Part shown: in pieces, positions 1-64,000 of the stretch
Position numbering within the stretch: position 1 is the stretch's first letter
Layout of the letters: each line of letters begins with the position of its first letter
NCBI RefSeq assembly: GCF_003602095.1
Contig: NZ_RAHH01000006.1
Span: forward strand, 124,001-188,000
Direction of reading: 5' to 3'
DNA length: 64,000 nucleotides
Source of the DNA: Rahnella woolbedingensis
GTDB lineage: Bacteria > Pseudomonadota > Gammaproteobacteria > Enterobacterales > Enterobacteriaceae
Translations under genes and position numbers: made by a program
The notes under the pieces: model-generated
Seen by the model: only the letters and a program-made list of their open reading frames with translations
What the model was told of the DNA's origin: nothing
Database searches by the model: none

Positions 1-932
1 CACGTCTGTCCGACATCCTGCGCGTGATAGCGCGTACCGACGAGTGCATCGGCTAAAGCCAGTAACGGTGCAGGGTTCAGGCTGTCAGTGAAAATCTGCG
101 CGCGGCTGATGCTGCCTTTTTCAACGTCAAAGTGGATATCCACACCGCCCCAGACAAAACGTTCATTCAGCAGATGGCTGAACGCGGGTGCCTTGCCAAA
201 ATTCCATTCCCAGCTGCTTTGCTTGGTAAATCGCTCCGGGAAGCCCGGAATATCAGGGAAAACATCCGGCGAGATAATTTCCGGTTCCACACCCGCACCG
301 TACCAGTCAAAGAACGCGGCAGTGACGGCTTCGCAGATTTGCTCATGGTTAATCTCCGGCACAAATTCACTGAGATTTGCCACCCTTGAGCGCACTGACG
401 TAATTCCCTTTGCCTGCAGCTTCTTGATATCAGGATTGAGATAGTTTGCCAGACGGCTGAGGTCAGCGTTGAGCAGCAATGTGCCGTGATGAAAACCACG
501 GTCTGTCGTTTCACGATAGGCTGAACCGGAGATTTTCCGCTCCCCTTCTGCGGTCTGAACCACCAGATCGTTACGGCCGGAGGCGCTGGCTTCGATGCCT
601 AATCGTTTCAATGCATTGAGAATGATGTTGGTCGAGACACTTTTGTCATATTCCGGTTTGCCGGCCATGAACGTAAAGCAGGTATTTCCCAAATCATGAA
701 ACACCGCGCCACCGCCGCTGCTGCGACGTGCCAGGCGAATGCCGTCTTCTTCCATTCTTCGGGTATTACATTCTTTCCAGGGATTTTGCGCCTGCCCGAT
801 CACCACGGTTTCGGCATTACGCCACAGGAATAAAACCCGCTGAGTCGTCATTTCGCGGAAGATGCAATCTTCTACAGCCAGGTTAAACCAGGGATCATAA
901 GAATCGGAAAGTAATAGTCTGAGAGGTTTCAT
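1..932 (-). CDS. lplA: Lipoate-protein ligase A, 3' end cut by window
   Basis: LplA activates free lipoate to lipoyl-AMP and attaches it to lysines of lipoyl domains (2-oxoacid dehydrogenase E2 subunits, GcvH) in the cytoplasm. The frame opens at ATG 932 and is still open at base 1, giving 310 codons. The E. coli protein is about 338 residues, so roughly 28 C-terminal residues lie outside. Visible family motifs are the N-terminal [11 protein letters not shown] segment, the [15 protein letters not shown] loop (residues about 69-83) that binds lipoyl-AMP, and [15 protein letters not shown] near residue 147. It stands alone, 95 bp downstream of nlpC on the same strand. Confidence 0.95.
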
Positions 933-1027
933 CGCATATTCATCCTGAATGAGTCTGCTCTGATAATAACAGCAAAAAACAGGATGAAATACGCAGTGAA
1001 ATCAGGGGGAATGGGGTTTATGCCGTA

Positions 1028-1507
1028 TCAGATACGGCGGGCCTGCCAGTAGACTTTGCGCCAGTAGACATTATCGAGCGAAGAGCGCGTAACGCCCTGA
1101 CTGGTCGAGGCGTGGATAAACTGGTCTGCGGTATCGTAAATTCCGACGTGCAAGCCGTTCTCACCGCCGCCGGTTTTAAAGAAAACCAGATCGCCGGGAA
1201 GCAGTTCATCACGGGAAACTTTCGTGCCGATTTTAGTCTGATCGACCGTGGTTCTTGGTAATACCACCCCAAAACGATCGCGATAAGTACGAAAGACAAA
1301 ACCGGAACAGTCGACACCGCTGGGCTGTAAACCGCCATAACGATAAGGTGCGCCGTGCCACTGACTGAGCTGGTCATTGAGCTCGGCAACAACGGTAATG
1401 GAATCAGCAAACCGGCCACTTGGCGGTGGAGCGTGGCTGCTGCAACCGTTAAGAATTAACGCGGCAACAGCCAGCAGGGAATACATGGATACGGACGACC
1501 AGCGCAT
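1028..1507 (-). CDS. nlpC: NlpC/P60 family lipoprotein NlpC
   Basis: Predicted outer-membrane or periplasmic NlpC/P60 cysteine peptidase of the peptidoglycan endopeptidase family, 159 aa. The ATG at 1507 is preferred over a start nine codons upstream because AAGGA lies just ahead and the protein then begins with a lipoprotein signal ending in the lipobox LNGC. The catalytic motifs are visible: the Cys in GVDCSGF, a His in NGLHVGIY and a His in FIHAS. The C-terminus SSLDNVYW...YWQARRI matches E. coli NlpC closely. In E. coli nlpC directly follows btuD; here the arn operon lies between them. Confidence 0.93.
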   Translation of the reverse strand: MRWSSVSMYSLLAVAALILNGCSSHAPPPSGRFADSITVVAELNDQLSQWHGAPYRYGGLQPSGVDCSGFVFRTYRDRFGVVLPRTTVDQTKIGTKVSRDELLPGDLVFFKTGGGENGLHVGIYDTADQFIHASTSQGVTRSSLDNVYWRKVYWQARRI

Positions 1508-1662
1508 AGTGCATTCCTTCCTCAATAGCGTCACGGCATCACCGGACCACGTAGGTTTGCGCGGGCCGGATAAGTCGCCGTTATCTAAGAACTAATAGAA
1601 TTTAGCGCTATTTTATCCGTCATCCAATCTTTTATGATGATTTTTATCGTTTCAGAATAAAT

Positions 1663-2052
1663 TTAATCGGGCTTTTTGGCCGGTTTGCTGTGAATCAGCC
1701 ACACACCGGACAAGATAAGTAAGCCGCCCACCGTTTTGGTTAAGCTGATGCTTTCATTGAACCAGGGCAATGTGACGGCCGCGATATACACCAGCGCATA
1801 GCTCAGACTGAGCAAGGTATATGCGCGGTTAAGCGGCAGATGCCGCAAGGCAAAAAACCAGCAGCCCATGGATAATACGTACCCGCATAACCCAAAAAAT
1901 ACCGCAATCAGCGCGCTTAAATGGCTAAGAATAAACGAGGTGTCAATGGCGGACAGAGCAATCCACGGGATCTGCACCACCCCCCATTTCATCAGCAACT
2001 GCGCTGTGGTCACCAGCACCACACTGGCTCCGCTCCACAGATAGCCTTTCAT
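1663..2052 (-). CDS. arnF: Undecaprenyl-phosphate-L-Ara4N flippase subunit ArnF
   Basis: Small EmrE-like (DMT/SMR) membrane protein, 129 aa, with four hydrophobic segments. ArnE and ArnF together are thought to flip undecaprenyl phosphate-4-amino-4-deoxy-L-arabinose across the inner membrane for use by ArnT. The ATG at 2052 (MKGYLWSG...) is chosen because it overlaps the arnE stop as ATGA and gives the family length. An open frame continues 17 codons upstream but inside arnE. It is the last gene of the arnBCADTEF operon. The C-terminal tail is short and basic (HSKPAKKPD). Confidence 0.93.
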
Positions 2053-2381
2053 AAGCTGATACTCATCAGTGCAATTCCGGACATGATTAACGCGACGCCA
2101 CACCAGTGGCGCCCGTCGACATATTCATGGAAAAACCAGCGGGCACACAAGGTGATCAGCACGAAATTCAGACTGAGCATGGGATACGCCAGACTCAGCG
2201 GCAGCAGCTGTAACACCCGCAGCCACAGCAGCATGCCGATGCCCAACAGCAGCACCGCCAGCCCCAGCCAGCGCAGCACGCGCGCCATTCCGTCAGCGGA
2301 CACCTGCGCGGCCTGCTTCTGACAAAGCTGACCGGCACAGGTAATCACACTGACCGCCAGAACCAGTAGGAGTCCGGTCAT
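2049..2381 (-). CDS. arnE: Undecaprenyl-phosphate-L-Ara4N flippase subunit ArnE
   Basis: 110-aa SMR/DMT-type membrane protein with four hydrophobic stretches, the partner of ArnF in flipping undecaprenyl-P-L-Ara4N to the periplasmic face. The start overlaps the arnT stop and the stop overlaps the arnF start, both as ATGA, so translation is likely coupled through the three genes. The conserved segment [19 protein letters not shown] carries the typical SMR proline and serine pattern. Confidence 0.93.
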
Positions 2382-4048
2382 GGAAGTTTTTTGTAGAACA
2401 GTATCGCCTGACGATCAAACTTCACTGTTTGGTCAGCCACTGGCAGGGTTGATTTTATTTGTGCGTTGCGGTCAAGCCTGAGGATCACGGATACATTTCC
2501 TTCCTGACGGGCTTTCTGCAACCATGCAGGGAACCCCGCCGCATCAATAAAGTTATCTTTGGCATCAGGATAACTTAATCCGTATTGCAGCTCGCCTTTT
2601 TCATCAAACATCAGAATATCACTGCGCTTTAGCGACCAGGCAACCGCAGTGGCCACCCCGACATTATCCGCCAGGATAAAACGACTGTCCTGCAACAGGT
2701 CGAAGTGCTGCTCTAAAAAGACCTGCGGTTGTTTGGAATCGATAATTTTCTGCGGAATGGCTTGTCCGACCAAAAGCGCAAATACCAGCGGGCAGACAGC
2801 GCCCCAGTACCAGCGTTTTTTCACATCGGTCAGAGACATCGCCCCTGCCAGCGCCCATACGGCAAAACACAGAATACCGATCAGAGCACGCGGTAATTCC
2901 GTGCGGGTAAAGACGGCTTTAACGTGGAACGGCAGAATGCCGGATATCACCAGCACTGCGACCGCCATCAGAACACCAAAGATGATGTTGATGACACCAT
3001 TCGCTTTCAGCGAGCGTAATTTACCTGACAGGCGGATCTGTTCGAGATGATCAGCCATCAGCAAGGCCATCGGCGCAAAGCACGGCAGAATGTAGGTCGG
3101 CAGTTTGCCTTTGGCGATGCTGAAGAAGATCAGCGGCATAATCGCCCAGCTCAGCAGGAAGAACAGCTCCGGACGCATAACCCGTTTCGTCCAGCCTTCG
3201 CGCAATGCGCCCGGCAGCAGACCGAGCCACGGCAGAGCGCCCAATAAGAGCACCGGCAGATAGAACCAGAACGGCGCTTTATGCTGTGCATCCGCTTCGG
3301 CAAATCGCTGAATATGTTCGACCCAGAAGAAGTAATTCCAGAAATCAGGTTCATGTCGCGCAATTGCCAGTACCCACGGCAAACTCAGCACCACGGCGCT
3401 CAGAACCGCCAGCGGCCCCCAGCCAAAGAGAGTGTTGAAACGTTTTTCGCGCCAGACAATCGGCAGAACCGCAATCACCGGCAGCGCCAGCGCCAGGAAA
3501 CCTTTGGTCATAAAGCCCATACCGCAGGCCAGTCCCAGTGCTATCCAGCTCAGGGCTTTTTGCGGTGTCCGTGAAATCCGCAGGCAGAACCAGCTCGCCA
3601 CCATGGCCGCCGTCATCCACAGGGTGATCATCGGATCCAGAACGCTGTAAGTGCCGATACTGAACACCAGCGTGCTGGAAAGGTAGATAAGCGCGGCGAT
3701 GTAAGCAGTCTGACGATTACGCCACATCAGATTGGCCAGCCAGAACACCAGAATGGCGCTCAGCATCGTGCTAAATACAGAACCAAAACGCACCGCAAAG
3801 TTACTTTCACCAAAAATCATCTGGCTGATATTGTTAAACCAGTAACCGGCTACCGGTTTTTCAAAGTAACGCAATCCGAGAAGATGAGGCACAACCCAGT
3901 CGCCGCGCTGAAGCATTTCGCGGCTGATTTCGGCATAACGGGTTTCATCAGGTTGCCACAACAGGCGGGTATTAAGAGGAACAAGATAAACAAGCGCGAA
4001 GAACACCAGGATCAGGGTGCTCCATACGCCTTTAATTGTTTTCGACAT
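2378..4048 (-). CDS. arnT: Undecaprenyl phosphate-L-Ara4N:lipid A transferase ArnT
   Basis: Inner-membrane GT-C glycosyltransferase, 556 aa, which moves 4-amino-4-deoxy-L-arabinose from undecaprenyl phosphate to lipid A phosphates. This reduces negative charge and gives polymyxin resistance. There are about a dozen hydrophobic segments. The first periplasmic loop contains the acidic motif [15 protein letters not shown] expected at the active site, followed by [12 protein letters not shown]. The ATG at 4048 is preferred over an in-frame start 11 codons upstream because it overlaps the arnD stop (TGATG) and has AAGG in front. Confidence 0.95.
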
Positions 4049-4947
4049 CAGGAAAAACCTTCTTGCTGACAACCTAACCAACCTTCACGGCCAGGGAAAC
4101 TGGCGCGAACCACTTTGCCTTTCGGCAACGTACTGAGATCTTGCGGCAGCAAATCGCCCAGCGCACAAAACTGGATCCCCAGCGCAGCAGCACGGGTCAG
4201 TAACTCGTCAAATTGCGTTGCCAGCGACATCCCTTCCACTTCCGCGTGGATGGTATAAACCGGTACGCCGGTATCTTTGGCGATAGCATCAAGAATAAAA
4301 TCGTTAAAGTTATCCGCCGTAATTTCGCCGCCCGCCACTTCATCGTAAGTCGGTAATGTCACCGGAATTTGCACGGTTCCCAGGGTTCCATTTTCCAGCA
4401 CCGGCAGGAAAGGACGGGTTCCGCGGCAATCGCTGTTGTAATAAAAATGAAAACGCTCTTTCACTTCTATGACGCGCTCATCTGCACGCCAGCCCGCCAC
4501 CGCCGAACATTCGACGTCATGACCCAGGCTTTTTTCCAGCGCCTCCAGCCCCAGCCGGATTTGCTCTTCCAGCTGCTTCTCTGACCATTTACTCACTTTT
4601 GCCTGCCAGCCCTGATGATCCCAGGCGTGCAATCCCACTTCATGACCCCGTTTCGCGGTTTCTTTCATCAGATAACCGAGATCACGTGCGATAGGTTTAC
4701 CCGGCCAGGCGGTACCCGCCAGCAAGATATCCCAGCCGTAAAGAGAGGCAGCGTTAGAGCGCAGCATTTTCCACAGAAAGCGCGGTTTAAGCAGGCGCCA
4801 CAAGTGGCGCCCCATGTTATCCGGGCCAACGCTGAAGAAGAAACTGGCGGTAATTTTATGTTTTGCAAGGGTTTGCAGAAGCTGAGGGACACCCTCCCGG
4901 GTGCCGCTCCAGGTATCTACATCAATGCGCAGACCCACTTTCTTCAT
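4048..4947 (-). CDS. arnD: 4-deoxy-4-formamido-L-arabinose-phosphoundecaprenol deformylase ArnD
   Basis: NodB-type polysaccharide deacetylase family protein, 299 aa. It removes the formyl group from undecaprenyl-P-L-Ara4FN before flipping. The metal-binding motifs are seen: [10 protein letters not shown] near the N-terminus (catalytic and metal Asp) and [12 protein letters not shown] (His pair). [10 protein letters not shown] and [11 protein letters not shown] are also typical. ATG 4947 aligns with the E. coli start; a GTG three codons upstream (4956) is possible. The preceding arnA stop lies 13 bp upstream, the only real gap in the operon. Confidence 0.94.
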
Positions 4948-4960
4948 GTGTGGCACCGTA

Positions 4961-6943
4961 TCAGGCTTTGTCAGCGTCAGGATTTACAGAACGCAGGAAG
5001 AAATCCAGCGTGTCGGCGACGGTTTTATCCATGCCAATTTCAGGTTTCCAGTCCAGCAGGCGACGGGCATTTTTGATGCTCGGCGTGCGGTGCTCAACGT
5101 CCTGATAGCCTTTACCGTAGTAAGTGCTGCTTTCGACCAGATTGAAACCGGCAAACGGCGGGAACTGGGCGCGAAGCGGGTGAGCTTCAAAGCTGCTCAG
5201 CAACATTTCCGCCAGCTGACGGATGCTCGCTTCGTTCGTCGGGTTACCAATGTTGATGATCTGACCGTTACACAGGTTGTCGCGGTTTTCGATGATGCGG
5301 AACAATGCTTCAATACCGTCGTTAATGTCAGTGAAGCAACGTTTCTGCTCGCCGCCATCGACCAGTTTGATCGGTGAACCTTCGACCAGATTCAGGATCA
5401 GCTGAGTGATCGCACGGGAACTGCCGATACGTGCAGCATCCAGGTTATCCAGACGTGGACCCATCCAGTTGAACGGACGGAACAGCGTGAATTTCAGGCC
5501 TTCTTTCTCGCCATATGCCCAGATAACACGGTCCAGCAGCTGTTTAGAAACAGAATAAATCCAGCGCTGTTTGTTGATCGGGCCGACGATCAGACGGGAA
5601 TGATCTTCATCGAATTCTTTGTCATCACACATACCGTAAACTTCAGACGTTGACGGGAAGATGATGCGTTTTTTGTATTTCACACAGTCGCGAACGATTT
5701 TCAGGTTTTCTTCGAAATCCAGTTCAAATACGCGCAGCGGGTTACGGGTGTATTCGATTGGCGTGGCGATGGCTACCAGCGGCAGAACGACATCACATTT
5801 TTTGATGTGATATTCGATCCACTCAGAATGGATGCTGATATCGCCTTCAACGAAGTGGAAATGCGGGTTATCCATGAAGCGGCTGACCGCATCAGAACTG
5901 ATATCCAGACCATAAATTTCATAACGGTCTTCACGCAGCAGACGTTCGCTCAGGTGGTTACCGATGAAACCGTTCACACCCAGAATAAGCACGCGGGTAC
6001 GGCGCTTCATCACGGCCGTGGGCAGCGTCGATACGCGCATGTCCGGCATAATGCCCAGTTCAAGCGCCAGACGGGAACCCTGGACATACAGGCCGTTTTC
6101 GCTCTGGCCCGCCAGGATTTCCAGTGCGCCTTCGCCACAGGCGATGGTCAGGGGATCAGAAGAAAGCACGGTGCCCGGTTGTTTGTCATGACGGGTATCC
6201 AGCGGACGTGCGCGCCAGATAGTCAGTTTACGCTGACCGAGGAATGAGAATGCACCCGGATAAGGTTCAGTCACAGCACGGATCAGGTTATTAATTTCAG
6301 TGGCAGATTTGTGCCAGTGAATTTCACCATCCGCAGCAGTACGACGGCCAAAATAAGTTGCCTGGGATTCGTCTTGCGCAGTCAGGGTAATTTTACCGGC
6401 TTTCATTTCTGGCAGAACATCGGTCAGAAGAGCTTTAGCGGCATCACGTACTTTAGCGTGCAGTTTGAGCGCAGTGTCATCAGCGGTAATAGCCACTTTG
6501 CGCTGACCCACGATATCACCCGCATCCGGGCGTTTAACCATTTTATGCAACGTAACGCCGGTTTCAGTTTCGCCATTCATCAGCGCCCAGTTAACCGGTG
6601 CGCGACCACGGTAGCGTGGCAGCAATGAACCGTGCAGGTTGAAACCGCCGCGTGGCGCCAGAGATAAAATCTCTTCGCTCAGCATGTTGCGATAGTAGAA
6701 AGAGAAAATAACATCAGGCTGCAAAGCACGGATGCGGTCGACCCACAATGGATGGTTAACATCTTCCGGTGCATAAACCGGCAGACTCAGTTCAGCGCCC
6801 TGACGGGCAACAGATGAAAAGAACTGGTTTTCATTCGGGGCATCAGTATGCGTAAAGACCGCCTGAACATCATAACCTGCGTCAACCAGAGCCTGTAAAC
6901 CAACACAACCTATATCATGGTAGGCAAATACAATCGCTTTCAT
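4961..6943 (-). CDS. arnA: Bifunctional UDP-L-Ara4N formyltransferase/UDP-glucuronate decarboxylase ArnA
   Basis: 660 aa, the same length as E. coli ArnA. The N-terminal formyltransferase domain (about 1-304) keeps the catalytic Asn102, His104 ([13 protein letters not shown]) and Asp140. The C-terminal short-chain dehydrogenase domain (about 315-660) has the nucleotide-binding [11 protein letters not shown] near 321-331, Ser433/Glu434 in STSEVYG and Arg619, and oxidatively decarboxylates UDP-glucuronate. The ATG at 6943 is chosen over a GTG one codon upstream; it overlaps the arnC stop as TGATG. The protein acts in the cytoplasm, before and after ArnB in the pathway. Confidence 0.97.
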
Positions 6944-7923
6944 CACTCTTCTTCCTGACTGTTATCTTCGGAACGAACGCCGACGACTTTTTGAACGAAA
7001 TAACGGGGACGCGCGCGGACATCATTGTAGATACGCCCGATGTATTCACCGAGTAACCCCATGCCCACAAACTGCGCACCGATAAACATGAATAACAATG
7101 CAAATAACGTAAATACGCCATCCGCAGCCCAGGCAGGACCGTTGATGAGGCGCATCAAAATCAGAAACACCGCCAGCACAAAACCGAAGATGGCAATTGC
7201 ACTGCCCACCACGCTGAGCATTCTCAGTGGCGTCGTCGTCAGACAGGTGATCAGGTCATACATCAGGTTGATGAGTTTCATCAGGCTGTATTTGGAATCA
7301 CCGAATTCGCGCTCAGAGTGCTGAACCGGGATCTCAATCGTTTTGCGCGCGAAGGTGTTCGCCAGAATCGGAATAAAGGTGCTGCGCTCATGACAATGCA
7401 GCATGGCTTCGATAATGTGGCGGCGGTAAGCACGCAACATGCAACCGTAATCACCCATCGATTTACCGGTGGCGCGCTGGATCATCATGTTGATCATTTT
7501 CGATGCTGATTTACGGAACCAGGAATCGCGGCGGTTAGCACGCACGGTACCGACAACGTCATAGCCTTCATCGGCGGTGGCGACCAGACGTGGGATTTCT
7601 TCCGGCGGGTTTTGCAGGTCAGCATCAAGCGTAATAACCAGATCACCGGACACATGGCTGAAACCAGCCATAATGGCCGAATGCTGGCCGTAGTTGCGGT
7701 TGAGTAAAACAGCAATAACATGGCTGTCCGGTTGTTCCGCAGCGGCAGTGAGCATGTCACCGGAGCTATCAGAACTGCCGTCATCCACCAGAATGATTTC
7801 GTATTGTTGGGTTAATTGCTTACAGGCTGCCTGCGTACGGGATAACAACGCCGGCAAGCTTTCTTCTTCGTTGTAGACCGGGATAACTACCGAGACTTTA
7901 CGAATGGGTTCGTATTGCGCCAC
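6943..7923 (-). CDS. arnC: Undecaprenyl-phosphate 4-deoxy-4-formamido-L-arabinose transferase ArnC
   Basis: 326-aa GT2 glycosyltransferase which joins UDP-L-Ara4FN to undecaprenyl phosphate on the cytoplasmic face. The GT2 domain shows [13 protein letters not shown], the [10 protein letters not shown] region and the [11 protein letters not shown] metal-binding motif. Two C-terminal transmembrane segments follow (about 235-257 and 270-292). The start is a GTG that overlaps the arnB stop by one base (TAGTG), which indicates translational coupling. Confidence 0.95.
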
Positions 7924-9065
7924 TACTGCGCCTCCAGAAGGGAAAAAAGAGCCGCGACAACACGGTCCACATCGCTGTCCTGCATATCAGGAAACAGCGG
8001 CAGGCTGCACAAACGTGCCGAGTTCCATTCACTGTTTGGCAGACTCAGGTGTGGATAACGTTCGCGGTAATATTTTTGAGTATGAGCTGCGCGGAAATGC
8101 AAACCGGTTCCGATCCCCTGCTCTTTCAGGCGTTCCATCAGAGCATCACGGCTGATACCGCAACGCTCTTCATCCACACGGATCATGAATAAATGCCAGG
8201 CATGGAGGTGCGGGTAAGCCGGTACATTCATTGGCAGATAAGGTGAACCCTGTAATTTATCGAGATACCGCTGTGCCAGTTCGGTACGACGCGCATTGAT
8301 TTCATGCAGGCGCTTAAGCTGGACGACCGCGATAGAGGCGTGAATGTCAGACAGATTGTATTTAAAACCGGGCTCGACCACTTCAGCCTGCGGTTTGCGC
8401 CCGAGAACCTGCCGATCAAATGCATCAACGGCCAGACCGTGGAATTTCAACGCGCGAACTCGATTCGCCAGTTCGTCGTCATCCGTAGCAATCAGGCCAC
8501 CTTCGGCGCAGGTCATATTTTTAATTGCGTGGAAGGAGAAGATTGCCGTTCCCTGCGCGCCAATCCAGCGATCGCGGTAACGGGTGCCTGCCGCGTGCGC
8601 AGCATCTTCCACGACCGGAATTCCGTGTTCATCAGCGACAGCGTAAATCGGGTCAAGATCTAAAGGCGCGCCCGCGTAATGCACCGGGATAATCGCTTTC
8701 GTTTTTGGCGTGATGGCGGCAGCAATGGCTTGTGCACTGACCATCAGGGTATCCGGGTCAACGTCAATCATGACCGGTTCTGCGCCCAGCAGAACAATCA
8801 TATTGATCGTTGAAACCCAGGTCTGGGAAGGGGTAATGACTTCATCGCCGGGGCCGATGCCCAGCGCCATCAACGTGACATGCATGCCACCGGTTGCGGA
8901 ACTGACTGCGATAGCATGTTTACAACCGAAAGCGGCGGAGAAATCCTGTTCCAGCTGGTTTGTTTGTGGTCCGGTGGTTATCCACCCGGAGCGCAAAACC
9001 TGTCCCACAGCCGCTATCTCTTCTTCGCCCATAGACGGACGGGAGAAAGGCAAAAAGTTTTCCAT
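7923..9065 (-). CDS. arnB: UDP-4-amino-4-deoxy-L-arabinose aminotransferase ArnB
   Basis: 380-aa PLP-dependent sugar aminotransferase (DegT/DnrJ/EryC1 family). It converts UDP-Ara4O from the ArnA dehydrogenase domain to UDP-L-Ara4N with glutamate as donor. The PLP lysine is Lys182 in [26 protein letters not shown] holds the ring-stacking Asp. It is the first gene of the operon, and a regulatory region with PhoP-like and PmrA-like sites lies about 100 bp upstream. Confidence 0.95.
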
Positions 9066-9163
9066 TACGCTATCCCGAAAGGTAATTAATTGATGCCAAC
9101 TTTAGACCGTATTTATTTAACAACAGGTAAACACTGTCATGAATTTATGAATCTTATGATGTC

Positions 9164-9188
9164 GGTTTAATCTTAATTTAACCTTAAG
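9164..9188 (-). promoter_or_regulatory. Overlapping PmrA (BasR) and PhoP box-like sites upstream of arnB
   Basis: On the + strand, CTTAAT-N5-CTTAAG occupies 9172-9188, an almost perfect match to the PmrA direct repeat YTTAAK-N5-YTTAAK. Overlapping it, GGTTTA-N5-AATTTA at 9164-9180 resembles a PhoP box. Both lie about 100-120 bp before the arnB ATG, and CATAAG (9153-9158, minus strand) is a possible -10. Dual control of this operon by PhoP and PmrA is known from Yersinia; binding here is inferred from sequence only. Confidence 0.65.
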
Positions 9189-9419
9189 GATTTTCCAGTT
9201 ATGTGAAGTTAAATAGAAACTAAACCAGAAGAAAATAAATAATAGTGATTAGTAAAATTCCTTTTAAAACAATGCATTGAATTCATCGCCATAGCATGCT
9301 AAAAAATGAACTTTATTGGGTCTTGGGAAATATTGTTCTTTTTATGAACAGGCAGAGACCGGTCATAAACCTAACAGCTGATAATAAAATAATTACACCT
9401 CTATCCATTAAATTTCGCG
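9189..9419. other. AT-rich spacer between arnB promoter and btuD, no gene seen
   Basis: AT-rich DNA between the arn control region and the end of btuD. An open frame starting at 9296 on the + strand runs into the antisense of btuD and has no family resemblance, so it is not called. No terminator with a clear T-run was found after btuD. Confidence 0.5.
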
Positions 9420-10187
9420 TTACGTCATCGCGGCCATTATCCACTGACGACCTGCCAACTCATATCCCTGAAATGCCACCTTATAAACCGCAGAAAGTGT
9501 TTCAGGCTGCATAACATCAGAGCATTTCCCCGTCTTAACGACTTCACACGCCGACATCAGCCAGACCTCATGCGCATAATGCAAAGTATGATTGAGATCG
9601 TGATCACTCATCACCACTGAACGCCCTGCTCCACAGTACTCCGTGAGTAACTGGTCCAGCGCCTGCTGCTGCGCCACGTCCAGACTGTTCATCGGTTCAT
9701 CGAGAAACAACAGCCGGCTGTCCGGATTCACATCAGGCCATACCTGCAATAAGACAGCGGCCAGCCTGACCCTCTGCCATTCACCACCAGAAAGATGCGT
9801 GACGGGACGGGCAAGCTTATCGCTCAGATGTAAAGCGGAACACAAACGGGAAATCGTGCGTTCCAGCACAACAGGATCGGAGTTTTGCGGCTGATGAAGT
9901 GACAGATATTGAAAGACCGGCATCAGCGATGCCGGTGTCAGCTGCTGGCAAAGCCAGGCGCGCAGTCGGGCCAGACGCGGGCCCGGCAACTCCGCCAGCC
10001 TTTGTCCGTCTATAAAGACGTCACCTTTTCCGCCCGACATTCCTGCCAGCCGGTTCAGTAATGTGCTCTTCCCTGCCCCGTTTGGCCCGATAAGATGTAT
10101 CCGGCTTCCGGGCGCGATATGCGAACTAAACGCCTGAAGGCGACCTTCAACCGCAATTTCGCGACATTCCAGCATCGGTGCTTCCAT
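9420..10187 (-). CDS. btuD: Vitamin B12 ABC transporter ATP-binding protein BtuD
   Basis: ATPase of the BtuCDF cobalamin importer, 255 aa. Walker A is GPNGAGKST near residues 34-42, the signature is LSGGEWQRVRLA, Walker B is RLLFLDEPMNSLD, and the switch His is in VVMSDHDLNHT. It sits 7 bp after btuE. Together with btuC upstream it forms the membrane/ATPase core; the periplasmic BtuF is not in the window. The C-terminal part is typical for BtuD (about 249 aa in E. coli). Confidence 0.95.
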   Translation of the reverse strand: MEAPMLECREIAVEGRLQAFSSHIAPGSRIHLIGPNGAGKSTLLNRLAGMSGGKGDVFIDGQRLAELPGPRLARLRAWLCQQLTPASLMPVFQYLSLHQPQNSDPVVLERTISRLCSALHLSDKLARPVTHLSGGEWQRVRLAAVLLQVWPDVNPDSRLLFLDEPMNSLDVAQQQALDQLLTEYCGAGRSVVMSDHDLNHTLHYAHEVWLMSACEVVKTGKCSDVMQPETLSAVYKVAFQGYELAGRQWIMAAMT

Positions 10188-10194
10188 GACTGTA

Positions 10195-10746
10195 TTATTT
10201 CGCCAGTGCGGCTTTGATCGTTTCCATCAGGATAGGATCTTCCGGCGTCATGTCCGGTGCAAACCGCTGCACTACAGTGCCGTCACGGCCGATAAGGAAT
10301 TTTTCGAAGTTCCATAAAATGTCATCGGGTTTTAAAGGCTGACGACCTTTGCTCGCCAGACGCTCGTAGAACGCACTGTCTTCCGGTTTTACCGCAGCAG
10401 GACAGGCAGCAATCATCGCAGAATACAGCGGATGGCGGTTTTCGCCATTGACGTTGATTTTGCTGAACATCGGGAATTTCACGCCAAAGTTCGTGGTACA
10501 GAAGGTTTTAATTTCATCTTCAGTACCCGGTTCCTGCGCACCAAACTCATTACAAGGGAAGCCAAGAACCTCAAATCCCTGGTCATGCCAGGCCTGATAA
10601 ATATTTTCCAGGCTTTCATACTGCTTCGTCAGGCCACATTGCGACGCTACGTTAACGACCAGCAAAACAGAACCTTTATAAGCATTCAGCGTTGTGGTTT
10701 CGCCATCAATGGTTTTCAGGGAGATGTCAAAAATGTCATTACTCAT
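10195..10746 (-). CDS. btuE: Glutathione/thioredoxin peroxidase BtuE
   Basis: 183-aa non-selenium glutathione peroxidase-family protein which reduces peroxides using thioredoxin or glutathione. The peroxidatic Cys37 lies in NVASQCGLT. The conserved Gln/Trp positions are in FPCNEFGAQEPG and LWNFEKFLIGRDG. There is no signal peptide, so it should be cytoplasmic or cross the membrane by an unseen route. Despite the name it is not required for B12 import; it is simply conserved between btuC and btuD. Confidence 0.95.
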   Translation of the reverse strand: MSNDIFDISLKTIDGETTTLNAYKGSVLLVVNVASQCGLTKQYESLENIYQAWHDQGFEVLGFPCNEFGAQEPGTEDEIKTFCTTNFGVKFPMFSKINVNGENRHPLYSAMIAACPAAVKPEDSAFYERLASKGRQPLKPDDILWNFEKFLIGRDGTVVQRFAPDMTPEDPILMETIKAALAK

Positions 10747-10809
10747 CGTTTTTATCCTGATAGTTGCAGGTTAGGTAAAGGGAGAGCATAGCCGACCCGC
10801 CCTAAATAA

Positions 10810-11817
10810 TCAGCGGATTTGTCCGACTCTGATCAGAAGCCAGATGAAGACCGGGGCCCCCAAAGTGGCGGTAACAACGCCGACGGGCAATTCCGCCGCA
10901 TACAGACCAATTCTCGACACCACGTCCGCGAGAAGTAACACGCAGGCGCCGCCAAGTGCGCAGGCAGGCAGTAAACGACGCTGATCGGTGATACCTGCCA
11001 GTCGCAGAATATGCGGGATAACCAGTCCGATAAAACCTATCACGCCGGACAACGCCACGCTCAGCCCGACAATCCACCCGACCGCAAGAACCAGTACGTA
11101 GCGCCACGTCGTCAGTGATATCCCCAGTTGCTGGGCCTGCGCGATCCCCAGTGACAGCAGGTTGAGGGCGTTGCCCTGCAAGACCAGCCAAAGCAATACC
11201 GGCAATATCAGCAAACCCAGCCAGACCTGATTCCAGTCAACCCCTCCGAACCCGCCCATCATCCAGTACATCAGCTGGCGCAAATCGAGATTACTGCTGA
11301 AGTAAATAGCCCAGGTCATCAGGGCGCTGCAAACAATACCAATTGCCACGCCGACCAGCAGCATGCGGGCGTTAGTTAACAAGCGCTTACGGGAAATCGT
11401 TAACAGGAAAAATGTGACAATCAGTGCGCCTGCAATGGCCGCCAGACTCATCATCCAGACAGGTAAAATACCGTGGCTAAGCATGACGCAAAATACCAGC
11501 GCCACACCGGCACCGTTGGCAACACCGAGCAATCCGGGTTCAGCGAGCGGGTTTTCGAATAATGACTGCATCACTGCGCCAGCAACGGCAAGACCCGCAC
11601 CGACTAAAATTACCGCAATAGCGCGGGGTAATCGTAGTTGCCAGACAAAGACCCGTGCCTCGCTGCTCAGCCATTGATCGGGCCATAACCAGTTTTCACC
11701 CGCACTCAGGCTGAATATGCAAATAATTATCAGCAACAGACTCAGCCCGACCAGCCAGCGGCGGTCACTGCGTTCCCGTTGTTGTTCAAGAGCAGAATAG
11801 GTCTGCAAAATGGGCAT
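10810..11817 (-). CDS. btuC: Vitamin B12 ABC transporter permease BtuC
   Basis: FecCD-type permease, 335 aa, with about ten hydrophobic segments; it forms the cobalamin channel with BtuD. Family motifs are [43 protein letters not shown] and [13 protein letters not shown]. The ATG at 11817 is preferred over a GTG eight codons upstream because AGGAAA lies in front. The N-terminus is slightly longer than in E. coli. btuC-btuE-btuD are co-oriented with a 63-bp gap before btuE. Confidence 0.94.
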
Positions 11818-11913
11818 GAAAGACAGTTTCCTGAGACTCACTGTAGATGACTATCCTACCGATATTAGTCAGTTAGCTCTGACTAGTGAACCTGATAATG
11901 ACAAAAACAGGAA

Positions 11914-11943
11914 ACAAAAAAGCCGGTGACAAAGCACCGGCTT
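11914..11943 (-). terminator. Rho-independent terminator after the DUF2502 gene
   Basis: Stem of 9 bp, AAGCCGGTG/CACCGGCTT (11920-11943), with a 6-base loop, followed on the minus strand by a run of six T (11914-11919). It separates the His-rich protein gene from btuC. Confidence 0.85.
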
Positions 11944-11969
11944 GAAAAGTCTTAATGTAAGCTGTGGAA

Positions 11970-12395
11970 TCAGTGGCCCTGATGACCGTCTGGCGGGATC
12001 GGCTGACCGTTCCCGTGATTGTCATTATGACCGCCCTGATGATCCCGATTATCGTGGTGATCACCATTATCATGATGATCGCCGTTGTTCGGATGTCCGT
12101 GATACTGTGGCTGGTTGTGAGGCGGATTACTGTGACCATGTTGCGGCGGTTTGGGATCCCAGCGATTACCATGCCAGTACATACCATGCTCATTGCGCTC
12201 ACCGTAGTGATGGCCCTGATGATCGTGCCACCACTGCGGCGGACGCCAGTCATAACCATCCCAGTAGTAACCACGATGATCCTGATCCCCGAGATGAACC
12301 GATACGCCGGGTACGTTAACGTCAACAGAAACATTTGCCTGCGCGATCACAGGCAAAGCCAGTGCACAACAAAGCAATAAAAGAGATTTTTTCAT
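11970..12395 (-). CDS. Secreted His/Asp/Asn-rich protein, DUF2502 (YpeC-like) N-terminal part
   Basis: 141 aa. A Sec signal peptide ([20 protein letters not shown]) is followed by VSVDVNVPGVSVHLGDQDHRGYYWDGYDWRPPQWW, which resembles the periplasmic DUF2502 family (E. coli YpeC). The C-terminal 60 residues are a low-complexity tract of His, Asn, Asp and Gly with short repeats of the form NGDHHD. Clustered His and Asp suggest metal binding, but this is inference. ATG 12395 is chosen because AAGG sits ten bases ahead; an ATG three codons earlier lies too close to that ribosome site. It has its own terminator. In E. coli no gene lies between ihfA and btuC. Confidence 0.75.
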   Translation of the reverse strand: MKKSLLLLCCALALPVIAQANVSVDVNVPGVSVHLGDQDHRGYYWDGYDWRPPQWWHDHQGHHYGERNEHGMYWHGNRWDPKPPQHGHSNPPHNQPQYHGHPNNGDHHDNGDHHDNRDHQGGHNDNHGNGQPIPPDGHQGH

Positions 12396-12664
12396 AATAG
12401 TCATGCCTTCTTTATTTTTATGACGTGCTTTTTATATCAGGCAGTAAAGACGGAGAATATAAGAGTACGGCGTATTTTCGGATAACTTGCTGTGGCCTTA
12501 CAATAAAAATACAAATATATCCTGACTGAAATACATCAGCAGGATGAAGGCCATTAACTATTCAATTCTTATTACGATACTAACAAATCTTAACGCAAGC
12601 CTGACAACAGCGCCGTTGCCTTTTATTTATAATTAAGACGTTTACTCCAATAAAGGACATTACT

Positions 12665-12796
12665 ATGCGTCGTATATTATCTCTCGTTGGTGTTGCTCTG
12701 GTTGTCGCAACCCTCAGTGGCTGTATCTTCCCAGGCCCTTACGGTCACGGCGGCGGTTATCACGGCGGCGGTCATCCGCATTATTACTGGCGTTAA
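12665..12796 (+). CDS. 43-aa Gly/His-rich lipoprotein
   Basis: A short gene not resembling a known family: ATG at 12665 with AAAGGA in front, then MRRILSLVGVALVVATLSGC, a lipoprotein signal with the lipobox LSGC, and a 23-residue tail rich in Gly, His, Pro and Tyr (FPGPYGHGGG, HGGGHPHYYWR). The stop at 12794 is followed by a convincing terminator at 12882. The mature part is likely anchored to a membrane. It is divergent from the His-rich DUF2502 gene, and a role in metal binding or envelope stress is only a guess. Confidence 0.75.
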   Translation: MRRILSLVGVALVVATLSGCIFPGPYGHGGGYHGGGHPHYYWR

Positions 12797-12881
12797 CGAT
12801 CATTAAGATTTTTCGTCATTGCATATGTTTATTTACTGACTGCGAATCTGAATATAAACAGATGCCAATGCGTTTTACATC

Positions 12882-12909
12882 AAGGGGCTTCGGCTCCTTT
12901 TCTTTTTAT
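12882..12909 (+). terminator. Rho-independent terminator of the small lipoprotein gene
   Basis: Stem AAGGGGC/GCTCCTT (12882-12899) with a TTCG tetraloop and one G-T pair, followed by a T-rich run to 12909. It supports transcription of the short + strand gene upstream. Confidence 0.8.
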
Positions 12910-13128
12910 GCAATTTTGTTAAGATAAATAATTAAACAAAACAGCACTTATAAAAAAACATCTCTCAATTAACAAGAAATCCTAAAAAATATATTATCCG
13001 GACTCGCTTCACCCTTAGATTTAATCTATCAGACGATTCCTGAAACGACTACCTCATTAACGAAATCTTTTCACTTCCTGCGCAATTTAACGCCAATTAT
13101 TTCATTTCAGAAAAATCGCAAATTTAGC
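12910..13128. other. AT-rich intergenic DNA, nothing recognised
   Basis: Between the lipoprotein terminator and the ihfA terminator. AT-rich, with no open frame of note and no convincing promoter pair. Confidence 0.5.
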
Positions 13129-13158
13129 GCAAAAAAAAGGCCGCTTTCGCGGCCTTTT
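13129..13158 (-). terminator. Rho-independent terminator after ihfA
   Basis: Stem AAAAGGCCGC/GCGGCCTTTT (13135-13158) with loop TTTC and a minus-strand T-run. It ends the pheST-ihfA transcript. Confidence 0.9.
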
Positions 13159-13170
13159 TGCTGATTTCAC

Positions 13171-13467
13171 TTATTCTTTCGGAGTAGCATTCTCTACACG
13201 ACTTTTCAATTTTTGTCCCGGACGGAAAGTCACCACACGACGCGCCGTGATCGGAATATCTTCGCCGGTTTTCGGGTTACGTCCCGGACGTTGGTTTTTG
13301 TCACGCAGATCAAAATTGCCAAAGCCAGACAGTTTTACTTGCTCGCCATTTTCCAAAGCACGACGGACTTCTTCGAAAAATATTTCAACAAGATCTTTGG
13401 CATCCCGTTTGCTCAGCCCGAGCTTCTCAAACAGGTGTTCTGACATTTCAGCTTTAGTAAGCGCCAT
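13171..13467 (-). CDS. ihfA: Integration host factor alpha subunit
   Basis: 98-aa HU/IHF-family DNA-bending protein that pairs with IhfB (not in window) and acts in recombination, replication and transcription. The minor-groove-intercalating arm contains [24 protein letters not shown] with the conserved proline. The start lies 4 bp after the pheT stop, the same arrangement as in E. coli. Expression is likely from the pheST promoter plus a promoter inside pheT. Confidence 0.97.
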
Positions 13468-13471
13468 AGGT

Positions 13472-15859
13472 TCAATCCCTCAAGGATGCTTGGAATCGCT
13501 GTTTTAGAGCCTCTACACATTTTGCAACGGTAGCGGCGATCTCCTCTTCTTCCAGTGTACGGCCGGTATCCTGCAACACCAGACTGATAGCCAGGCTCTT
13601 GTAACCTTCAGCTACGCCCTTGCCACGGTACACATCAAACAAGTTTACGCCAACTACCTGATTTGCGCCAACTTTCTTGCACTCTGCCAAAATATCGTCT
13701 GCGGCTACGTTTTCGGCTACTACAACAGCGATGTCACGACGGTTCGCCGGGAAGCGAGAAATCTCTTTCGCATCAGGCAGTACGCGGTCTGCGACCTTGT
13801 TCCATAAGAGTTCGAAGACCACGGTACGACCATTAAGATCGAGTTTACGTTCCAGCTCAGGGTGGACTACACCAATGAAACCAATACGTTCGCCGCGTAA
13901 ATAAATCGCTGCGCTCTGCCCAGGATGCAACGCAGGATTTGCTTCAACCTTGAACTGTACGTCGTTCATTTTGCCGGTAAGCTCAAGAATAGCCTCAAGA
14001 TCACCTTTCAAATCGTAGTAGTCAACTGACTGGCGCGCCAGATCCCAATGCTCTTCATTTTTGGTGCCGGAGATCACACCAGACAGCATGACGTCCTGAC
14101 GGATATCCAAATCAGCTTGTGTATCAGGCACAAAGCGCAGGCCGCTCTCGAATAAACGCACACGACTTTGCTGACGATTTTGGTTATTTACTACTACGGT
14201 CAGCAGGCCAGACCACAGAGAAAGGCGCATCGCGGACATTTCTACGGAGATCGGGCTTGGCAAAATCAGCGCTTCTTCACCCGGATGCAGCAGCGCCTGA
14301 ATTTTTGGATCCACAAAGCTGTAGGTGATCGCTTCCTGGAAACCGCGGTCAACCAGCAGATTTTTCACGCGTTTCAGCGACAAATTCGCTTCACGATGCT
14401 TCGTCATCACCAGGCTGGCTTTCACCGGCACATCAGGGATGTTGTTATAGCCGTAAACGCGCGCGACTTCTTCCACCAGATCTTCTTCAATCTGCATGTC
14501 GAAACGCCAGCTTGGTGCGACAGCCACCCAATGGTCGCCATTGTGCTTAACCTGACAGCCCAGACGGGTCAGGATATCTGTCACCTGTGCGTCTTCAATA
14601 TGATGACCAATCAGGCGATCGAGTTTTTCACGACGCAAAATGATGGTCGCTGCTTTCGGCAGATGCTCTTCTGAAGTCGCGTTGATAACCGGACCGGCTT
14701 CACCACCACAGATGCTCAACAGCAACGCGGTTGCGCGTTCGATGCCTTTAAATTGCAGTTCCGGATCCACACCACGTTCATAGCGATGAGAAGCATCCGT
14801 ATGCAGGCCCTGACGGCGTGCACGACCCGTGATCGAAAGCGGAGCAAAGAACGCGGATTCCAGCAGGACATCCTGCGTTTCATCGTTCACACCTGAATGT
14901 TCGCCACCAAAGATACCGGCCATCGCCAGCGCTTTTTCGTGGTCAGCAATGACCAGCGTGTCTTCCGCCAGTTTTGCTTTTGTGCCATCGAGCAAGGTCA
15001 GGGCTTCATCCTTCTGCGCCATGCGCACGACGATGCCACCGCTGATGCGATTCAGATCGAACGCATGCATCGGTTGGCCGAGTTCGAGCAGCACGAAGTT
15101 GGTAATATCAACAACGGCATCGATAGAGCGGACCCCGCAGCGGCGCAGTTTTTCACGCATCCACAATGGCGTGGCAGCCTTAACGTTGATGCCTTTAACG
15201 ACACGGCCCAGATAACGCGGACATGCCTGAGGTGCCTGCACATCAATGGCAATCGTAGCGTCAACGGTGGCTTTGACCGGATTGATTTCCGGTTCAACCA
15301 GCGGCAATTGGTTAATCACCGCAACATCACGCGCCACGCCCAGAATACCCAGACAGTCAGCACGGTTTGGCGTCACGCTGATTTCAATAATGGCGTCATC
15401 GAGTTTCAGGAATTCGCGGATGTCGGTGCCAACCGGCGCATCCAGCGGCAGCTCAATGATGCCATCGTGATCTTCGGAAATACCCAGCTCGGAGAACGAA
15501 CACAGCATGCCTTCTGAAGGCTCGCCACGCAGTTTAGCGGCTTTGATTTTGAAATCACCCGGCAATACAGCGCCCACAGTTGCGACGGCAATTTTAAGGC
15601 CCTGACGGCAGTTTGGCGCGCCACAAACGATGTCCAGCAGGCGATCGCCGCCGACATTCACTTTAGTCACACGCAGTTTGTCTGCATTAGGGTGCTGACC
15701 ACATTCGACAACCTCACCGACAACCACGCCACTGAATGCGCCACAAACCGGATCCACGCCATCGACTTCAAGGCCGGCCATGGTGATTTGGTCTGATAAT
15801 GCTTCGCTGCTGATGGCTGGGTTTACCCACTCACGCAACCAGAGTTCACTGAATTTCAT
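13472..15859 (-). CDS. pheT: Phenylalanine-tRNA ligase beta subunit
   Basis: 795 aa, full length. It forms the (alpha-beta)2 tetramer with PheS and carries tRNA-binding and editing functions. In order: an N-terminal tRNA-binding OB domain (about 40-150, with [21 protein letters not shown]), B3/B4 editing region, B5 domain, catalytic-like core and C-terminal anticodon-binding FDX-ACB domain ([14 protein letters not shown] onward). It lies 14 bp after pheS. Confidence 0.97.
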
Positions 15860-15873
15860 GTGATATTCCCGCC

Positions 15874-16989
<1,116 letters not shown>

Positions 16990-17031
16990 CTACTTTTCGT
17001 TTCTTCTCTTACGCGCGAAAGCCTTCCTGAG

Positions 17032-17076
17032 TCAGGCGCTAAAGTAAAAAAAGAAACGGAAAATAGCAGCATTCAT
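17032..17076 (-). CDS. pheM: pheST operon leader peptide
   Basis: 14 codons encoding [14 protein letters not shown]; the E. coli leader is [14 protein letters not shown]. Five Phe codons among 14 let ribosome stalling at low charged tRNA-Phe open the downstream attenuator. It is too short for ordinary gene finders. The ATG is at 17076 and the stop TGA at 17032-17034. Confidence 0.95.
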   Translation of the reverse strand: [14 protein letters not shown]

Positions 17077-17180
17077 GCTTGCGTTACCTTATCGGTTGTA
17101 AATTTTGTGCTGATGTTCTGACGAAATGCGTCGTATCAAATCAGGGGTATTAAACAACGAAACAGAATGTTTTTAAACAC

Positions 17181-17212
17181 AAAATATAAAAGAGGGAGCA
17201 AGCTCCCTCTTT
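17181..17212 (-). terminator. Terminator after rplT
   Basis: An 11-bp perfect stem, AAAGAGGGAGC/GCTCCCTCTTT (17189-17212), with a two-base loop, followed on the minus strand by a T-rich stretch. It ends the thrS-infC-rpmI-rplT transcript in part and precedes pheM. Confidence 0.85.
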
Positions 17213-17220
17213 CACCTGAC

Positions 17221-17592
<372 letters not shown>

Positions 17593-17618
17593 TTATATTC
17601 TAAATGAAAAAAGTGTAT

Positions 17619-17816
17619 TTATGCGTACGGCAGACATGCAGAGACCAGACCCAAATCGTTCTTGGATACCAGGCCTTTTGGACGCAAGTGACGTTTACGC
17701 TTAGTAGCTTTTTTGGTCAGAATATGACGCAGGTTTGCGTGCTTACGCTTAAAACCACCATTGGCGGTTTTTTTGAAGCGTTTAGCGGCGCCGCGTACTG
17801 TTTTGATCTTTGGCAT
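17619..17816 (-). CDS. rpmI: 50S ribosomal protein L35
   Basis: 65 aa, [36 protein letters not shown]. The ATG at 17816 is chosen (MPKIKT is the family start); a frame four codons longer is an artefact. It is the first target of L20 feedback through the leader between infC and rpmI. Confidence 0.98.
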
Positions 17817-17872
17817 TTTAAATTCCACTTCGCATTGTTATTAACATGAATCAGAAAGGCGAATCCAGCATA

Positions 17873-17890
17873 CGCGGTGCAAGCACCGCG
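17873..17890 (-). promoter_or_regulatory. Stem-loop in the infC-rpmI spacer, probable L20 operator part
   Basis: A perfect 8-bp inverted repeat, CGCGGTGC/GCACCGCG, lies in the 95-bp spacer between infC and rpmI, with no T-run. In E. coli this spacer takes part in the pseudoknot bound by L20. Assignment here rests on position only. Confidence 0.4.
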
Positions 17891-17911
17891 CAGCAGGATT
17901 ACTTGGAAGCC

Positions 17912-18466
<555 letters not shown>

Positions 18467-20395
18467 TTATTCCTCCAGTTGATGAAGACTTCTGCTGCGG
18501 ATTTCCGCCAGCAGTTTGTCAACGACTTCGCTAACATCCATGCTTCCTAAGTCTTTGCCGCGGCGGGTACGAACAGCAACTTTGCCTGCTTCGACCTCTT
18601 TATCGCCACAAACTAACATGTAAGGAACACGGCGTAGCGTGTGTTCGCGAATTTTAAAGCCAATCTTCTCATTTCTCAAGTCGGCTTTAACGCGAATGCC
18701 TGCATCTTGCAGTTTTTTAGTTAATTCTTCGACATAGGTAGCTTGTGCATCAGTGATATTCATGATCACTACCTGAACCGGAGCCATCCATGTTGGGAAG
18801 AAGCCAGCGTATTCTTCGGTCAGAATACCGATGAAACGCTCCATTGAACCCAGGATAGCACGGTGAATCATTACCGGGACCTGACGGTCGTTGCTTTCGC
18901 CAATATAAGAGGCATTCAAGCGACCAGGTAATGAAAAGTCGAGCTGCACGGTACCACACTGCCACGCACGATCCAAACAATCATGCAAGGTAAATTCAAT
19001 TTTCGGACCGTAGAACGCGCCTTCACCTGGCTGATATTCGAACGGAATGTCGTTTTCAGTCAGTGCAGCGGCCAGATCATCCTCAGCACGAGTCCACATT
19101 TCGTCAGTACCGATGCGCTTCTCAGGACGGGTGGATAATTTCACCACAATCTTTTCAAAGCCAAAAGTGCTGTACATGTCGTAAACCATGCGGATACAGC
19201 TGTTCACTTCATCACGAACCTGTTCTTCAGTACAGAAGATATGGGCGTCGTCCTGAGTGAAGCCACGCACGCGCATCAGGCCATGCAATGCACCTGACGG
19301 CTCATTACGGTGGCAACTGCCGAACTCGGCCATACGCAGCGGCAGATCGCGGTAGGATTTCAGACCCTGGTTGAAGATCTGAACGTGACCCGGGCAGTTC
19401 ATCGGTTTGATGCAGTATTCACGGTTTTCGGAAGAAGTCGTGAACATCGCCTCTTTGTAGTTTTCCCAGTGGCCAGTTTTTTCCCACAGCACGCGGTCCA
19501 TCATGAACGGACCTTTTACTTCCTGATAGTCATATGACTTCAGTTTCATGCGTACAAAGGCTTCCAGCTCACGGAAAATAGTCCAGCCGTCGTTATGCCA
19601 GAACACCATACCTGGCGCTTCTTCCTGCATGTGGTACAGGTCGAGTTGCTTGCCAATTTTACGGTGGTCACGTTTCCCGGCTTCTTCCAGACGCTGAATA
19701 TAGGCATTCAGCTGCTTCTTATCTGCCCATGCGGTGCCGTAGATGCGTTGCAGCATTTTGTTATCGCTGTTGCCACGCCAGTAAGCACCGGACGTTTTCT
19801 GCAGTTTGAAATGATGGCAGAAACGCATATTCGGCACGTGTGGACCACGGCACATATCGACGTATTCTTCATGGTGATACAAGCCCGGACGATCATCATG
19901 ACTGATGTTTTCATCCAGAATGGCCACTTTGTATTCTTCGCCACGGCTTGCAAAGGTATCGCGCGCTTCCTGCCAGCTGACTTTCTTTTTGATAACGTCG
20001 TAATTCTTTTCAGCCAATTCGTGCATGCGCTTTTCAAGCAGTTCGATGTCTTCCTGAGTCAATGTGCGATCTAAATCCACATCGTAGTAGAAGCCATTAT
20101 CGATAACCGGGCCGATAGCCATTTTGGTGTCTGGCCACAATTGTTTGATGGCATGACCCAAAAGGTGCGCACAGGAGTGACGCAGAATTTCAAGACCGGC
20201 TTCGTCTTTAGCAGTGATGATCGCCAGTTGCGCATCGGTTTCAATTAGATCAGTGGCATCAACCAGTTCGCCGTTAACGCGACCGGCGATACAGGCTTTC
20301 GCCAGACCAGGACCGATATCAAGTGCAACATCAAGAGGAGAAACGGGGCGATCAAAAACGCGCTGGCTTCCGTCAGGAAGAGTAATGACAGGCAT
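18467..20395 (-). CDS. thrS: Threonine-tRNA ligase
   Basis: 642 aa. N-terminal TGS domain ([12 protein letters not shown]), editing domain with [10 protein letters not shown] near residue 73 and CRGPHVPN near 182, class II catalytic core ([46 protein letters not shown]) with the zinc-site Cys, and a C-terminal anticodon-binding domain. The protein binds its own mRNA leader to repress translation in E. coli. It heads the infC-rpmI-rplT operon. Confidence 0.98.
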
Positions 20396-20560
20396 GTTAA
20401 TTCCTTAATCTACAGTGGTGCCCCACACGACAGAGCACATCTAGAAAAATATTTGAGTTTAATTTCATGTAGTTATACACGCTATTCAGCTTTACTTTGC
20501 CGAATATAGGCACCCTGGAATACATCACGTAATTGTATCGGGATGCGACGTGAAAACAGG
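20396..20560 (-). promoter_or_regulatory. thrS 5' leader, likely autoregulatory operator
   Basis: About 165 bp upstream of thrS on the minus strand, with no open frame. In E. coli this leader folds into tRNA-Thr-like hairpins bound by ThrRS. I see several short inverted repeats but did not fold it, so the call rests on position. The remaining 124 bp up to marC should hold the divergent promoters. Confidence 0.4.
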
Positions 20561-20684
20561 CAACGAGTTTAACACCCGTAAAGTGCGAATTTCCAGCAAC
20601 CTGTGTTGCTTAATGTGGATATTTTTCGTGTAATCCCCTGATCGGGGATAAGGTATTCAGAGAAACATTGGAAAAGGGAAGCAT

Positions 20685-21365
20685 ATGTCTGAAGTCAGGC
20701 TGTTATTTGAGGCAATAGGTTTGGGTCTGGTGGTACTCCTCCCGCTGGCAAACCCCCTGACGACCGTAGCACTGTTGCTCGGTCTCTCAGGGAAGATGAC
20801 CACGCAGGAAAGGAACCAGCAATCGCTGATGGCCTCTGTGTATGTCTTCATCATCATGATGGTGGCGTATTACGCCGGTCAGCTTGTCATGAACACGTTT
20901 GGGATCTCCATTCCCGGCCTGCGAATTGCGGGTGGGCTGATCGTCACCTTTATCGGCTTCAGGATGCTGTTTCCACAGCCACACGTGGAAGAGAGAGTGC
21001 TGATTGAGAATAAAACCGAGGAAATGAGGAAGCAGGAATCGCCGAATATCGCCTTCGTTCCGCTGGCGATGCCAAGCACCGCAGGGCCGGGTACCATCGC
21101 GATGATCATCAGCAGCGCGGCAACTGTCAGAGATTCTGATTTTCCGCACTGGATCATTACCGTCGCTCCGGTAATCATTTTCTTTTTGGTCGGGCTGATT
21201 CTATGGATAACGCTGCGCAGTTCAGGGGCAATTATGCGCCTGGTTGGCAAGAGCGGGATTGAAGCGATTTCACGTCTGATGGGATTCTTGCTGGTGTGTA
21301 TGGGGGTTCAGTTTGTGATTAACGGGATCCTGGAAATCATCAAGACATTGCCGCCAGCAGCCTGA
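20685..21365 (+). CDS. marC: MarC family inner-membrane protein
   Basis: 226 aa, UPF0056/MarC family, with six hydrophobic segments. The N-terminal [28 protein letters not shown] and [22 protein letters not shown] are near-identical to E. coli MarC, and the C-terminus [26 protein letters not shown] is the same. The function is unknown; it was once linked to multiple antibiotic resistance by position in E. coli. Here it is not next to marRAB but divergent from thrS. Confidence 0.93.
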
Positions 21366-21389
21366 GCTGCTGGCATGAAACGCCAACGC

Positions 21390-22025
21390 TTATCGCATGG
21401 CAAGATAAGCGTTGTTCACTTTCCACAAATAACGCGGCGCCTGAGGTGCAGGATGGTTTTTCTGCACGTGCTGTGAAAACTCAGCTGGCGTCATCAGATT
21501 AATCTTCGCAATCGCGTAGTTTTTATCTTTCGCAAACGTTCTCAGTAACGCTCCTGCCCCGTTCACATAGGCTAATGTCGTCGCATAACGACGGGTTTCA
21601 GGATTGTTGATACCTGCCAGTTGCTGTTGCAGGATACTCAGATAGGCCGTTCCCAGATCAATGTTCACCGCCGGATCTTTCAGATCACGTGGCGTAGGCT
21701 GACCGTAACGTCCTTTCATCCGGTAGGCATCGCGTCCTGCCGTTGAGGCCTTTAGCTGCATTAACCCAATCGCATTCGATTTGCTGACAACGGTTGGGTT
21801 ATATCCAGATTCGACCTGAATGATTGCTTTAACAAGTGTTTCGTCAACGCCGTAAGTATTTGCCGCCTGGTGAATAACATCACCATAAGGCCCCGGATGC
21901 ATTAATGAGGCATCGCGCTGAGGTGGCGGCGATGGATTCAGAAAATGCGTTGTTTGAACCGGTGTTTCTTTAGCGCAACCCGCCAACAATAGCGCGGCCA
22001 TCAAATAAAGAATGTTTGGTTTCAC
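21390..22025 (-). CDS. emtA: Membrane-bound endo-type lytic transglycosylase
   Basis: 211-aa SLT-domain lipoprotein that cleaves peptidoglycan glycan strands (EmtA/MltE). A GTG at 22025 starts VKPNILYLMAALLLAGC, a lipoprotein signal with lipobox LAGC. This GTG is preferred because the longer frame puts 18 charged residues ahead of the signal. The catalytic Glu lies in AIIQVESGYNP, followed by VVSKSNAIGLMQLKAS and AYVNGAGALLRTF. It is convergent with marC; an inverted repeat (21385-21414) overlaps its stop codon without a T-run. Confidence 0.88.
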   Translation of the reverse strand: MKPNILYLMAALLLAGCAKETPVQTTHFLNPSPPPQRDASLMHPGPYGDVIHQAANTYGVDETLVKAIIQVESGYNPTVVSKSNAIGLMQLKASTAGRDAYRMKGRYGQPTPRDLKDPAVNIDLGTAYLSILQQQLAGINNPETRRYATTLAYVNGAGALLRTFAKDKNYAIAKINLMTPAEFSQHVQKNHPAPQAPRYLWKVNNAYLAMR

Positions 22026-22347
22026 GTTATCTCTCTCGCGACTAGGACGAGATGTAGCATATACATCTTCTTTCCACACCTGAATATATTTTTAGTCTAT
22101 TATTATTATTGTTTTGTTAAACAAGGGGGTTAGGAACATGTCGATAAGACAATTCTGTATATAAAACCGCTTTCATGTCACATATTCTGAAAATAACAGA
22201 TTCATTGATTTCGCTCTCAGTCCCAACACGTCGTAAATTGCAGAAATTAACATCATCATCTGATTCAGCCGTGCGCCGGATCGGGTTTTTGAAGCAGAGA
22301 AAACGCTAACTTAATGAATTATCGGGCCAGTCAGAAGGGGTAATACC
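22026..22347. other. Divergent promoter region of emtA and yniA
   Basis: 322 bp, AT-rich close to emtA, with no open frame and no recognised operator. It should contain the divergent promoters. Confidence 0.5.
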
Positions 22348-23217
22348 ATGTGGCAAGCCGTCAATCGTTTGTTGAGTGAACACCTTGGCAATGCTGAAAT
22401 CCGCGAACGTGTTGAACTGCCGGGAGGTGAAATTCACCCGGCATGGCGGCTGAGCTATGGTGACAGAGATGTGTTTGTGAAATGCAATGCGCGCGAAATG
22501 CTGCCCATTTTCGCCGCAGAAGCCGATCAGCTCGCCCTCCTTGCTCGCAGCCAGACCGTCCGGGTACCGGAAGTTTACGGAGTGGGCAGTGACCGTGACT
22601 ACAGCTTTCTTCTGCTCGAATACATCCCGCAAAAGCCGCTGGATGCGCACAATGCATATGTTTTAGGGCAACAACTCGCCGCCTTGCACCAATGGAGTGA
22701 ACAGCTGCAATTTGGTCTCGATTTCGATAATGAGCTGGCAACGCTTCCTCAGCCCAATAGCTGGCAACGGCGCTGGGCCACGTTTTTCGCAGAGCAACGG
22801 ATTGGCTGGCAGTTACAGCTGGCGGCAGAAAAAGGCATGACGTTCGGCAATATCGAAGATATCACTGCGATGGTTCATGCGCGGTTGCAAAATCATCAGC
22901 CGCAGCCGTCTTTATTACACGGCGATTTATGGCCGCATAACTGCGGATTATCAGAAAACGGCCCTGTTATTTTCGATCCGGCGTGTTACTGGGGCGACAG
23001 GGAATGCGATCTGGCCATGTTGCCGTTGTATCCCAATGTTCCGCCTCAGTTATATGATGGCTACCAGAGTAAAACGCCGCTGCCGGATGGCTTCATTTCC
23101 AGGCAACCTCTCTACCAGTTATATTATCTGCTTAACCGCAGTAATTTATTCGGGGGTCAGCATCTGGTGGTTGCTCAACGTGCAGTTGAGAGGCTGTTAC
23201 ATGATGACATCAATTAA
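22348..23217 (+). CDS. yniA: Fructosamine kinase family protein YniA
   Basis: 289 aa, FN3K-related kinase fold. The Lys of VFVKCN, the brackets of SLLHGDLWPHNCG (catalytic loop Asp) and VIFDPACYWGDRECDLAML (metal-binding Asp) match the family. The likely role is phosphorylation of sugar-protein adducts (ribulosamine or fructosamine) for repair; the substrate in bacteria is not settled. It is followed by a strong bidirectional terminator facing yniB. Confidence 0.92.
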   Translation: MWQAVNRLLSEHLGNAEIRERVELPGGEIHPAWRLSYGDRDVFVKCNAREMLPIFAAEADQLALLARSQTVRVPEVYGVGSDRDYSFLLLEYIPQKPLDAHNAYVLGQQLAALHQWSEQLQFGLDFDNELATLPQPNSWQRRWATFFAEQRIGWQLQLAAEKGMTFGNIEDITAMVHARLQNHQPQPSLLHGDLWPHNCGLSENGPVIFDPACYWGDRECDLAMLPLYPNVPPQLYDGYQSKTPLPDGFISRQPLYQLYYLLNRSNLFGGQHLVVAQRAVERLLHDDIN

Positions 23218-23245
23218 CGCCTTACTCTTTTTGTAGCGCCCAAAA

Positions 23246-23286
23246 AATAAGGCCTGAATACGTGAATATTCAGGCCTTATTTATAT
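23246..23286. terminator. Bidirectional terminator between yniA and yniB
   Basis: A 15-bp perfect stem (23246-23260 with 23267-23281) and 6-base loop, with an A-rich left flank and T-rich right flank, so it can act for both convergent genes. Confidence 0.85.
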
Positions 23287-23347
23287 CGTTACCTTCGTTC
23301 AACGACATATCGCTCAGCAACGAAATGTTATGAATATGTTGTCACGA

Positions 23348-23899
23348 TTATCCGGCGATTAAACCTAATAATTTCAAAATGAAATATCCGATAACAGCTA
23401 TAATGATGGGCAAAATATACAATGGGAAATACTGCACCAAAATGGTGTGCCGGGGTATCACAATGCGCTCTTCAATCTGCGGACGGGTCCGTCCCTCCGC
23501 ACCTTTCGCCTGCTCAAGGATCAGCTGATCCTGGATCCCTTCGCGAATATGTTTAACCTGACGGGACATTCTTGCGCCGGATGCCTGAAGTGCCAGCCCC
23601 ACAAAAATCAGCCAGTAGATGATGAAGAACATGATATTCGCAGTTGTCACGCCCTGCCCAAGTGACGGTACCGGCGAGTTGTACCAAAAAACGTTCAAAA
23701 ATGAAGTGTTAAACTTAATCATATCAACCATCACGTGGACAAAATCCAGCATAACGGCATTGATGCCCTGCTCAGTTTTAGTATGCTCATTGATAAAGGT
23801 TAGCAATGAGATCAGCGTTGAAAGCAGCGCAGGGATAAAAATAATCCATCCTGCAATCCGTTTAATCACTGCCACACGTCCGGCCTGTTGGTACGTCAT
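23348..23899 (-). CDS. yniB: YniB family membrane protein
   Basis: 183 aa with three or four hydrophobic segments (about 14-36, 86-106, 155-180) and a charged middle part. It matches the YniB family of unknown function, which in E. coli also lies between yniA and yniC (hxpB). No catalytic motif is visible. It is divergent from hxpB. Confidence 0.88.
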   Translation of the reverse strand: MTYQQAGRVAVIKRIAGWIIFIPALLSTLISLLTFINEHTKTEQGINAVMLDFVHVMVDMIKFNTSFLNVFWYNSPVPSLGQGVTTANIMFFIIYWLIFVGLALQASGARMSRQVKHIREGIQDQLILEQAKGAEGRTRPQIEERIVIPRHTILVQYFPLYILPIIIAVIGYFILKLLGLIAG

Positions 23900-24090
23900 G
23901 AATTCCCCTTGTTAGGATACCTTAAGCAACAGCTAAGTTTACCCACAGAAAGGTTTTCCCGCCCAATGTTTTAATCAGTTAGCCCCTCTTCAGTGCCAGC
24001 AACTCAGTCATTTGTCCGCACAACAGATTTCATCCGCACGAAAGCCAATGGTAAAGTGATGGCCTATTCACTGTTAGGGAGTCCGCTTTC

Positions 24091-24756
24091 ATGGCTTATG
24101 TCCGCCCTGTTAATGCAGCAATTTTCGATATGGATGGTCTGTTAATTGATTCTGAACGGTTGTGGGTTCAGGCAGAACTGGACGTTTTCAGCAGCCTTGG
24201 CGTCGATATTTCTCAGCGACATTTGCTGCCAGATACCCTGGGACTTCGTATCGATCAGGTCGTCAGAATGTGGTATCAGGTGCTGCCGTGGCAAGGACCG
24301 GCCCAGGCGGAGGTGGCTTCGATGATCATCGCCCGTACCATTGAGCTGGTGGAACAATCCCGGCCCTTGTTACCCGGCGTCAATCACGCGCTTGAATTGT
24401 GCCGTGATCAGGGGCTGAAGATTGGCCTGGCCTCTGCGTCGCCATTATTCATGCTCGATACCGTGCTGGAAATGTTCAATCTGCAATCCTTTTTTCAGGT
24501 TCGTGTTTCTGCCGAGAAACTGCCCTACAGTAAACCGCATCCGGAAGTCTACCTGCTGGCTGCCGGCGAGTTAGCGGTCGACCCGCTAAACTGCGTCACT
24601 CTGGAAGATTCCTTTAATGGCATGATTGCGACGAAAGCCGCGCGTATGCGCTCTGTGGTCGTACCGGATAAGGAATACTTTGCGGATCCGCGCTGGGCAC
24701 TGGCAGATTTTAAACTTTCTTCGCTGGAACAGCTGACCGCGGCACATATCAGTTGA
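24091..24756 (+). CDS. hxpB: Hexitol phosphatase HxpB (2-deoxyglucose-6-P phosphatase)
   Basis: 221-aa HAD-superfamily phosphatase. Motif I is FDMDGLLIDSE with the nucleophile Asp, motif II is in GLASASP, and motif III/IV is KPHPEVYLLAA...TLEDSFNGMIA. In E. coli HxpB (YniC) dephosphorylates 2-deoxyglucose-6-P and hexitol phosphates. A GC-rich hairpin (24763-24788) follows the gene with only a weak T-run. Confidence 0.92.
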   Translation: MAYVRPVNAAIFDMDGLLIDSERLWVQAELDVFSSLGVDISQRHLLPDTLGLRIDQVVRMWYQVLPWQGPAQAEVASMIIARTIELVEQSRPLLPGVNHALELCRDQGLKIGLASASPLFMLDTVLEMFNLQSFFQVRVSAEKLPYSKPHPEVYLLAAGELAVDPLNCVTLEDSFNGMIATKAARMRSVVVPDKEYFADPRWALADFKLSSLEQLTAAHIS

Positions 24757-24884
24757 TACAAATGCGCAGCGGCTGCCGTTGCTGCGCACCTTCCCTATTT
24801 CCTTACCTTGCGCGCCCACTTCCCTCTGCCAAAATTTTCTAAGCGACGTATAATTTCTCAAACCTTGAGCTGACTCATAAAATA

Positions 24885-24903
24885 AATAAAACGATATTTC
24901 ATT
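24885..24903 (+). promoter_or_regulatory. KdgR-type operator upstream of kduI
   Basis: AATAAAACGATATTTCATT is a near-palindrome of the form AATRAAA-N5-TTTCATT, the shape of KdgR boxes in pectinolytic enterobacteria. It lies 150 bp before kduI, and kdgR itself is 4 kb downstream, so local repression of kduID by KdgR is likely. Binding is inferred. Confidence 0.7.
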
Positions 24904-25052
24904 TTTATTGAATTCGCATGCCAATGAACCTATTCTTTCTGCAACAAGGACGAGCCGGGAGCTCTCCTGCTTCTGTACGCTGTCACTGCCACGCAACGGT
25001 CAGACTCGCCCGGTAAGTCCTCCTTAATCCCTATCCTAAGAGAGGCACCGAC

Positions 25053-25889
25053 ATGCAAGTTTGTCAAAGCATTCACAGCGACCACGCAAAAACGCTTGAT
25101 ACCGCTGAATTACGCCGCGAATTTCTCATCGAGAAAATCTTTGAAAAAAATGCCTACACCATGACCTACAGTCATATCGACCGTATCATTGTCGGCGGTG
25201 TCATGCCTGCTGAAAAAACGGTTTCCGTGGGTGATGAAGTGGGTAAGCAACTGGGTGTGAGCTATTTTCTCGAACGTCGCGAGCTTGGTGTAATCAACAT
25301 CGGCGGTCCGGGACTTATCGTGGTTGATGGTACAACCTATGAAATCGGTCATGAAGAAGCGCTGTATGTCGGTAAAGGCGCAAAACATGTTGAATTCAGC
25401 AGCGTTGATGCGGCTAAACCTGCCAAGTTTTACTACAACAGCGCCCCTGCCCATACCACTTTCCCAAACAAGAAAATCACGCTGGCAGAAGCTTCACCAC
25501 AAACTATCGGCGATGCAGCAACCAGCAACCGTCGCACTATCAATAAATTTATCGTGCCTGACGTACTGGAAACCTGCCAACTGACCATGGGGCTGACCAA
25601 ACTCGAAGAAGGCAGCCTGTGGAATACCATGCCTTGCCACACTCACGAGCGCCGTATGGAAGTCTATTTCTATTTCAACATGGAAGCGGAAACCGCGGTG
25701 TTCCACATGATGGGACAGCCGCAGGAAACCCGTCATTTACTCGTTCATAACGAGCAGGCGGTGATCTCACCAAGCTGGTCGATTCACTCTGGTGTGGGTA
25801 CCAAAAACTACACCTTTATATGGGGTATGGTCGGGGAAAATCAGGTATTCGACGACATGGATCACGTCAAGGTCAGCGAACTGCGCTAA
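25053..25889 (+). CDS. kduI: 5-dehydro-4-deoxy-D-glucuronate isomerase
   Basis: 278 aa, the E. coli length. It isomerises 5-keto-4-deoxyuronate from pectin oligomers to 2,5-diketo-3-deoxygluconate. The cupin zinc ligands are at the expected positions: His196, His198, Glu203 ([10 protein letters not shown]) and His245 (SIHSG). AGAGAGG precedes the ATG. It is followed after 76 bp by kduD, the next enzyme. Confidence 0.97.
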
Positions 25890-25894
25890 CTTTC

Positions 25895-25920
25895 TGGCTC
25901 TGCTGCCGCAGGCAGAGCCA
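25895..25920 (+). other. GC-rich stem-loop between kduI and kduD
   Basis: Inverted repeat TGGCTCTGC/GCAGAGCCA with an 8-base loop and no T-run. It may be an mRNA stabiliser or partial terminator that sets the kduI:kduD ratio. Confidence 0.45.
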
Positions 25921-25965
25921 CTCAATCTTTATGGCGAACGTGCCGTTGCAAAAGAGACTCTGAAT

Positions 25966-26727
25966 ATGATCCTCGATTCATTTGAATTAAACGGCAAAGT
26001 CGCCATCGTGACCGGCTGTAACACCGGACTTGGCCAGGGCATGGCGCTGGGCCTTGCTCAGGCGGGTTGCGATATTGTGGGTATCAACCAGTCAGCCCCC
26101 GAAGAGACAGAGAAAAAAATCACCGCCACCGGTCGCCGATTTCTCGATTTGCGCGCCGACCTGAGCAGCATTAAAGACATTCCGAAACTTATCGAAAAAG
26201 CCGTTGCTGAATTCGGTCATATCGACATCCTGGTGAACAACGCCGGTATTATCCGCCGGGAAGATGCAATCGAGTTCAGCGAAAAAAACTGGGACGACGT
26301 GATGAATGTAAACAGCAAGACGCTGTTCTTTATGTCTCAGGCAGTGGCGAAACAGTTCATCAAACAAGGCAACGGGGGAAAAATCATTAACATCGCCTCG
26401 ATGCTGTCTTATCAGGGCGGGATCCGTGTTCCTTCCTATACAGCGTCGAAAAGCGCAGTGATGGGAATAACCCGGCTGATGGCCAATGAATGGGCAAAGC
26501 ATGGCGTCAATGTGAACGCAATTGCGCCGGGTTACATGTCCACCAACAATACCGAACAACTTCGTGCCGATGGTGATCGCAGTAAAGAGATCCTCGACAG
26601 GATCCCTGCCGGCCGCTGGGGTTTACCGGAAGATGTGATGGGGCCGGTGGTTTTTCTGGCTTCAAAAGCCTCCGATTATGTCAACGGCTATACGATTGCG
26701 GTTGATGGCGGTTGGCTGGCGAGATAA
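25966..26727 (+). CDS. kduD: 2-dehydro-3-deoxy-D-gluconate 5-dehydrogenase
   Basis: 253-aa classical short-chain dehydrogenase which reduces 2,5-diketo-3-deoxygluconate to KDG. The NAD-binding motif is TGCNTGLGQG at about 17-26, NNAG is at 91-94, and the catalytic residues are Ser145, Tyr158 and Lys162 (YTASK). ATG 25966 (MILDSFELNGK) is the family start; the open frame further upstream overlaps kduI and is not used. Confidence 0.97.
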   Translation: MILDSFELNGKVAIVTGCNTGLGQGMALGLAQAGCDIVGINQSAPEETEKKITATGRRFLDLRADLSSIKDIPKLIEKAVAEFGHIDILVNNAGIIRREDAIEFSEKNWDDVMNVNSKTLFFMSQAVAKQFIKQGNGGKIINIASMLSYQGGIRVPSYTASKSAVMGITRLMANEWAKHGVNVNAIAPGYMSTNNTEQLRADGDRSKEILDRIPAGRWGLPEDVMGPVVFLASKASDYVNGYTIAVDGGWLAR

Positions 26728-26751
26728 TCGACTAAGACGTGACAATAAAAT

Positions 26752-26780
26752 GGCGTATTTTTATACGCCTTTTTCTTTTT
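26752..26780 (+). terminator. Rho-independent terminator after kduD
   Basis: Stem GGCGTAT/ATACGCC (26752-26769) with a 4-base loop, followed by TTTTTCTTTTT. Confidence 0.9.
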
Positions 26781-26839
26781 AATCAGTCCGTTGACAATTA
26801 GTTACAGGGTGTCTCTTCCAAGATTGTGACAGTTTCACT

Positions 26840-26861
26840 TATACTGGATAAAATAACAGTT
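26840..26861 (+). promoter_or_regulatory. LexA box over the ydjM -10 region
   Basis: CTG-N10-CAG with an AT-rich spacer at 26844-26859, within TACTG...CAGTT, fits the LexA consensus. A -10 candidate, TATACT (26840-26845), overlaps it. ydjM is a known SOS gene in E. coli, which supports the call. Confidence 0.8.
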
Positions 26862-26879
26862 ATTCAGTTCGGACGCGTC

Positions 26880-27437
26880 ATGACGGCGGAAGGCCATCTC
26901 ATTTTCTCAATCGCCTGTGCGGTATTTGCCAAAAAGGCGCAGCTCTCTCCGGAGCTGGCGCACGGCGACTGGTGGCATATTATCTCAGGGTCCCTGCTTA
27001 CCTGTTTATTGCCCGATATCGATCATCCGAAATCCGTGCTCGGCCAGCGTCTGAAATGGCTTTCCCATCCTATCGCCAGAGTTTTTGGTCACCGCGGATT
27101 TACCCACAGTTTGCTGGCCGTGGCGGGCGGTATCTTTCTTCTACGCACGCATTTCCCGCACGACTGGGGCATTCCGGTAGATGCTTTCCACGCCATGATC
27201 ATAGGTTATCTGAGCCATATTCTTGCCGATATGCTAACACCTGCGGGTGTCCCCCTGCTCTGGCCGTGCCGCTGGCGTTTTCGTTTGCCGCTGATCAACA
27301 GTCAAAAAGGCAATCAGCTGGAACGGACGTTATGCCTGCTGCTGGTCGGGTTAACGCTGTTCTGGCCCGACTGGACGCCCATCATTGGTGCAATCAATCC
27401 TGACATTTTTAACCACATTCTTAAATTGTTTATCTGA
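26880..27437 (+). CDS. ydjM: SOS-regulated membrane-bound metal-dependent hydrolase YdjM
   Basis: 185 aa, YdjM/YbcI (DUF457) family, inner membrane. Conserved metal-type motifs are LLPDIDHPKS and FGHRGFTHSLL, plus YLSHILADMLTPAGVPLLWPC. ATG 26880 (MTAEGHLIFS) is the family start; an in-frame codon 18 positions upstream would include the LexA box and is rejected. The biochemical function is not established. Confidence 0.9.
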   Translation: MTAEGHLIFSIACAVFAKKAQLSPELAHGDWWHIISGSLLTCLLPDIDHPKSVLGQRLKWLSHPIARVFGHRGFTHSLLAVAGGIFLLRTHFPHDWGIPVDAFHAMIIGYLSHILADMLTPAGVPLLWPCRWRFRLPLINSQKGNQLERTLCLLLVGLTLFWPDWTPIIGAINPDIFNHILKLFI

Positions 27438-27625
27438 CAAGTATAAAAGACAGACAATTTGGCGATATTTGGTACAAATCAAACCCAAAAGTTATAACGC
27501 ATTCTTTTTGGATATAAATGTTCAGGTACCCAAACTGGTATTCTGCTCACCATTGCTTTGGGATGGTGCAGACCCTGTCGGGAACACCCGTTTTAAATAT
27601 CAAAACTATAAGTTTGGAGTTCGGT
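27438..27625. other. Spacer between ydjM and tcyP
   Basis: 188 bp of AT-rich DNA that should carry the tcyP promoter. No CysB-type site could be defined by eye. Confidence 0.4.
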
Positions 27626-29017
27626 ATGAATCTTCCGCTCGTTCTTAACGTAGTGGTTTTCGTTGTCCTCCTTTTGCTGCTGGCGCAAACCCGCCACAAG
27701 CAATGGAGTCTGGCAAAAAAAGTATTACTCGGTCTGGCCATGGGTGTGGTGTTTGGTCTGGCTTTACAACTGATCTACGGTTCCGATGATCCGGTACTGA
27801 AAACGTCTATTACCTGGTTCAACATTGTCGGCAACGGCTACGTCCAGTTGCTGCAAATGATTGTCATGCCGCTGGTCTTCGTTTCGATTCTGAGTGCGGT
27901 AGCGAAACTGCATAACGCATCCTCACTTGGCAAAATCAGTTTCCTGACCATCGGTACTTTGCTGTTCACCACGCTGATTGCTTCGCTGGTGGGTATTTTT
28001 GTTACCGGTCTGTTTGGTCTGACTGCTGAAGGCCTGGTTCAGGGTACGCAGGAAACCGCGCGTCTGACGGCGCTCCAGTCCAACTATGTGGGTAAAGTGG
28101 CTGACCTGAGCGCGCCTCAGCTCATCCTTTCCTTTATTCCTAAGAACCCGTTTGCTGACCTGACAGGCGCAAGCCCTACGTCTATCATCAGCGTCGTTAT
28201 CTTTGCGGCCTTCGTGGGTGTTGCCGCCCTGCAACTGGTAAAAGATGACGCCGAAAAAGGCCCACGCGTGCTGGTCTTCATCGATACCCTGCAGGCCTGG
28301 GTGATGAAACTGGTACGTCTGGTCATGAAACTGACCCCGTACGGTGTTCTGGCGCTGATGACCAAAGTCGTTGCCGGTTCTAATGTTCAGGACATCATTA
28401 AACTGGGCAGCTTCGTTGTTGCGTCTTACCTGGGCCTCGGGATTATGTTTGTTGTCCACGCCGTGTTGCTTTCTTTCACTGGCGTAAATCCTGCGAAATT
28501 CTTCCGTAAAGTCTGGCCGGTGCTGACTTTCGCCTTCACCAGTCGTTCCAGTGCGGCGACCATTCCGCTGAGCGTTGAAGCGCAAACACGTCGTCTGGGT
28601 ATTCCGGAATCTATCGCAAGCTTTGCTGCTTCATTTGGTGCCACTATCGGCCAGAACGGTTGTGCAGGTTTATACCCGACGATGCTGGCCGTCATGGTTG
28701 CGCCAACAGTAGGTATTAACCCGTTTGATCCGGTGTGGATTGCCACGCTGGTAGGTATCGTGACACTGAGCTCTGCCGGTGTGGCGGGTGTCGGTGGTGG
28801 TGCCACCTTCGCTGCGCTGATCGTATTGCCTGCTATGGGCCTGCCGGTCACGCTGGTGGCGCTGCTCATCTCCGTTGAGCCACTGATTGATATGGGTCGT
28901 ACTGCGCTGAACGTCAGCGGTTCAATGACTGCCGGTACGATTACCAGCCAATTGCTGAAACAGACCGACAAAGAAGTGATGGATTCAGAAGAAACAGCAG
29001 AACTGGCACACCGCTAA
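27626..29017 (+). CDS. tcyP: L-cystine/sulfocysteine transporter TcyP (YdjN)
   Basis: 463-aa DAACS-family (GltP-like) sodium-dependent symporter, the E. coli YdjN length. Motifs are [13 protein letters not shown] (serine-rich re-entrant loop), [19 protein letters not shown] and [23 protein letters not shown] 27626 ([12 protein letters not shown]) has GGAG in front; the longer frame adds 36 residues with no family match. It is the neighbour of ydjM in E. coli too. Confidence 0.95.
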
Positions 29018-29038
29018 GTTCGGATTGCTGGAAACAAA

Positions 29039-29067
29039 AACCGAAGCCACGGCTTCGGTTTTTTTAT
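29039..29067. terminator. Terminator between convergent tcyP and kdgR
   Basis: Stem CCGAAGC/GCTTCGG (29041-29058) extended by A-T pairs, flanked by A-run and T-run, so it is usable from both sides. Confidence 0.9.
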
Positions 29068-29087
29068 ACCTTCAGTTTCGTACTGAT

Positions 29088-29879
29088 TCAGAACGGGTAG
29101 TCGTGGAATCCGATCTGTTCAGAGATATTACGTGCGGCGGTATGCAACATTTCAACGTAGTGACTTTTATTTTCTTCCGAGAAACGGATAGTCGGGAAGG
29201 AAATACTTAATCCGGCAATCACAACACCAAAACGGTCAAAGACAGGAACCGCGATACAACGCAGGCCTTGTTCCTGTTCTTCGTTATCTTCGCCGTAACC
29301 TTGCTCACGCACCTGCAACAACGCAGCCTGCAAATCGGCGGCGTTCATGATGGTGTTTTCAGTACTGCGGGTGAATTCAATTTCCTGCATCAGCGCACTG
29401 ACTTCCACTTTATCGCCCCACGCCAGCAGCACTTTACCAATCGCCGTCGTGTGCAGCGGATTGCGGCGACCAATGCGTGAATGCATACGCAGGTTGTACA
29501 TAGAATCAATTTTATGGATGTAGACAATGCCGTCTTCATCCAGCGCGCCAAGGTGAATAGTTTCACGGGTCAGGCGGGATAATTCGCGCATCTGAATATC
29601 CGCACTGCGGATCAGATCGACGTTCTGCAGTGCCTTCGCACCCAGTTCGAACAATTTCAGAGTCAGTGAATATTTCTCAGACTCGCCTTCCTGCGCGACA
29701 TAACCGAGTGACTTCATCGTCTGAAGGAAACGGTAAACCGTGCTTTTAGACATCATAACGCGTTGAGAAAGTTCAGTAATACCAATTTCACGTTCTTCGC
29801 CCAGCGCCTGTAAAATGCCAAAAACTTTCAGGACGGAAGAGACGGAATCGGGTTGCTTATCAAGATCTGCGATAGCCAT
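29088..29879 (-). CDS. kdgR: Transcriptional regulator KdgR (IclR family)
   Basis: 263 aa. An N-terminal winged helix (about 13-75; ITELSQRVMMSKSTVYRFLQTM is the HTH) is followed by an IclR effector domain that binds KDG. KdgR represses pectin and hexuronate genes; the KdgR-type box before kduI in this window is a plausible target. ATG 29879 (MAIADLDKQ) is chosen; the longer frame adds 29 residues without family match. Confidence 0.96.
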   Translation of the reverse strand: MAIADLDKQPDSVSSVLKVFGILQALGEEREIGITELSQRVMMSKSTVYRFLQTMKSLGYVAQEGESEKYSLTLKLFELGAKALQNVDLIRSADIQMRELSRLTRETIHLGALDEDGIVYIHKIDSMYNLRMHSRIGRRNPLHTTAIGKVLLAWGDKVEVSALMQEIEFTRSTENTIMNAADLQAALLQVREQGYGEDNEEQEQGLRCIAVPVFDRFGVVIAGLSISFPTIRFSEENKSHYVEMLHTAARNISEQIGFHDYPF

Positions 29880-30045
29880 AGGGTGAGTTACCTGCTCGCG
29901 TTGGTTTTGTTTCAAAAAAAATAGAACGTGGTTTTTATTATAGTGGTAAGCATTGTGCAGAAGCAATCAACCCATTGATTGAGAATGTAAGAACTGTTAA
30001 GCCAGTTTCATTCCCGACAGAGAGATAAATAATTCATTTCATCAT

Positions 30046-30059
30046 GTGACAATTGTCAC
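30046..30059. promoter_or_regulatory. Perfect 14-bp palindrome between kdgR and yebQ
   Basis: GTGACAATTGTCAC is a perfect palindrome, 60 bp before the yebQ ATG. This is the shape of a dimeric repressor operator. No regulator is identified. Confidence 0.5.
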
Positions 30060-30118
30060 TTTACGTTGGTTAGCGTAGTAATATTCCCCTCACTGATGAC
30101 TACGTACTGACAGAACTC

Positions 30119-31516
30119 ATGACTCCGACACCCACTGATGGCTTACCTCTTCCACAACGATACGGCGCGATACTGGCAATTGCGCTGGGCATCACCGTCT
30201 CGGTGCTGGACGGAGCAATCGCAAACGTCGCGCTGCCGACGATTGCCAATGATTTTCATGCCAGTCCGGCGACGTCTATCTGGGTGGTAAATGCCTACCA
30301 GCTGGCAATTACTATTTCGCTGCTTTCTCTGGCATCGCTTGGCGACATTTTCGGTTACCGGCGTATCTATCAGACCGGGCTGCTGGTGTTCAGCATCACT
30401 TCACTTTTTTGCGCCCTTTCTGATTCCCTGCTGACACTGACGGTTGCCCGTGTTTTACAAGGTTTTGGAGCCGCAGCGATCATGAGTGTGAACACTGCGC
30501 TTATCCGGATAATTTATCCTCAGCGATTCTTAGGACGCGGTGTCGGTATTAACGCGCTGATTGTGGCCGTTTCCGCCGCCGCCGGACCGACGATCGCCGC
30601 AGGCATCCTTTCTGTCGCGTCCTGGCAATGGCTGTTTGCCATCAACGTGCCGATCGGTATTGTTGCTCTGATCCTGGGTCTGAAGTTTTTACCTGCTAAC
30701 TCAACACGCAGCCAGGGACAACGTTTCGATATTACCAGCAGCGTGATGAACGCCTTGACCTTTGGTTTGCTGATAAGCGCCATCAGCGGGTTTGCGCAAG
30801 GCCTGAATCACATGCTGATCCTCGGCGAAGTCATCGCTCTTCTGGTCATCGGCTGGTTCTTTGTTCGCCGTCAGCTCACCAGACCCTTCCCGCTGCTGCC
30901 GGTTGATTTGCTGCGTATCCCGATTTTCAGTATGTCGCTGGGGACTTCCTTGTGCTCTTTCAGCGCACAAATGCTGGCATTTGTTTCCCTGCCCTTCTTC
31001 CTGCAAAACACGTTAGGCCTGAATCCAGTTGAAACCGGCCTTCTGCTGACACCATGGCCGCTGGCGACCATGGTCATGGCGCCGATTGCAGGCCGTCTGG
31101 TAGAACGTTTCCATCCGGGGATGCTGGGCGGAATTGGTCTGGTGGTCTTTTCCTTCGGACTATTTTCACTCTCATTGCTGCCGCCCGAGCCTTCGCATCT
31201 GAATATCATCTGGCGTATGTTGCTGTGCGGTGCTGGTTTCGGCCTGTTCCAGTCCCCCAATAACCATACGATCATCAGTTCCGCACCGCGTAATCGCAGT
31301 GGCGGAGCCAGTGGCCTGTTGGGCACGGCACGTCTTTTAGGGCAAACCACCGGCGCGGCGATGGTCGCACTGATGTTCAACCTGTTCCCGCAACACGGTA
31401 CGCACGCCTCGCTTATCCTCGCGGGAACTCTCGCAGGCACCGGCGCGCTGGTCAGTCTGCTGCGAATGACACAGAAAACCAGCAGCCAGCGTGAAGCAGA
31501 AAACGCCAAGCTGTAA
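30119..31516 (+). CDS. yebQ: MFS transporter YebQ (14-TMS drug:H+ antiporter family)
   Basis: 465 aa, DHA2-type major facilitator with about 14 hydrophobic segments. SVLDGAIANVALPTIA is the family motif D1, GDIFGYRRIY is motif A, and RVLQGFGAAAIM is motif B. It is closely related along its length to E. coli YebQ, whose substrate is unknown. It is divergent from kdgR, as in E. coli, and followed by a strong terminator. Confidence 0.92.
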   Translation: MTPTPTDGLPLPQRYGAILAIALGITVSVLDGAIANVALPTIANDFHASPATSIWVVNAYQLAITISLLSLASLGDIFGYRRIYQTGLLVFSITSLFCALSDSLLTLTVARVLQGFGAAAIMSVNTALIRIIYPQRFLGRGVGINALIVAVSAAAGPTIAAGILSVASWQWLFAINVPIGIVALILGLKFLPANSTRSQGQRFDITSSVMNALTFGLLISAISGFAQGLNHMLILGEVIALLVIGWFFVRRQLTRPFPLLPVDLLRIPIFSMSLGTSLCSFSAQMLAFVSLPFFLQNTLGLNPVETGLLLTPWPLATMVMAPIAGRLVERFHPGMLGGIGLVVFSFGLFSLSLLPPEPSHLNIIWRMLLCGAGFGLFQSPNNHTIISSAPRNRSGGASGLLGTARLLGQTTGAAMVALMFNLFPQHGTHASLILAGTLAGTGALVSLLRMTQKTSSQREAENAKL

Positions 31517-31530
31517 AATTCAGGCGTGAA

Positions 31531-31560
31531 AAAGCCCGGCAAAAATGCCGGGCTTTTTTG
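31531..31560 (+). terminator. Terminator after yebQ
   Basis: An 11-bp stem, AAAGCCCGGCA/TGCCGGGCTTT (31531-31556), with a 4-base A loop and a T-run. Confidence 0.92.
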
Positions 31561-31594
31561 TATCAATAATCGCCAGAGGCTGATTATTTGCTGC

Positions 31595-32476
31595 TTATTT
31601 AATATAGGCACCGCTGCGCAGCGCTTCAATACGCTTATCCAGCGGCGGATGGGACATAAACAGCTCGCTGAATGACTTCGATTTACCGTTGATACAAAAC
31701 GCCATCATGCTTCCCGCTTCCTGCGGTTCATGGCTGGTTTTCAGACGCTGCAACGCAGCAATCATTTTTTCACGGCCAACCAGTTTTGCAGAACCCGCAT
31801 CAGCGTGGAATTCACGGTGACGTGAGAACCACATGGTGATGATGCTGGCCAGAATACCGAATACCAGTTCCAGCACGGTCGCCACGGCAAAATAAATCAG
31901 CGGGTTGCCGTTACTGCTCTCTTCGCCATCACGGTTACCGGAAAGGAAACCGGAAGCCACCTGCGCGATAATGCGGGAAATGAAGATGACGAAGGTGTTC
32001 ACCACGCCCTGAATCAGAGTCATGGTCACCATGTCGCCATTCGCAATGTGGCTGATTTCGTGCGCGATTACCGCTTCGGCCTCATCCTGACTCATGCTTT
32101 GCAGCAATCCGGTGCTGACGGCTACCAGCGACGCATCGCGGCGTGCACCTGTCGCGAACGCATTAATATCTGGCGCGTGATAAATCGCGACCTGCGGCAT
32201 GCCGATGCCCGCCTGCTGAGACTGACGGCGAACGGTTTCCATTAACCAGCGTTCAGTTTCATTACGAGGTTGCTCAATAACTTCACCACCCACCGAGCGC
32301 AACGCCATCCATTTAGACATCAGCAACGAGATAATTGCACCACCGAAGCCAAACAGCCCGGCCATGATCATCAATCCCGGCACGCTGCTGTGCTGAATGC
32401 CAGTCAGGCTAAGCACTAGCCCGAATACCAGCATAACGGCCAGGTTAGTCAGCAGGAACAACGCTATACGCATCAT
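31595..32476 (-). CDS. htpX: Membrane protease HtpX (M48)
   Basis: 293 aa, the E. coli length. Zinc-dependent inner-membrane endopeptidase of the protein quality-control system, overlapping FtsH. HEISH lies at 139-143 after two N-terminal transmembrane segments. Two more hydrophobic segments (about 155-180, 190-215) precede the third zinc ligand Glu in [12 protein letters not shown]. In E. coli it is CpxR-controlled; no Cpx box was assigned here. Confidence 0.96.
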
Positions 32477-32688
32477 AAAATTTTACTTCCTCATTGTTGC
32501 TTCATTGTTATTGGCAGAGTTTAACCACCGGCACATAGCATACCCGGCTGTATTGATCCTATGGGCTTCTTTTCAGGATTCAAGAGCCCATACGCTCTGA
32601 AGGCCTTAATTCACAATACTTTACATTTTGAAGTGTTTTATTTCACAGACAAGCCTGAAATTTAGAAGGTTTATCAAAATACAGACAT

Positions 32689-32714
32689 AAAAAAAGCGCA
32701 CCGGAGTGCGCTTT
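32689..32714 (-). terminator. Terminator after prc
   Basis: Stem AAAGCGCAC/GTGCGCTTT (32693-32714), loop CGGA, minus-strand T-run. The 210 bp between it and htpX show nothing recognisable. Confidence 0.88.
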
Positions 32715-32735
32715 CTTCATAGACTGACCGCATGC

Positions 32736-34808
32736 TTATTTAGCGGCGGCCTGGTCGGCCTGAGCCTTTTCCATACTGCCGAGATCAACAGCAATATGGT
32801 CAGCTTCATCGAGATAAGGATCCGGAGCAACGTAGTCTTTCGGCAGATCGTCGAGAGATTTCAGTGGCTTCTTACCTTCACGCTTGAAGCGTTCATTCAG
32901 ACGTGTAAGACGCAGGGCATCATCCTCTTTATCTTCTTTATCACGCTGGGCGTAATTCAGAGAGGCAATGTTACGCTTGTCTTTCAGCGCCTTGTAATGG
33001 GCAATATCTTGCTGGATGTACTGGAACTCAGGATCTTTCGCAATACGGGCTTCATGGTCTTTCAGCAATTCAGGCAGGAACGGTTTCATGTCGCCTAATT
33101 TGGTGTAAGTCGCCGCGTTAATGCTATCCCACGGAAGTGCGTTATCTTCGAACTTCTCACCGGTTTCAATCGATTCAATACCGGTTGGCATCAGAATGTC
33201 CGGGGTCACCCCTTTACGCTGAGTACTGCCGCCGTTGATACGATAAAACTTCTGGATAGTGTATTGCACAGAACCGAGCGCAGGCCATTCAGGACGCAGC
33301 ATCTGGTCGTAAATACGGTTCAGAGAACGATACTGCTGAACAGTACCTTTACCGAAGGTTGGCTCACCGACAATCAGCGCACGACCGTAATCCTGCATTG
33401 CGGCAGCAAAGATTTCGGAAGCTGAAGCACTGAAGCGATCAACCAGAACCACCAGCGGGCCTTTATAGTAAACGACGCCATCGGTATCGCTGTCCTGACG
33501 GATACGACCGTTGTTATCGCGCACCTGAACCACCGGGCCACTTGGAATAAACAGACCTGACAGCGAAACCGCTTCAGTCAGAGCACCACCGCCGTTAGTA
33601 CGGAGATCGATAACCAAACTGTTCACGTTCTGCTTAGCCATTTTCTGCAGCTGAACTTTCACATCATCGGTCAGCCCCACGTAGAAGCCAGGAATGTCCA
33701 TCACAGCAACTTTTTGAGCGCCGACATTCTTGATGGTCATTTTAACTGCGCGGTCTTCCAGACGGATCTTCTCGCGAGTCAGCGTGATTACGTGGTTTTT
33801 AGCATTCTTACCTGCTGGCAAGATTTGCAGACGGACTTTGCTGCCTTTCGGCCCTTTAATGAGCGCGACAACGTCATCAAGACGCCAGCCAATCACATCA
33901 ACAATTGGCGTTTGTTTTCCTGCCTGAATCTGACCTACACCGACAATACGGTCACCGACTGCGATGGCTTTACTTTTGGCCGCCGGGCCGCCAGCTACCA
34001 TCGAATTGATGACTGTGTAATCGTCGTCGCCCTGCAATACTGCGCCAATACCTTCCAGAGACAGGCTCATTTCGGTATTAAACTGCTCGGTGCTGCGGGG
34101 AGAGAGATAGTTGGTGTGCGGATCGATTTCATGCGCGAAGGCATTCATCACCAGCTGGAAAACATCTTCGCTGTTGCTTTGTGTCAGGCGTTTCATCGCA
34201 AAATGATAACGCTTGGAGAGCACGTCACGGATTTCCTGATCGTTTTTGCCGGTCAGTTTGAGGTTCAGCTCGTCATATTTGACTTTGGCATCCCACAATT
34301 TGTCCAGCTCAGCGCGGTCTTTCGGCCACGGTGCTTTGCTGCGATCAAGTTCAATCGTGTCGTTGCCCGTGAAATCCATCGGGCGCTCAAGCACTTTCAA
34401 CGCATAATCATAGCGTTCAAAGCGGCGTTTTTGAGCCAGATTGAAAAGAGCATATGGCGTGGTTAACTGACCGGTTTTCAGTTCCTCACCCAAGGTTGCA
34501 CGTTTATCAGTAAACTGTGCGACATCGGAAGCCATTAATACGTTATGGCCATAATCGAGCATGTTGAGGTAACGGTCGAAGATTTTCGCTGAGAAATCTG
34601 CATTAAGGTCGAACTGACGATAATGTGAACGGGTAAAGCGAGCAGTAACACGCTCGCTCACCGTTGCATCCTGAGGATCCTGAGTTAAATTAGGAAGTTG
34701 AGCGAGAGTCACCGGTGCACTCTCGTTCGCTGCAAAGCTGGTGTTTACCAGCCCTACTCCTGCCATTAACAGACCCGCAATAACGCTTAATCTGACAAAT
34801 TTGTTCAT
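32736..34808 (-). CDS. prc: Carboxy-terminal (tail-specific) protease Prc
   Basis: 690 aa, periplasmic S41 protease that degrades SsrA-tagged and other substrates and regulates the peptidoglycan hydrolase MepS with NlpI. The signal peptide ends at SFA|ANES. A PDZ domain lies at about 240-330. The catalytic Ser462 (RFSASASE) and Lys487 (FGKGT) are spaced as in E. coli. It follows proQ by 19 bp and is probably co-transcribed. Confidence 0.96.
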   Translation of the reverse strand: MNKFVRLSVIAGLLMAGVGLVNTSFAANESAPVTLAQLPNLTQDPQDATVSERVTARFTRSHYRQFDLNADFSAKIFDRYLNMLDYGHNVLMASDVAQFTDKRATLGEELKTGQLTTPYALFNLAQKRRFERYDYALKVLERPMDFTGNDTIELDRSKAPWPKDRAELDKLWDAKVKYDELNLKLTGKNDQEIRDVLSKRYHFAMKRLTQSNSEDVFQLVMNAFAHEIDPHTNYLSPRSTEQFNTEMSLSLEGIGAVLQGDDDYTVINSMVAGGPAAKSKAIAVGDRIVGVGQIQAGKQTPIVDVIGWRLDDVVALIKGPKGSKVRLQILPAGKNAKNHVITLTREKIRLEDRAVKMTIKNVGAQKVAVMDIPGFYVGLTDDVKVQLQKMAKQNVNSLVIDLRTNGGGALTEAVSLSGLFIPSGPVVQVRDNNGRIRQDSDTDGVVYYKGPLVVLVDRFSASASEIFAAAMQDYGRALIVGEPTFGKGTVQQYRSLNRIYDQMLRPEWPALGSVQYTIQKFYRINGGSTQRKGVTPDILMPTGIESIETGEKFEDNALPWDSINAATYTKLGDMKPFLPELLKDHEARIAKDPEFQYIQQDIAHYKALKDKRNIASLNYAQRDKEDKEDDALRLTRLNERFKREGKKPLKSLDDLPKDYVAPDPYLDEADHIAVDLGSMEKAQADQAAAK

Positions 34809-34827
34809 GCCTGAGTTGGCCTCCGTA

Positions 34828-35517
34828 TCAGAACTGCAAGTGTTCTGCGCGCACGATCATCGCCAGACCCGAAGAGAGTTGAACGCGTACACCGTCTTTG
34901 GCAATTTCCAAAACGGTTGCATCCATCGCACTCTGTCCTGCTCTGACTTTGATTTCCTGGCCAATTTGCAGTTTTGAAATGTCTGTTACTGGCACCTGAC
35001 GCGGTTCACGTTTTTCCTCACGCGGTGGGCGAGGTGTACGTGGTTTGCGATTTTCCTGACCAGCCACAGCAGCGGGCGCATTTTCACGACGCGGCGCTGG
35101 TTTTTTACCGGCCGGACGTGGACGTCGCGGCTCAGTGGTTTCACCGGCTTCACGACGTTTTGCCTGTTGTTCTGCACGTTGTGCCTGAACGCGGGCTTTT
35201 GCTTCTTCCAACTGTTTACGGGCATGTTCCACGTGCTGCTCTTCGAGAACGCCACATGAATTACCATCAAGGTCAACGCGTTCAGCGCCAACTTTAACGC
35301 CGTACAGATAGCGCCAGCTTGAGGTATACAGACGCAGAGCAGAGCGTAACTGAGTTTTGCTCAGATTCTCTTCACCTTGCACGCGCTCGACCAAATCCGC
35401 AAAGATACCGATCTTTAATGGGCGTGCTTCGCCTTCGGCGGTAAAACAGAGCGGGAACCGCTCAGCCAAAAAGGCGATGACTTCTTTACTACTGTTCAAC
35501 TTAGGTTGATTTTCCAT
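34828..35517 (-). CDS. proQ: RNA chaperone ProQ
   Basis: 229 aa. N-terminal FinO domain (about 1-118), a basic linker rich in Arg, Pro and Lys (about 119-178), and a C-terminal Tudor-like domain ([38 protein letters not shown]). It is a global sRNA and 3' UTR binding protein. It shares a transcript with prc. Confidence 0.97.
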
Positions 35518-35565
35518 GAAATTTCCTGATTACAACGGGTGTGCCAACCGGCGCAGGCATGAACA

Positions 35566-35585
35566 GGCGTCATTATAATGACGCC
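35566..35585 (-). promoter_or_regulatory. 20-bp palindrome containing TATAAT before proQ
   Basis: GGCGTCATTATAATGACGCC is a perfect palindrome 48 bp upstream of the proQ ATG. Its centre contains TATAAT on the minus strand, so it may combine a -10 element with an operator or a leader hairpin. No clear -35 was found. Confidence 0.45.
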
Positions 35586-35612
35586 GTTATTAAATGCCAC
35601 GTTATCCGACGA

Positions 35613-36110
35613 TCAACTTACGATCAGATTGACATATTTTTCAGCATCGCAGTTTTCGAGATGCTGGCAAAGCCCGCTGACTAACTCTGTCAGCCCCTGT
35701 TCATCGGCTTCGTCGAAGCGTTGATAAACGGTGCTATCAATGTCTAATACGCCGATCACTTTGCCATTTATTGTTACAGGCAGAACGATTTCGGCATTAC
35801 TTGCTGCGTCACAAGCGATATGGCCCGGGAAGGCATGAACATCACCCACACGTTGCACGGTATTTTCCGCTACTGCGGTGCCGCAGACGCCTTTTCCTAC
35901 CGGAATACGCACGCAGGCAATTTTACCCTGGAAAGGACCCAGCACCAGCGTTGTGCCATCCATCAGATAAAAACCTACCCAGTTCACGCCTTCAAGACGT
36001 TCAAAAAGTAAGGCACTTGCGTTCGACAGAGTGGCAATAAAATTGTTTTCTCCGGCGATCAACGCGTTCAAATCACGTTTTAATTCCGTGTAGAATGCTT
36101 CTTTATTCAT
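35613..36110 (-). CDS. msrC: Free methionine-(R)-sulfoxide reductase
   Basis: 165-aa GAF-domain enzyme that reduces free L-methionine-(R)-sulfoxide. The three conserved cysteines are Cys66, Cys76 and Cys100, in IACVRIPVGKGVCG and HIACDAASNAEIVLP. It is divergent from letA across a 257-bp promoter region. Confidence 0.95.
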   Translation of the reverse strand: MNKEAFYTELKRDLNALIAGENNFIATLSNASALLFERLEGVNWVGFYLMDGTTLVLGPFQGKIACVRIPVGKGVCGTAVAENTVQRVGDVHAFPGHIACDAASNAEIVLPVTINGKVIGVLDIDSTVYQRFDEADEQGLTELVSGLCQHLENCDAEKYVNLIVS

Positions 36111-36367
36111 GTAGTAACCAATAATAACCTAAGGGCAGAGAGCCGTTCTGTTGTGCTTAACCTCTATAAAATAAGCATTAAATGCCCATATGAACAAGGT
36201 TAATCCTGTGTGACATCAAAAAGACTCACCTACAATAACTGTTTGCCGACCGCATAATACGTTATTTTGTCAAAAAAACCTGGCTGATCTTGGCCTGATG
36301 GCCTCGCCTGCCCCCCACGGGGGATGCGTAATTGTAACAACAGGTATTCTTTACTATTCCAGGCACT

Positions 36368-37615
36368 ATGAAAATACACACAATTTCAGCCCAGATTCCA
36401 CAAATTCGTTACCAGCGATGCAGTGAGTGTGACACGCTTTTCACACTGCCCTCGCTGCAACGCACGCAGACGGCGCATTGTCCGCGTTGTAACGCGAAAG
36501 TTGAAAAAGGCCGGGTCTGCTCCCTGCCTCGACTGATCACGATGGCCATCAGTATATTACTGCTGATGCCCTTCGCATATACAGAGCCGTTGATCAGCAT
36601 CCGGCTTCTGGGCACGCGCATTGACGCCAGTTTGCTCGAGGGTATCTGGCAGATGTCACGCCAGGGGGATCCCGTCACCGCCAGCATGGTGGCTTTCTGT
36701 ACCATCGGAGCCCCGCTGACGCTCGCCGTCTCCATTCTTTATCTGCATTTTGGCAGCAAATTAGGGATGAATCTGAAACCCGTGCTGCTGATGCTCGATC
36801 GCCTTAAAGACTGGGTGATGCTCGATATTTATCTGGTCGGGATGGCAGTCGCCAGCATCAAGGTCAAAGAGTATGCCGATATCAACGTCGGCATCGCGCT
36901 GGCCGCCTATCTGATGATGACGCTGATGGTCACGCTGACCATGATTAATCTCAACATCGAGCAGTTATGGGAAGAGTTCTACCCACAACGTAAGCCGAAA
37001 GGGTTGCCCTCTTCGCTGCGTTTGTGCCTGGCCTGTAAGTTCACCGGTATCCCGGATGAACGCGGACGCTGCCCGCGCTGCCATGTTCCGATGCGTCTGC
37101 GCTATAAACACAGTTTGCAGAAAACCTGGGCCGCGCTGATTGCCGCGATTGTTTTATTAATCCCGGCCAATTTACTGCCTATTTCCATCATCTATGCCAA
37201 CGGGCAACAGCTTAAGGACACCATATTTTCTGGCGTGGTGTCGCTCGCAACATCGGGGAACGTGCCGATCGCCGCCATTGTATTTATTGCCAGCGTACTG
37301 GTGCCGTTTACCAAAGTTATTGTGATGCTGACGCTGCTGCTCAGCATCCATTTCAAAGCGATTCAGGGACTGAAAACGCGTATCCGTCTGCTGCGACTGG
37401 TGACCTGGATAGGACGCTGGTCGATGCTGGATTTGTTTGTTATTTCATTAATGATGTCGCTGGTTAACCGTGACCAGCTTTTGTCTTTTACGATGGGACC
37501 GGCCGCCTTTTATTTTGGCTCTGCCGTAATTCTAACCATTCTTGCCGTTGAATGGCTTGATAGCCGCTTGATTTGGGATGCACATGCAACAGGAAACGCC
37601 GAATACACCGACTGA
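36368..37615 (+). CDS. letA: Lipid-transport membrane protein LetA (YebS, PqiA family)
   Basis: 415 aa. Two PqiA-like halves, each with a zinc-ribbon CxxC pair ([24 protein letters not shown]) and four hydrophobic segments. It works with LetB to move phospholipids between the inner and outer membranes. Its 3' end overlaps letB by 32 bp. It is slightly shorter than E. coli YebS (about 427). Confidence 0.95.
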
Positions 37616-40214
37616 AGCACGGATAAAACACAGGCGCCGGATTTCGCCCTTTTGGCTTCTGCCGTTTATTGCTTTACTGATCGCCGGATGGTTGATTTAC
37701 AGCAACTATCAGGAGCGCGGCACGACCGTGACTATCGATTTCCAGTCTGCCGCAGGGATCGTGGCTGGCCGCACGCCGGTACGTTATCAGGGCGTGGAAG
37801 TCGGGTCGGTGGAATCCATCAGTCTGAGCAAAGACCTGCGCACCATTCAGGTTAAAGTCAGCATAAAGAGTGACTTGTCCAACGCGTTGCGCGAAGGCAC
37901 TCAGTTTTGGCTGGTAACACCTAAAGCCTCCCTTGCCGGTGTTTCCGGGCTCGATGCGCTGGTCGGCGGTAACTACATCGGCATGATGCCTGGCCCCGGT
38001 CAGGAGAAAGCTCACTTTGTAGCGCTCGATACGCAGCCAAAATTCCGTCTCAATACCGGCGAACTGATGGTCCATCTGCACGCCAAAGATCTGGGTTCGC
38101 TGAATACCGGTTCGCTGGTGTATTACCGCAAAATTCCGGTCGGTAAGGTCTACGACTACGACATTGAAAGCGGCAATGAAGGCGTGACCATCGATGTCCT
38201 CATCGACAAACGTTTTGCCAATCTGGTCAAAGACAATACGCGTTTCTGGAATGTTTCCGGCTTTAAGGCAGATTTAAACCTGAGCGGGGTAAAAGTTCAG
38301 ATGGAAAGCCTGGCGGCGCTGGTGAATGGCGCGATCGCGATGGATTCCCCGAATGACGGGAAACAGGCAAAAGCTGATCAGTCTTACTCGCTGTACCCCG
38401 ATCTGGCACAAAGCCAGCGCGGTGTCGAAATCAATCTGGATTTACCGGACGGGAATGGGTTATCCGAAGGTCAGACGCCGCTGATGTATCAGGGCTTGCA
38501 GGTCGGTACGCTGACCAAAATTAGTTTACAGCCGGACAATAAAGTCACCGGTAAACTGACTGTCGATCCTTCTGTGCTCGACATGATGCGTACCGGTACG
38601 CGCATTGAGATGAACAGCCCAAAAATCAGCCTCAATAATGCCAATATCAGCCAGTTGCTGACCGGCAACACGCTGGAACTGATCCCCGGTGATGGCGAGC
38701 CGCAAAAACATTTTGTGGTGCTCGACAGCAACCAGCGACTGTTACAGAACCCGGGCATTGTCAAAGTGCAGCTGATTGCGCCGCAGAGTTACGGTATTGA
38801 TGCGGGCCAGCCTATCAAGCTCTACGGCATCGACGTCGGCTCGATTATTGACCGTACGCTGACTGATGAAGGCATCCTGTTTAATGCCGCTATCAAACCG
38901 GAATATAAAAACTTGCTGCATAAAGACAGTAAGTTTGTGGTCAACAGCCGCGTTGATGTGAAACTTGGCGTCGATGGCATGGAAGTGCTCGGCGCCAGCG
39001 CCCAGGAATGGGTCGACGGCGGTGTGCGCATTATTCCGGGCACCAAAGGGGCACCAGCACAGAAATACCCTCTTTACAGCAATGCGGAAAAAGCGGCTGA
39101 AGGTATTCAGGGCGAGCAACCGGGTGCTACGCTGACGTTGACCGCGAAAAGCCTGCCTGATGTTCAGACCGGTTCCGTTGTGCTTTACCGTAAGTTCCAG
39201 GTAGGCCAGATAGTCAACGTTCGCCCTAAAGCCAATGAATTCGAAGTTGATGTGTATATTCAGCCGCAATACCGCAACCTGCTGACTGAGAAAACTATTT
39301 TCTGGGCCGAAGGTGGCGCGAAGGTGCAACTCAACGGCAGCGGGCTGACCGTGCAGGCTTCACCGCTGGATCGCGCGCTTAAAGGCGCTATCAGCTTCGA
39401 CAATCTCGACGGCGTCGTCGCCAGCAAAGGGGCAAAGCGTGTTCTGTATGATTCAGAAACCTCAGCCCGCGCGGTGGGCAGCCAGATAACGCTGAATACT
39501 TATGATGCCAGCAAGCTTTCCGCCGGTATGCCTATTCGTTATCTAGGTATCACTATCGGTCAGGTGGAATCGCTGAAACTCGACTCGCAGCTGAATCAGG
39601 TTTCCGCCAAAGCGGTATTGTATCCGGAATATGTCGAAAACTTTGCCCGTCGCGGCACCCGTTTCTCGATTGTTTCACCGGAAATTTCCGCCGGTGGCGT
39701 CAGCAATCTCGACACCCTTCTCCAGCCCTACATTAATGTCGAGGCAGGGAAAGGCGCACCAGCGCGCAACTTTGATTTGCAGGACTCTACCATCACCGAT
39801 TCACGTTACACGGATGGTCTGGGTATCGTGGTTGATGCGGCCGAAGTCGGCTCATTGCAAATCGGCACGCCGGTGCTGTTCCGCGGGATCGAAGTTGGTA
39901 CGGTATCGGGCTTCTATCTGGGCGCCATGGCGGATCGGGTGAATGTGACGCTTCGGATCAGTAAAAAATATCAATATCTGGTGCGTGAAAACTCTGTGTT
40001 CTGGCTGGCCTCGGGCTATGACCTGCAGTTCGGTCTGACCGGTGGCGTGTTCAAGAGCGGGACATTCCAGCAATTTATCCGCGGAGGTATCGCCTTTGCG
40101 ACACCGCCAACCACGCCGCTGGCGCCGAAAGCGGCCAACGGCAATCATTTCCTGCTCACTCCTGAAGCACCAAAAGACTGGCAGAAATGGGGAACGGCAA
40201 TCCCGAGAAATTAA
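37584..40214 (+). CDS. letB: Seven-MCE-domain lipid tunnel protein LetB (YebT)
   Basis: 876 aa. One N-terminal transmembrane helix ([18 protein letters not shown]) and seven MCE domains, each starting with a segment like [91 protein letters not shown] and [14 protein letters not shown]. Stacked rings form the periplasm-spanning tunnel. An in-frame ATG two codons earlier is also possible. It lies inside the end of letA, implying coupling. Confidence 0.96.
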
Positions 40215-40231
40215 CCGGTATTATGTTGATC

Positions 40232-40260
40232 AGGGCCACCCTCGGGTGGCCTTTTCTTTA
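40232..40260 (+). terminator. Terminator after letB
   Basis: Stem GGCCACCC/GGGTGGCC (40234-40251) with a two-base loop and TTTTCTTT after it. Confidence 0.88.
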
Positions 40261-40346
40261 TCAGGCAACGCGCGCAGCCCTCTCATCACAGGTAAATATG
40301 GTAAACTGCGCGGCAGAAAAACTTCTTCAGCTCTGGAACCACGCCT

Positions 40347-41816
40347 TTGTCAAAGCTCACCACCGCCAGCACTTTTACTGATAAATTACCCGCCGCTTTT
40401 CTGGAAGCCACGCGCGCAATCATGCCTGCAGATCTCAGCATGGATGATTTTATTGCCGCCTGTCAGCGCCCTCTCCGCCCGAGTCTGCGGGTGAACACCC
40501 TGAAAATCAGCGTGACCGATTTCCTTGAACTTGCCGGTGGTTATCAGTGGGAGTTAGAGCCCGTACCCTGGTGTGCGGAAGGTTTCTGGATAAACCGCAA
40601 CGTGCAGGACGATACGCGTCTGGGCAATGCCTTATCGCATCTGGCCGGCCTCTTCTATATTCAGGAAGCCAGTTCCATGCTGCCGGTCACTGCGTTATTT
40701 GCCAACGATACGCAGCCGGTTCTGGTGATGGACGTTGCAGCGGCGCCCGGTTCTAAAACCACGCAAATTGCGGCGCTGATGAAAAATCAGGGCGGCATTA
40801 TTGCCAATGAATATTCCGCCAGCCGGGTCAAAGTCCTGCACGCTAATATCAGCCGCTGCGGCGTCAGTAACACCGCGCTGACGCACTTTGACGGACGCGT
40901 ATTTGGGGCGGCTCTGCCTGAAACTTTTGACGCCATCCTGCTGGACGCGCCCTGCTCCGGCGAAGGCGTTATCCGTAAAGACCCTGATGCCATGAGCAAC
41001 TGGTCTGAAAACAGCGTGACTGAAATTGCCGCGACACAACGTGAACTGATCGACAGCGCGTTTCATGCGCTGAAACCCGGCGGCGTACTGGTCTATTCAA
41101 CCTGCACCCTTAACGCGCAGGAAAACCAGCAGGTTTGCCAGTGGTTACTCGATACCTATGCGGATGCGGTAGAAGTGGAATCGCTGGCAGAGTTATTCCC
41201 TGACGCTGATAAGGCCGTCACTCCGCAAGGCTATTTACACGTATTTCCTCAGGTCTATGACAGCGAAGGTTTCTTTGTCGCGCGCTTTCGTAAAACGGAT
41301 CCGGTGCCGCGCCTGCCGGTCCCCGGATATAAGGTAGGCCGCTTTCCTTTCTCGCCACTTTCCCGTCAGGACAGCGCCGAAATTATCAAAGCAGCGGGTC
41401 TTTCTGGCCTTGTCTGGCCTGAGAATCAATACACGTTATGGCAGCGCGATAAAGAAATCTGGATCTTCCCAGCCGTGCTGGAGCCCGTCTTTGGCAAGGT
41501 CCGTTTTTCCCGTATCGGAGTGCGACTGGCAGAGCGTTTTCCGAAAGGATTCCGCTGGCAGCATGAAGCCGTGGTGGCATTCAGTGTCGCAGATTCCAAA
41601 AACCGTTTTGAGATAAATGATGAACTGGCGCAGAGCTGGTTCCGTGGCGTTGATATTTATCCGGATGACACACCGCCCGCAGACGAATGTCTGGTGACCT
41701 GGCTTGGCCAGCCATTAGGATTGGCAAAACGGATCGGCAGCCGGATTAAAAACAGTCTGCCACGTGAACTGGTGAGAGATGGCGCAATACGTCCGCAAAC
41801 ATTGTCGAACGATTAA
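40347..41816 (+). CDS. rsmF: 16S rRNA m5C1407 methyltransferase RsmF
   Basis: 489 aa. SAM-dependent RNA cytosine-5 methyltransferase of the NOL1/NOP2/Sun family, with [18 protein letters not shown] (SAM site), the catalytic Cys motif [10 protein letters not shown] and the second Cys in VYSTCTLN, plus C-terminal PUA-like domains. The start is a TTG at 40347: no ATG or GTG lies between the upstream in-frame stop (40302) and the conserved part, so a TTG start is the simplest reading. The ribosome site is weak. Confidence 0.93.
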
Positions 41817-42186
41817 TTAGATTTAACTTTCCCGCAAATTTCTGTGCCAGAGGAGCATTCCGACGGCGCAGAATATTCTACTCAACAGTCATTAATACCG
41901 ACTAAAACACCTGATAACTGCGTTTCTGTGAATACTGTGCAACTGAACTTTTAGGTGAAATCACGGCGACAAAGGGTATATAACAAATACCCACAAAGCA
42001 TTTTATGCTACATATATTGGATAGTAACTTATATTATCAAGAAAGGTTCACTGAATTATAATTAGGAATAATCCTACCGCGCCATGTATTATTGCCATCA
42101 AGATAACATTGTCAGTGATATATCATTTTCAGATATAAATCTTAATGCCTGATGTTGAGTAAAGACCTGCCAGTCGGAGAAGTATC
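41817..42186. other. AT-rich spacer before the diguanylate cyclase gene
   Basis: 370 bp with no coding frame. The last 40 bp carry a good ribosome site (GGAGAAG) for the next gene. No terminator with a clear T-run after rsmF and no recognised operator. Confidence 0.5.
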
Positions 42187-43908
42187 ATGTCGGATGAAAT
42201 GAAACTCGAATCAGCGGATGGGCTGCTTTTGCAGCAAATGGCCAGTCTGCGAGATATTATCGATAACAATTCTGACTGGATCTGGGAAGTCGATGCGCAG
42301 GGGCGTTATGTTTTCTCCTCCAATAAATGCATCGAATTTCTTGGCGTTCCGCCTGAAAAAGTTTTAGGCAAAACCCCTTTCGATTTCATGCCTCCTGATG
42401 AAGCCCGTCGCGTAGGCGAACAGTTTGCCGCTATCGTTGAACGCCGCGCCCCTTTCGGTGGCTTGCTGAACCGTAATATCCGCCCGGACGGCACAGAAGT
42501 TATTCTCGAAACCAGCGGTGTCCCGCTTTTTGATAATGACGGGAATTTTCGCGGCTATCGCGGGATCGACCGCAATCTCACCAGTCTGGATCAGGCACCG
42601 GGCCAGCGTCTTTTCCAGCTTGAAACGATCTATTCCAATGCACCGGTCGGCCTGTGTTTCATTGATTTACAGATGCGATATGTCACGGTTAATGATGCAA
42701 TGGCGAATATTATCGGCCTGCAACCCTATGAAGCGATCGGACGTAAAATAGGGGTGTTCCTGCCGGGACTTTCACCATTGTTAAGTAATGCGCTGGAACT
42801 TGCCCAGCGTAACGAAACGACCCCCGACCGTGAGTTTTCCGTTCCCGGAAAGAATCAGGTTTTCTTTGTACGTATTAAAGCGGCCTATGACGCCCAGAAT
42901 CAACTGAACGGCCTGTCTGTCGCGATGACGGATATCACCAGCCTCAAACGTATGGAAATAGCCCTGCGCGAAAGTCAGGAACATTACCGCAATATGGTTG
43001 AGCTGAACCCGCAAATTCCGTGGACAGCCGATCCTCGCGGGATGCTCAATGATGTCAGCTCGCGTTTTCAGCGGATCACCGGCATGACCCGTCAGGATAT
43101 TCTTGCCGACAAGTGGATCCAGAGTATGCACGTGGAAGACCGCCGCGCCGCCGTTCAGACCTGGGAACAGTGCCTGAAAACAGGCGCACCGCTGGATATT
43201 GAAGTTCGTTTTTGTCACGTGGACCGTGGATGGAACTGGATGCGTATCCGCGCTGCGGCCAGTTACGCCAATGATGGTTCGATTCAGCGTTGGTACGGTA
43301 CCGCCGAAGACGTTCATGAACGCAAGTTACTGGAACTGAAACTGGTTAAAGCCAACCGTCGTCTGGAAATCCAGGCACGCACGGATTCACTCACTAAACT
43401 GCCTAACCGCCGTGAGTTCAAAAAAGTGCTCAGCCATGAATATATGCGTGCCAAGCGTAACCGTACACCGCTGACCGTGGTGATGATCGACATCGATTAC
43501 TTCAAACATTTCAACGATCATTACGGCCATCTTTCCGGTGATGCCTGCCTGCGTTTAGTGGCGCGCACTTTGCGCAAATCACTTAAACGCAGCACCGACG
43601 TCGTAACACGTTTTGGCGGCGAAGAATTCGCAGCCATTCTGCCGGATACCGATCTGAAAGGTGCCTGGATTGTCGCACAGCACATCATGGAATCAATTGA
43701 GTCGCTGGGTATCAAGCACAGTTTCAGCGAGTTTAACCGCGTCACCATCAGTCAGGGGATTGCGACGTACATGCCGGAACGAGATCCTGGTATTGAAGAC
43801 CAGTCAGATATCGTCAGCGCCGCTGATGAGGCGCTGTACCTGTCGAAAAACAATGGTCGTAACCAAATCAACGCCATGCCTGTCTCGGTAAGATTTAACC
43901 AGCTTTAA
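42187..43908 (+). CDS. Diguanylate cyclase with three PAS domains
   Basis: 573 aa, no transmembrane segment, so cytoplasmic. Three PAS regions (about 18-130, 140-255, 262-378, the last ending in a PAC motif WYGTAEDVHERK) are followed by a short coiled linker and a GGDEF domain. The active site is GGEEF at 477-481 and the inhibitory RxxD site is RSTD at 468-471, exactly five residues before it. Both are intact, so synthesis of c-di-GMP with product inhibition is expected. It lies between rsmF and yebV, which are adjacent in E. coli, and so is an addition to the backbone. Its PAS ligand is unknown. Confidence 0.9.
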   Translation: MSDEMKLESADGLLLQQMASLRDIIDNNSDWIWEVDAQGRYVFSSNKCIEFLGVPPEKVLGKTPFDFMPPDEARRVGEQFAAIVERRAPFGGLLNRNIRPDGTEVILETSGVPLFDNDGNFRGYRGIDRNLTSLDQAPGQRLFQLETIYSNAPVGLCFIDLQMRYVTVNDAMANIIGLQPYEAIGRKIGVFLPGLSPLLSNALELAQRNETTPDREFSVPGKNQVFFVRIKAAYDAQNQLNGLSVAMTDITSLKRMEIALRESQEHYRNMVELNPQIPWTADPRGMLNDVSSRFQRITGMTRQDILADKWIQSMHVEDRRAAVQTWEQCLKTGAPLDIEVRFCHVDRGWNWMRIRAAASYANDGSIQRWYGTAEDVHERKLLELKLVKANRRLEIQARTDSLTKLPNRREFKKVLSHEYMRAKRNRTPLTVVMIDIDYFKHFNDHYGHLSGDACLRLVARTLRKSLKRSTDVVTRFGGEEFAAILPDTDLKGAWIVAQHIMESIESLGIKHSFSEFNRVTISQGIATYMPERDPGIEDQSDIVSAADEALYLSKNNGRNQINAMPVSVRFNQL

Positions 43909-44135
43909 ACCTCAGTTCAGGGAGCCGCTGTGTTTTGCGAAAGGCGGCTCTCTGCATTTCGATGCCGCAACGCCCTGTTATAAATCTCACCTCTTCTGGT
44001 TATCCATAAAAAAGTGCATACGTAAAAATTCAGGTGGCGCTTTTTGTGCTGTCGACTATTCTCAAATAAGGCAGGCCAACTGGTCATACCTGATGTCATT
44101 GAAATGGCTTACAACACTCTGGCGAGGAGTATCTG

Positions 44136-44378
44136 ATGGGAAAATCGATTATCCGGATTGGCAGTTACGAAATTGACGATGCACATCTTTCTACGCCTGA
44201 AGCAAAAGGCGGCGATAAGGTGCATATTCCGTGCAAGTCAGACCCTGATTTGTGCATGCAACTAGATGCCTGGGATGACCACACCAGCGTTCCGGCAGTC
44301 CTCGATGGCCGTCATTCTGTGTTGTATAAGGAAAAGTACGACGAACAGAAAGATGAGTGGATCATGCGACTGGAGTAA
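44136..44378 (+). CDS. yebV: YebV family protein
   Basis: 80 aa. PCKSDPDLCMQLDAWDDHTSVPAVLDGRHSVLY and the C-terminal DEWIMRLE match E. coli YebV, a small conserved protein of unknown function (DUF1480). GAGGAG precedes the ATG. In E. coli it also follows rsmF. An 11-bp inverted repeat (44383-44412) without a T-run follows. Confidence 0.92.
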   Translation: MGKSIIRIGSYEIDDAHLSTPEAKGGDKVHIPCKSDPDLCMQLDAWDDHTSVPAVLDGRHSVLYKEKYDEQKDEWIMRLE

Positions 44379-44435
44379 CACTGCATGGCGAACGAAAATG
44401 TGTTCGCCATGCCGCTTGCGGTCGGTCGACTTTGA

Positions 44436-45080
44436 TTACTGTTGAGCTCTTGAAACCAGTGAAATCCCCCGCCCTGCGAAAAAGCGCGCGAAGGTTTCCA
44501 CAGGCAACGTGACATCCTGCTGAGTAGAAATATCGTGACCGGACGGATTATGGAAGGTCACAGATTGATCATCAGCCCGGGTTACCAGAACCAGATGACC
44601 GCCTCTATGCGGTGGTGTGGACTCAGGAATACGGACAGAAGGATGCACTGAAGCAATAAAAAATCGATGTTCTGCCAGCTGACCGGCAATGTCTTGAGCC
44701 GAAATATCCACTTTCACCTGCGCCGAAATACCCAGCTCCTGCCGGACATATTCAACAAAAGGCGCGTAAATAAGCCCCTTAATGTTGTCACCCTCGCGAA
44801 CATACGCTCCGTATGACAGGCTTCGGTAAGTCAGTTTCAACACCGGTACCACGTTGCCTGAAACGGCTGCCAGCACCATCTTCAGGCAGCACATTCCGCA
44901 AACATGATTCGCCCACTCGATAAATTCCCGCTGTTCAGCCGCACCCGACTTGGTCCACAAACTGATATCGCTAAGCTGAATATCTCCGGCAATAATCCCG
45001 GCTGCGCAATCAGGATCTTCCCACTGACTAAAATAAGGGACGGCGGAAGAAGGAGAAAATGAACGCTGATTAACGGGCAT
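44436..45080 (-). CDS. C39-like papain-fold cysteine peptidase, function unknown
   Basis: 214 aa with no signal peptide and no transmembrane segment. A peptidase C39-like core is suggested by NHVCGMCCLKMVLA (candidate catalytic Cys61), the His162 in GGHLVLVTRAD and Asn178 in FHNPSG, in the order Cys-His-Asn/Asp of that fold. Cys64 and Cys65 beside the candidate nucleophile are notable. C39 domains usually process double-glycine leaders within an ABC exporter, but no transporter is here, so this is a stand-alone form of unknown substrate. It is convergent with yebV and separated from the ASCH gene by a terminator. Confidence 0.7.
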   Translation of the reverse strand: MPVNQRSFSPSSAVPYFSQWEDPDCAAGIIAGDIQLSDISLWTKSGAAEQREFIEWANHVCGMCCLKMVLAAVSGNVVPVLKLTYRSLSYGAYVREGDNIKGLIYAPFVEYVRQELGISAQVKVDISAQDIAGQLAEHRFFIASVHPSVRIPESTPPHRGGHLVLVTRADDQSVTFHNPSGHDISTQQDVTLPVETFARFFAGRGISLVSRAQQ

Positions 45081-45136
45081 GACATATTCCTGAACGACAA
45101 AATGACAACATCAGGTTGATCATACAACTGACGAAT

Positions 45137-45163
45137 GAAAAGGCCTGATGTCAGTATCAGGCC
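45137..45163 (-). terminator. Terminator after the ASCH gene
   Basis: Stem GGCCTGAT/ATCAGGCC (45142-45163), 6-base loop, then TTTTC on the minus strand. It isolates the ASCH transcript from the C39-like gene. Confidence 0.8.
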
Positions 45164-45173
45164 CCTGGAAGAT

Positions 45174-45566
45174 TTAGAACTTTTCGACCATCCGGAACTT
45201 CATCAGCAACAATGGCATAGTCGGCTCAAACATTTCATACTCTTCGAAGAAACGCTGATGCTCTTTGCGCCAGTAAGCCAGCGTCCGGTCACCTTCCCCT
45301 TCTTCCCAGGCATGCTGTTCCGTTACCTGGTCAAAAGGCACTTGTTTCACTTCGGTCAGTTGCACGGCACACACCGGATTGCTGCGGCCATCAACTACCA
45401 CAAAGATTTCGCCCGGCTCAGGTTCAGGATCATCGTCAAGATTTGAACAGGTGGCGGTTTTTGTGCCAGCAATAACACGCTTAGCCAGTTCGTCAGCTGA
45501 CGATTCAGTATCACCAAACGACCAGCGCTCTGCGTCCCTGTATTTGAGTGGGATCTGCGGAATCAT
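45174..45566 (-). CDS. ASCH-domain protein
   Basis: 130 aa, a single ASCH (PUA-like) domain. WSFGDTESSADELAKRVIAGTKTATCS and GEIFVVVDGRSNPVCAVQLTEVKQVPFDQVTEQHAWEEGEGDRTLAYW fit this family, and the segment EGEGDRTLAYWRKEHQRFF is its C-terminal signature. ASCH proteins bind RNA or nucleosides; some act as ribonucleases or acetylcytidine amidohydrolases. The activity here is not known. It lies between two terminators, so it is probably a single-gene unit. Confidence 0.8.
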   Translation of the reverse strand: MIPQIPLKYRDAERWSFGDTESSADELAKRVIAGTKTATCSNLDDDPEPEPGEIFVVVDGRSNPVCAVQLTEVKQVPFDQVTEQHAWEEGEGDRTLAYWRKEHQRFFEEYEMFEPTMPLLLMKFRMVEKF

Positions 45567-45620
45567 AATTTATCCTTTCAATTGAGATAGTTCACTGCCA
45601 TTACAGTTAAACATTAGCAC

Positions 45621-45645
45621 AAAAAAACCCGCCGCAGCGGGTTTT
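45621..45645 (-). terminator. Terminator after the WG-repeat gene pair
   Basis: Stem AAAACCCGC/GCGGGTTTT (45624-45645), loop CGCA on the + strand, minus-strand run of seven T. It marks the end of the two-gene WG transcript. Confidence 0.88.
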
Positions 45646-45663
45646 GCAAGCCGGAAGAGTGTC

Positions 45664-48522
45664 TTAAGGTTTGCAGTTATCCGGCATTTTATCCGGCCAC
45701 TGACGTGCGCTTCCGGCACCGTATAAGACGCTAATACCACATTCCTTATCTACACGCGCCAGCGGTTTGCCGGTTTTGTCGATCATCATTGACATGGCCG
45801 GTGTGGAAACGACTGCCACTCCGCTGTCAAACGGTGATGCGGCGCTAAACACCGGCGCTATAGCGAAGTTGCCAAGCGCATCGACATAACCATAATTACC
45901 GTCAGCTTTGGCAAATGCCAGCCCGTCGACAGGCAAACCTAAATCAGGGTAAGAGACGCCATCAGTGGGTTTCCCCTGCCCGTTAATCCAGGTTTTGGTT
46001 CCATCGGTCTTTGTCAGCACGGCGTGGTCACCCACCATCTGACTGGCATGCCCCTGAACGGTGAGAACCAGTTTCCCGGTATTATCGACATAACGTGTCG
46101 CAGGCTCGCTATCCTGCGGATCATAGGATACCGACCAGGCGCTCGCCGGTGGCATATTCCACTGACCTTCCGGCATAGCTGCCACACGCACGCCTTTGTC
46201 ATCAATCAGTTCATAGCCCGCTGGCGTGGAGCGCAAAGCGCGCCCCTGCACGAAAGCAGAACCCCGGCTATCACCGACAGGCTGAATTTGCCATTCGCCC
46301 TGCGCAGACAAATACCCTTGCTGCGGCTGGCGCGATAATTTCACCCAGTCTCCCAGCGCACTGATACGTGTCTGCTGCTCATGAAGCTGAATATTACCTT
46401 TGGCATCCAGAAGCCAGGACTGACCAGCCGCAGACGTGGCCAGAATGCGTCCGTCATTAAACTGATTTACGGTGAGTCCGGCTGTAGGTTCAATTCTTGG
46501 CTGAGCGTCATTGCCGATGATTTCTGCAAGAACAGCGGATACCGGCTGGCCTTCGGTTGCAGGTTGTGTGAGTAACCAAAGGGCGGAGTTAATACGACGG
46601 GCATCGGCATATTTCGGTGCAACAACGACTTTACCCTGGCTGTCGAAGATCCCCCACAGTCCTTCAGGCGTTTTGAAGGCGGCCAGACCCTCTGAGTAAT
46701 CGCCCACATCCTGATAAGCCGGTTGCAGTACCGTTTTCTGGCTGGCGACATCATAGATGCCCCACAGAACGCCCTCCGCTGCCGTTTCACGATAGCGGAA
46801 CCAGCCATTGCCGACAGATTCAATCTCAAACACATTCGGCAAATCGTAATGCTTACCGGCGTGATCAAGTGCTGTCAGTTTTCCATCCAGATAATCCAGA
46901 GCGTAGCCCTGTACAAAAGGAGAAATATTATCTTCAGTCAGCGGGATAATCACTTTGCCCTGCGCATCCACCACGCCGGTGCCATCGGTGGTTCTTACAA
47001 TGAACTGACCGATGTTGTTGCTGCTGTCAGCAGGTTCAATATCCTGCCATTTGGTATCAAGCTGAAGAGAGCCGTCGGGGCGCAGGAAACCCGCACCGTT
47101 TTTGCTGGCCGCATCAGCAGGGCGAACCAGCGCCAGTGGCGATGAAGCAGAAGGGGAATTGATGGGAGCAGTCAGAGGTTCGATCCTGCTGCCATTCAGA
47201 GTGCTGATACTCTTCTGATTCAGCAAGGCTTTGCCTGTGGTATCAACCACATTCACCACATCACCTTGCTCATTGCGCAACCATAAACGGTGATCGATAA
47301 CTTCTGCGTTGGAAATTTGCCCCAGCCAGCCAACATTCTGGGTGCCACCAATGACTCCGCCAGAAGGAGCAATAATGGCATTCACCTTTTTCTGCTCACC
47401 CTTAGTCGTTATCAGGAACTCACCGGTATTTTGCTCCCAGGGCTCACTGCCAGCAGGCAGCGATAGGGCTTGTTTACGCCCCGGAACATACAAAGTAAGA
47501 GAGTCTTTGCTGGCAGGATATAAAACATAGTCACCGGAAACGTGCAGAGCTTTTGTGTCAGTTTCACTGAAGCTGGCAATCACAGTGGCGGAATTATCCA
47601 GCAGCTTGATGCCATCGGCCGTTTTCGCCAGCCAGAAGGCACCGGTTTCCTCGCTGACAGAAAGATATTTCTGCTCGTCCTGAACTCCGTCAGTACGGAT
47701 TAAGGTAATGCCGTCCGCTTTTTTCGCCAGTGCGACAGAAGGATTGTGTGGATCCAGAGTGATGGACGTGTACTGAGGCTGAACGCGCCAGGCCAGATTT
47801 CCATCCACAATGCCGTAGCCTTTGCTGTCATCGACAGCAATGAACAGATCACCGGAACCGAACGGCTCTGCCACTTCCATTTTGTCCGTCGCCACATGGC
47901 GAACACCATCTGGTGAGAGCAGTACGCTGTTAAACGTCAGGCTGAGCCGGGCAGGAACGCCATTACTCAGAACAGCGTCATCCACCAAATCATCCAGTGC
48001 TTTACCGACCTGAACACCTTTGCGGTCAATTATCTGAGACTTTCCATCCACCTTAACAACAGCCAGACCGGCTTCAGTAAAGGGTTGTGCGCGGTCAAAG
48101 GACGGCTGAATCATCCAGTTTCCAGTCAGATCGATATAGCCCCACTTCCCCTGCTGCATGGCAGCGGCAGCACCGAAGTGATAATCCCCGACCTGCTCAA
48201 AAACAGGTTTGATAACGAGCTGCCCCTGATTATCCAAAAAACCCCAACGCTCATCCGCTGCTTCAGCGGAAGGTAAAAGCACAGCGGCACGCCCTTCACG
48301 AACGTCACGGATACATAAATTTTGGGTTAATGGCAACGCTGCACGTAGCTGGGTATCAGCCTGGGAAGCCGGCAACGGTGCCGAACATGCTGGTGCAGAT
48401 TCAGCCTTTACGGGTTCAGCCGCAATAGCGGAGCCGGTCAGCGTCAATAAGGCCAATGTACTGCCGGTGTTCAGCGCGCAGCGAAGTGCGTGGCGTAGCC
48501 TTGAAGGTTTGCTGACAATCAT
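45664..48522 (-). CDS. Large secreted WG-repeat protein, second of a coupled pair
   Basis: 952 aa. Signal peptide with cleavage likely at AIAA|EPVK, then a run of WG-type beta repeats. The clearest are ERWGFLDNQGQLVIKPVFEQ (near residue 91), GKWGYIDLTGNWMIQPSF, DGTGVVDAQGKVIIP, VLWGIYDVASQKTVLQPAYQ, GLWGIFDSQGKVVVAPKY and GNYGYVDALGNFAIAPVF. Other repeats have lost the WG pair. The C-terminus, CGIS...WPDKMPDNC, ends with paired cysteines, a pattern shared with the upstream paralogue. The start ATG overlaps the stop of that gene by one base (TAATG). No enzymatic motif or membrane anchor is visible, so a periplasmic or exported binding scaffold is the simplest inference. Confidence 0.82.
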   Translation of the reverse strand: MIVSKPSRLRHALRCALNTGSTLALLTLTGSAIAAEPVKAESAPACSAPLPASQADTQLRAALPLTQNLCIRDVREGRAAVLLPSAEAADERWGFLDNQGQLVIKPVFEQVGDYHFGAAAAMQQGKWGYIDLTGNWMIQPSFDRAQPFTEAGLAVVKVDGKSQIIDRKGVQVGKALDDLVDDAVLSNGVPARLSLTFNSVLLSPDGVRHVATDKMEVAEPFGSGDLFIAVDDSKGYGIVDGNLAWRVQPQYTSITLDPHNPSVALAKKADGITLIRTDGVQDEQKYLSVSEETGAFWLAKTADGIKLLDNSATVIASFSETDTKALHVSGDYVLYPASKDSLTLYVPGRKQALSLPAGSEPWEQNTGEFLITTKGEQKKVNAIIAPSGGVIGGTQNVGWLGQISNAEVIDHRLWLRNEQGDVVNVVDTTGKALLNQKSISTLNGSRIEPLTAPINSPSASSPLALVRPADAASKNGAGFLRPDGSLQLDTKWQDIEPADSSNNIGQFIVRTTDGTGVVDAQGKVIIPLTEDNISPFVQGYALDYLDGKLTALDHAGKHYDLPNVFEIESVGNGWFRYRETAAEGVLWGIYDVASQKTVLQPAYQDVGDYSEGLAAFKTPEGLWGIFDSQGKVVVAPKYADARRINSALWLLTQPATEGQPVSAVLAEIIGNDAQPRIEPTAGLTVNQFNDGRILATSAAGQSWLLDAKGNIQLHEQQTRISALGDWVKLSRQPQQGYLSAQGEWQIQPVGDSRGSAFVQGRALRSTPAGYELIDDKGVRVAAMPEGQWNMPPASAWSVSYDPQDSEPATRYVDNTGKLVLTVQGHASQMVGDHAVLTKTDGTKTWINGQGKPTDGVSYPDLGLPVDGLAFAKADGNYGYVDALGNFAIAPVFSAASPFDSGVAVVSTPAMSMMIDKTGKPLARVDKECGISVLYGAGSARQWPDKMPDNCKP

Positions 48523-51281
48523 TAATTACCCCCGGTACCACAAGCGGGTGCTTTGGCAGGCCAAAGATAAGCACCTTTCGCATCCACGATGACGCGCTGA
48601 TTACAACGCACCTGAATTTTTGCCTGAACATTACCGTCGGCATTAAGCAAATTCACGACACCCTTGCCGCCAGCCCAGGCACGCTTCTCACTAAAATCAG
48701 TGGCCCAATCAAATTTAGGCAAAATCGCAAAGCGCCCCGTGGTATTGATATATCCCAGCAGGTTGCCGTAGGTTGATTTTTTCATGGCGGTCGCAAAATT
48801 GTTGCTCATCGCTCCGACCTGATCGAAGTATGAACCAATCAGCTTTTTGCCTTGCTGATCGACAAATCCATACAGGCCTTTCTGATCACGCAGAGGAATA
48901 ACACCTGAGCTGGCTTTGTCAGCCAGCAGGCTGTCAGGCCCGGCGAAACGCTGGATTTCATTGCCATCGTTGTCATACAAAACGGTTTCACCGGTTACGT
49001 CATCGTTCATGACCAGACGAGCCATTGAATTCAACGGTTGTGCCTGATCGAAGCCCTCTGCCGAAGCGCCATGGTCATTAATCAGCGTAGTTCGTCCATC
49101 ACTGACTGCACGGCTCAGATTCAGAGGTGCAACGAAATTAAATTCGGCGGTGTAAACTGGTTGAATCTGCCAGTCACCCTGACTGTTAATCGCCCCGTAG
49201 TGCGGTGAAAAACTCAATTTTATCCAGTCACCCTCCACAGAGCTCGAAGAAGCGTTAATGGCTTTACTGACCGGGAAACGCCCTGCGTTATCAAGTAACG
49301 CCACGCCCCCTTCGGAAGGTTGAACCAGCCAATGGTTCTGCCCGACAGCTTGCGGTCTGGCGAGTAAATCCGTTGCGAGTACTTGTCCGCTTTGGGCGCT
49401 GTAGAGACTGTAATGGCTGGAAAGCGCACCGCGTTCTCCCGGCTGATCGTTATCAGAAAGGGTGAAAGTGCCCTGACCGATATATTGGAATTTACCGCTT
49501 CGGTCCGCATCCGGTGCTATTGCCCAGGTGCCATTCGTGTTGAGAACACCCCATCCGTCATCAGCTTTAGCCAGGGCATAACCCTCGTTGAAAGCATCGA
49601 TTTCAGTGAACTGTGGTGCTGCCTTAATGCTTTTGCTCGCAATATCCCATAAGCCCCAGCGCTGCGCTTCTTTTTCACCCTCGGTGTAATAGATCAATCC
49701 TGATGACAAACGCTGGGCATTTTTCTCAATATCTGCGGGGATCTCGACGGCATTGCCATTTCGGTCAATAAGATGCTTAACATCGACATTGTTGGCGTTA
49801 TCAACGGCCCAGGTGTAATCACCTTCAAAAGGAGTGATCTGGGTATACGTTGGCTGAATAACCCACTTGCCTGAAGCATCGACAGCACCCACTTTTTTAT
49901 TTTGAGTGTGGATGATGAGCGGCGCCTGAGACCCGGTAGTTTCTACTGATGCCCATTGGGGATCAGACAAGACATTCCCCTGAGAAGTGAGAATAGCTGG
50001 CGGTTTGCTTGCATCTGCAGGCGTCAGAACGGCCCAAGGGAGGCTGTGCGCCGCATCGCCGTTTGATTCCGGTAATGTAGTCACATCATCTGTCATCGCC
50101 ACTGTGCCCAGCGGCCGTAGCTTATAGTCTTTCAGTGCAGCAAGCGTGGCATCATTAAGCAGCGCCACACCATTGTTGTCATAAATCTGCGCAACCTGGG
50201 GTGCCTTACCTTCTGTTTGCATAACCCAGAGATGGTTGCCCTGTTGCAACACCTGCGGCTTGTTAACTTTCAGCGAAACAATTTGGTTATCTGCACCGAT
50301 GATAACGATGCCTTTGCTACCCGTTCCCAGCGTTGCCTTTCCCCAGACCAAAATATTTTCAGTCTGATCAGCAGGAATATCCTGCACTTTTTCCAGTTTG
50401 CTGCTGAGTAGCTGTTTATTATTATCGTTGCCCGTCACCAGCCAGCTGCCGGAAGCGAGCGGTCGCACTGATTTGTATTGTTCTTTGTTTAAAGCAACAC
50501 CCTGGCGGTCGACAAACGACCAGAGGTTCTTGGTTTTTACCGCAACGACGTCGCCGTTAAGCTGTGGTTCATCCCGGGTTTTGAGTACCATCGGGTTTAT
50601 CGCCCAGTCACCGTTCTCATCGAGATACCCCCAGTAACCTTCTTCTGCAGAATCACGTTTTTTGGCGGGTATCAGCCCTGCCTGTGGCAAATCCAGCGCC
50701 ATAACATCATCAGGTAAAGACAGAGAGCGATCCGTAGATGCATTCCACAACGCAGGTGATACCTGAGTTTGAACACTTGCCAGTGCCTGACCGCCGGTAA
50801 AACCACGGCTATCAAGCGCAACAGCAAACGGCAGCGTTTTAATCACCGCTCCTTTCTTGTCTATCAGCGCCAGACGATTATCGGTCACCACCAACGCAGT
50901 ACCTTGCGCATTGAAATCAGTGGCGCGCGTAAAGCGTGGCTCAATGACCCAATGGCCTTTTTTATCGATATACCCGAACTGATCGCCCTTTTTAACAGCG
51001 GCCAGGTCATTCACAAAACCCCGCGCTGCGCTGAAATCAGGTTTGATGACCATATGTCCGGTAGCATCTACGTAACCCCACTGAGGTTCGCGTGACAGGC
51101 TGACCTGAACAGGCGAAAGCCCCTGCTGGAAAGGCAACTGGCAATCTTTTGCGGTTTTTGCATTGCCACATGCCCGTAACTGCGCGTCATCCGCATGTGC
51201 TGGCATGTTAAAAAAAGCATTCAGAACCAGGGTTAACGCGCTGAAATTTCTGATGTATTTGAATTTTTCGGAGCAATTCAT
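48522..51281 (-). CDS. Large secreted WG-repeat protein, first of a coupled pair
   Basis: 919 aa. Signal peptide with cleavage likely at PAHA|DDAQ, then an N-terminal Cys pair (ACGNAKTAKDC) and WG repeats: PQWGYVDATGHMVIKPDF, DQFGYIDKKGHWVIEPRF, GYWGYLDENGDWAINP, KKVGAVDASGKWVIQPTY, QRWGLWDIASKSIKAAPQF, DGWGVLNTNGTWAIAP, PHYGAINSQGDWQIQPVY, GLYGFVDQQGKKLIGSYF and NLLGYINTTGRFAILPKF. The C-terminus VRCNQRV...WPAKAPAC resembles that of its partner. AAGGGC stands before the ATG. The pair seems to have arisen by an old duplication. Function unknown; the WG repeat (PF14903 type) is usually found in uncharacterised secreted proteins. Confidence 0.82.
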   Translation of the reverse strand: MNCSEKFKYIRNFSALTLVLNAFFNMPAHADDAQLRACGNAKTAKDCQLPFQQGLSPVQVSLSREPQWGYVDATGHMVIKPDFSAARGFVNDLAAVKKGDQFGYIDKKGHWVIEPRFTRATDFNAQGTALVVTDNRLALIDKKGAVIKTLPFAVALDSRGFTGGQALASVQTQVSPALWNASTDRSLSLPDDVMALDLPQAGLIPAKKRDSAEEGYWGYLDENGDWAINPMVLKTRDEPQLNGDVVAVKTKNLWSFVDRQGVALNKEQYKSVRPLASGSWLVTGNDNNKQLLSSKLEKVQDIPADQTENILVWGKATLGTGSKGIVIIGADNQIVSLKVNKPQVLQQGNHLWVMQTEGKAPQVAQIYDNNGVALLNDATLAALKDYKLRPLGTVAMTDDVTTLPESNGDAAHSLPWAVLTPADASKPPAILTSQGNVLSDPQWASVETTGSQAPLIIHTQNKKVGAVDASGKWVIQPTYTQITPFEGDYTWAVDNANNVDVKHLIDRNGNAVEIPADIEKNAQRLSSGLIYYTEGEKEAQRWGLWDIASKSIKAAPQFTEIDAFNEGYALAKADDGWGVLNTNGTWAIAPDADRSGKFQYIGQGTFTLSDNDQPGERGALSSHYSLYSAQSGQVLATDLLARPQAVGQNHWLVQPSEGGVALLDNAGRFPVSKAINASSSSVEGDWIKLSFSPHYGAINSQGDWQIQPVYTAEFNFVAPLNLSRAVSDGRTTLINDHGASAEGFDQAQPLNSMARLVMNDDVTGETVLYDNDGNEIQRFAGPDSLLADKASSGVIPLRDQKGLYGFVDQQGKKLIGSYFDQVGAMSNNFATAMKKSTYGNLLGYINTTGRFAILPKFDWATDFSEKRAWAGGKGVVNLLNADGNVQAKIQVRCNQRVIVDAKGAYLWPAKAPACGTGGN

Positions 51282-51798
51282 CCGATGCCCTTATAACTGG
51301 ATAAAATAGGAAAGTGTATCGCACGCTTTTTTTTCATCACCCGCAAAAAGGGTGTGTGAGACGGTAATAAATCCGATAATAATCAATTTCAAGCGCGCGC
51401 ACATGTTATACGTCTATAGGGTGTCAGCTTGTGAAAGAAAAAGCAGCTAATTTATTACACTGTAACGAATGAATACACTTCATCACTTCGCTCAAAGGTA
51501 CGCTACAGGTGTTACTATTCGATTTTCTTCAGCACCTTTCGTTAACTCCATTATTACATTTTGACTTCTTTCCTAAAAATAGGATCGTTTTCTCTAACAA
51601 GCATAAAAATGGCGAATAATTAATCTCTAAAAAATTCTTATAACTTTTGATTAAAGTCATTATTCCCCCAGCTTTAGTCTGGTTTTATAGATAAATGAGC
51701 GTTGTGTGACCAATATCACTTCCGGTCTGTGTAGCTTAAAACCTGGCAGTGTTCGGTTACAGCGTATTTCAGGTGCTTTATCTAATTGGGGAAGAGTC
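51282..51798. other. Long AT-rich divergent region between WG pair and DUF1883-like gene
   Basis: 517 bp without a supported gene. It is AT-rich, with several T and A tracts, and should carry the divergent promoters of the WG pair and of the DUF1883-like gene. An open frame from 51706 only extends the next gene upstream past its ribosome site. I could not define an operator by eye. Confidence 0.5.
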
Positions 51799-52056
51799 AT
51801 GCCTATTGTTCGAGCCAGATTGAATCTGTTTGGTGGCGACACCGTCGTCATACGTTGTTCAGAAAAATGTCACATACATCTGATGTGTGAAAATGAGGCT
51901 GAGCGAAAAGGACGTCACTCAGGTTTCGGCGATATCTTGACGATTAGCGATCAAAATACGGCTTATGTAGGGATCCCCTATAAAGGCATCTGGGATGTCC
52001 TTATCGATTCCAAGTGCGACTCTCTGGAGCATTCCATCAGCTATCTTCCTGCCTGA
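51799..52056 (+). CDS. Small DUF1883-like protein
   Basis: 85 aa starting MPIVRARLNLFGGDTVVIRCSEKCHIHLM, with GGGGAAG just before the ATG. The pattern of GGDTVVIRCS near the N-terminus, a variable central part and YVGIPYKGIWDVLIDS near the C-terminus resembles DUF1883, a small beta-rich domain of unknown function sometimes fused to TIR or other signalling domains. Here it stands alone, has no signal peptide, and is divergent from the WG pair. Similarity is judged by eye, so the family call is moderate. Confidence 0.6.
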   Translation: MPIVRARLNLFGGDTVVIRCSEKCHIHLMCENEAERKGRHSGFGDILTISDQNTAYVGIPYKGIWDVLIDSKCDSLEHSISYLPA

Positions 52057-52111
52057 TCATCCTCTTATCCTTCTTATATAAAAACAGCCTTCATCTCTGC
52101 TTATATATTTC

Positions 52112-52139
52112 TCAGGCGAATGGGAAACCATTTGCCTGA
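52112..52139. other. 12-bp stem-loop with GAAA tetraloop
   Basis: TCAGGCGAATGG/CCATTTGCCTGA with loop GAAA and one G-T pair. There is no T-run on either side. It lies 56 bp after the DUF1883-like gene and may protect or weakly terminate its mRNA. The rest of the 52057-52425 spacer shows no gene. Confidence 0.5.
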
Positions 52140-52425
52140 TCTTCATACCTTGCAGGCCGACATTTTTCTGCCCCTTAAAGTATAGGCCACCGGGAATATC
52201 ATCTACCGGCAAAGTGAATTCTTGCGTAACATCGCGTAAGAAACTTTAGCTTATTACATCAGTTACATAGCGTTATTGAATTGAACATTCCATAAATTCA
52301 AAATCCTCTTTTTTGGCCTGATTAATTGATTGCCAGCGGTGATTTCACATTGCATTCTGTTGATGTAACGACGTGGCGCCGGTCAGTTCACCGGACTTCT
52401 TTCAGGCAAAAACAGATATCTCATA

Positions 52426-53604
52426 ATGAATAATAAATCACTTTGCACCATCGCTGACGTAGCTGATCTTGTTCCTGAGCTGCGTAAAGTTCGCCAACAC
52501 CTGCACCAACATCCGGAACTCTCCAATGAAGAATCGGCAACGGCTGCCCTCGTCGCTGAAAGATTAGAATCGCTGGGCTATCAGGTAACGACTGCCGTTG
52601 GCGGCTATGGCGTGATCGGTACAATGGCGCTGGGCAATGGTTCACGCAGCATTGGTATCCGCGCGGATATGGATGCTTTGCCTATAACGGAACAAACGGG
52701 CTTGAGCTACGCCAGCCAGAACCCGGGAAAAATGCATGCGTGCGGACATGACGGCCACACCACCATGCTGCTGGGTGCTGCCGAACAGCTGGCGCGCAGC
52801 AAAAAATTTTCGGGCACCGTACACCTGATTTTCCAGCCAGCCGAAGAAATCGGTTTTAACAGCGGCGCAGAGCGCATGCTTGCAGAACAACTTTTTGAGC
52901 GATTCCCGTGTGATGCCGTTTACGGATTACATAACCATCCGGGATATCCGGTCGGAAAAATGATGTTCCGCTCAGGGCCGTTTATGGCGGCCTGCGACAC
53001 CGTTAATATCACTATTCATGGCAAAGGTGGTCATGCGGCTCGCCCTCACATGACTGTCGACCCTATTCTGGTTGCCGGCAGCCTCGTAGTTGCATTGCAG
53101 TCGGTGATTTCACGTAATATCGACCCGAATGAAACAGCCGTAGTCACGATAGGTTCATTACACTCCGGTCATGCAGCGAATGTCATCCCGGAAACTGCTC
53201 GTCTGGAAATGAGTGTCCGTTCGTTCGATCCGCAAGTGCGCAAAATCCTCGAGCAGCGAATTTGTCAGCTGGTGGAAAATCATGCGGCCGGATATGGCGC
53301 GCGGGCCGAAATCGAATATGTGCCCGGATATCCGGTACTGGTGAATCATGATAAGGAAACAGCATTTGCAACCGAGGTCGCAAAAGAGTTACTGGGTGAA
53401 GAGAATGTGATCGATAATCTGCCGCCAATTTCAGGCAGTGAAGATTTTGCTTATTTCCTGCAGAACAAACCGGGCTGTTTCCTGCGCCTGGGCAACGGAG
53501 ACAGCGCGGTTTTGCATAATCCGGCTTACAACTTTAATGATGAAAGCCTGAGTTTCGGCACAGCTTACTGGACGCGTCTGGTTGAACGTTATCTTGCAGA
53601 TTAA
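52426..53604 (+). CDS. M20D family amidohydrolase (hippurate/N-acyl-amino-acid hydrolase type)
   Basis: 392 aa, cytoplasmic dinuclear metal hydrolase. The expected ligands are in HACGHDGH (Cys106, His108), FQPAEE (Glu140, Glu141), GLHNHPGYPVG and the C-terminal SGSEDFAYF...NPAYNFNDE. The lid domain has HGKGGHAARPHMTVDPI. The family covers hippurate hydrolases, aminoacylases, IAA-amino-acid hydrolases and N-acetyl-diaminopimelate deacetylases; the substrate cannot be chosen from sequence. The start is ATG 52426 with a weak ribosome site. It is convergent with the extensin-like gene. Confidence 0.92.
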   Translation: MNNKSLCTIADVADLVPELRKVRQHLHQHPELSNEESATAALVAERLESLGYQVTTAVGGYGVIGTMALGNGSRSIGIRADMDALPITEQTGLSYASQNPGKMHACGHDGHTTMLLGAAEQLARSKKFSGTVHLIFQPAEEIGFNSGAERMLAEQLFERFPCDAVYGLHNHPGYPVGKMMFRSGPFMAACDTVNITIHGKGGHAARPHMTVDPILVAGSLVVALQSVISRNIDPNETAVVTIGSLHSGHAANVIPETARLEMSVRSFDPQVRKILEQRICQLVENHAAGYGARAEIEYVPGYPVLVNHDKETAFATEVAKELLGEENVIDNLPPISGSEDFAYFLQNKPGCFLRLGNGDSAVLHNPAYNFNDESLSFGTAYWTRLVERYLAD

Positions 53605-53616
53605 TGCCGTAACCGC

Positions 53617-54315
53617 TTAGCGGCAAAACCCAAACCAGCGCATGCCCAGGTGAAAGTGGTTGGCATGTGCTGCGTTATAATCTGGCCCTATAGAGTTTCC
53701 GAAAAACGGGCAGCTTTCTGCAAACAAAGTATGAATATACCGCGCCTCAGTCCCCTTCTGTTGCCATTGTTTTAGTACGGTTAAATGACGGCCATCTGCC
53801 AGCTCAAAACCGGCAATATCAAGTGCTTCAGCAGTCGCATGTTCGCTAAGCCGGGCATCGGGTTTATTATAAACATTCCGACAGGCATAACTGCCCAGAT
53901 GGTCAATTTTCAGCAGCCGTGAACCTAATTCCTGCGATGCTAAAGGCTTCGCCACCTGCGTGACAAACATCGCACTGCTCAGGGCAAGACGACAACTCGC
54001 CAGATAACTCGAACTCAGGGTAACCTCACCAAATCCGCGGACCCTCACAGGATCAATCAGCGGACACTTACCTCCTGTATCGTCTGCAGTGCTGAACTGG
54101 ATCGCACCCTCTTTTTGAGCACGCTCGAGCGCCGCCAGGCATTCGTGTGGATTATTATCTAGCTGCCTTAATTTGTAGCGGGTTATTAAATTCGGCGGGT
54201 CTGTAATAGCCAGCGGTGTGAAAGGATTATATTCAGAGGGTACATAACGACTTATCCACGGACCGCCGAAATAAACTGCCACTAATATCAAAATGAGACT
54301 TACCCAGTATCGCAT
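53617..54315 (-). CDS. Extensin-like C-terminal family protein with LAS metallopeptidase motifs
   Basis: 232 aa. An N-terminal membrane anchor or signal (YWVSLILILVAVYFGGPW) is followed by an extensin-like C domain. SEHATAEALDI (His159, Asp166) and HANHFHLGM (His220, His222) fit the SxHxxxxAxD...HxH pattern of LAS zinc peptidases such as VanY and MepA. Six cysteines (60, 84, 108, 145, 202, 231) suggest disulfides in the periplasm. A peptidoglycan-linked role is likely but unproven. Convergent with the M20 gene, 12 bp apart. Confidence 0.85.
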   Translation of the reverse strand: MRYWVSLILILVAVYFGGPWISRYVPSEYNPFTPLAITDPPNLITRYKLRQLDNNPHECLAALERAQKEGAIQFSTADDTGGKCPLIDPVRVRGFGEVTLSSSYLASCRLALSSAMFVTQVAKPLASQELGSRLLKIDHLGSYACRNVYNKPDARLSEHATAEALDIAGFELADGRHLTVLKQWQQKGTEARYIHTLFAESCPFFGNSIGPDYNAAHANHFHLGMRWFGFCR

Positions 54316-54469
54316 AATGCTCCTTACACGGTTGTGCCGCAGCAGTCCCTTGATTTTTCGGGAGTAATATCCTGAGTATAGTGCCTGAGTAAATAAGAGT
54401 CTGACGGGGTTACAAGTCGGGCAATAAACTTACGAAAATTTGACATAAATCGACATTGAGTTTGTTACT

Positions 54470-54580
54470 TTTATTACCGAAGACGAAGTTTCTTCTCCTG
54501 TGTCCACTGTGAACTGTCCTTCATAGTGTGTAAGACCCTCGCAATACCCCTTTCAGCCCGCCCCGAGCGGGCTTTTTTTT
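54470..54580 (+). ncRNA. Candidate small RNA with strong terminator
   Basis: A Rho-independent terminator (stem AGCCCGC/GCGGGCT at 54555-54573, eight T after) sits on the + strand with no + strand gene upstream: the neighbour is the divergent extensin-like gene. A -35-like TTGACA at 54440-54445 with a weak -10 near 54463 would give an RNA of about 105 nt. It contains AAGACCCTCGC just before the terminator, an 11-base string I recall from the RyhB core, but the rest does not resemble RyhB. It is a candidate only. Confidence 0.45.
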
Positions 54581-54659
54581 ATCTAACATCTGTTAGCGCA
54601 ACACGACACTTCTCGCCCAGTTATTCGACCCGCTTAACATCTGGATGACGTTCACTGGC

Positions 54660-55340
54660 AGCCTCATGAACTGTTCATTGTCCACGTTGTCAGTCTGCTC
54701 CGATTTAACATCATGAACACAACCCTAACGGCAGTGACAGGTTTCGCTGCTGGGACAGCCACCGCGTATTTTTACTCACCTATACCTATGATGCGTGTAA
54801 GCCGTGTGTCAAAGAGAAAATCACCGAAATGGCCTTGTACGGTGCCGGTGTCCAGGATACTGCAAGGACGCTCAAAATCAGCATTAATAGCGTCATTCGC
54901 ACTTTATAAAACTCGCGCCGAAGCGAATAACATCATCTCCGGTTACCCATGCTGATGTAGCTTTTATCTATGAACTCGATGAGCAATGGGGCTTTGTCGG
55001 CAGTAAAGCCTGCCAGCACTGGCTCTGGTATGCATACAATACCAAGACGAGTGTGCTGGCATATACGTTAGGATCGCCCACTGCTGCCTCTGCTCACACC
55101 GTTTAATATTGGCATGATAACCAGCGATGGCTGGGAGAGTTATCGCAGATAAGCGTCGAAGGATAAACATCTGACCTGTATAATCTTCACTCAACGCATA
55201 GAGCGCAACTACCTGACGCTGAGAACAAGGATCAAGCTTCTTGCCCGCCGGACCATCTGCTTCTCACACTGTGTTGAGCTGCATGAAAAAGTCATCGAAA
55301 CCTTCATTGAAAAATACATGCTTTACTAATTGGAATCACC
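54660..55340 (+). mobile_element. Degenerate IS1-family element (insA/insB remnants)
   Basis: Translating across frames gives IS1 InsA (CPRCQSAPI...RFRCWDSHRVFLLTYTYDACKPC, then KEKITEMALYGAG and DTARTLKISINSVIRTL) followed by InsB pieces (FIYELDEQWGFVGSKA; QRIERNYLTLRTRIKLLARRT; VELHEKVIETFIEKYMLY, stop at 55327). Stops and frameshifts break both. TTGGAATCACC at 55330-55340 looks like a worn right terminal repeat; no matching left end was found. The element is dead. Confidence 0.82.
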
Positions 55341-55625
55341 ACTCATTTTTATGTGTAGCCAATTGATTTAGTTTGTTGTTTAAATTGGCCAGTGGTTATC
55401 TCATTGTTATTCATGTTGTTAGTTTCCATTACTTTGCTGTTTTTATTTTAACGAATAACCTATTTTCTTTGTCCTATTTCCAAACGGTAGCGACATTAAT
55501 ATCCTGTTTAGCAGCATAACGGACTGTGCTATGCCTGTTATTGTCTACTGCACAACACCAGCAGTCTGTTGTTATAGGCGGCGGGGGTTAAAAAAGATTA
55601 TTTACGTCTAAGGATTTTGAACACC
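55341..55625. other. Spacer before the Ig-repeat gene
   Basis: 285 bp of AT-rich DNA with no gene. It ends with AAGGA 11 bases before the ATG of the next gene and should contain its promoter. Confidence 0.45.
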
Positions 55626-58052
55626 ATGGCTAATAAAAAAGATAATGAAGCGACTACGAGCACATCAGTGGGAAAAGATTACGATACCTACACACATATT
55701 GACGGTATCACCGATTCTAACGGCAACTCGCAAGGCCCAGTGTTAAATAATGGCTATACCGACGATTTGCAACCGACCCTTACAGGGTTCCTTCCAGGTG
55801 GCGAAGGCGAGTCGTTGCGTGTCTACCTGAATGGCAATGTCATTGGTTACGCTGAAGTAGGGGACAATGCCAACTGGAGCTTCACACCGACCACACCGCT
55901 CGAGCCGGGCAAGACCTATGATTTCCAAGTGTTCTTGCTAGATCCGGCAAATGATAACTCACTTTGGCCATCCAATATCTACACCATTCATACCACTGCT
56001 CTGGATCAGGATGTGGTCCCAACGGCTCCGACAATCATTAATGTCATTGATGACGAGGGTAGCCAGAAAGGAAACGTCGCTCAGGGTGGTAAAACAGATG
56101 ACAGCCAGCCCGAAGTTTCCGGTAAGGCTGATGCGCATAGCGTCGTCACAGTCTCTGTTACTTCCCCGAAAGGCATCACTACTGTATTAGGCAGTGTGGT
56201 TACCGACGACAATGGACACTGGAGCTATCAGCTTGATGGTGCTCAAAGCATCACCAGCACCTTCGGTAAATGGACATTCTCAGCGGTTGCGTCAAATGAG
56301 GTTGGCAATAGTGATGCCAGCAATAAATACAGTGTTGAAAGCGTTGCTCACAATGCAGATGATTTCACGCCACCGGATGCCCCTCTTATTGACAGCTTCA
56401 CGGATAATGTAGGTGTTCATAAAGGTAATTTCGCGAGCGGCCATGTTGCTGATGACACCACTCCAACGTTAAACGGACATGCCGAAGCTGATTCGGTTGT
56501 GAAAATTTATGAAGGCAGCACTCTTGTTGGCTCAACCACAGCAAATGTCGATGGCGTCTGGAGCTTCACTCCAACAGTGAGCACTGACGGCAAGCACACT
56601 TACACTGCGACGGCGACAGACCCGGCAGGCAATATCAGTGCAAAATCTCAGAGCTTCGTGGTTGATGTTGACACAACTACCGAACGTCCTGTTATTACTG
56701 ATTTCTTAGACGATTCAGGCGTAACACAGGGTACGTTCCACAGCGGCGATCGCAGTGATGACCTCACACCAACATTCCACGGTACCGCAGAGGCCAACAG
56801 TCTTATCCATTTATGGGCCTACGGTCCGGGCTGGGTAAAACACGACATGGGTACAACCAGAGCTGATGATAATGGTCACTGGACGAAGACGCCGACGTTC
56901 TCCAGCACGACTCGAACAGGTAATTGGACTTTCTACGCGACAGCCGTTGACACAGCAGGTAACTATAGCAGCCAAAGCTCCAAATTCGTGCTTGTCCATG
57001 TGGGAACGAATGGAGAGGATACGACGCCACCGGATGTGCCGACTATCAATGCTGTTCATGATGGTGCGACAGTCTTTGATAGTGGCGTCTTCACTCAGGA
57101 CAAAACACCGACCCTGGACGGCCAGGCAGAAGCCAACAGTATTGTTAAAATTTACGATGGTATTACCGTTATGGGTTCTGTTGCCGCAGATGGCAATGGA
57201 AACTGGAGCTTCACACCTGCTGCTCTTGATGATGGTGCACACACCTTTATCGCGACCGCAACGGATGCGTCCGGCAACACCAGTGGTAAGACACCCGGCT
57301 TTGTCATAAATGTCGATACTCACAATGATGTGCCGGTTGTTATTGGTTTGCAGGATAACGACGGAACGTACACTGGCCTGGTAAAAAACGGTGGTACGAC
57401 GGATATCTCTCATATCAGCACCTTGACGGGTACTGCAGAGGCAGACAGTATTGTCCACTTCTTACGCCGCGGCCCACGGCAGAATACCAGCTACAGTGTG
57501 CAGGCCGATCATGATGGTCACTGGACGCTGCCACTAGTATTACCTTGGCAGGGTAAGTACACCTACATTGTCTGGTCTGTCGATCAAGCGGGCAATACGA
57601 GTAGTGGCTCAGCAAGTTATAGCGTTAAACATGTCGCCGCTAACCAGGACAGCACCGGGCATGTTGATACTGTAAGTCTGGAGCATGCGGATGTGAGTGC
57701 TGTGCATGCCCTGACAGTGGCGACGTTGAATGACGCTCAGGAACAGACGCTGACACAGCATTCGCAGGTCGACCTGCACAATGGCGCTCAGGATACACTC
57801 GTACTGACCCTGAACGATATTCTGAACCACGTGCAGGACAATCTCTTCACGCAGGACGGTAAGTCCCAGTTGGCTGTCACTGGCGATAAAGGTGATGTGG
57901 TTGAGCTGAAAGTGGAAGATATTGCTCACGCTGAATGGCAGGATACCGGTGCAGTAACAGCAGGCGGCGTTCAGTATGAAGTGTATCAGCACACCGGCAG
58001 TGATGTTGAGCTGCTGGTTCAGCATGGTCTGGAGTTACATCAGGTTTCATAA
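55626..58052 (+). CDS. Bacterial Ig-like repeat protein, short BapA-type adhesin-like
   Basis: 808 aa. About six Ig-like repeats of 95-115 residues from residue 25 on, with repeated motifs such as DDTTPTLNGHAEADSVVKIY, GVWSFTP and HTYTATATDPAGN. The C-terminal 120 residues (LTLNDILNHVQDNLFTQDGKSQLAVTGDKGDVVEL...GGVQYEVYQH) look like the end of large BapA-like, type I-secreted Ig proteins. There is no N-terminal signal peptide, which agrees with type I secretion, but no exporter genes are nearby. It is far shorter than most relatives (thousands of residues). ATG 55626 is used; an upstream TTG has no better support. It follows an IS1 remnant, so transfer or internal repeat loss is plausible. 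Confidence 0.85.
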   Translation: MANKKDNEATTSTSVGKDYDTYTHIDGITDSNGNSQGPVLNNGYTDDLQPTLTGFLPGGEGESLRVYLNGNVIGYAEVGDNANWSFTPTTPLEPGKTYDFQVFLLDPANDNSLWPSNIYTIHTTALDQDVVPTAPTIINVIDDEGSQKGNVAQGGKTDDSQPEVSGKADAHSVVTVSVTSPKGITTVLGSVVTDDNGHWSYQLDGAQSITSTFGKWTFSAVASNEVGNSDASNKYSVESVAHNADDFTPPDAPLIDSFTDNVGVHKGNFASGHVADDTTPTLNGHAEADSVVKIYEGSTLVGSTTANVDGVWSFTPTVSTDGKHTYTATATDPAGNISAKSQSFVVDVDTTTERPVITDFLDDSGVTQGTFHSGDRSDDLTPTFHGTAEANSLIHLWAYGPGWVKHDMGTTRADDNGHWTKTPTFSSTTRTGNWTFYATAVDTAGNYSSQSSKFVLVHVGTNGEDTTPPDVPTINAVHDGATVFDSGVFTQDKTPTLDGQAEANSIVKIYDGITVMGSVAADGNGNWSFTPAALDDGAHTFIATATDASGNTSGKTPGFVINVDTHNDVPVVIGLQDNDGTYTGLVKNGGTTDISHISTLTGTAEADSIVHFLRRGPRQNTSYSVQADHDGHWTLPLVLPWQGKYTYIVWSVDQAGNTSSGSASYSVKHVAANQDSTGHVDTVSLEHADVSAVHALTVATLNDAQEQTLTQHSQVDLHNGAQDTLVLTLNDILNHVQDNLFTQDGKSQLAVTGDKGDVVELKVEDIAHAEWQDTGAVTAGGVQYEVYQHTGSDVELLVQHGLELHQVS

Positions 58053-58077
58053 CTTCTAACCTGTTTTTACCTTAAGC

Positions 58078-58106
58078 AATCCCTGGCTTCGGCCGGGGAT
58101 TTTTTC
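58078..58106 (+). terminator. Terminator after the Ig-repeat gene
   Basis: Stem 58078-58087 with 58092-58101, loop TTCG, one T-G pair, then six T. Confidence 0.88.
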
Positions 58107-58340
58107 ATATGCGGTAGAGCGTGATTTGCCAATCTTTGTCTGGTGGCCAAACTCAGTAAACCACTTCGCCGGTTGCGTAGGTGGCGATAGCTGCTTTCGC
58201 ATAGTGTATTGTCCGGTACATCTGCTAAGGGATTAGGTGCAGGATGAGCTAGAAAGGCGCGAACATTGTAACCTTGAAGGTAAGTGAAAATAACCTAAGT
58301 GATTGTTTTTACTATAAGTGGTTGATTTGAAAAAAGGGCA
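58107..58340. other. Spacer between Ig-repeat gene and sdsR
   Basis: No gene recognised. In E. coli a long antisense RNA (SraC/RyeA) starts opposite sdsR; its promoter would fall near here on the + strand, but I cannot define it. Confidence 0.4.
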
Positions 58341-58439
58341 AAAAAAAGACCGAATACGATTCCTATATTCGGTCTAGGGAAATGGCTCTTGGGAGAGAGC
58401 CGTGCGCTAAAAGTTGGCATTAATGCAGGCGGTTAAGCC
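58341..58439 (-). ncRNA. sdsR: Small RNA SdsR (RyeB)
   Basis: About 99 nt on the minus strand. From CTGCATTAATGCCAACTTTT to CTCCCAAGAGCCATTTCCCT it is practically identical to E. coli SdsR as I recall it, and it ends in the same terminator hairpin (58347-58375) with a paired substitution and seven U. A SigmaS-like -10, CTACTCT, lies at 58451-58457. SdsR is a SigmaS-dependent Hfq-bound RNA that represses outer-membrane protein, mutS and other mRNAs. Its place next to yebY is conserved. Confidence 0.95.
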
Positions 58440-58585
58440 GTACAACTTAAAGAGTAGACGACAGATGACTAATTTCCACCCAGTTTGAAACATAGTGATA
58501 ATAACAATGATGTATTATTTTCATTGTGTGACAACATACGCAAAACATGGGATTAACATCAGTCGTTTACTGGCGGCACGGCGCT

Positions 58586-58921
58586 TCAGCAGAGCGATTC
58601 AGCTTTGGCGATAAAAGGAGCCAGACTCATTTTTTGTCCGGGATTCTGCGGGTCATCCAGCCAGATTTTCTCCAACGGGACAGCCTGAACCTGGTGGTTT
58701 TTGACCTGCTCTCTGGCCACGTCATTCAGAGGATATTGCGCCAGCGTGCTGTCATTTATCACGTACAGCGCTTTGCCCGGACGGCATTGCAGCATGACCT
58801 CTTCGCGGGTGAATGCCCAGGCCTTGCCGTATTGCAGACGGCTGATAGTCTCCAGTTGCGGTGCGGCAAAACTGCTGGCAGACAAGGTCAGCAGCACACA
58901 GGCAAGCAGTGTTTTCCTCAT
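58586..58921 (-). CDS. yebY: YebY family secreted protein
   Basis: 111 aa with a Sec signal (cleavage at SFA|APQ). The core [22 protein letters not shown] and PLND...[16 protein letters not shown] matches E. coli YebY (DUF2511). Two cysteines may form a disulfide. It is third in the yobA-yebZ-yebY unit, which E. coli work links to periplasmic copper handling. GAGGAAA precedes the ATG. Confidence 0.92.
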
Positions 58922-58971
58922 GATTTTTCCTCGATGATATTAAATTCTTTGTAATCTTCAGATGACCATTT

Positions 58972-59856
58972 TCAACGCGGGGCAAGTGTCGCGAACCAGC
59001 TCACCAGCAGTAAAACGCCGAGCGCCAGCCCCCATTCAAGCCAGGTCATGGCGATAAAACGACTCTGCGCCCGCTCGGGATCTTTGCCCATCAGCGGCAC
59101 CAGCCGGTAACGGTTATAAACTGCCACTGCCGCCATCATCCCGACCAGTATCACTTTGGCCACCAGCAGGCTCTGATACCGTGACGTCATATCGGTTGGC
59201 CACCGCTGCAAGATAATGGCGGTATTTATAATACCGGTGATCATCACCAGACCCACAGCAAAATGCCCCCAAACGGAAAAGCGGATCAGCGTAACAATCG
59301 CATAAGGCCTTGCCGATAGCTGTCGGGTATACATCATGCAGGTCAGCAAAGGCAGTAAAGACCCGAACCAGTAAGCTGCGCTGAGCAGATGTACTACGTG
59401 ATTGCTTCGCTGGACCAGCCCAATGAAGCCCTGATGCATCGCGGCATGGCCAATCAGTGCCTGAGTTACCAGTAAACCCAGCGAGCAAAGAAACAGCAGA
59501 ACATTGCGTCCGGGCAGCCATTCCATTAACAGAACCAGCAATAGCACGGCCGTCAGCAATAAGTGCCAGCTCCACACTTCGCCAAATGCAGTGGTTAGTA
59601 CCAGTATCCAGACATTGATGTTAAGGATATCGTCCCAGCCGTTGCCCATCAGAGCCGCCTGTAAAGCCAGCATACCGATGGAAGTCATCGCGGCGAGAAG
59701 TCCGGACCAGACCAGCAGCGTCTGATTTTTACGCTGTAAAATGGCTGAAAATCCCTCAGGCGCCAGCAAAGAGCAAAATACGCTCAGTCCGAAAATTTGC
59801 ATCAATGACGCAAAATGCAGAAACCGGCACAGGACGAACAGTGCTGTGAGACTCAT
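58972..59856 (-). CDS. yebZ: CopD family inner-membrane copper-resistance protein YebZ
   Basis: 294 aa with about eight hydrophobic segments, PcoD/CopD family. LLTQALIGHAAMHQG..NHVVHLLSAAYWFGSLLPL carries conserved His residues, and WGHFAVGLVMITGIINT is typical. It probably moves copper into the cytoplasm together with the CopC-like YobA, which lies 3 bp upstream. Confidence 0.92.
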   Translation of the reverse strand: MSLTALFVLCRFLHFASLMQIFGLSVFCSLLAPEGFSAILQRKNQTLLVWSGLLAAMTSIGMLALQAALMGNGWDDILNINVWILVLTTAFGEVWSWHLLLTAVLLLVLLMEWLPGRNVLLFLCSLGLLVTQALIGHAAMHQGFIGLVQRSNHVVHLLSAAYWFGSLLPLLTCMMYTRQLSARPYAIVTLIRFSVWGHFAVGLVMITGIINTAIILQRWPTDMTSRYQSLLVAKVILVGMMAAVAVYNRYRLVPLMGKDPERAQSRFIAMTWLEWGLALGVLLLVSWFATLAPR

Positions 59857-59859
59857 GGC

Positions 59860-60243
59860 TTATTTGACGGTGAAGCTGTACTGACCGTGAGTTTTATGAC
59901 CATCAACGGAAACGACATTCCACGTCACGACATATTTCCCGGCGGCAAGCGCATCGGTCAGCGGTAGCACCGCCTGTGTATTGTCGTTCGCAGCCAGTGC
60001 CATTTTGCCGGTTTTCACGGTTTTTTGGCTGGCGTCTGTCAGAGTGACTTTACTGAAGTTTGGCTCGATACCTTCACTGAAACCCAGAGATAATTCGGTC
60101 GGGCTGGCTGACAGAACCGCATCCGCCGCAGGGGTTTCCGTTTTGAGGTGAGCATGAGCAGAAGCCTGCTGTGAGATAAATCCGCTCAGCAATACGGCGG
60201 AGACTGCCAGGGCACGGCAAAGAGAAGTGGTTTTATTGAACAC
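59860..60243 (-). CDS. yobA: CopC-domain periplasmic copper-binding protein YobA
   Basis: 127 aa. GTG start at 60243 with AAGGAA in front, then a signal peptide ending at ASA|HAHL. Mature HAHLKTETPAAD begins with the N-terminal His of the CopC copper site; the second His is in VVSVDGHKTHGQYSF. A longer frame would run into the neighbouring IS element and is rejected. The IS terminus lies 95 bp upstream, so the native promoter may be displaced. Confidence 0.92.
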   Translation of the reverse strand: MFNKTTSLCRALAVSAVLLSGFISQQASAHAHLKTETPAADAVLSASPTELSLGFSEGIEPNFSKVTLTDASQKTVKTGKMALAANDNTQAVLPLTDALAAGKYVVTWNVVSVDGHKTHGQYSFTVK

Positions 60244-60337
60244 GATAATTTCCTTGGCTTGCTTGATGATGAATTTATAACGCCGACACTTTAGCGCAAT
60301 CCGCCACAAAACGATTGCCAAAAAGCCATAAAAATCT

Positions 60338-61527
60338 ATGGTCACCCCCGTGTCAGGTTCATCCGCAGGTCGCTGTGCCGTTCATGTCATCAATAATCTG
60401 TCGTCGCAAAACCAGAAAGTCACTACGTAACACCTAAGAGCTAACAGTTCGTCCCTGTTGGCTCTTTTTATTGGGTGAAAACTGTGCGATGGGTTGTCAC
60501 CGACCAGGCTATTCGGGCCAGTTTGTTGGCCAGCCCGCAGGCCACTACGTTCGAGTGATGCCGCAAGAGCTGCGCCTTCACCCAGTCAGCCAGCCGCCCC
60601 TGATTATGTTCAAGTCGTTGCATAAAAGCACGGGCGCATTGCACCAGAAGGCGTCGCAGATTTTTATCCCCATGCTTACTGATGCCCATTAGCGTACTTT
60701 TTCCGCCAGTGCTGTACTGACGTGGGACTAACCCCGTCGATGCAGCAAAGTCCCGACTGCTGGCATAACTTTTTCCATCGCCAAACTTCGTGGCTAAAAG
60801 GCTTGCCGTGATAAGTCCAACGCCAGGAATAGTCAGCAGGCGCTGCGCGGTATCGTCATCCGTCATGTGGTTTTTTAACTCTTGTTCGAGCTCTTCAATC
60901 TGTTCAGTGAGGTAGGCGTAATGCTGATGGAGTCGCATAAGTAATCGCGCTAAATAAGGCGGCAGTTCGTGCTCTTCAAGCACCGCGGCAAGACGCCTGA
61001 TAACCGCGATGCCGCGCGGCATGCTAATGCCAAAGGAAAGCGTGCATCTGGTTGGTGGTTTTAACGCGGTCTCTGACGAGCGCGTCACGGACGCGATGTA
61101 GGGCTGACATAGCCTGCTGGTCTTCGGTTCGCGGAGTCACGAAGCGCATAGAAGGTCGTGATGCGGCTTCGCAGATAGCCTCGGCATCAATGAAATCGTT
61201 CTTGTTGCTTTTAACAAAGGGGCGGACAAACTGAGGAGAGATGAGTTTCACGTGATGCCCGAACTGGCTGATGTGCCGAGCCATAAAATGAGCACCCGCA
61301 CATGACTCCATCACAACGGTAGAAGCGGCACAAGTAGAGAGAAAGGCGGTTAACGGGTTGCGGGAAAACTTCTTACGTAGCAATGCATTATCATTTTATC
61401 CTGAGCGTGGACATGGAACGAATGCTTGCCGAGGTCAATACCGATGAGCGTAACGTTTTGCATGATGATCCCCTTCAGAAAGAAAAACACCCTGTCAGCG
61501 TACCGCTCACAGGGTGGGGGTGACCAT
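60338..61527. mobile_element. IS110-family insertion element (IS1111-like), about 1.19 kb
   Basis: A 12-bp inverted repeat, ATGGTCACCCCC at 60338-60349 and its complement at 61516-61527, encloses an IS110-type transposase. Near-terminal short repeats of this kind are typical for the IS1111 subgroup of IS110. True ends may lie a few bases further out. It separates yobA from ftnA. Confidence 0.78.
60468..61463 (-). pseudogene. IS110-family transposase, broken by two frameshifts
   Basis: Three consecutive frames together give one DEDD transposase: MQNVTLIGIDLGKHSFHVH (start ATG 61463), then KKFSRNPLTAFLSTCAASTVVMESCAGAHFMA...SNKNDFIDAEAICEA, then FGISMPRGIAVIRRL...TIPGVGLITASLLATKFGD...STGLVPRQYSTGGKS. 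The first frame break lies near 61383-61405 and the second near 61035-61050, where AFL runs straight into FGIS as if about eight bases were lost. The active Asp and Glu residues remain, but the product cannot be made as one chain. Confidence 0.88.
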
Positions 61528-61533
61528 CTTATT

Positions 61534-61564
61534 AAACGCAGAGGCCTGAGCACTCTGCGTTTTT
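61534..61564. terminator. Hairpin downstream of ftnA
   Basis: Stem AAACGCAGAG/CTCTGCGTTT (61534-61562), 9-base loop, T-run of five on the + side and T-rich on the minus side. A likely ftnA terminator, just outside the IS element. Confidence 0.55.
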
Positions 61565-61586
61565 GTGGGCCTGCTCAGCAGTTAAA

Positions 61587-62093
61587 TTAAACTGCCGGAG
61601 CCTGTCCAACCATGTTCTTCAGGTCTTTATCAACAAAGAACAGACCATTGCCAGTATTGCTGACCAGCGCCAGTTTATCGAGAACGGATTTGAACAACGT
61701 CTCTTCTTCATGCTGCTCTGAAACGTACCACTGCAGGAAGTTGAAGGATGAGTAATCTTTCAGCGTCATGGACAGATCAGCCAGTTCGTTGATTTTCTGG
61801 GTGATCAGCTGTTCGTGTTCGTAAGTCTGCTTGAACAAATCGGTCAGAGATTCGAAAGAAACCGGGGGAGCGGCAATCGCGCCCAGCAATGGCAGAGCAC
61901 CGGTATCGCTGACATATTTGAACAGGCGATGCATGTGATCCATTTCTTCCATTGAATGCTGTTTCAGGAATGCGGCTGCACCTTCGTAGCCTTTATCGCT
62001 GCACCATGCACTCATCTGCAAATATAAATTAGCAGAATAAAACTCGAGGTTCAGCTGTTCATTAAGCTGATCGATCATTTCTTTTTTAAGCAT
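61587..62093 (-). CDS. ftnA: Ferritin FtnA
   Basis: 168 aa non-haem ferritin for iron storage. Ferroxidase-centre residues are in [12 protein letters not shown] (Glu17-type), [13 protein letters not shown] (Glu50/His53-type) and [17 protein letters not shown] 62093 (MLKKEMIDQ) with GGAG in front is chosen; the longer frame adds 43 residues without ferritin match. A strong Fur box lies 167 bp upstream. In E. coli ftnA lies elsewhere on the chromosome. Confidence 0.96.
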
Positions 62094-62259
62094 GGCACGG
62101 CTCCATAAATTAAATTTAGGCAGGTGGGCTGAGTTATTTATCCGTATTATGCCCGCATCAATACAAAATAAACACACCCGATTCACATTAATATTCACCA
62201 CTATAACAAATAAATTCAACACATTGATTTTAATGACTTTAATTTCAAATTAAATATAT

Positions 62260-62278
62260 AACAATGATAATCATTAAC
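62260..62278. promoter_or_regulatory. Fur box upstream of ftnA
   Basis: The 19-bp sequence from AACAATGATAA to ATCATTAAC matches the Fur consensus at 16 of 19 positions. Weaker AATNATTCTTATT-like stretches follow near 62300 and 62367. In E. coli Fur bound upstream activates ftnA by relieving H-NS repression; the AT-rich 62094-62500 region fits that picture. It also holds the divergent holE promoter; no gene is seen. Confidence 0.75.
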
Positions 62279-62500
62279 ATATGAAGTGCTATTAAAAAGA
62301 ATCATTCTTATTCACAATATTAATCAGATGTCATTTGTTGAATATAATGCCACTTCGTATTTGGAAATAATTCTTATTTACTGAAAATAATAATTCGTCA
62401 TTTCTTGCCCACGCGGACAAACCTAAAAATGTAATCACAACATTCACGATGGCGTCGACCTCGGGTACAATGTGACAAAACGGGTTATCAGGAAGCAGTA

Positions 62501-62731
62501 ATGAGCATCAATCTGGCTGAAATCAGTAAAGAAGAGATGGATCGTATCAACATCGATCTGGCCGCTTCAGCGGTGGCTTTTAAAGAACGCTACAACATGC
62601 CAGTAGTCGCGGAAATGGCCGAGCGCGAACAGCCTGCACACCTGCGCACCTATTTTCGTGAACGGGTCATGTTTTATCGCGGGGAATCACACAAGTTTTC
62701 CCGCTTACCTTATGAACCTAAACAAAAGTAA
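62501..62731 (+). CDS. holE: DNA polymerase III theta subunit
   Basis: 76 aa, the E. coli length. [35 protein letters not shown] and the end [15 protein letters not shown] are typical. Theta stabilises the epsilon proofreading subunit. A 10-bp inverted repeat (62699-62708, 62728-62737) spans its stop. Convergent with the iminopeptidase gene, 19 bp apart. Confidence 0.96.
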
Positions 62732-62750
62732 GCGGGAGCAGCGGGAAACG

Positions 62751-63980
<1,230 letters not shown>

Positions 63981-64000
63981 ATGATGAGTAAAGGAATGGA
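63981..64000 (+). CDS. 5' end of an unidentified gene cut by the window edge
   Basis: Only MMSKGM and a partial codon are visible. ATG 63981 or 63984, with a good ribosome site (AGAGAGG). Too short to name. Confidence 0.5.

Follow-up and report, generated by a model that had tools for sequence, protein, structure and literature searches.

Two adjacent genes on the minus strand, here termed A and B, occupy positions 51281 to 45664 of the window, by which we mean the whole stretch of 64,000 nucleotides from Rahnella woolbedingensis that was analysed. The initial annotation, which gave no strand, had described neighbouring genes for proteins of 919 and 952 residues, and both open reading frames were found as described. 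The features of the locus are as follows.

51281..48522, minus strand: gene A, 919 aa, apparently secreted WG-repeat protein, upstream member of the pair (ORF; WG_beta_rep E 1.7e-53)
48522..45664, minus strand: gene B, 952 aa, apparently secreted WG-repeat paralogue of A, downstream member (ORF; WG_beta_rep E 1.9e-47)
51192..51281, minus strand: predicted Sec-type signal peptide of A, residues 1-30 (AHA/DD), read by eye
48421..48522, minus strand: predicted Sec-type signal peptide of B, residues 1-34 (AIA/AE), read by eye
48520..48524, minus strand: TAATG stop-start overlap of A and B, with a single shared base, 48522
48529..48533, minus strand: GGGGG Shine-Dalgarno-like site of B, within the end of A, 7-11 bases 5' of the B start codon
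45645-45624, minus strand: terminator-like hairpin 3' of B (consensus terminator scan)
51415..51452, minus strand: conserved upstream block, approximately 134-171 bases 5' of the A start (upstream alignment)

The one-base overlap reported earlier (TAATG) is present in the window sequence, base 48522 being common to both genes. The computed pairing of the purine-rich site of B with the 16S tail ranges from -4.9 to -10.8 kcal/mol over all 28 loci examined, as calculated without a shuffled control.

Both proteins belong to the WG_beta_rep family (PF14903), with whole-protein scores of 178.7 bits for A and 159.4 bits for B against a curated cut-off of 25.6, and six matching stretches in each. This is the sole Pfam family above cut-off in either protein: weak matches of A to Cadherin_5, Aegerolysin and DUF6953 fall under their respective cut-offs, and neither A nor B has a match in NCBIfam, in agreement with the earlier view that no domain other than the WG repeat is present. 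The description of the proteins as having many WG repeats needs more care. Genuine repeats exist, but an HMM made from the repeats of A and B recovers only nine stretches in each, of which eight in A and six in B have i-E <0.01; consequently, recognisable WG repeats make up a minor part of the length of A and B, and the greater part of both sequences lacks them. As judged by profile alignment, the two are distantly related paralogues that are homologous over nearly their full length (25% identity; hhalign E 3.4e-73 over 841 columns), as had been proposed. All 12 PF14903 matches in the host genome fall within the pair. A nucleotide search (blastn) with gene A gave no match in E. coli, while tblastn of B against plasmids returned 12 records, all with <60% identity and none with 80% query cover in one place. 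Single-sequence searches of the PDB gave non-significant matches only (E 0.44 and 0.64), and profile searches led from B to two lectin chains at non-significant values (E 0.098 and 0.11) and from A to nothing.

A and B are apparently secreted, as is suggested by the signal peptides together with four conserved cysteines per protein. Putative Sec signal peptides, as described in the initial annotation, were recognised by eye on each protein, and the N-termini of A and of B are similar among their aligned orthologues. By eye, the predicted cleavage sites (AHA/DD and AIA/AE) have neither a cysteine at +1 nor a lipobox, and the proteins do not resemble bacterial lipoproteins in this respect. Exactly four cysteines follow residue 25 of A in each of the 28 family genomes that carry the pair, and the same number is found in B in 27 of these, with five in the remaining one. 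In seven-row alignments that include G962, a gammaproteobacterium of another order (see below), the cysteine columns are invariant save for the last of A, where G962 has a cysteine a few residues off the column. Two cysteines lie near each end, in A as in B. A conserved, even number of cysteines, with cysteine otherwise avoided, is the pattern by which secreted disulfide-bonded proteins are recognised, and A and B display it; such sparing use fits putative disulfides in an oxidising compartment.

The linkage of the two genes was followed through overlapping samples of genomes at the level of genus, family, order, class and phylum. Full-length B was found in 20 of 392 family genomes and in all 14 searched genomes of the host genus, with six genomes in both lists, giving 28 loci (27 that were fetched, representing all genus and family sample genomes with full-length B, plus the window); a further five genomes of the family sample have only weak, partial matches and were excluded. 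At all 28 loci (14 of the host genus and 14 from four related genera), A lies directly upstream of B, on the same strand and overlapping it. Gene order and the presence of an overlap are constant, but not the length of the overlap: the host-genus loci, 14 with the window counted, share one base (TAATG or TGATG), whereas the other 14 share four (ATGA). The Rahnella bruchi counterpart of gene A shows 96% identity, and among named genomes of close relatives B follows A at each of 14 loci with gene A, which belong to Rahnella (7), Rouxiella, Ewingella, Edaphovirga, Serratia sp. M24T3 and two further Enterobacterales. The pair is nevertheless rare, as full-length A occurs in 3 of 394 order genomes (five more have partial WG matches) and full-length B in the 20 of 392 family genomes mentioned above. 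We found no full-length A without B in the sampled 394 order and 369 class genomes, and no full-length B without A in the sampled 392 family, 14 genus, 303 class and 349 phylum genomes; other WG proteins in these searches gave partial matches only. Homologues that usually occur singly or beside unrelated genes, which would have spoken against a functional pair, are therefore not what these samples contain. Both genes are under strong purifying selection, the median dN/dS being 0.066 over 93 pairs of A and 0.088 over 87 pairs of B. A mirror-tree comparison of nonsynonymous distances in A and B gave r = 0.99, a value that shared ancestry alone explains and that we do not take as evidence of contact.

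Within the family, the pair also has constant neighbours. An ASCH gene downstream and a yebV-like gene adjoin the pair at 28 of 28 family loci, and therefore the linkage within the family counts as roughly one event, be it gain or loss, the pair having been inherited largely at one chromosomal site inside the clade. In the window, the pair is followed at 44436-45566 on the minus strand by the ASCH-domain gene, which encodes 130 aa, and by a Peptidase_C39_2-like gene of 214 aa, and at one relative locus (L181, genome G417) the matches to these two genes overlap slightly. The same neighbourhood beside yebV is present in relatives that lack A and B: of eight regions (12-13 kb) fetched from such relatives, all contain ASCH, six yebV and four the C39-like gene. 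We considered whether either gene might be a third member of the system and rejected both. ASCH relatives (58 to 67% identity) stand in these eight family regions, and no ASCH gene was detected at the G962 locus, in contrast to all 28 family loci; by clustering, the C39-like gene accompanies 22 of the 28 pairs, and it also occurs in the four pair-less regions just mentioned. Upstream, approximately 1.1 kb (51281-52426) separates gene A from a divergent M20 peptidase gene. The block at 51415-51452 is the standout conserved part of the 360 aligned bases 5' of A, being strongly conserved in nine of ten aligned upstream regions (the exception is Edaphovirga), and is a possible promoter or regulator site. 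A scan for σ70-like promoters between 44300 and 52600 found none directed into the pair, its four sites (8.9 expected) all lying on the plus strand, and an Rfam scan of the window gave three matches, none of them <7 kb from the pair. In the window, the consensus terminator scan (19 sites in the region, 8.8 expected) puts a terminator-like hairpin after B, in line with the claim that the pair ends in its own terminator. In a simple scan, a hairpin before a T-run follows B at every one of the 14 host-genus loci but at only 2 of the 14 others. Consequently, the terminator-like hairpin is largely a feature of the host genus.

Elsewhere in the window, an IS110-family transposase at 60468-61383 (minus strand) looks broken, since its Transposase_20 and DEDD_Tnp_IS110 matches fall on two pieces that overlap but are read in different frames. 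Bacterial Ig-like repeats (six Big_13 stretches) make up an 811-aa protein encoded at 55617-58052 on the plus strand, with the antisense sRNA pair SraC/RyeA and SdsR/RyeB shortly after its end (58337-58482), and a DUF2502 protein at 11970-12404 on the minus strand has a long histidine- and asparagine-rich tail, with long open frames overlapping it on the other strand.

Outside the family, full-length A and B occur in G962, in the same order, with a GTGA overlap and in a different neighbourhood. This pair is intact (locus L132, 3479-9153), the GC content at the locus is 67%, and WG_beta_rep is the sole Pfam match of either protein at E <= 0.001. Of the window neighbours tested there, ASCH, yebV, rsmF and M20 were not detected, and a 30% match to the PAS-GGDEF protein, approximately 2 kb beyond B, was the only one found. 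A was not found in the other 53 searched genomes of the order to which G962 belongs (1 of 54, the one being G962 itself). In the class samples, full-length A was recovered from 2 of 369 genomes and full-length B from 2 of 303, in each case the host genome and G962, and in the phylum sample full-length B was recovered from the host genome alone (1 of 349); the B profile used for the class and phylum searches includes the G962 sequence. In a 22-sequence tree, the A proteins and the B proteins (11 of each) form two clades, each with 100/100 support and each containing G962, and the other ten genomes branch identically in the A half and the B half, while the G962 branches are long and of unusual composition, which makes their exact placement less sure. 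An A profile built without G962 scores 522 bits against G962 A and 69 bits against the best stretch of G962 B. Since the A and B clades are separate and each includes G962, the duplication most likely predates the divergence of the lineages, and the two genes have probably remained together since, by descent or by joint transfer. The presence of the pair in G962 would reflect either horizontal transfer or wide loss in its order. Given that linkage within the family is largely vertical inheritance at one site, the independent evidence for joint action is essentially one case, that of G962.

A β-propeller is a closed ring of four-stranded blades. The structure model of B looks like β-propellers, and that of A only weakly so. 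In VIA-align 2, the absence of a fold family was not counted as evidence.

The best explanation overall, which we put forward tentatively and at somewhat less than an even chance, is that the pair constitutes an autonomous two-gene module whose coupled, Sec-exported and disulfide-fixed propellers act as two unlike subunits of one binding scaffold. A and B would be exported by Sec and, once in the oxidising environment of the periplasm or further out, would adopt the fold of multi-bladed β-propellers, with the N- and C-terminal segments of each fixed by two disulfides. Synthesis of B would be coupled to that of A via the overlapping stop and start codons and the ribosome site inside A, and the two products would together form the scaffold. 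Of these elements, the paralogy, gene order, overlap, conservation, purifying selection and cysteine pattern are observed, whereas the propeller fold, disulfides, export and coupling are deduced from models or sequence, and physical assembly and a binding role are hypotheses. There is moderate support for A and B acting together; the most likely form seems to be a propeller scaffold of two subunits, stapled by disulfides and placed in the periplasm or outside the cell. The earlier proposal of a heteromeric assembly made in fixed ratio survives in part: the pair is kept together at 28 of 28 family loci and in G962, but translational coupling alone does not entail a fixed ratio. A bolder version, which we consider rather unlikely, would make A and B obligatory subunits of an undescribed heteromeric Gram-negative machine built of giant WG β-propellers only. 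The machine would be a double scaffold closed by disulfides, and its two genes a self-sufficient cassette of which a distant order also holds an intact copy, possibly through horizontal transfer.

Several alternative hypotheses may explain the same pattern. A and B may be co-expressed paralogues that perform separate, related jobs as monomers or homomers, for example on two different envelope or extracellular ligands, in which case the operon would reflect co-regulation and not assembly. This is a distinct possibility, if not a probable one: the proteins are only 25% identical and split long ago, contact between them is itself a proposal, and overlapping genes are common in bacterial operons, yet the order and overlap kept at all 28 family loci and in G962, with no single-gene cases in the samples, exceed what co-regulation needs. 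Tandem paralogues are likewise common, and the 28 family pairs beside the same ASCH and yebV-like genes represent one inheritance, such that the linkage might be functionally meaningless, with duplicated genes merely kept together by descent at one site. We regard this as very improbable, as the pair in G962 has a different setting, purifying selection on A and on B is strong, and a duplication that is apparently older than the G962 split would have left a long opportunity to lose one copy.

The site of action might also differ from a periplasmic scaffold, if the pair were instead an exported surface or matrix system, for example a carbohydrate- or surface-binding one, acting on plants, in soil or on other hosts. 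The signal peptides, by eye without a lipobox or an obvious membrane anchor, are in keeping with this, as is a study of Acidovorax in which a WG-repeat Pfam was confined to 40% of the commensal strains (PMC8767351). However, no export machinery was noticed in a non-systematic look at the neighbouring ORFs of the window and of G962, and the best lectin match in the PDB is not significant (E 0.098); we therefore consider an exported surface system improbable and retain the two-subunit scaffold as the preferred reading.

WG-repeat proteins and propellers are already known. In the PubMed Central abstracts and passages surveyed, we saw neither a biochemical function for bacterial PF14903 WG repeats nor a paper on a conserved overlapping pair of giant WG proteins; passages of PMC8855297, PMC8078820, PMC8767351 and PMC9957290 mention WG proteins just in passing, and PMC4701759 and PMC5350142 mention KWG repeats. 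Being minimal and conserved, and present in environmental bacteria that can be cultured, the pair would be a good place to learn the ligands of WG proteins, and if A and B do assemble, a large propeller-only scaffold would be added to the known envelope machinery.

In their repeat, A and B resemble the PF14903 group of "WG repeat-containing proteins", well above the curated cut-off, whereas the other WG relatives matched in these searches are partial matches, none of them a full-length A or B. A published gammaproteobacterial WG-repeat protein is described with a signal peptide, as A and B appear to have, but one of the lipoprotein type, whereas A and B have no lipobox by eye. With regard to fold, the multi-propeller scaffolds DDB1, PorZ and the BT4663 sensor domain are among the Foldseek matches listed for the models of both A and B, at approximately 8-12% identity and global TM-scores <=0.20, which amounts to resemblance of models and not to kinship. 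DDB1 chains are among the listed matches of B with E from 1.3e-11, but with TM of approximately 0.1-0.15. DDB1-like triple propellers consist of three propellers, one of which is closed by both termini; the range 76-933 of the B model fits joined termini only indirectly. BamB, the propeller that belongs to the BAM complex on its periplasmic side (chain B in the BAM entries), is much smaller than A and B (350-364 residues in the matches seen), and its match lies near the range that the search tool calls common.
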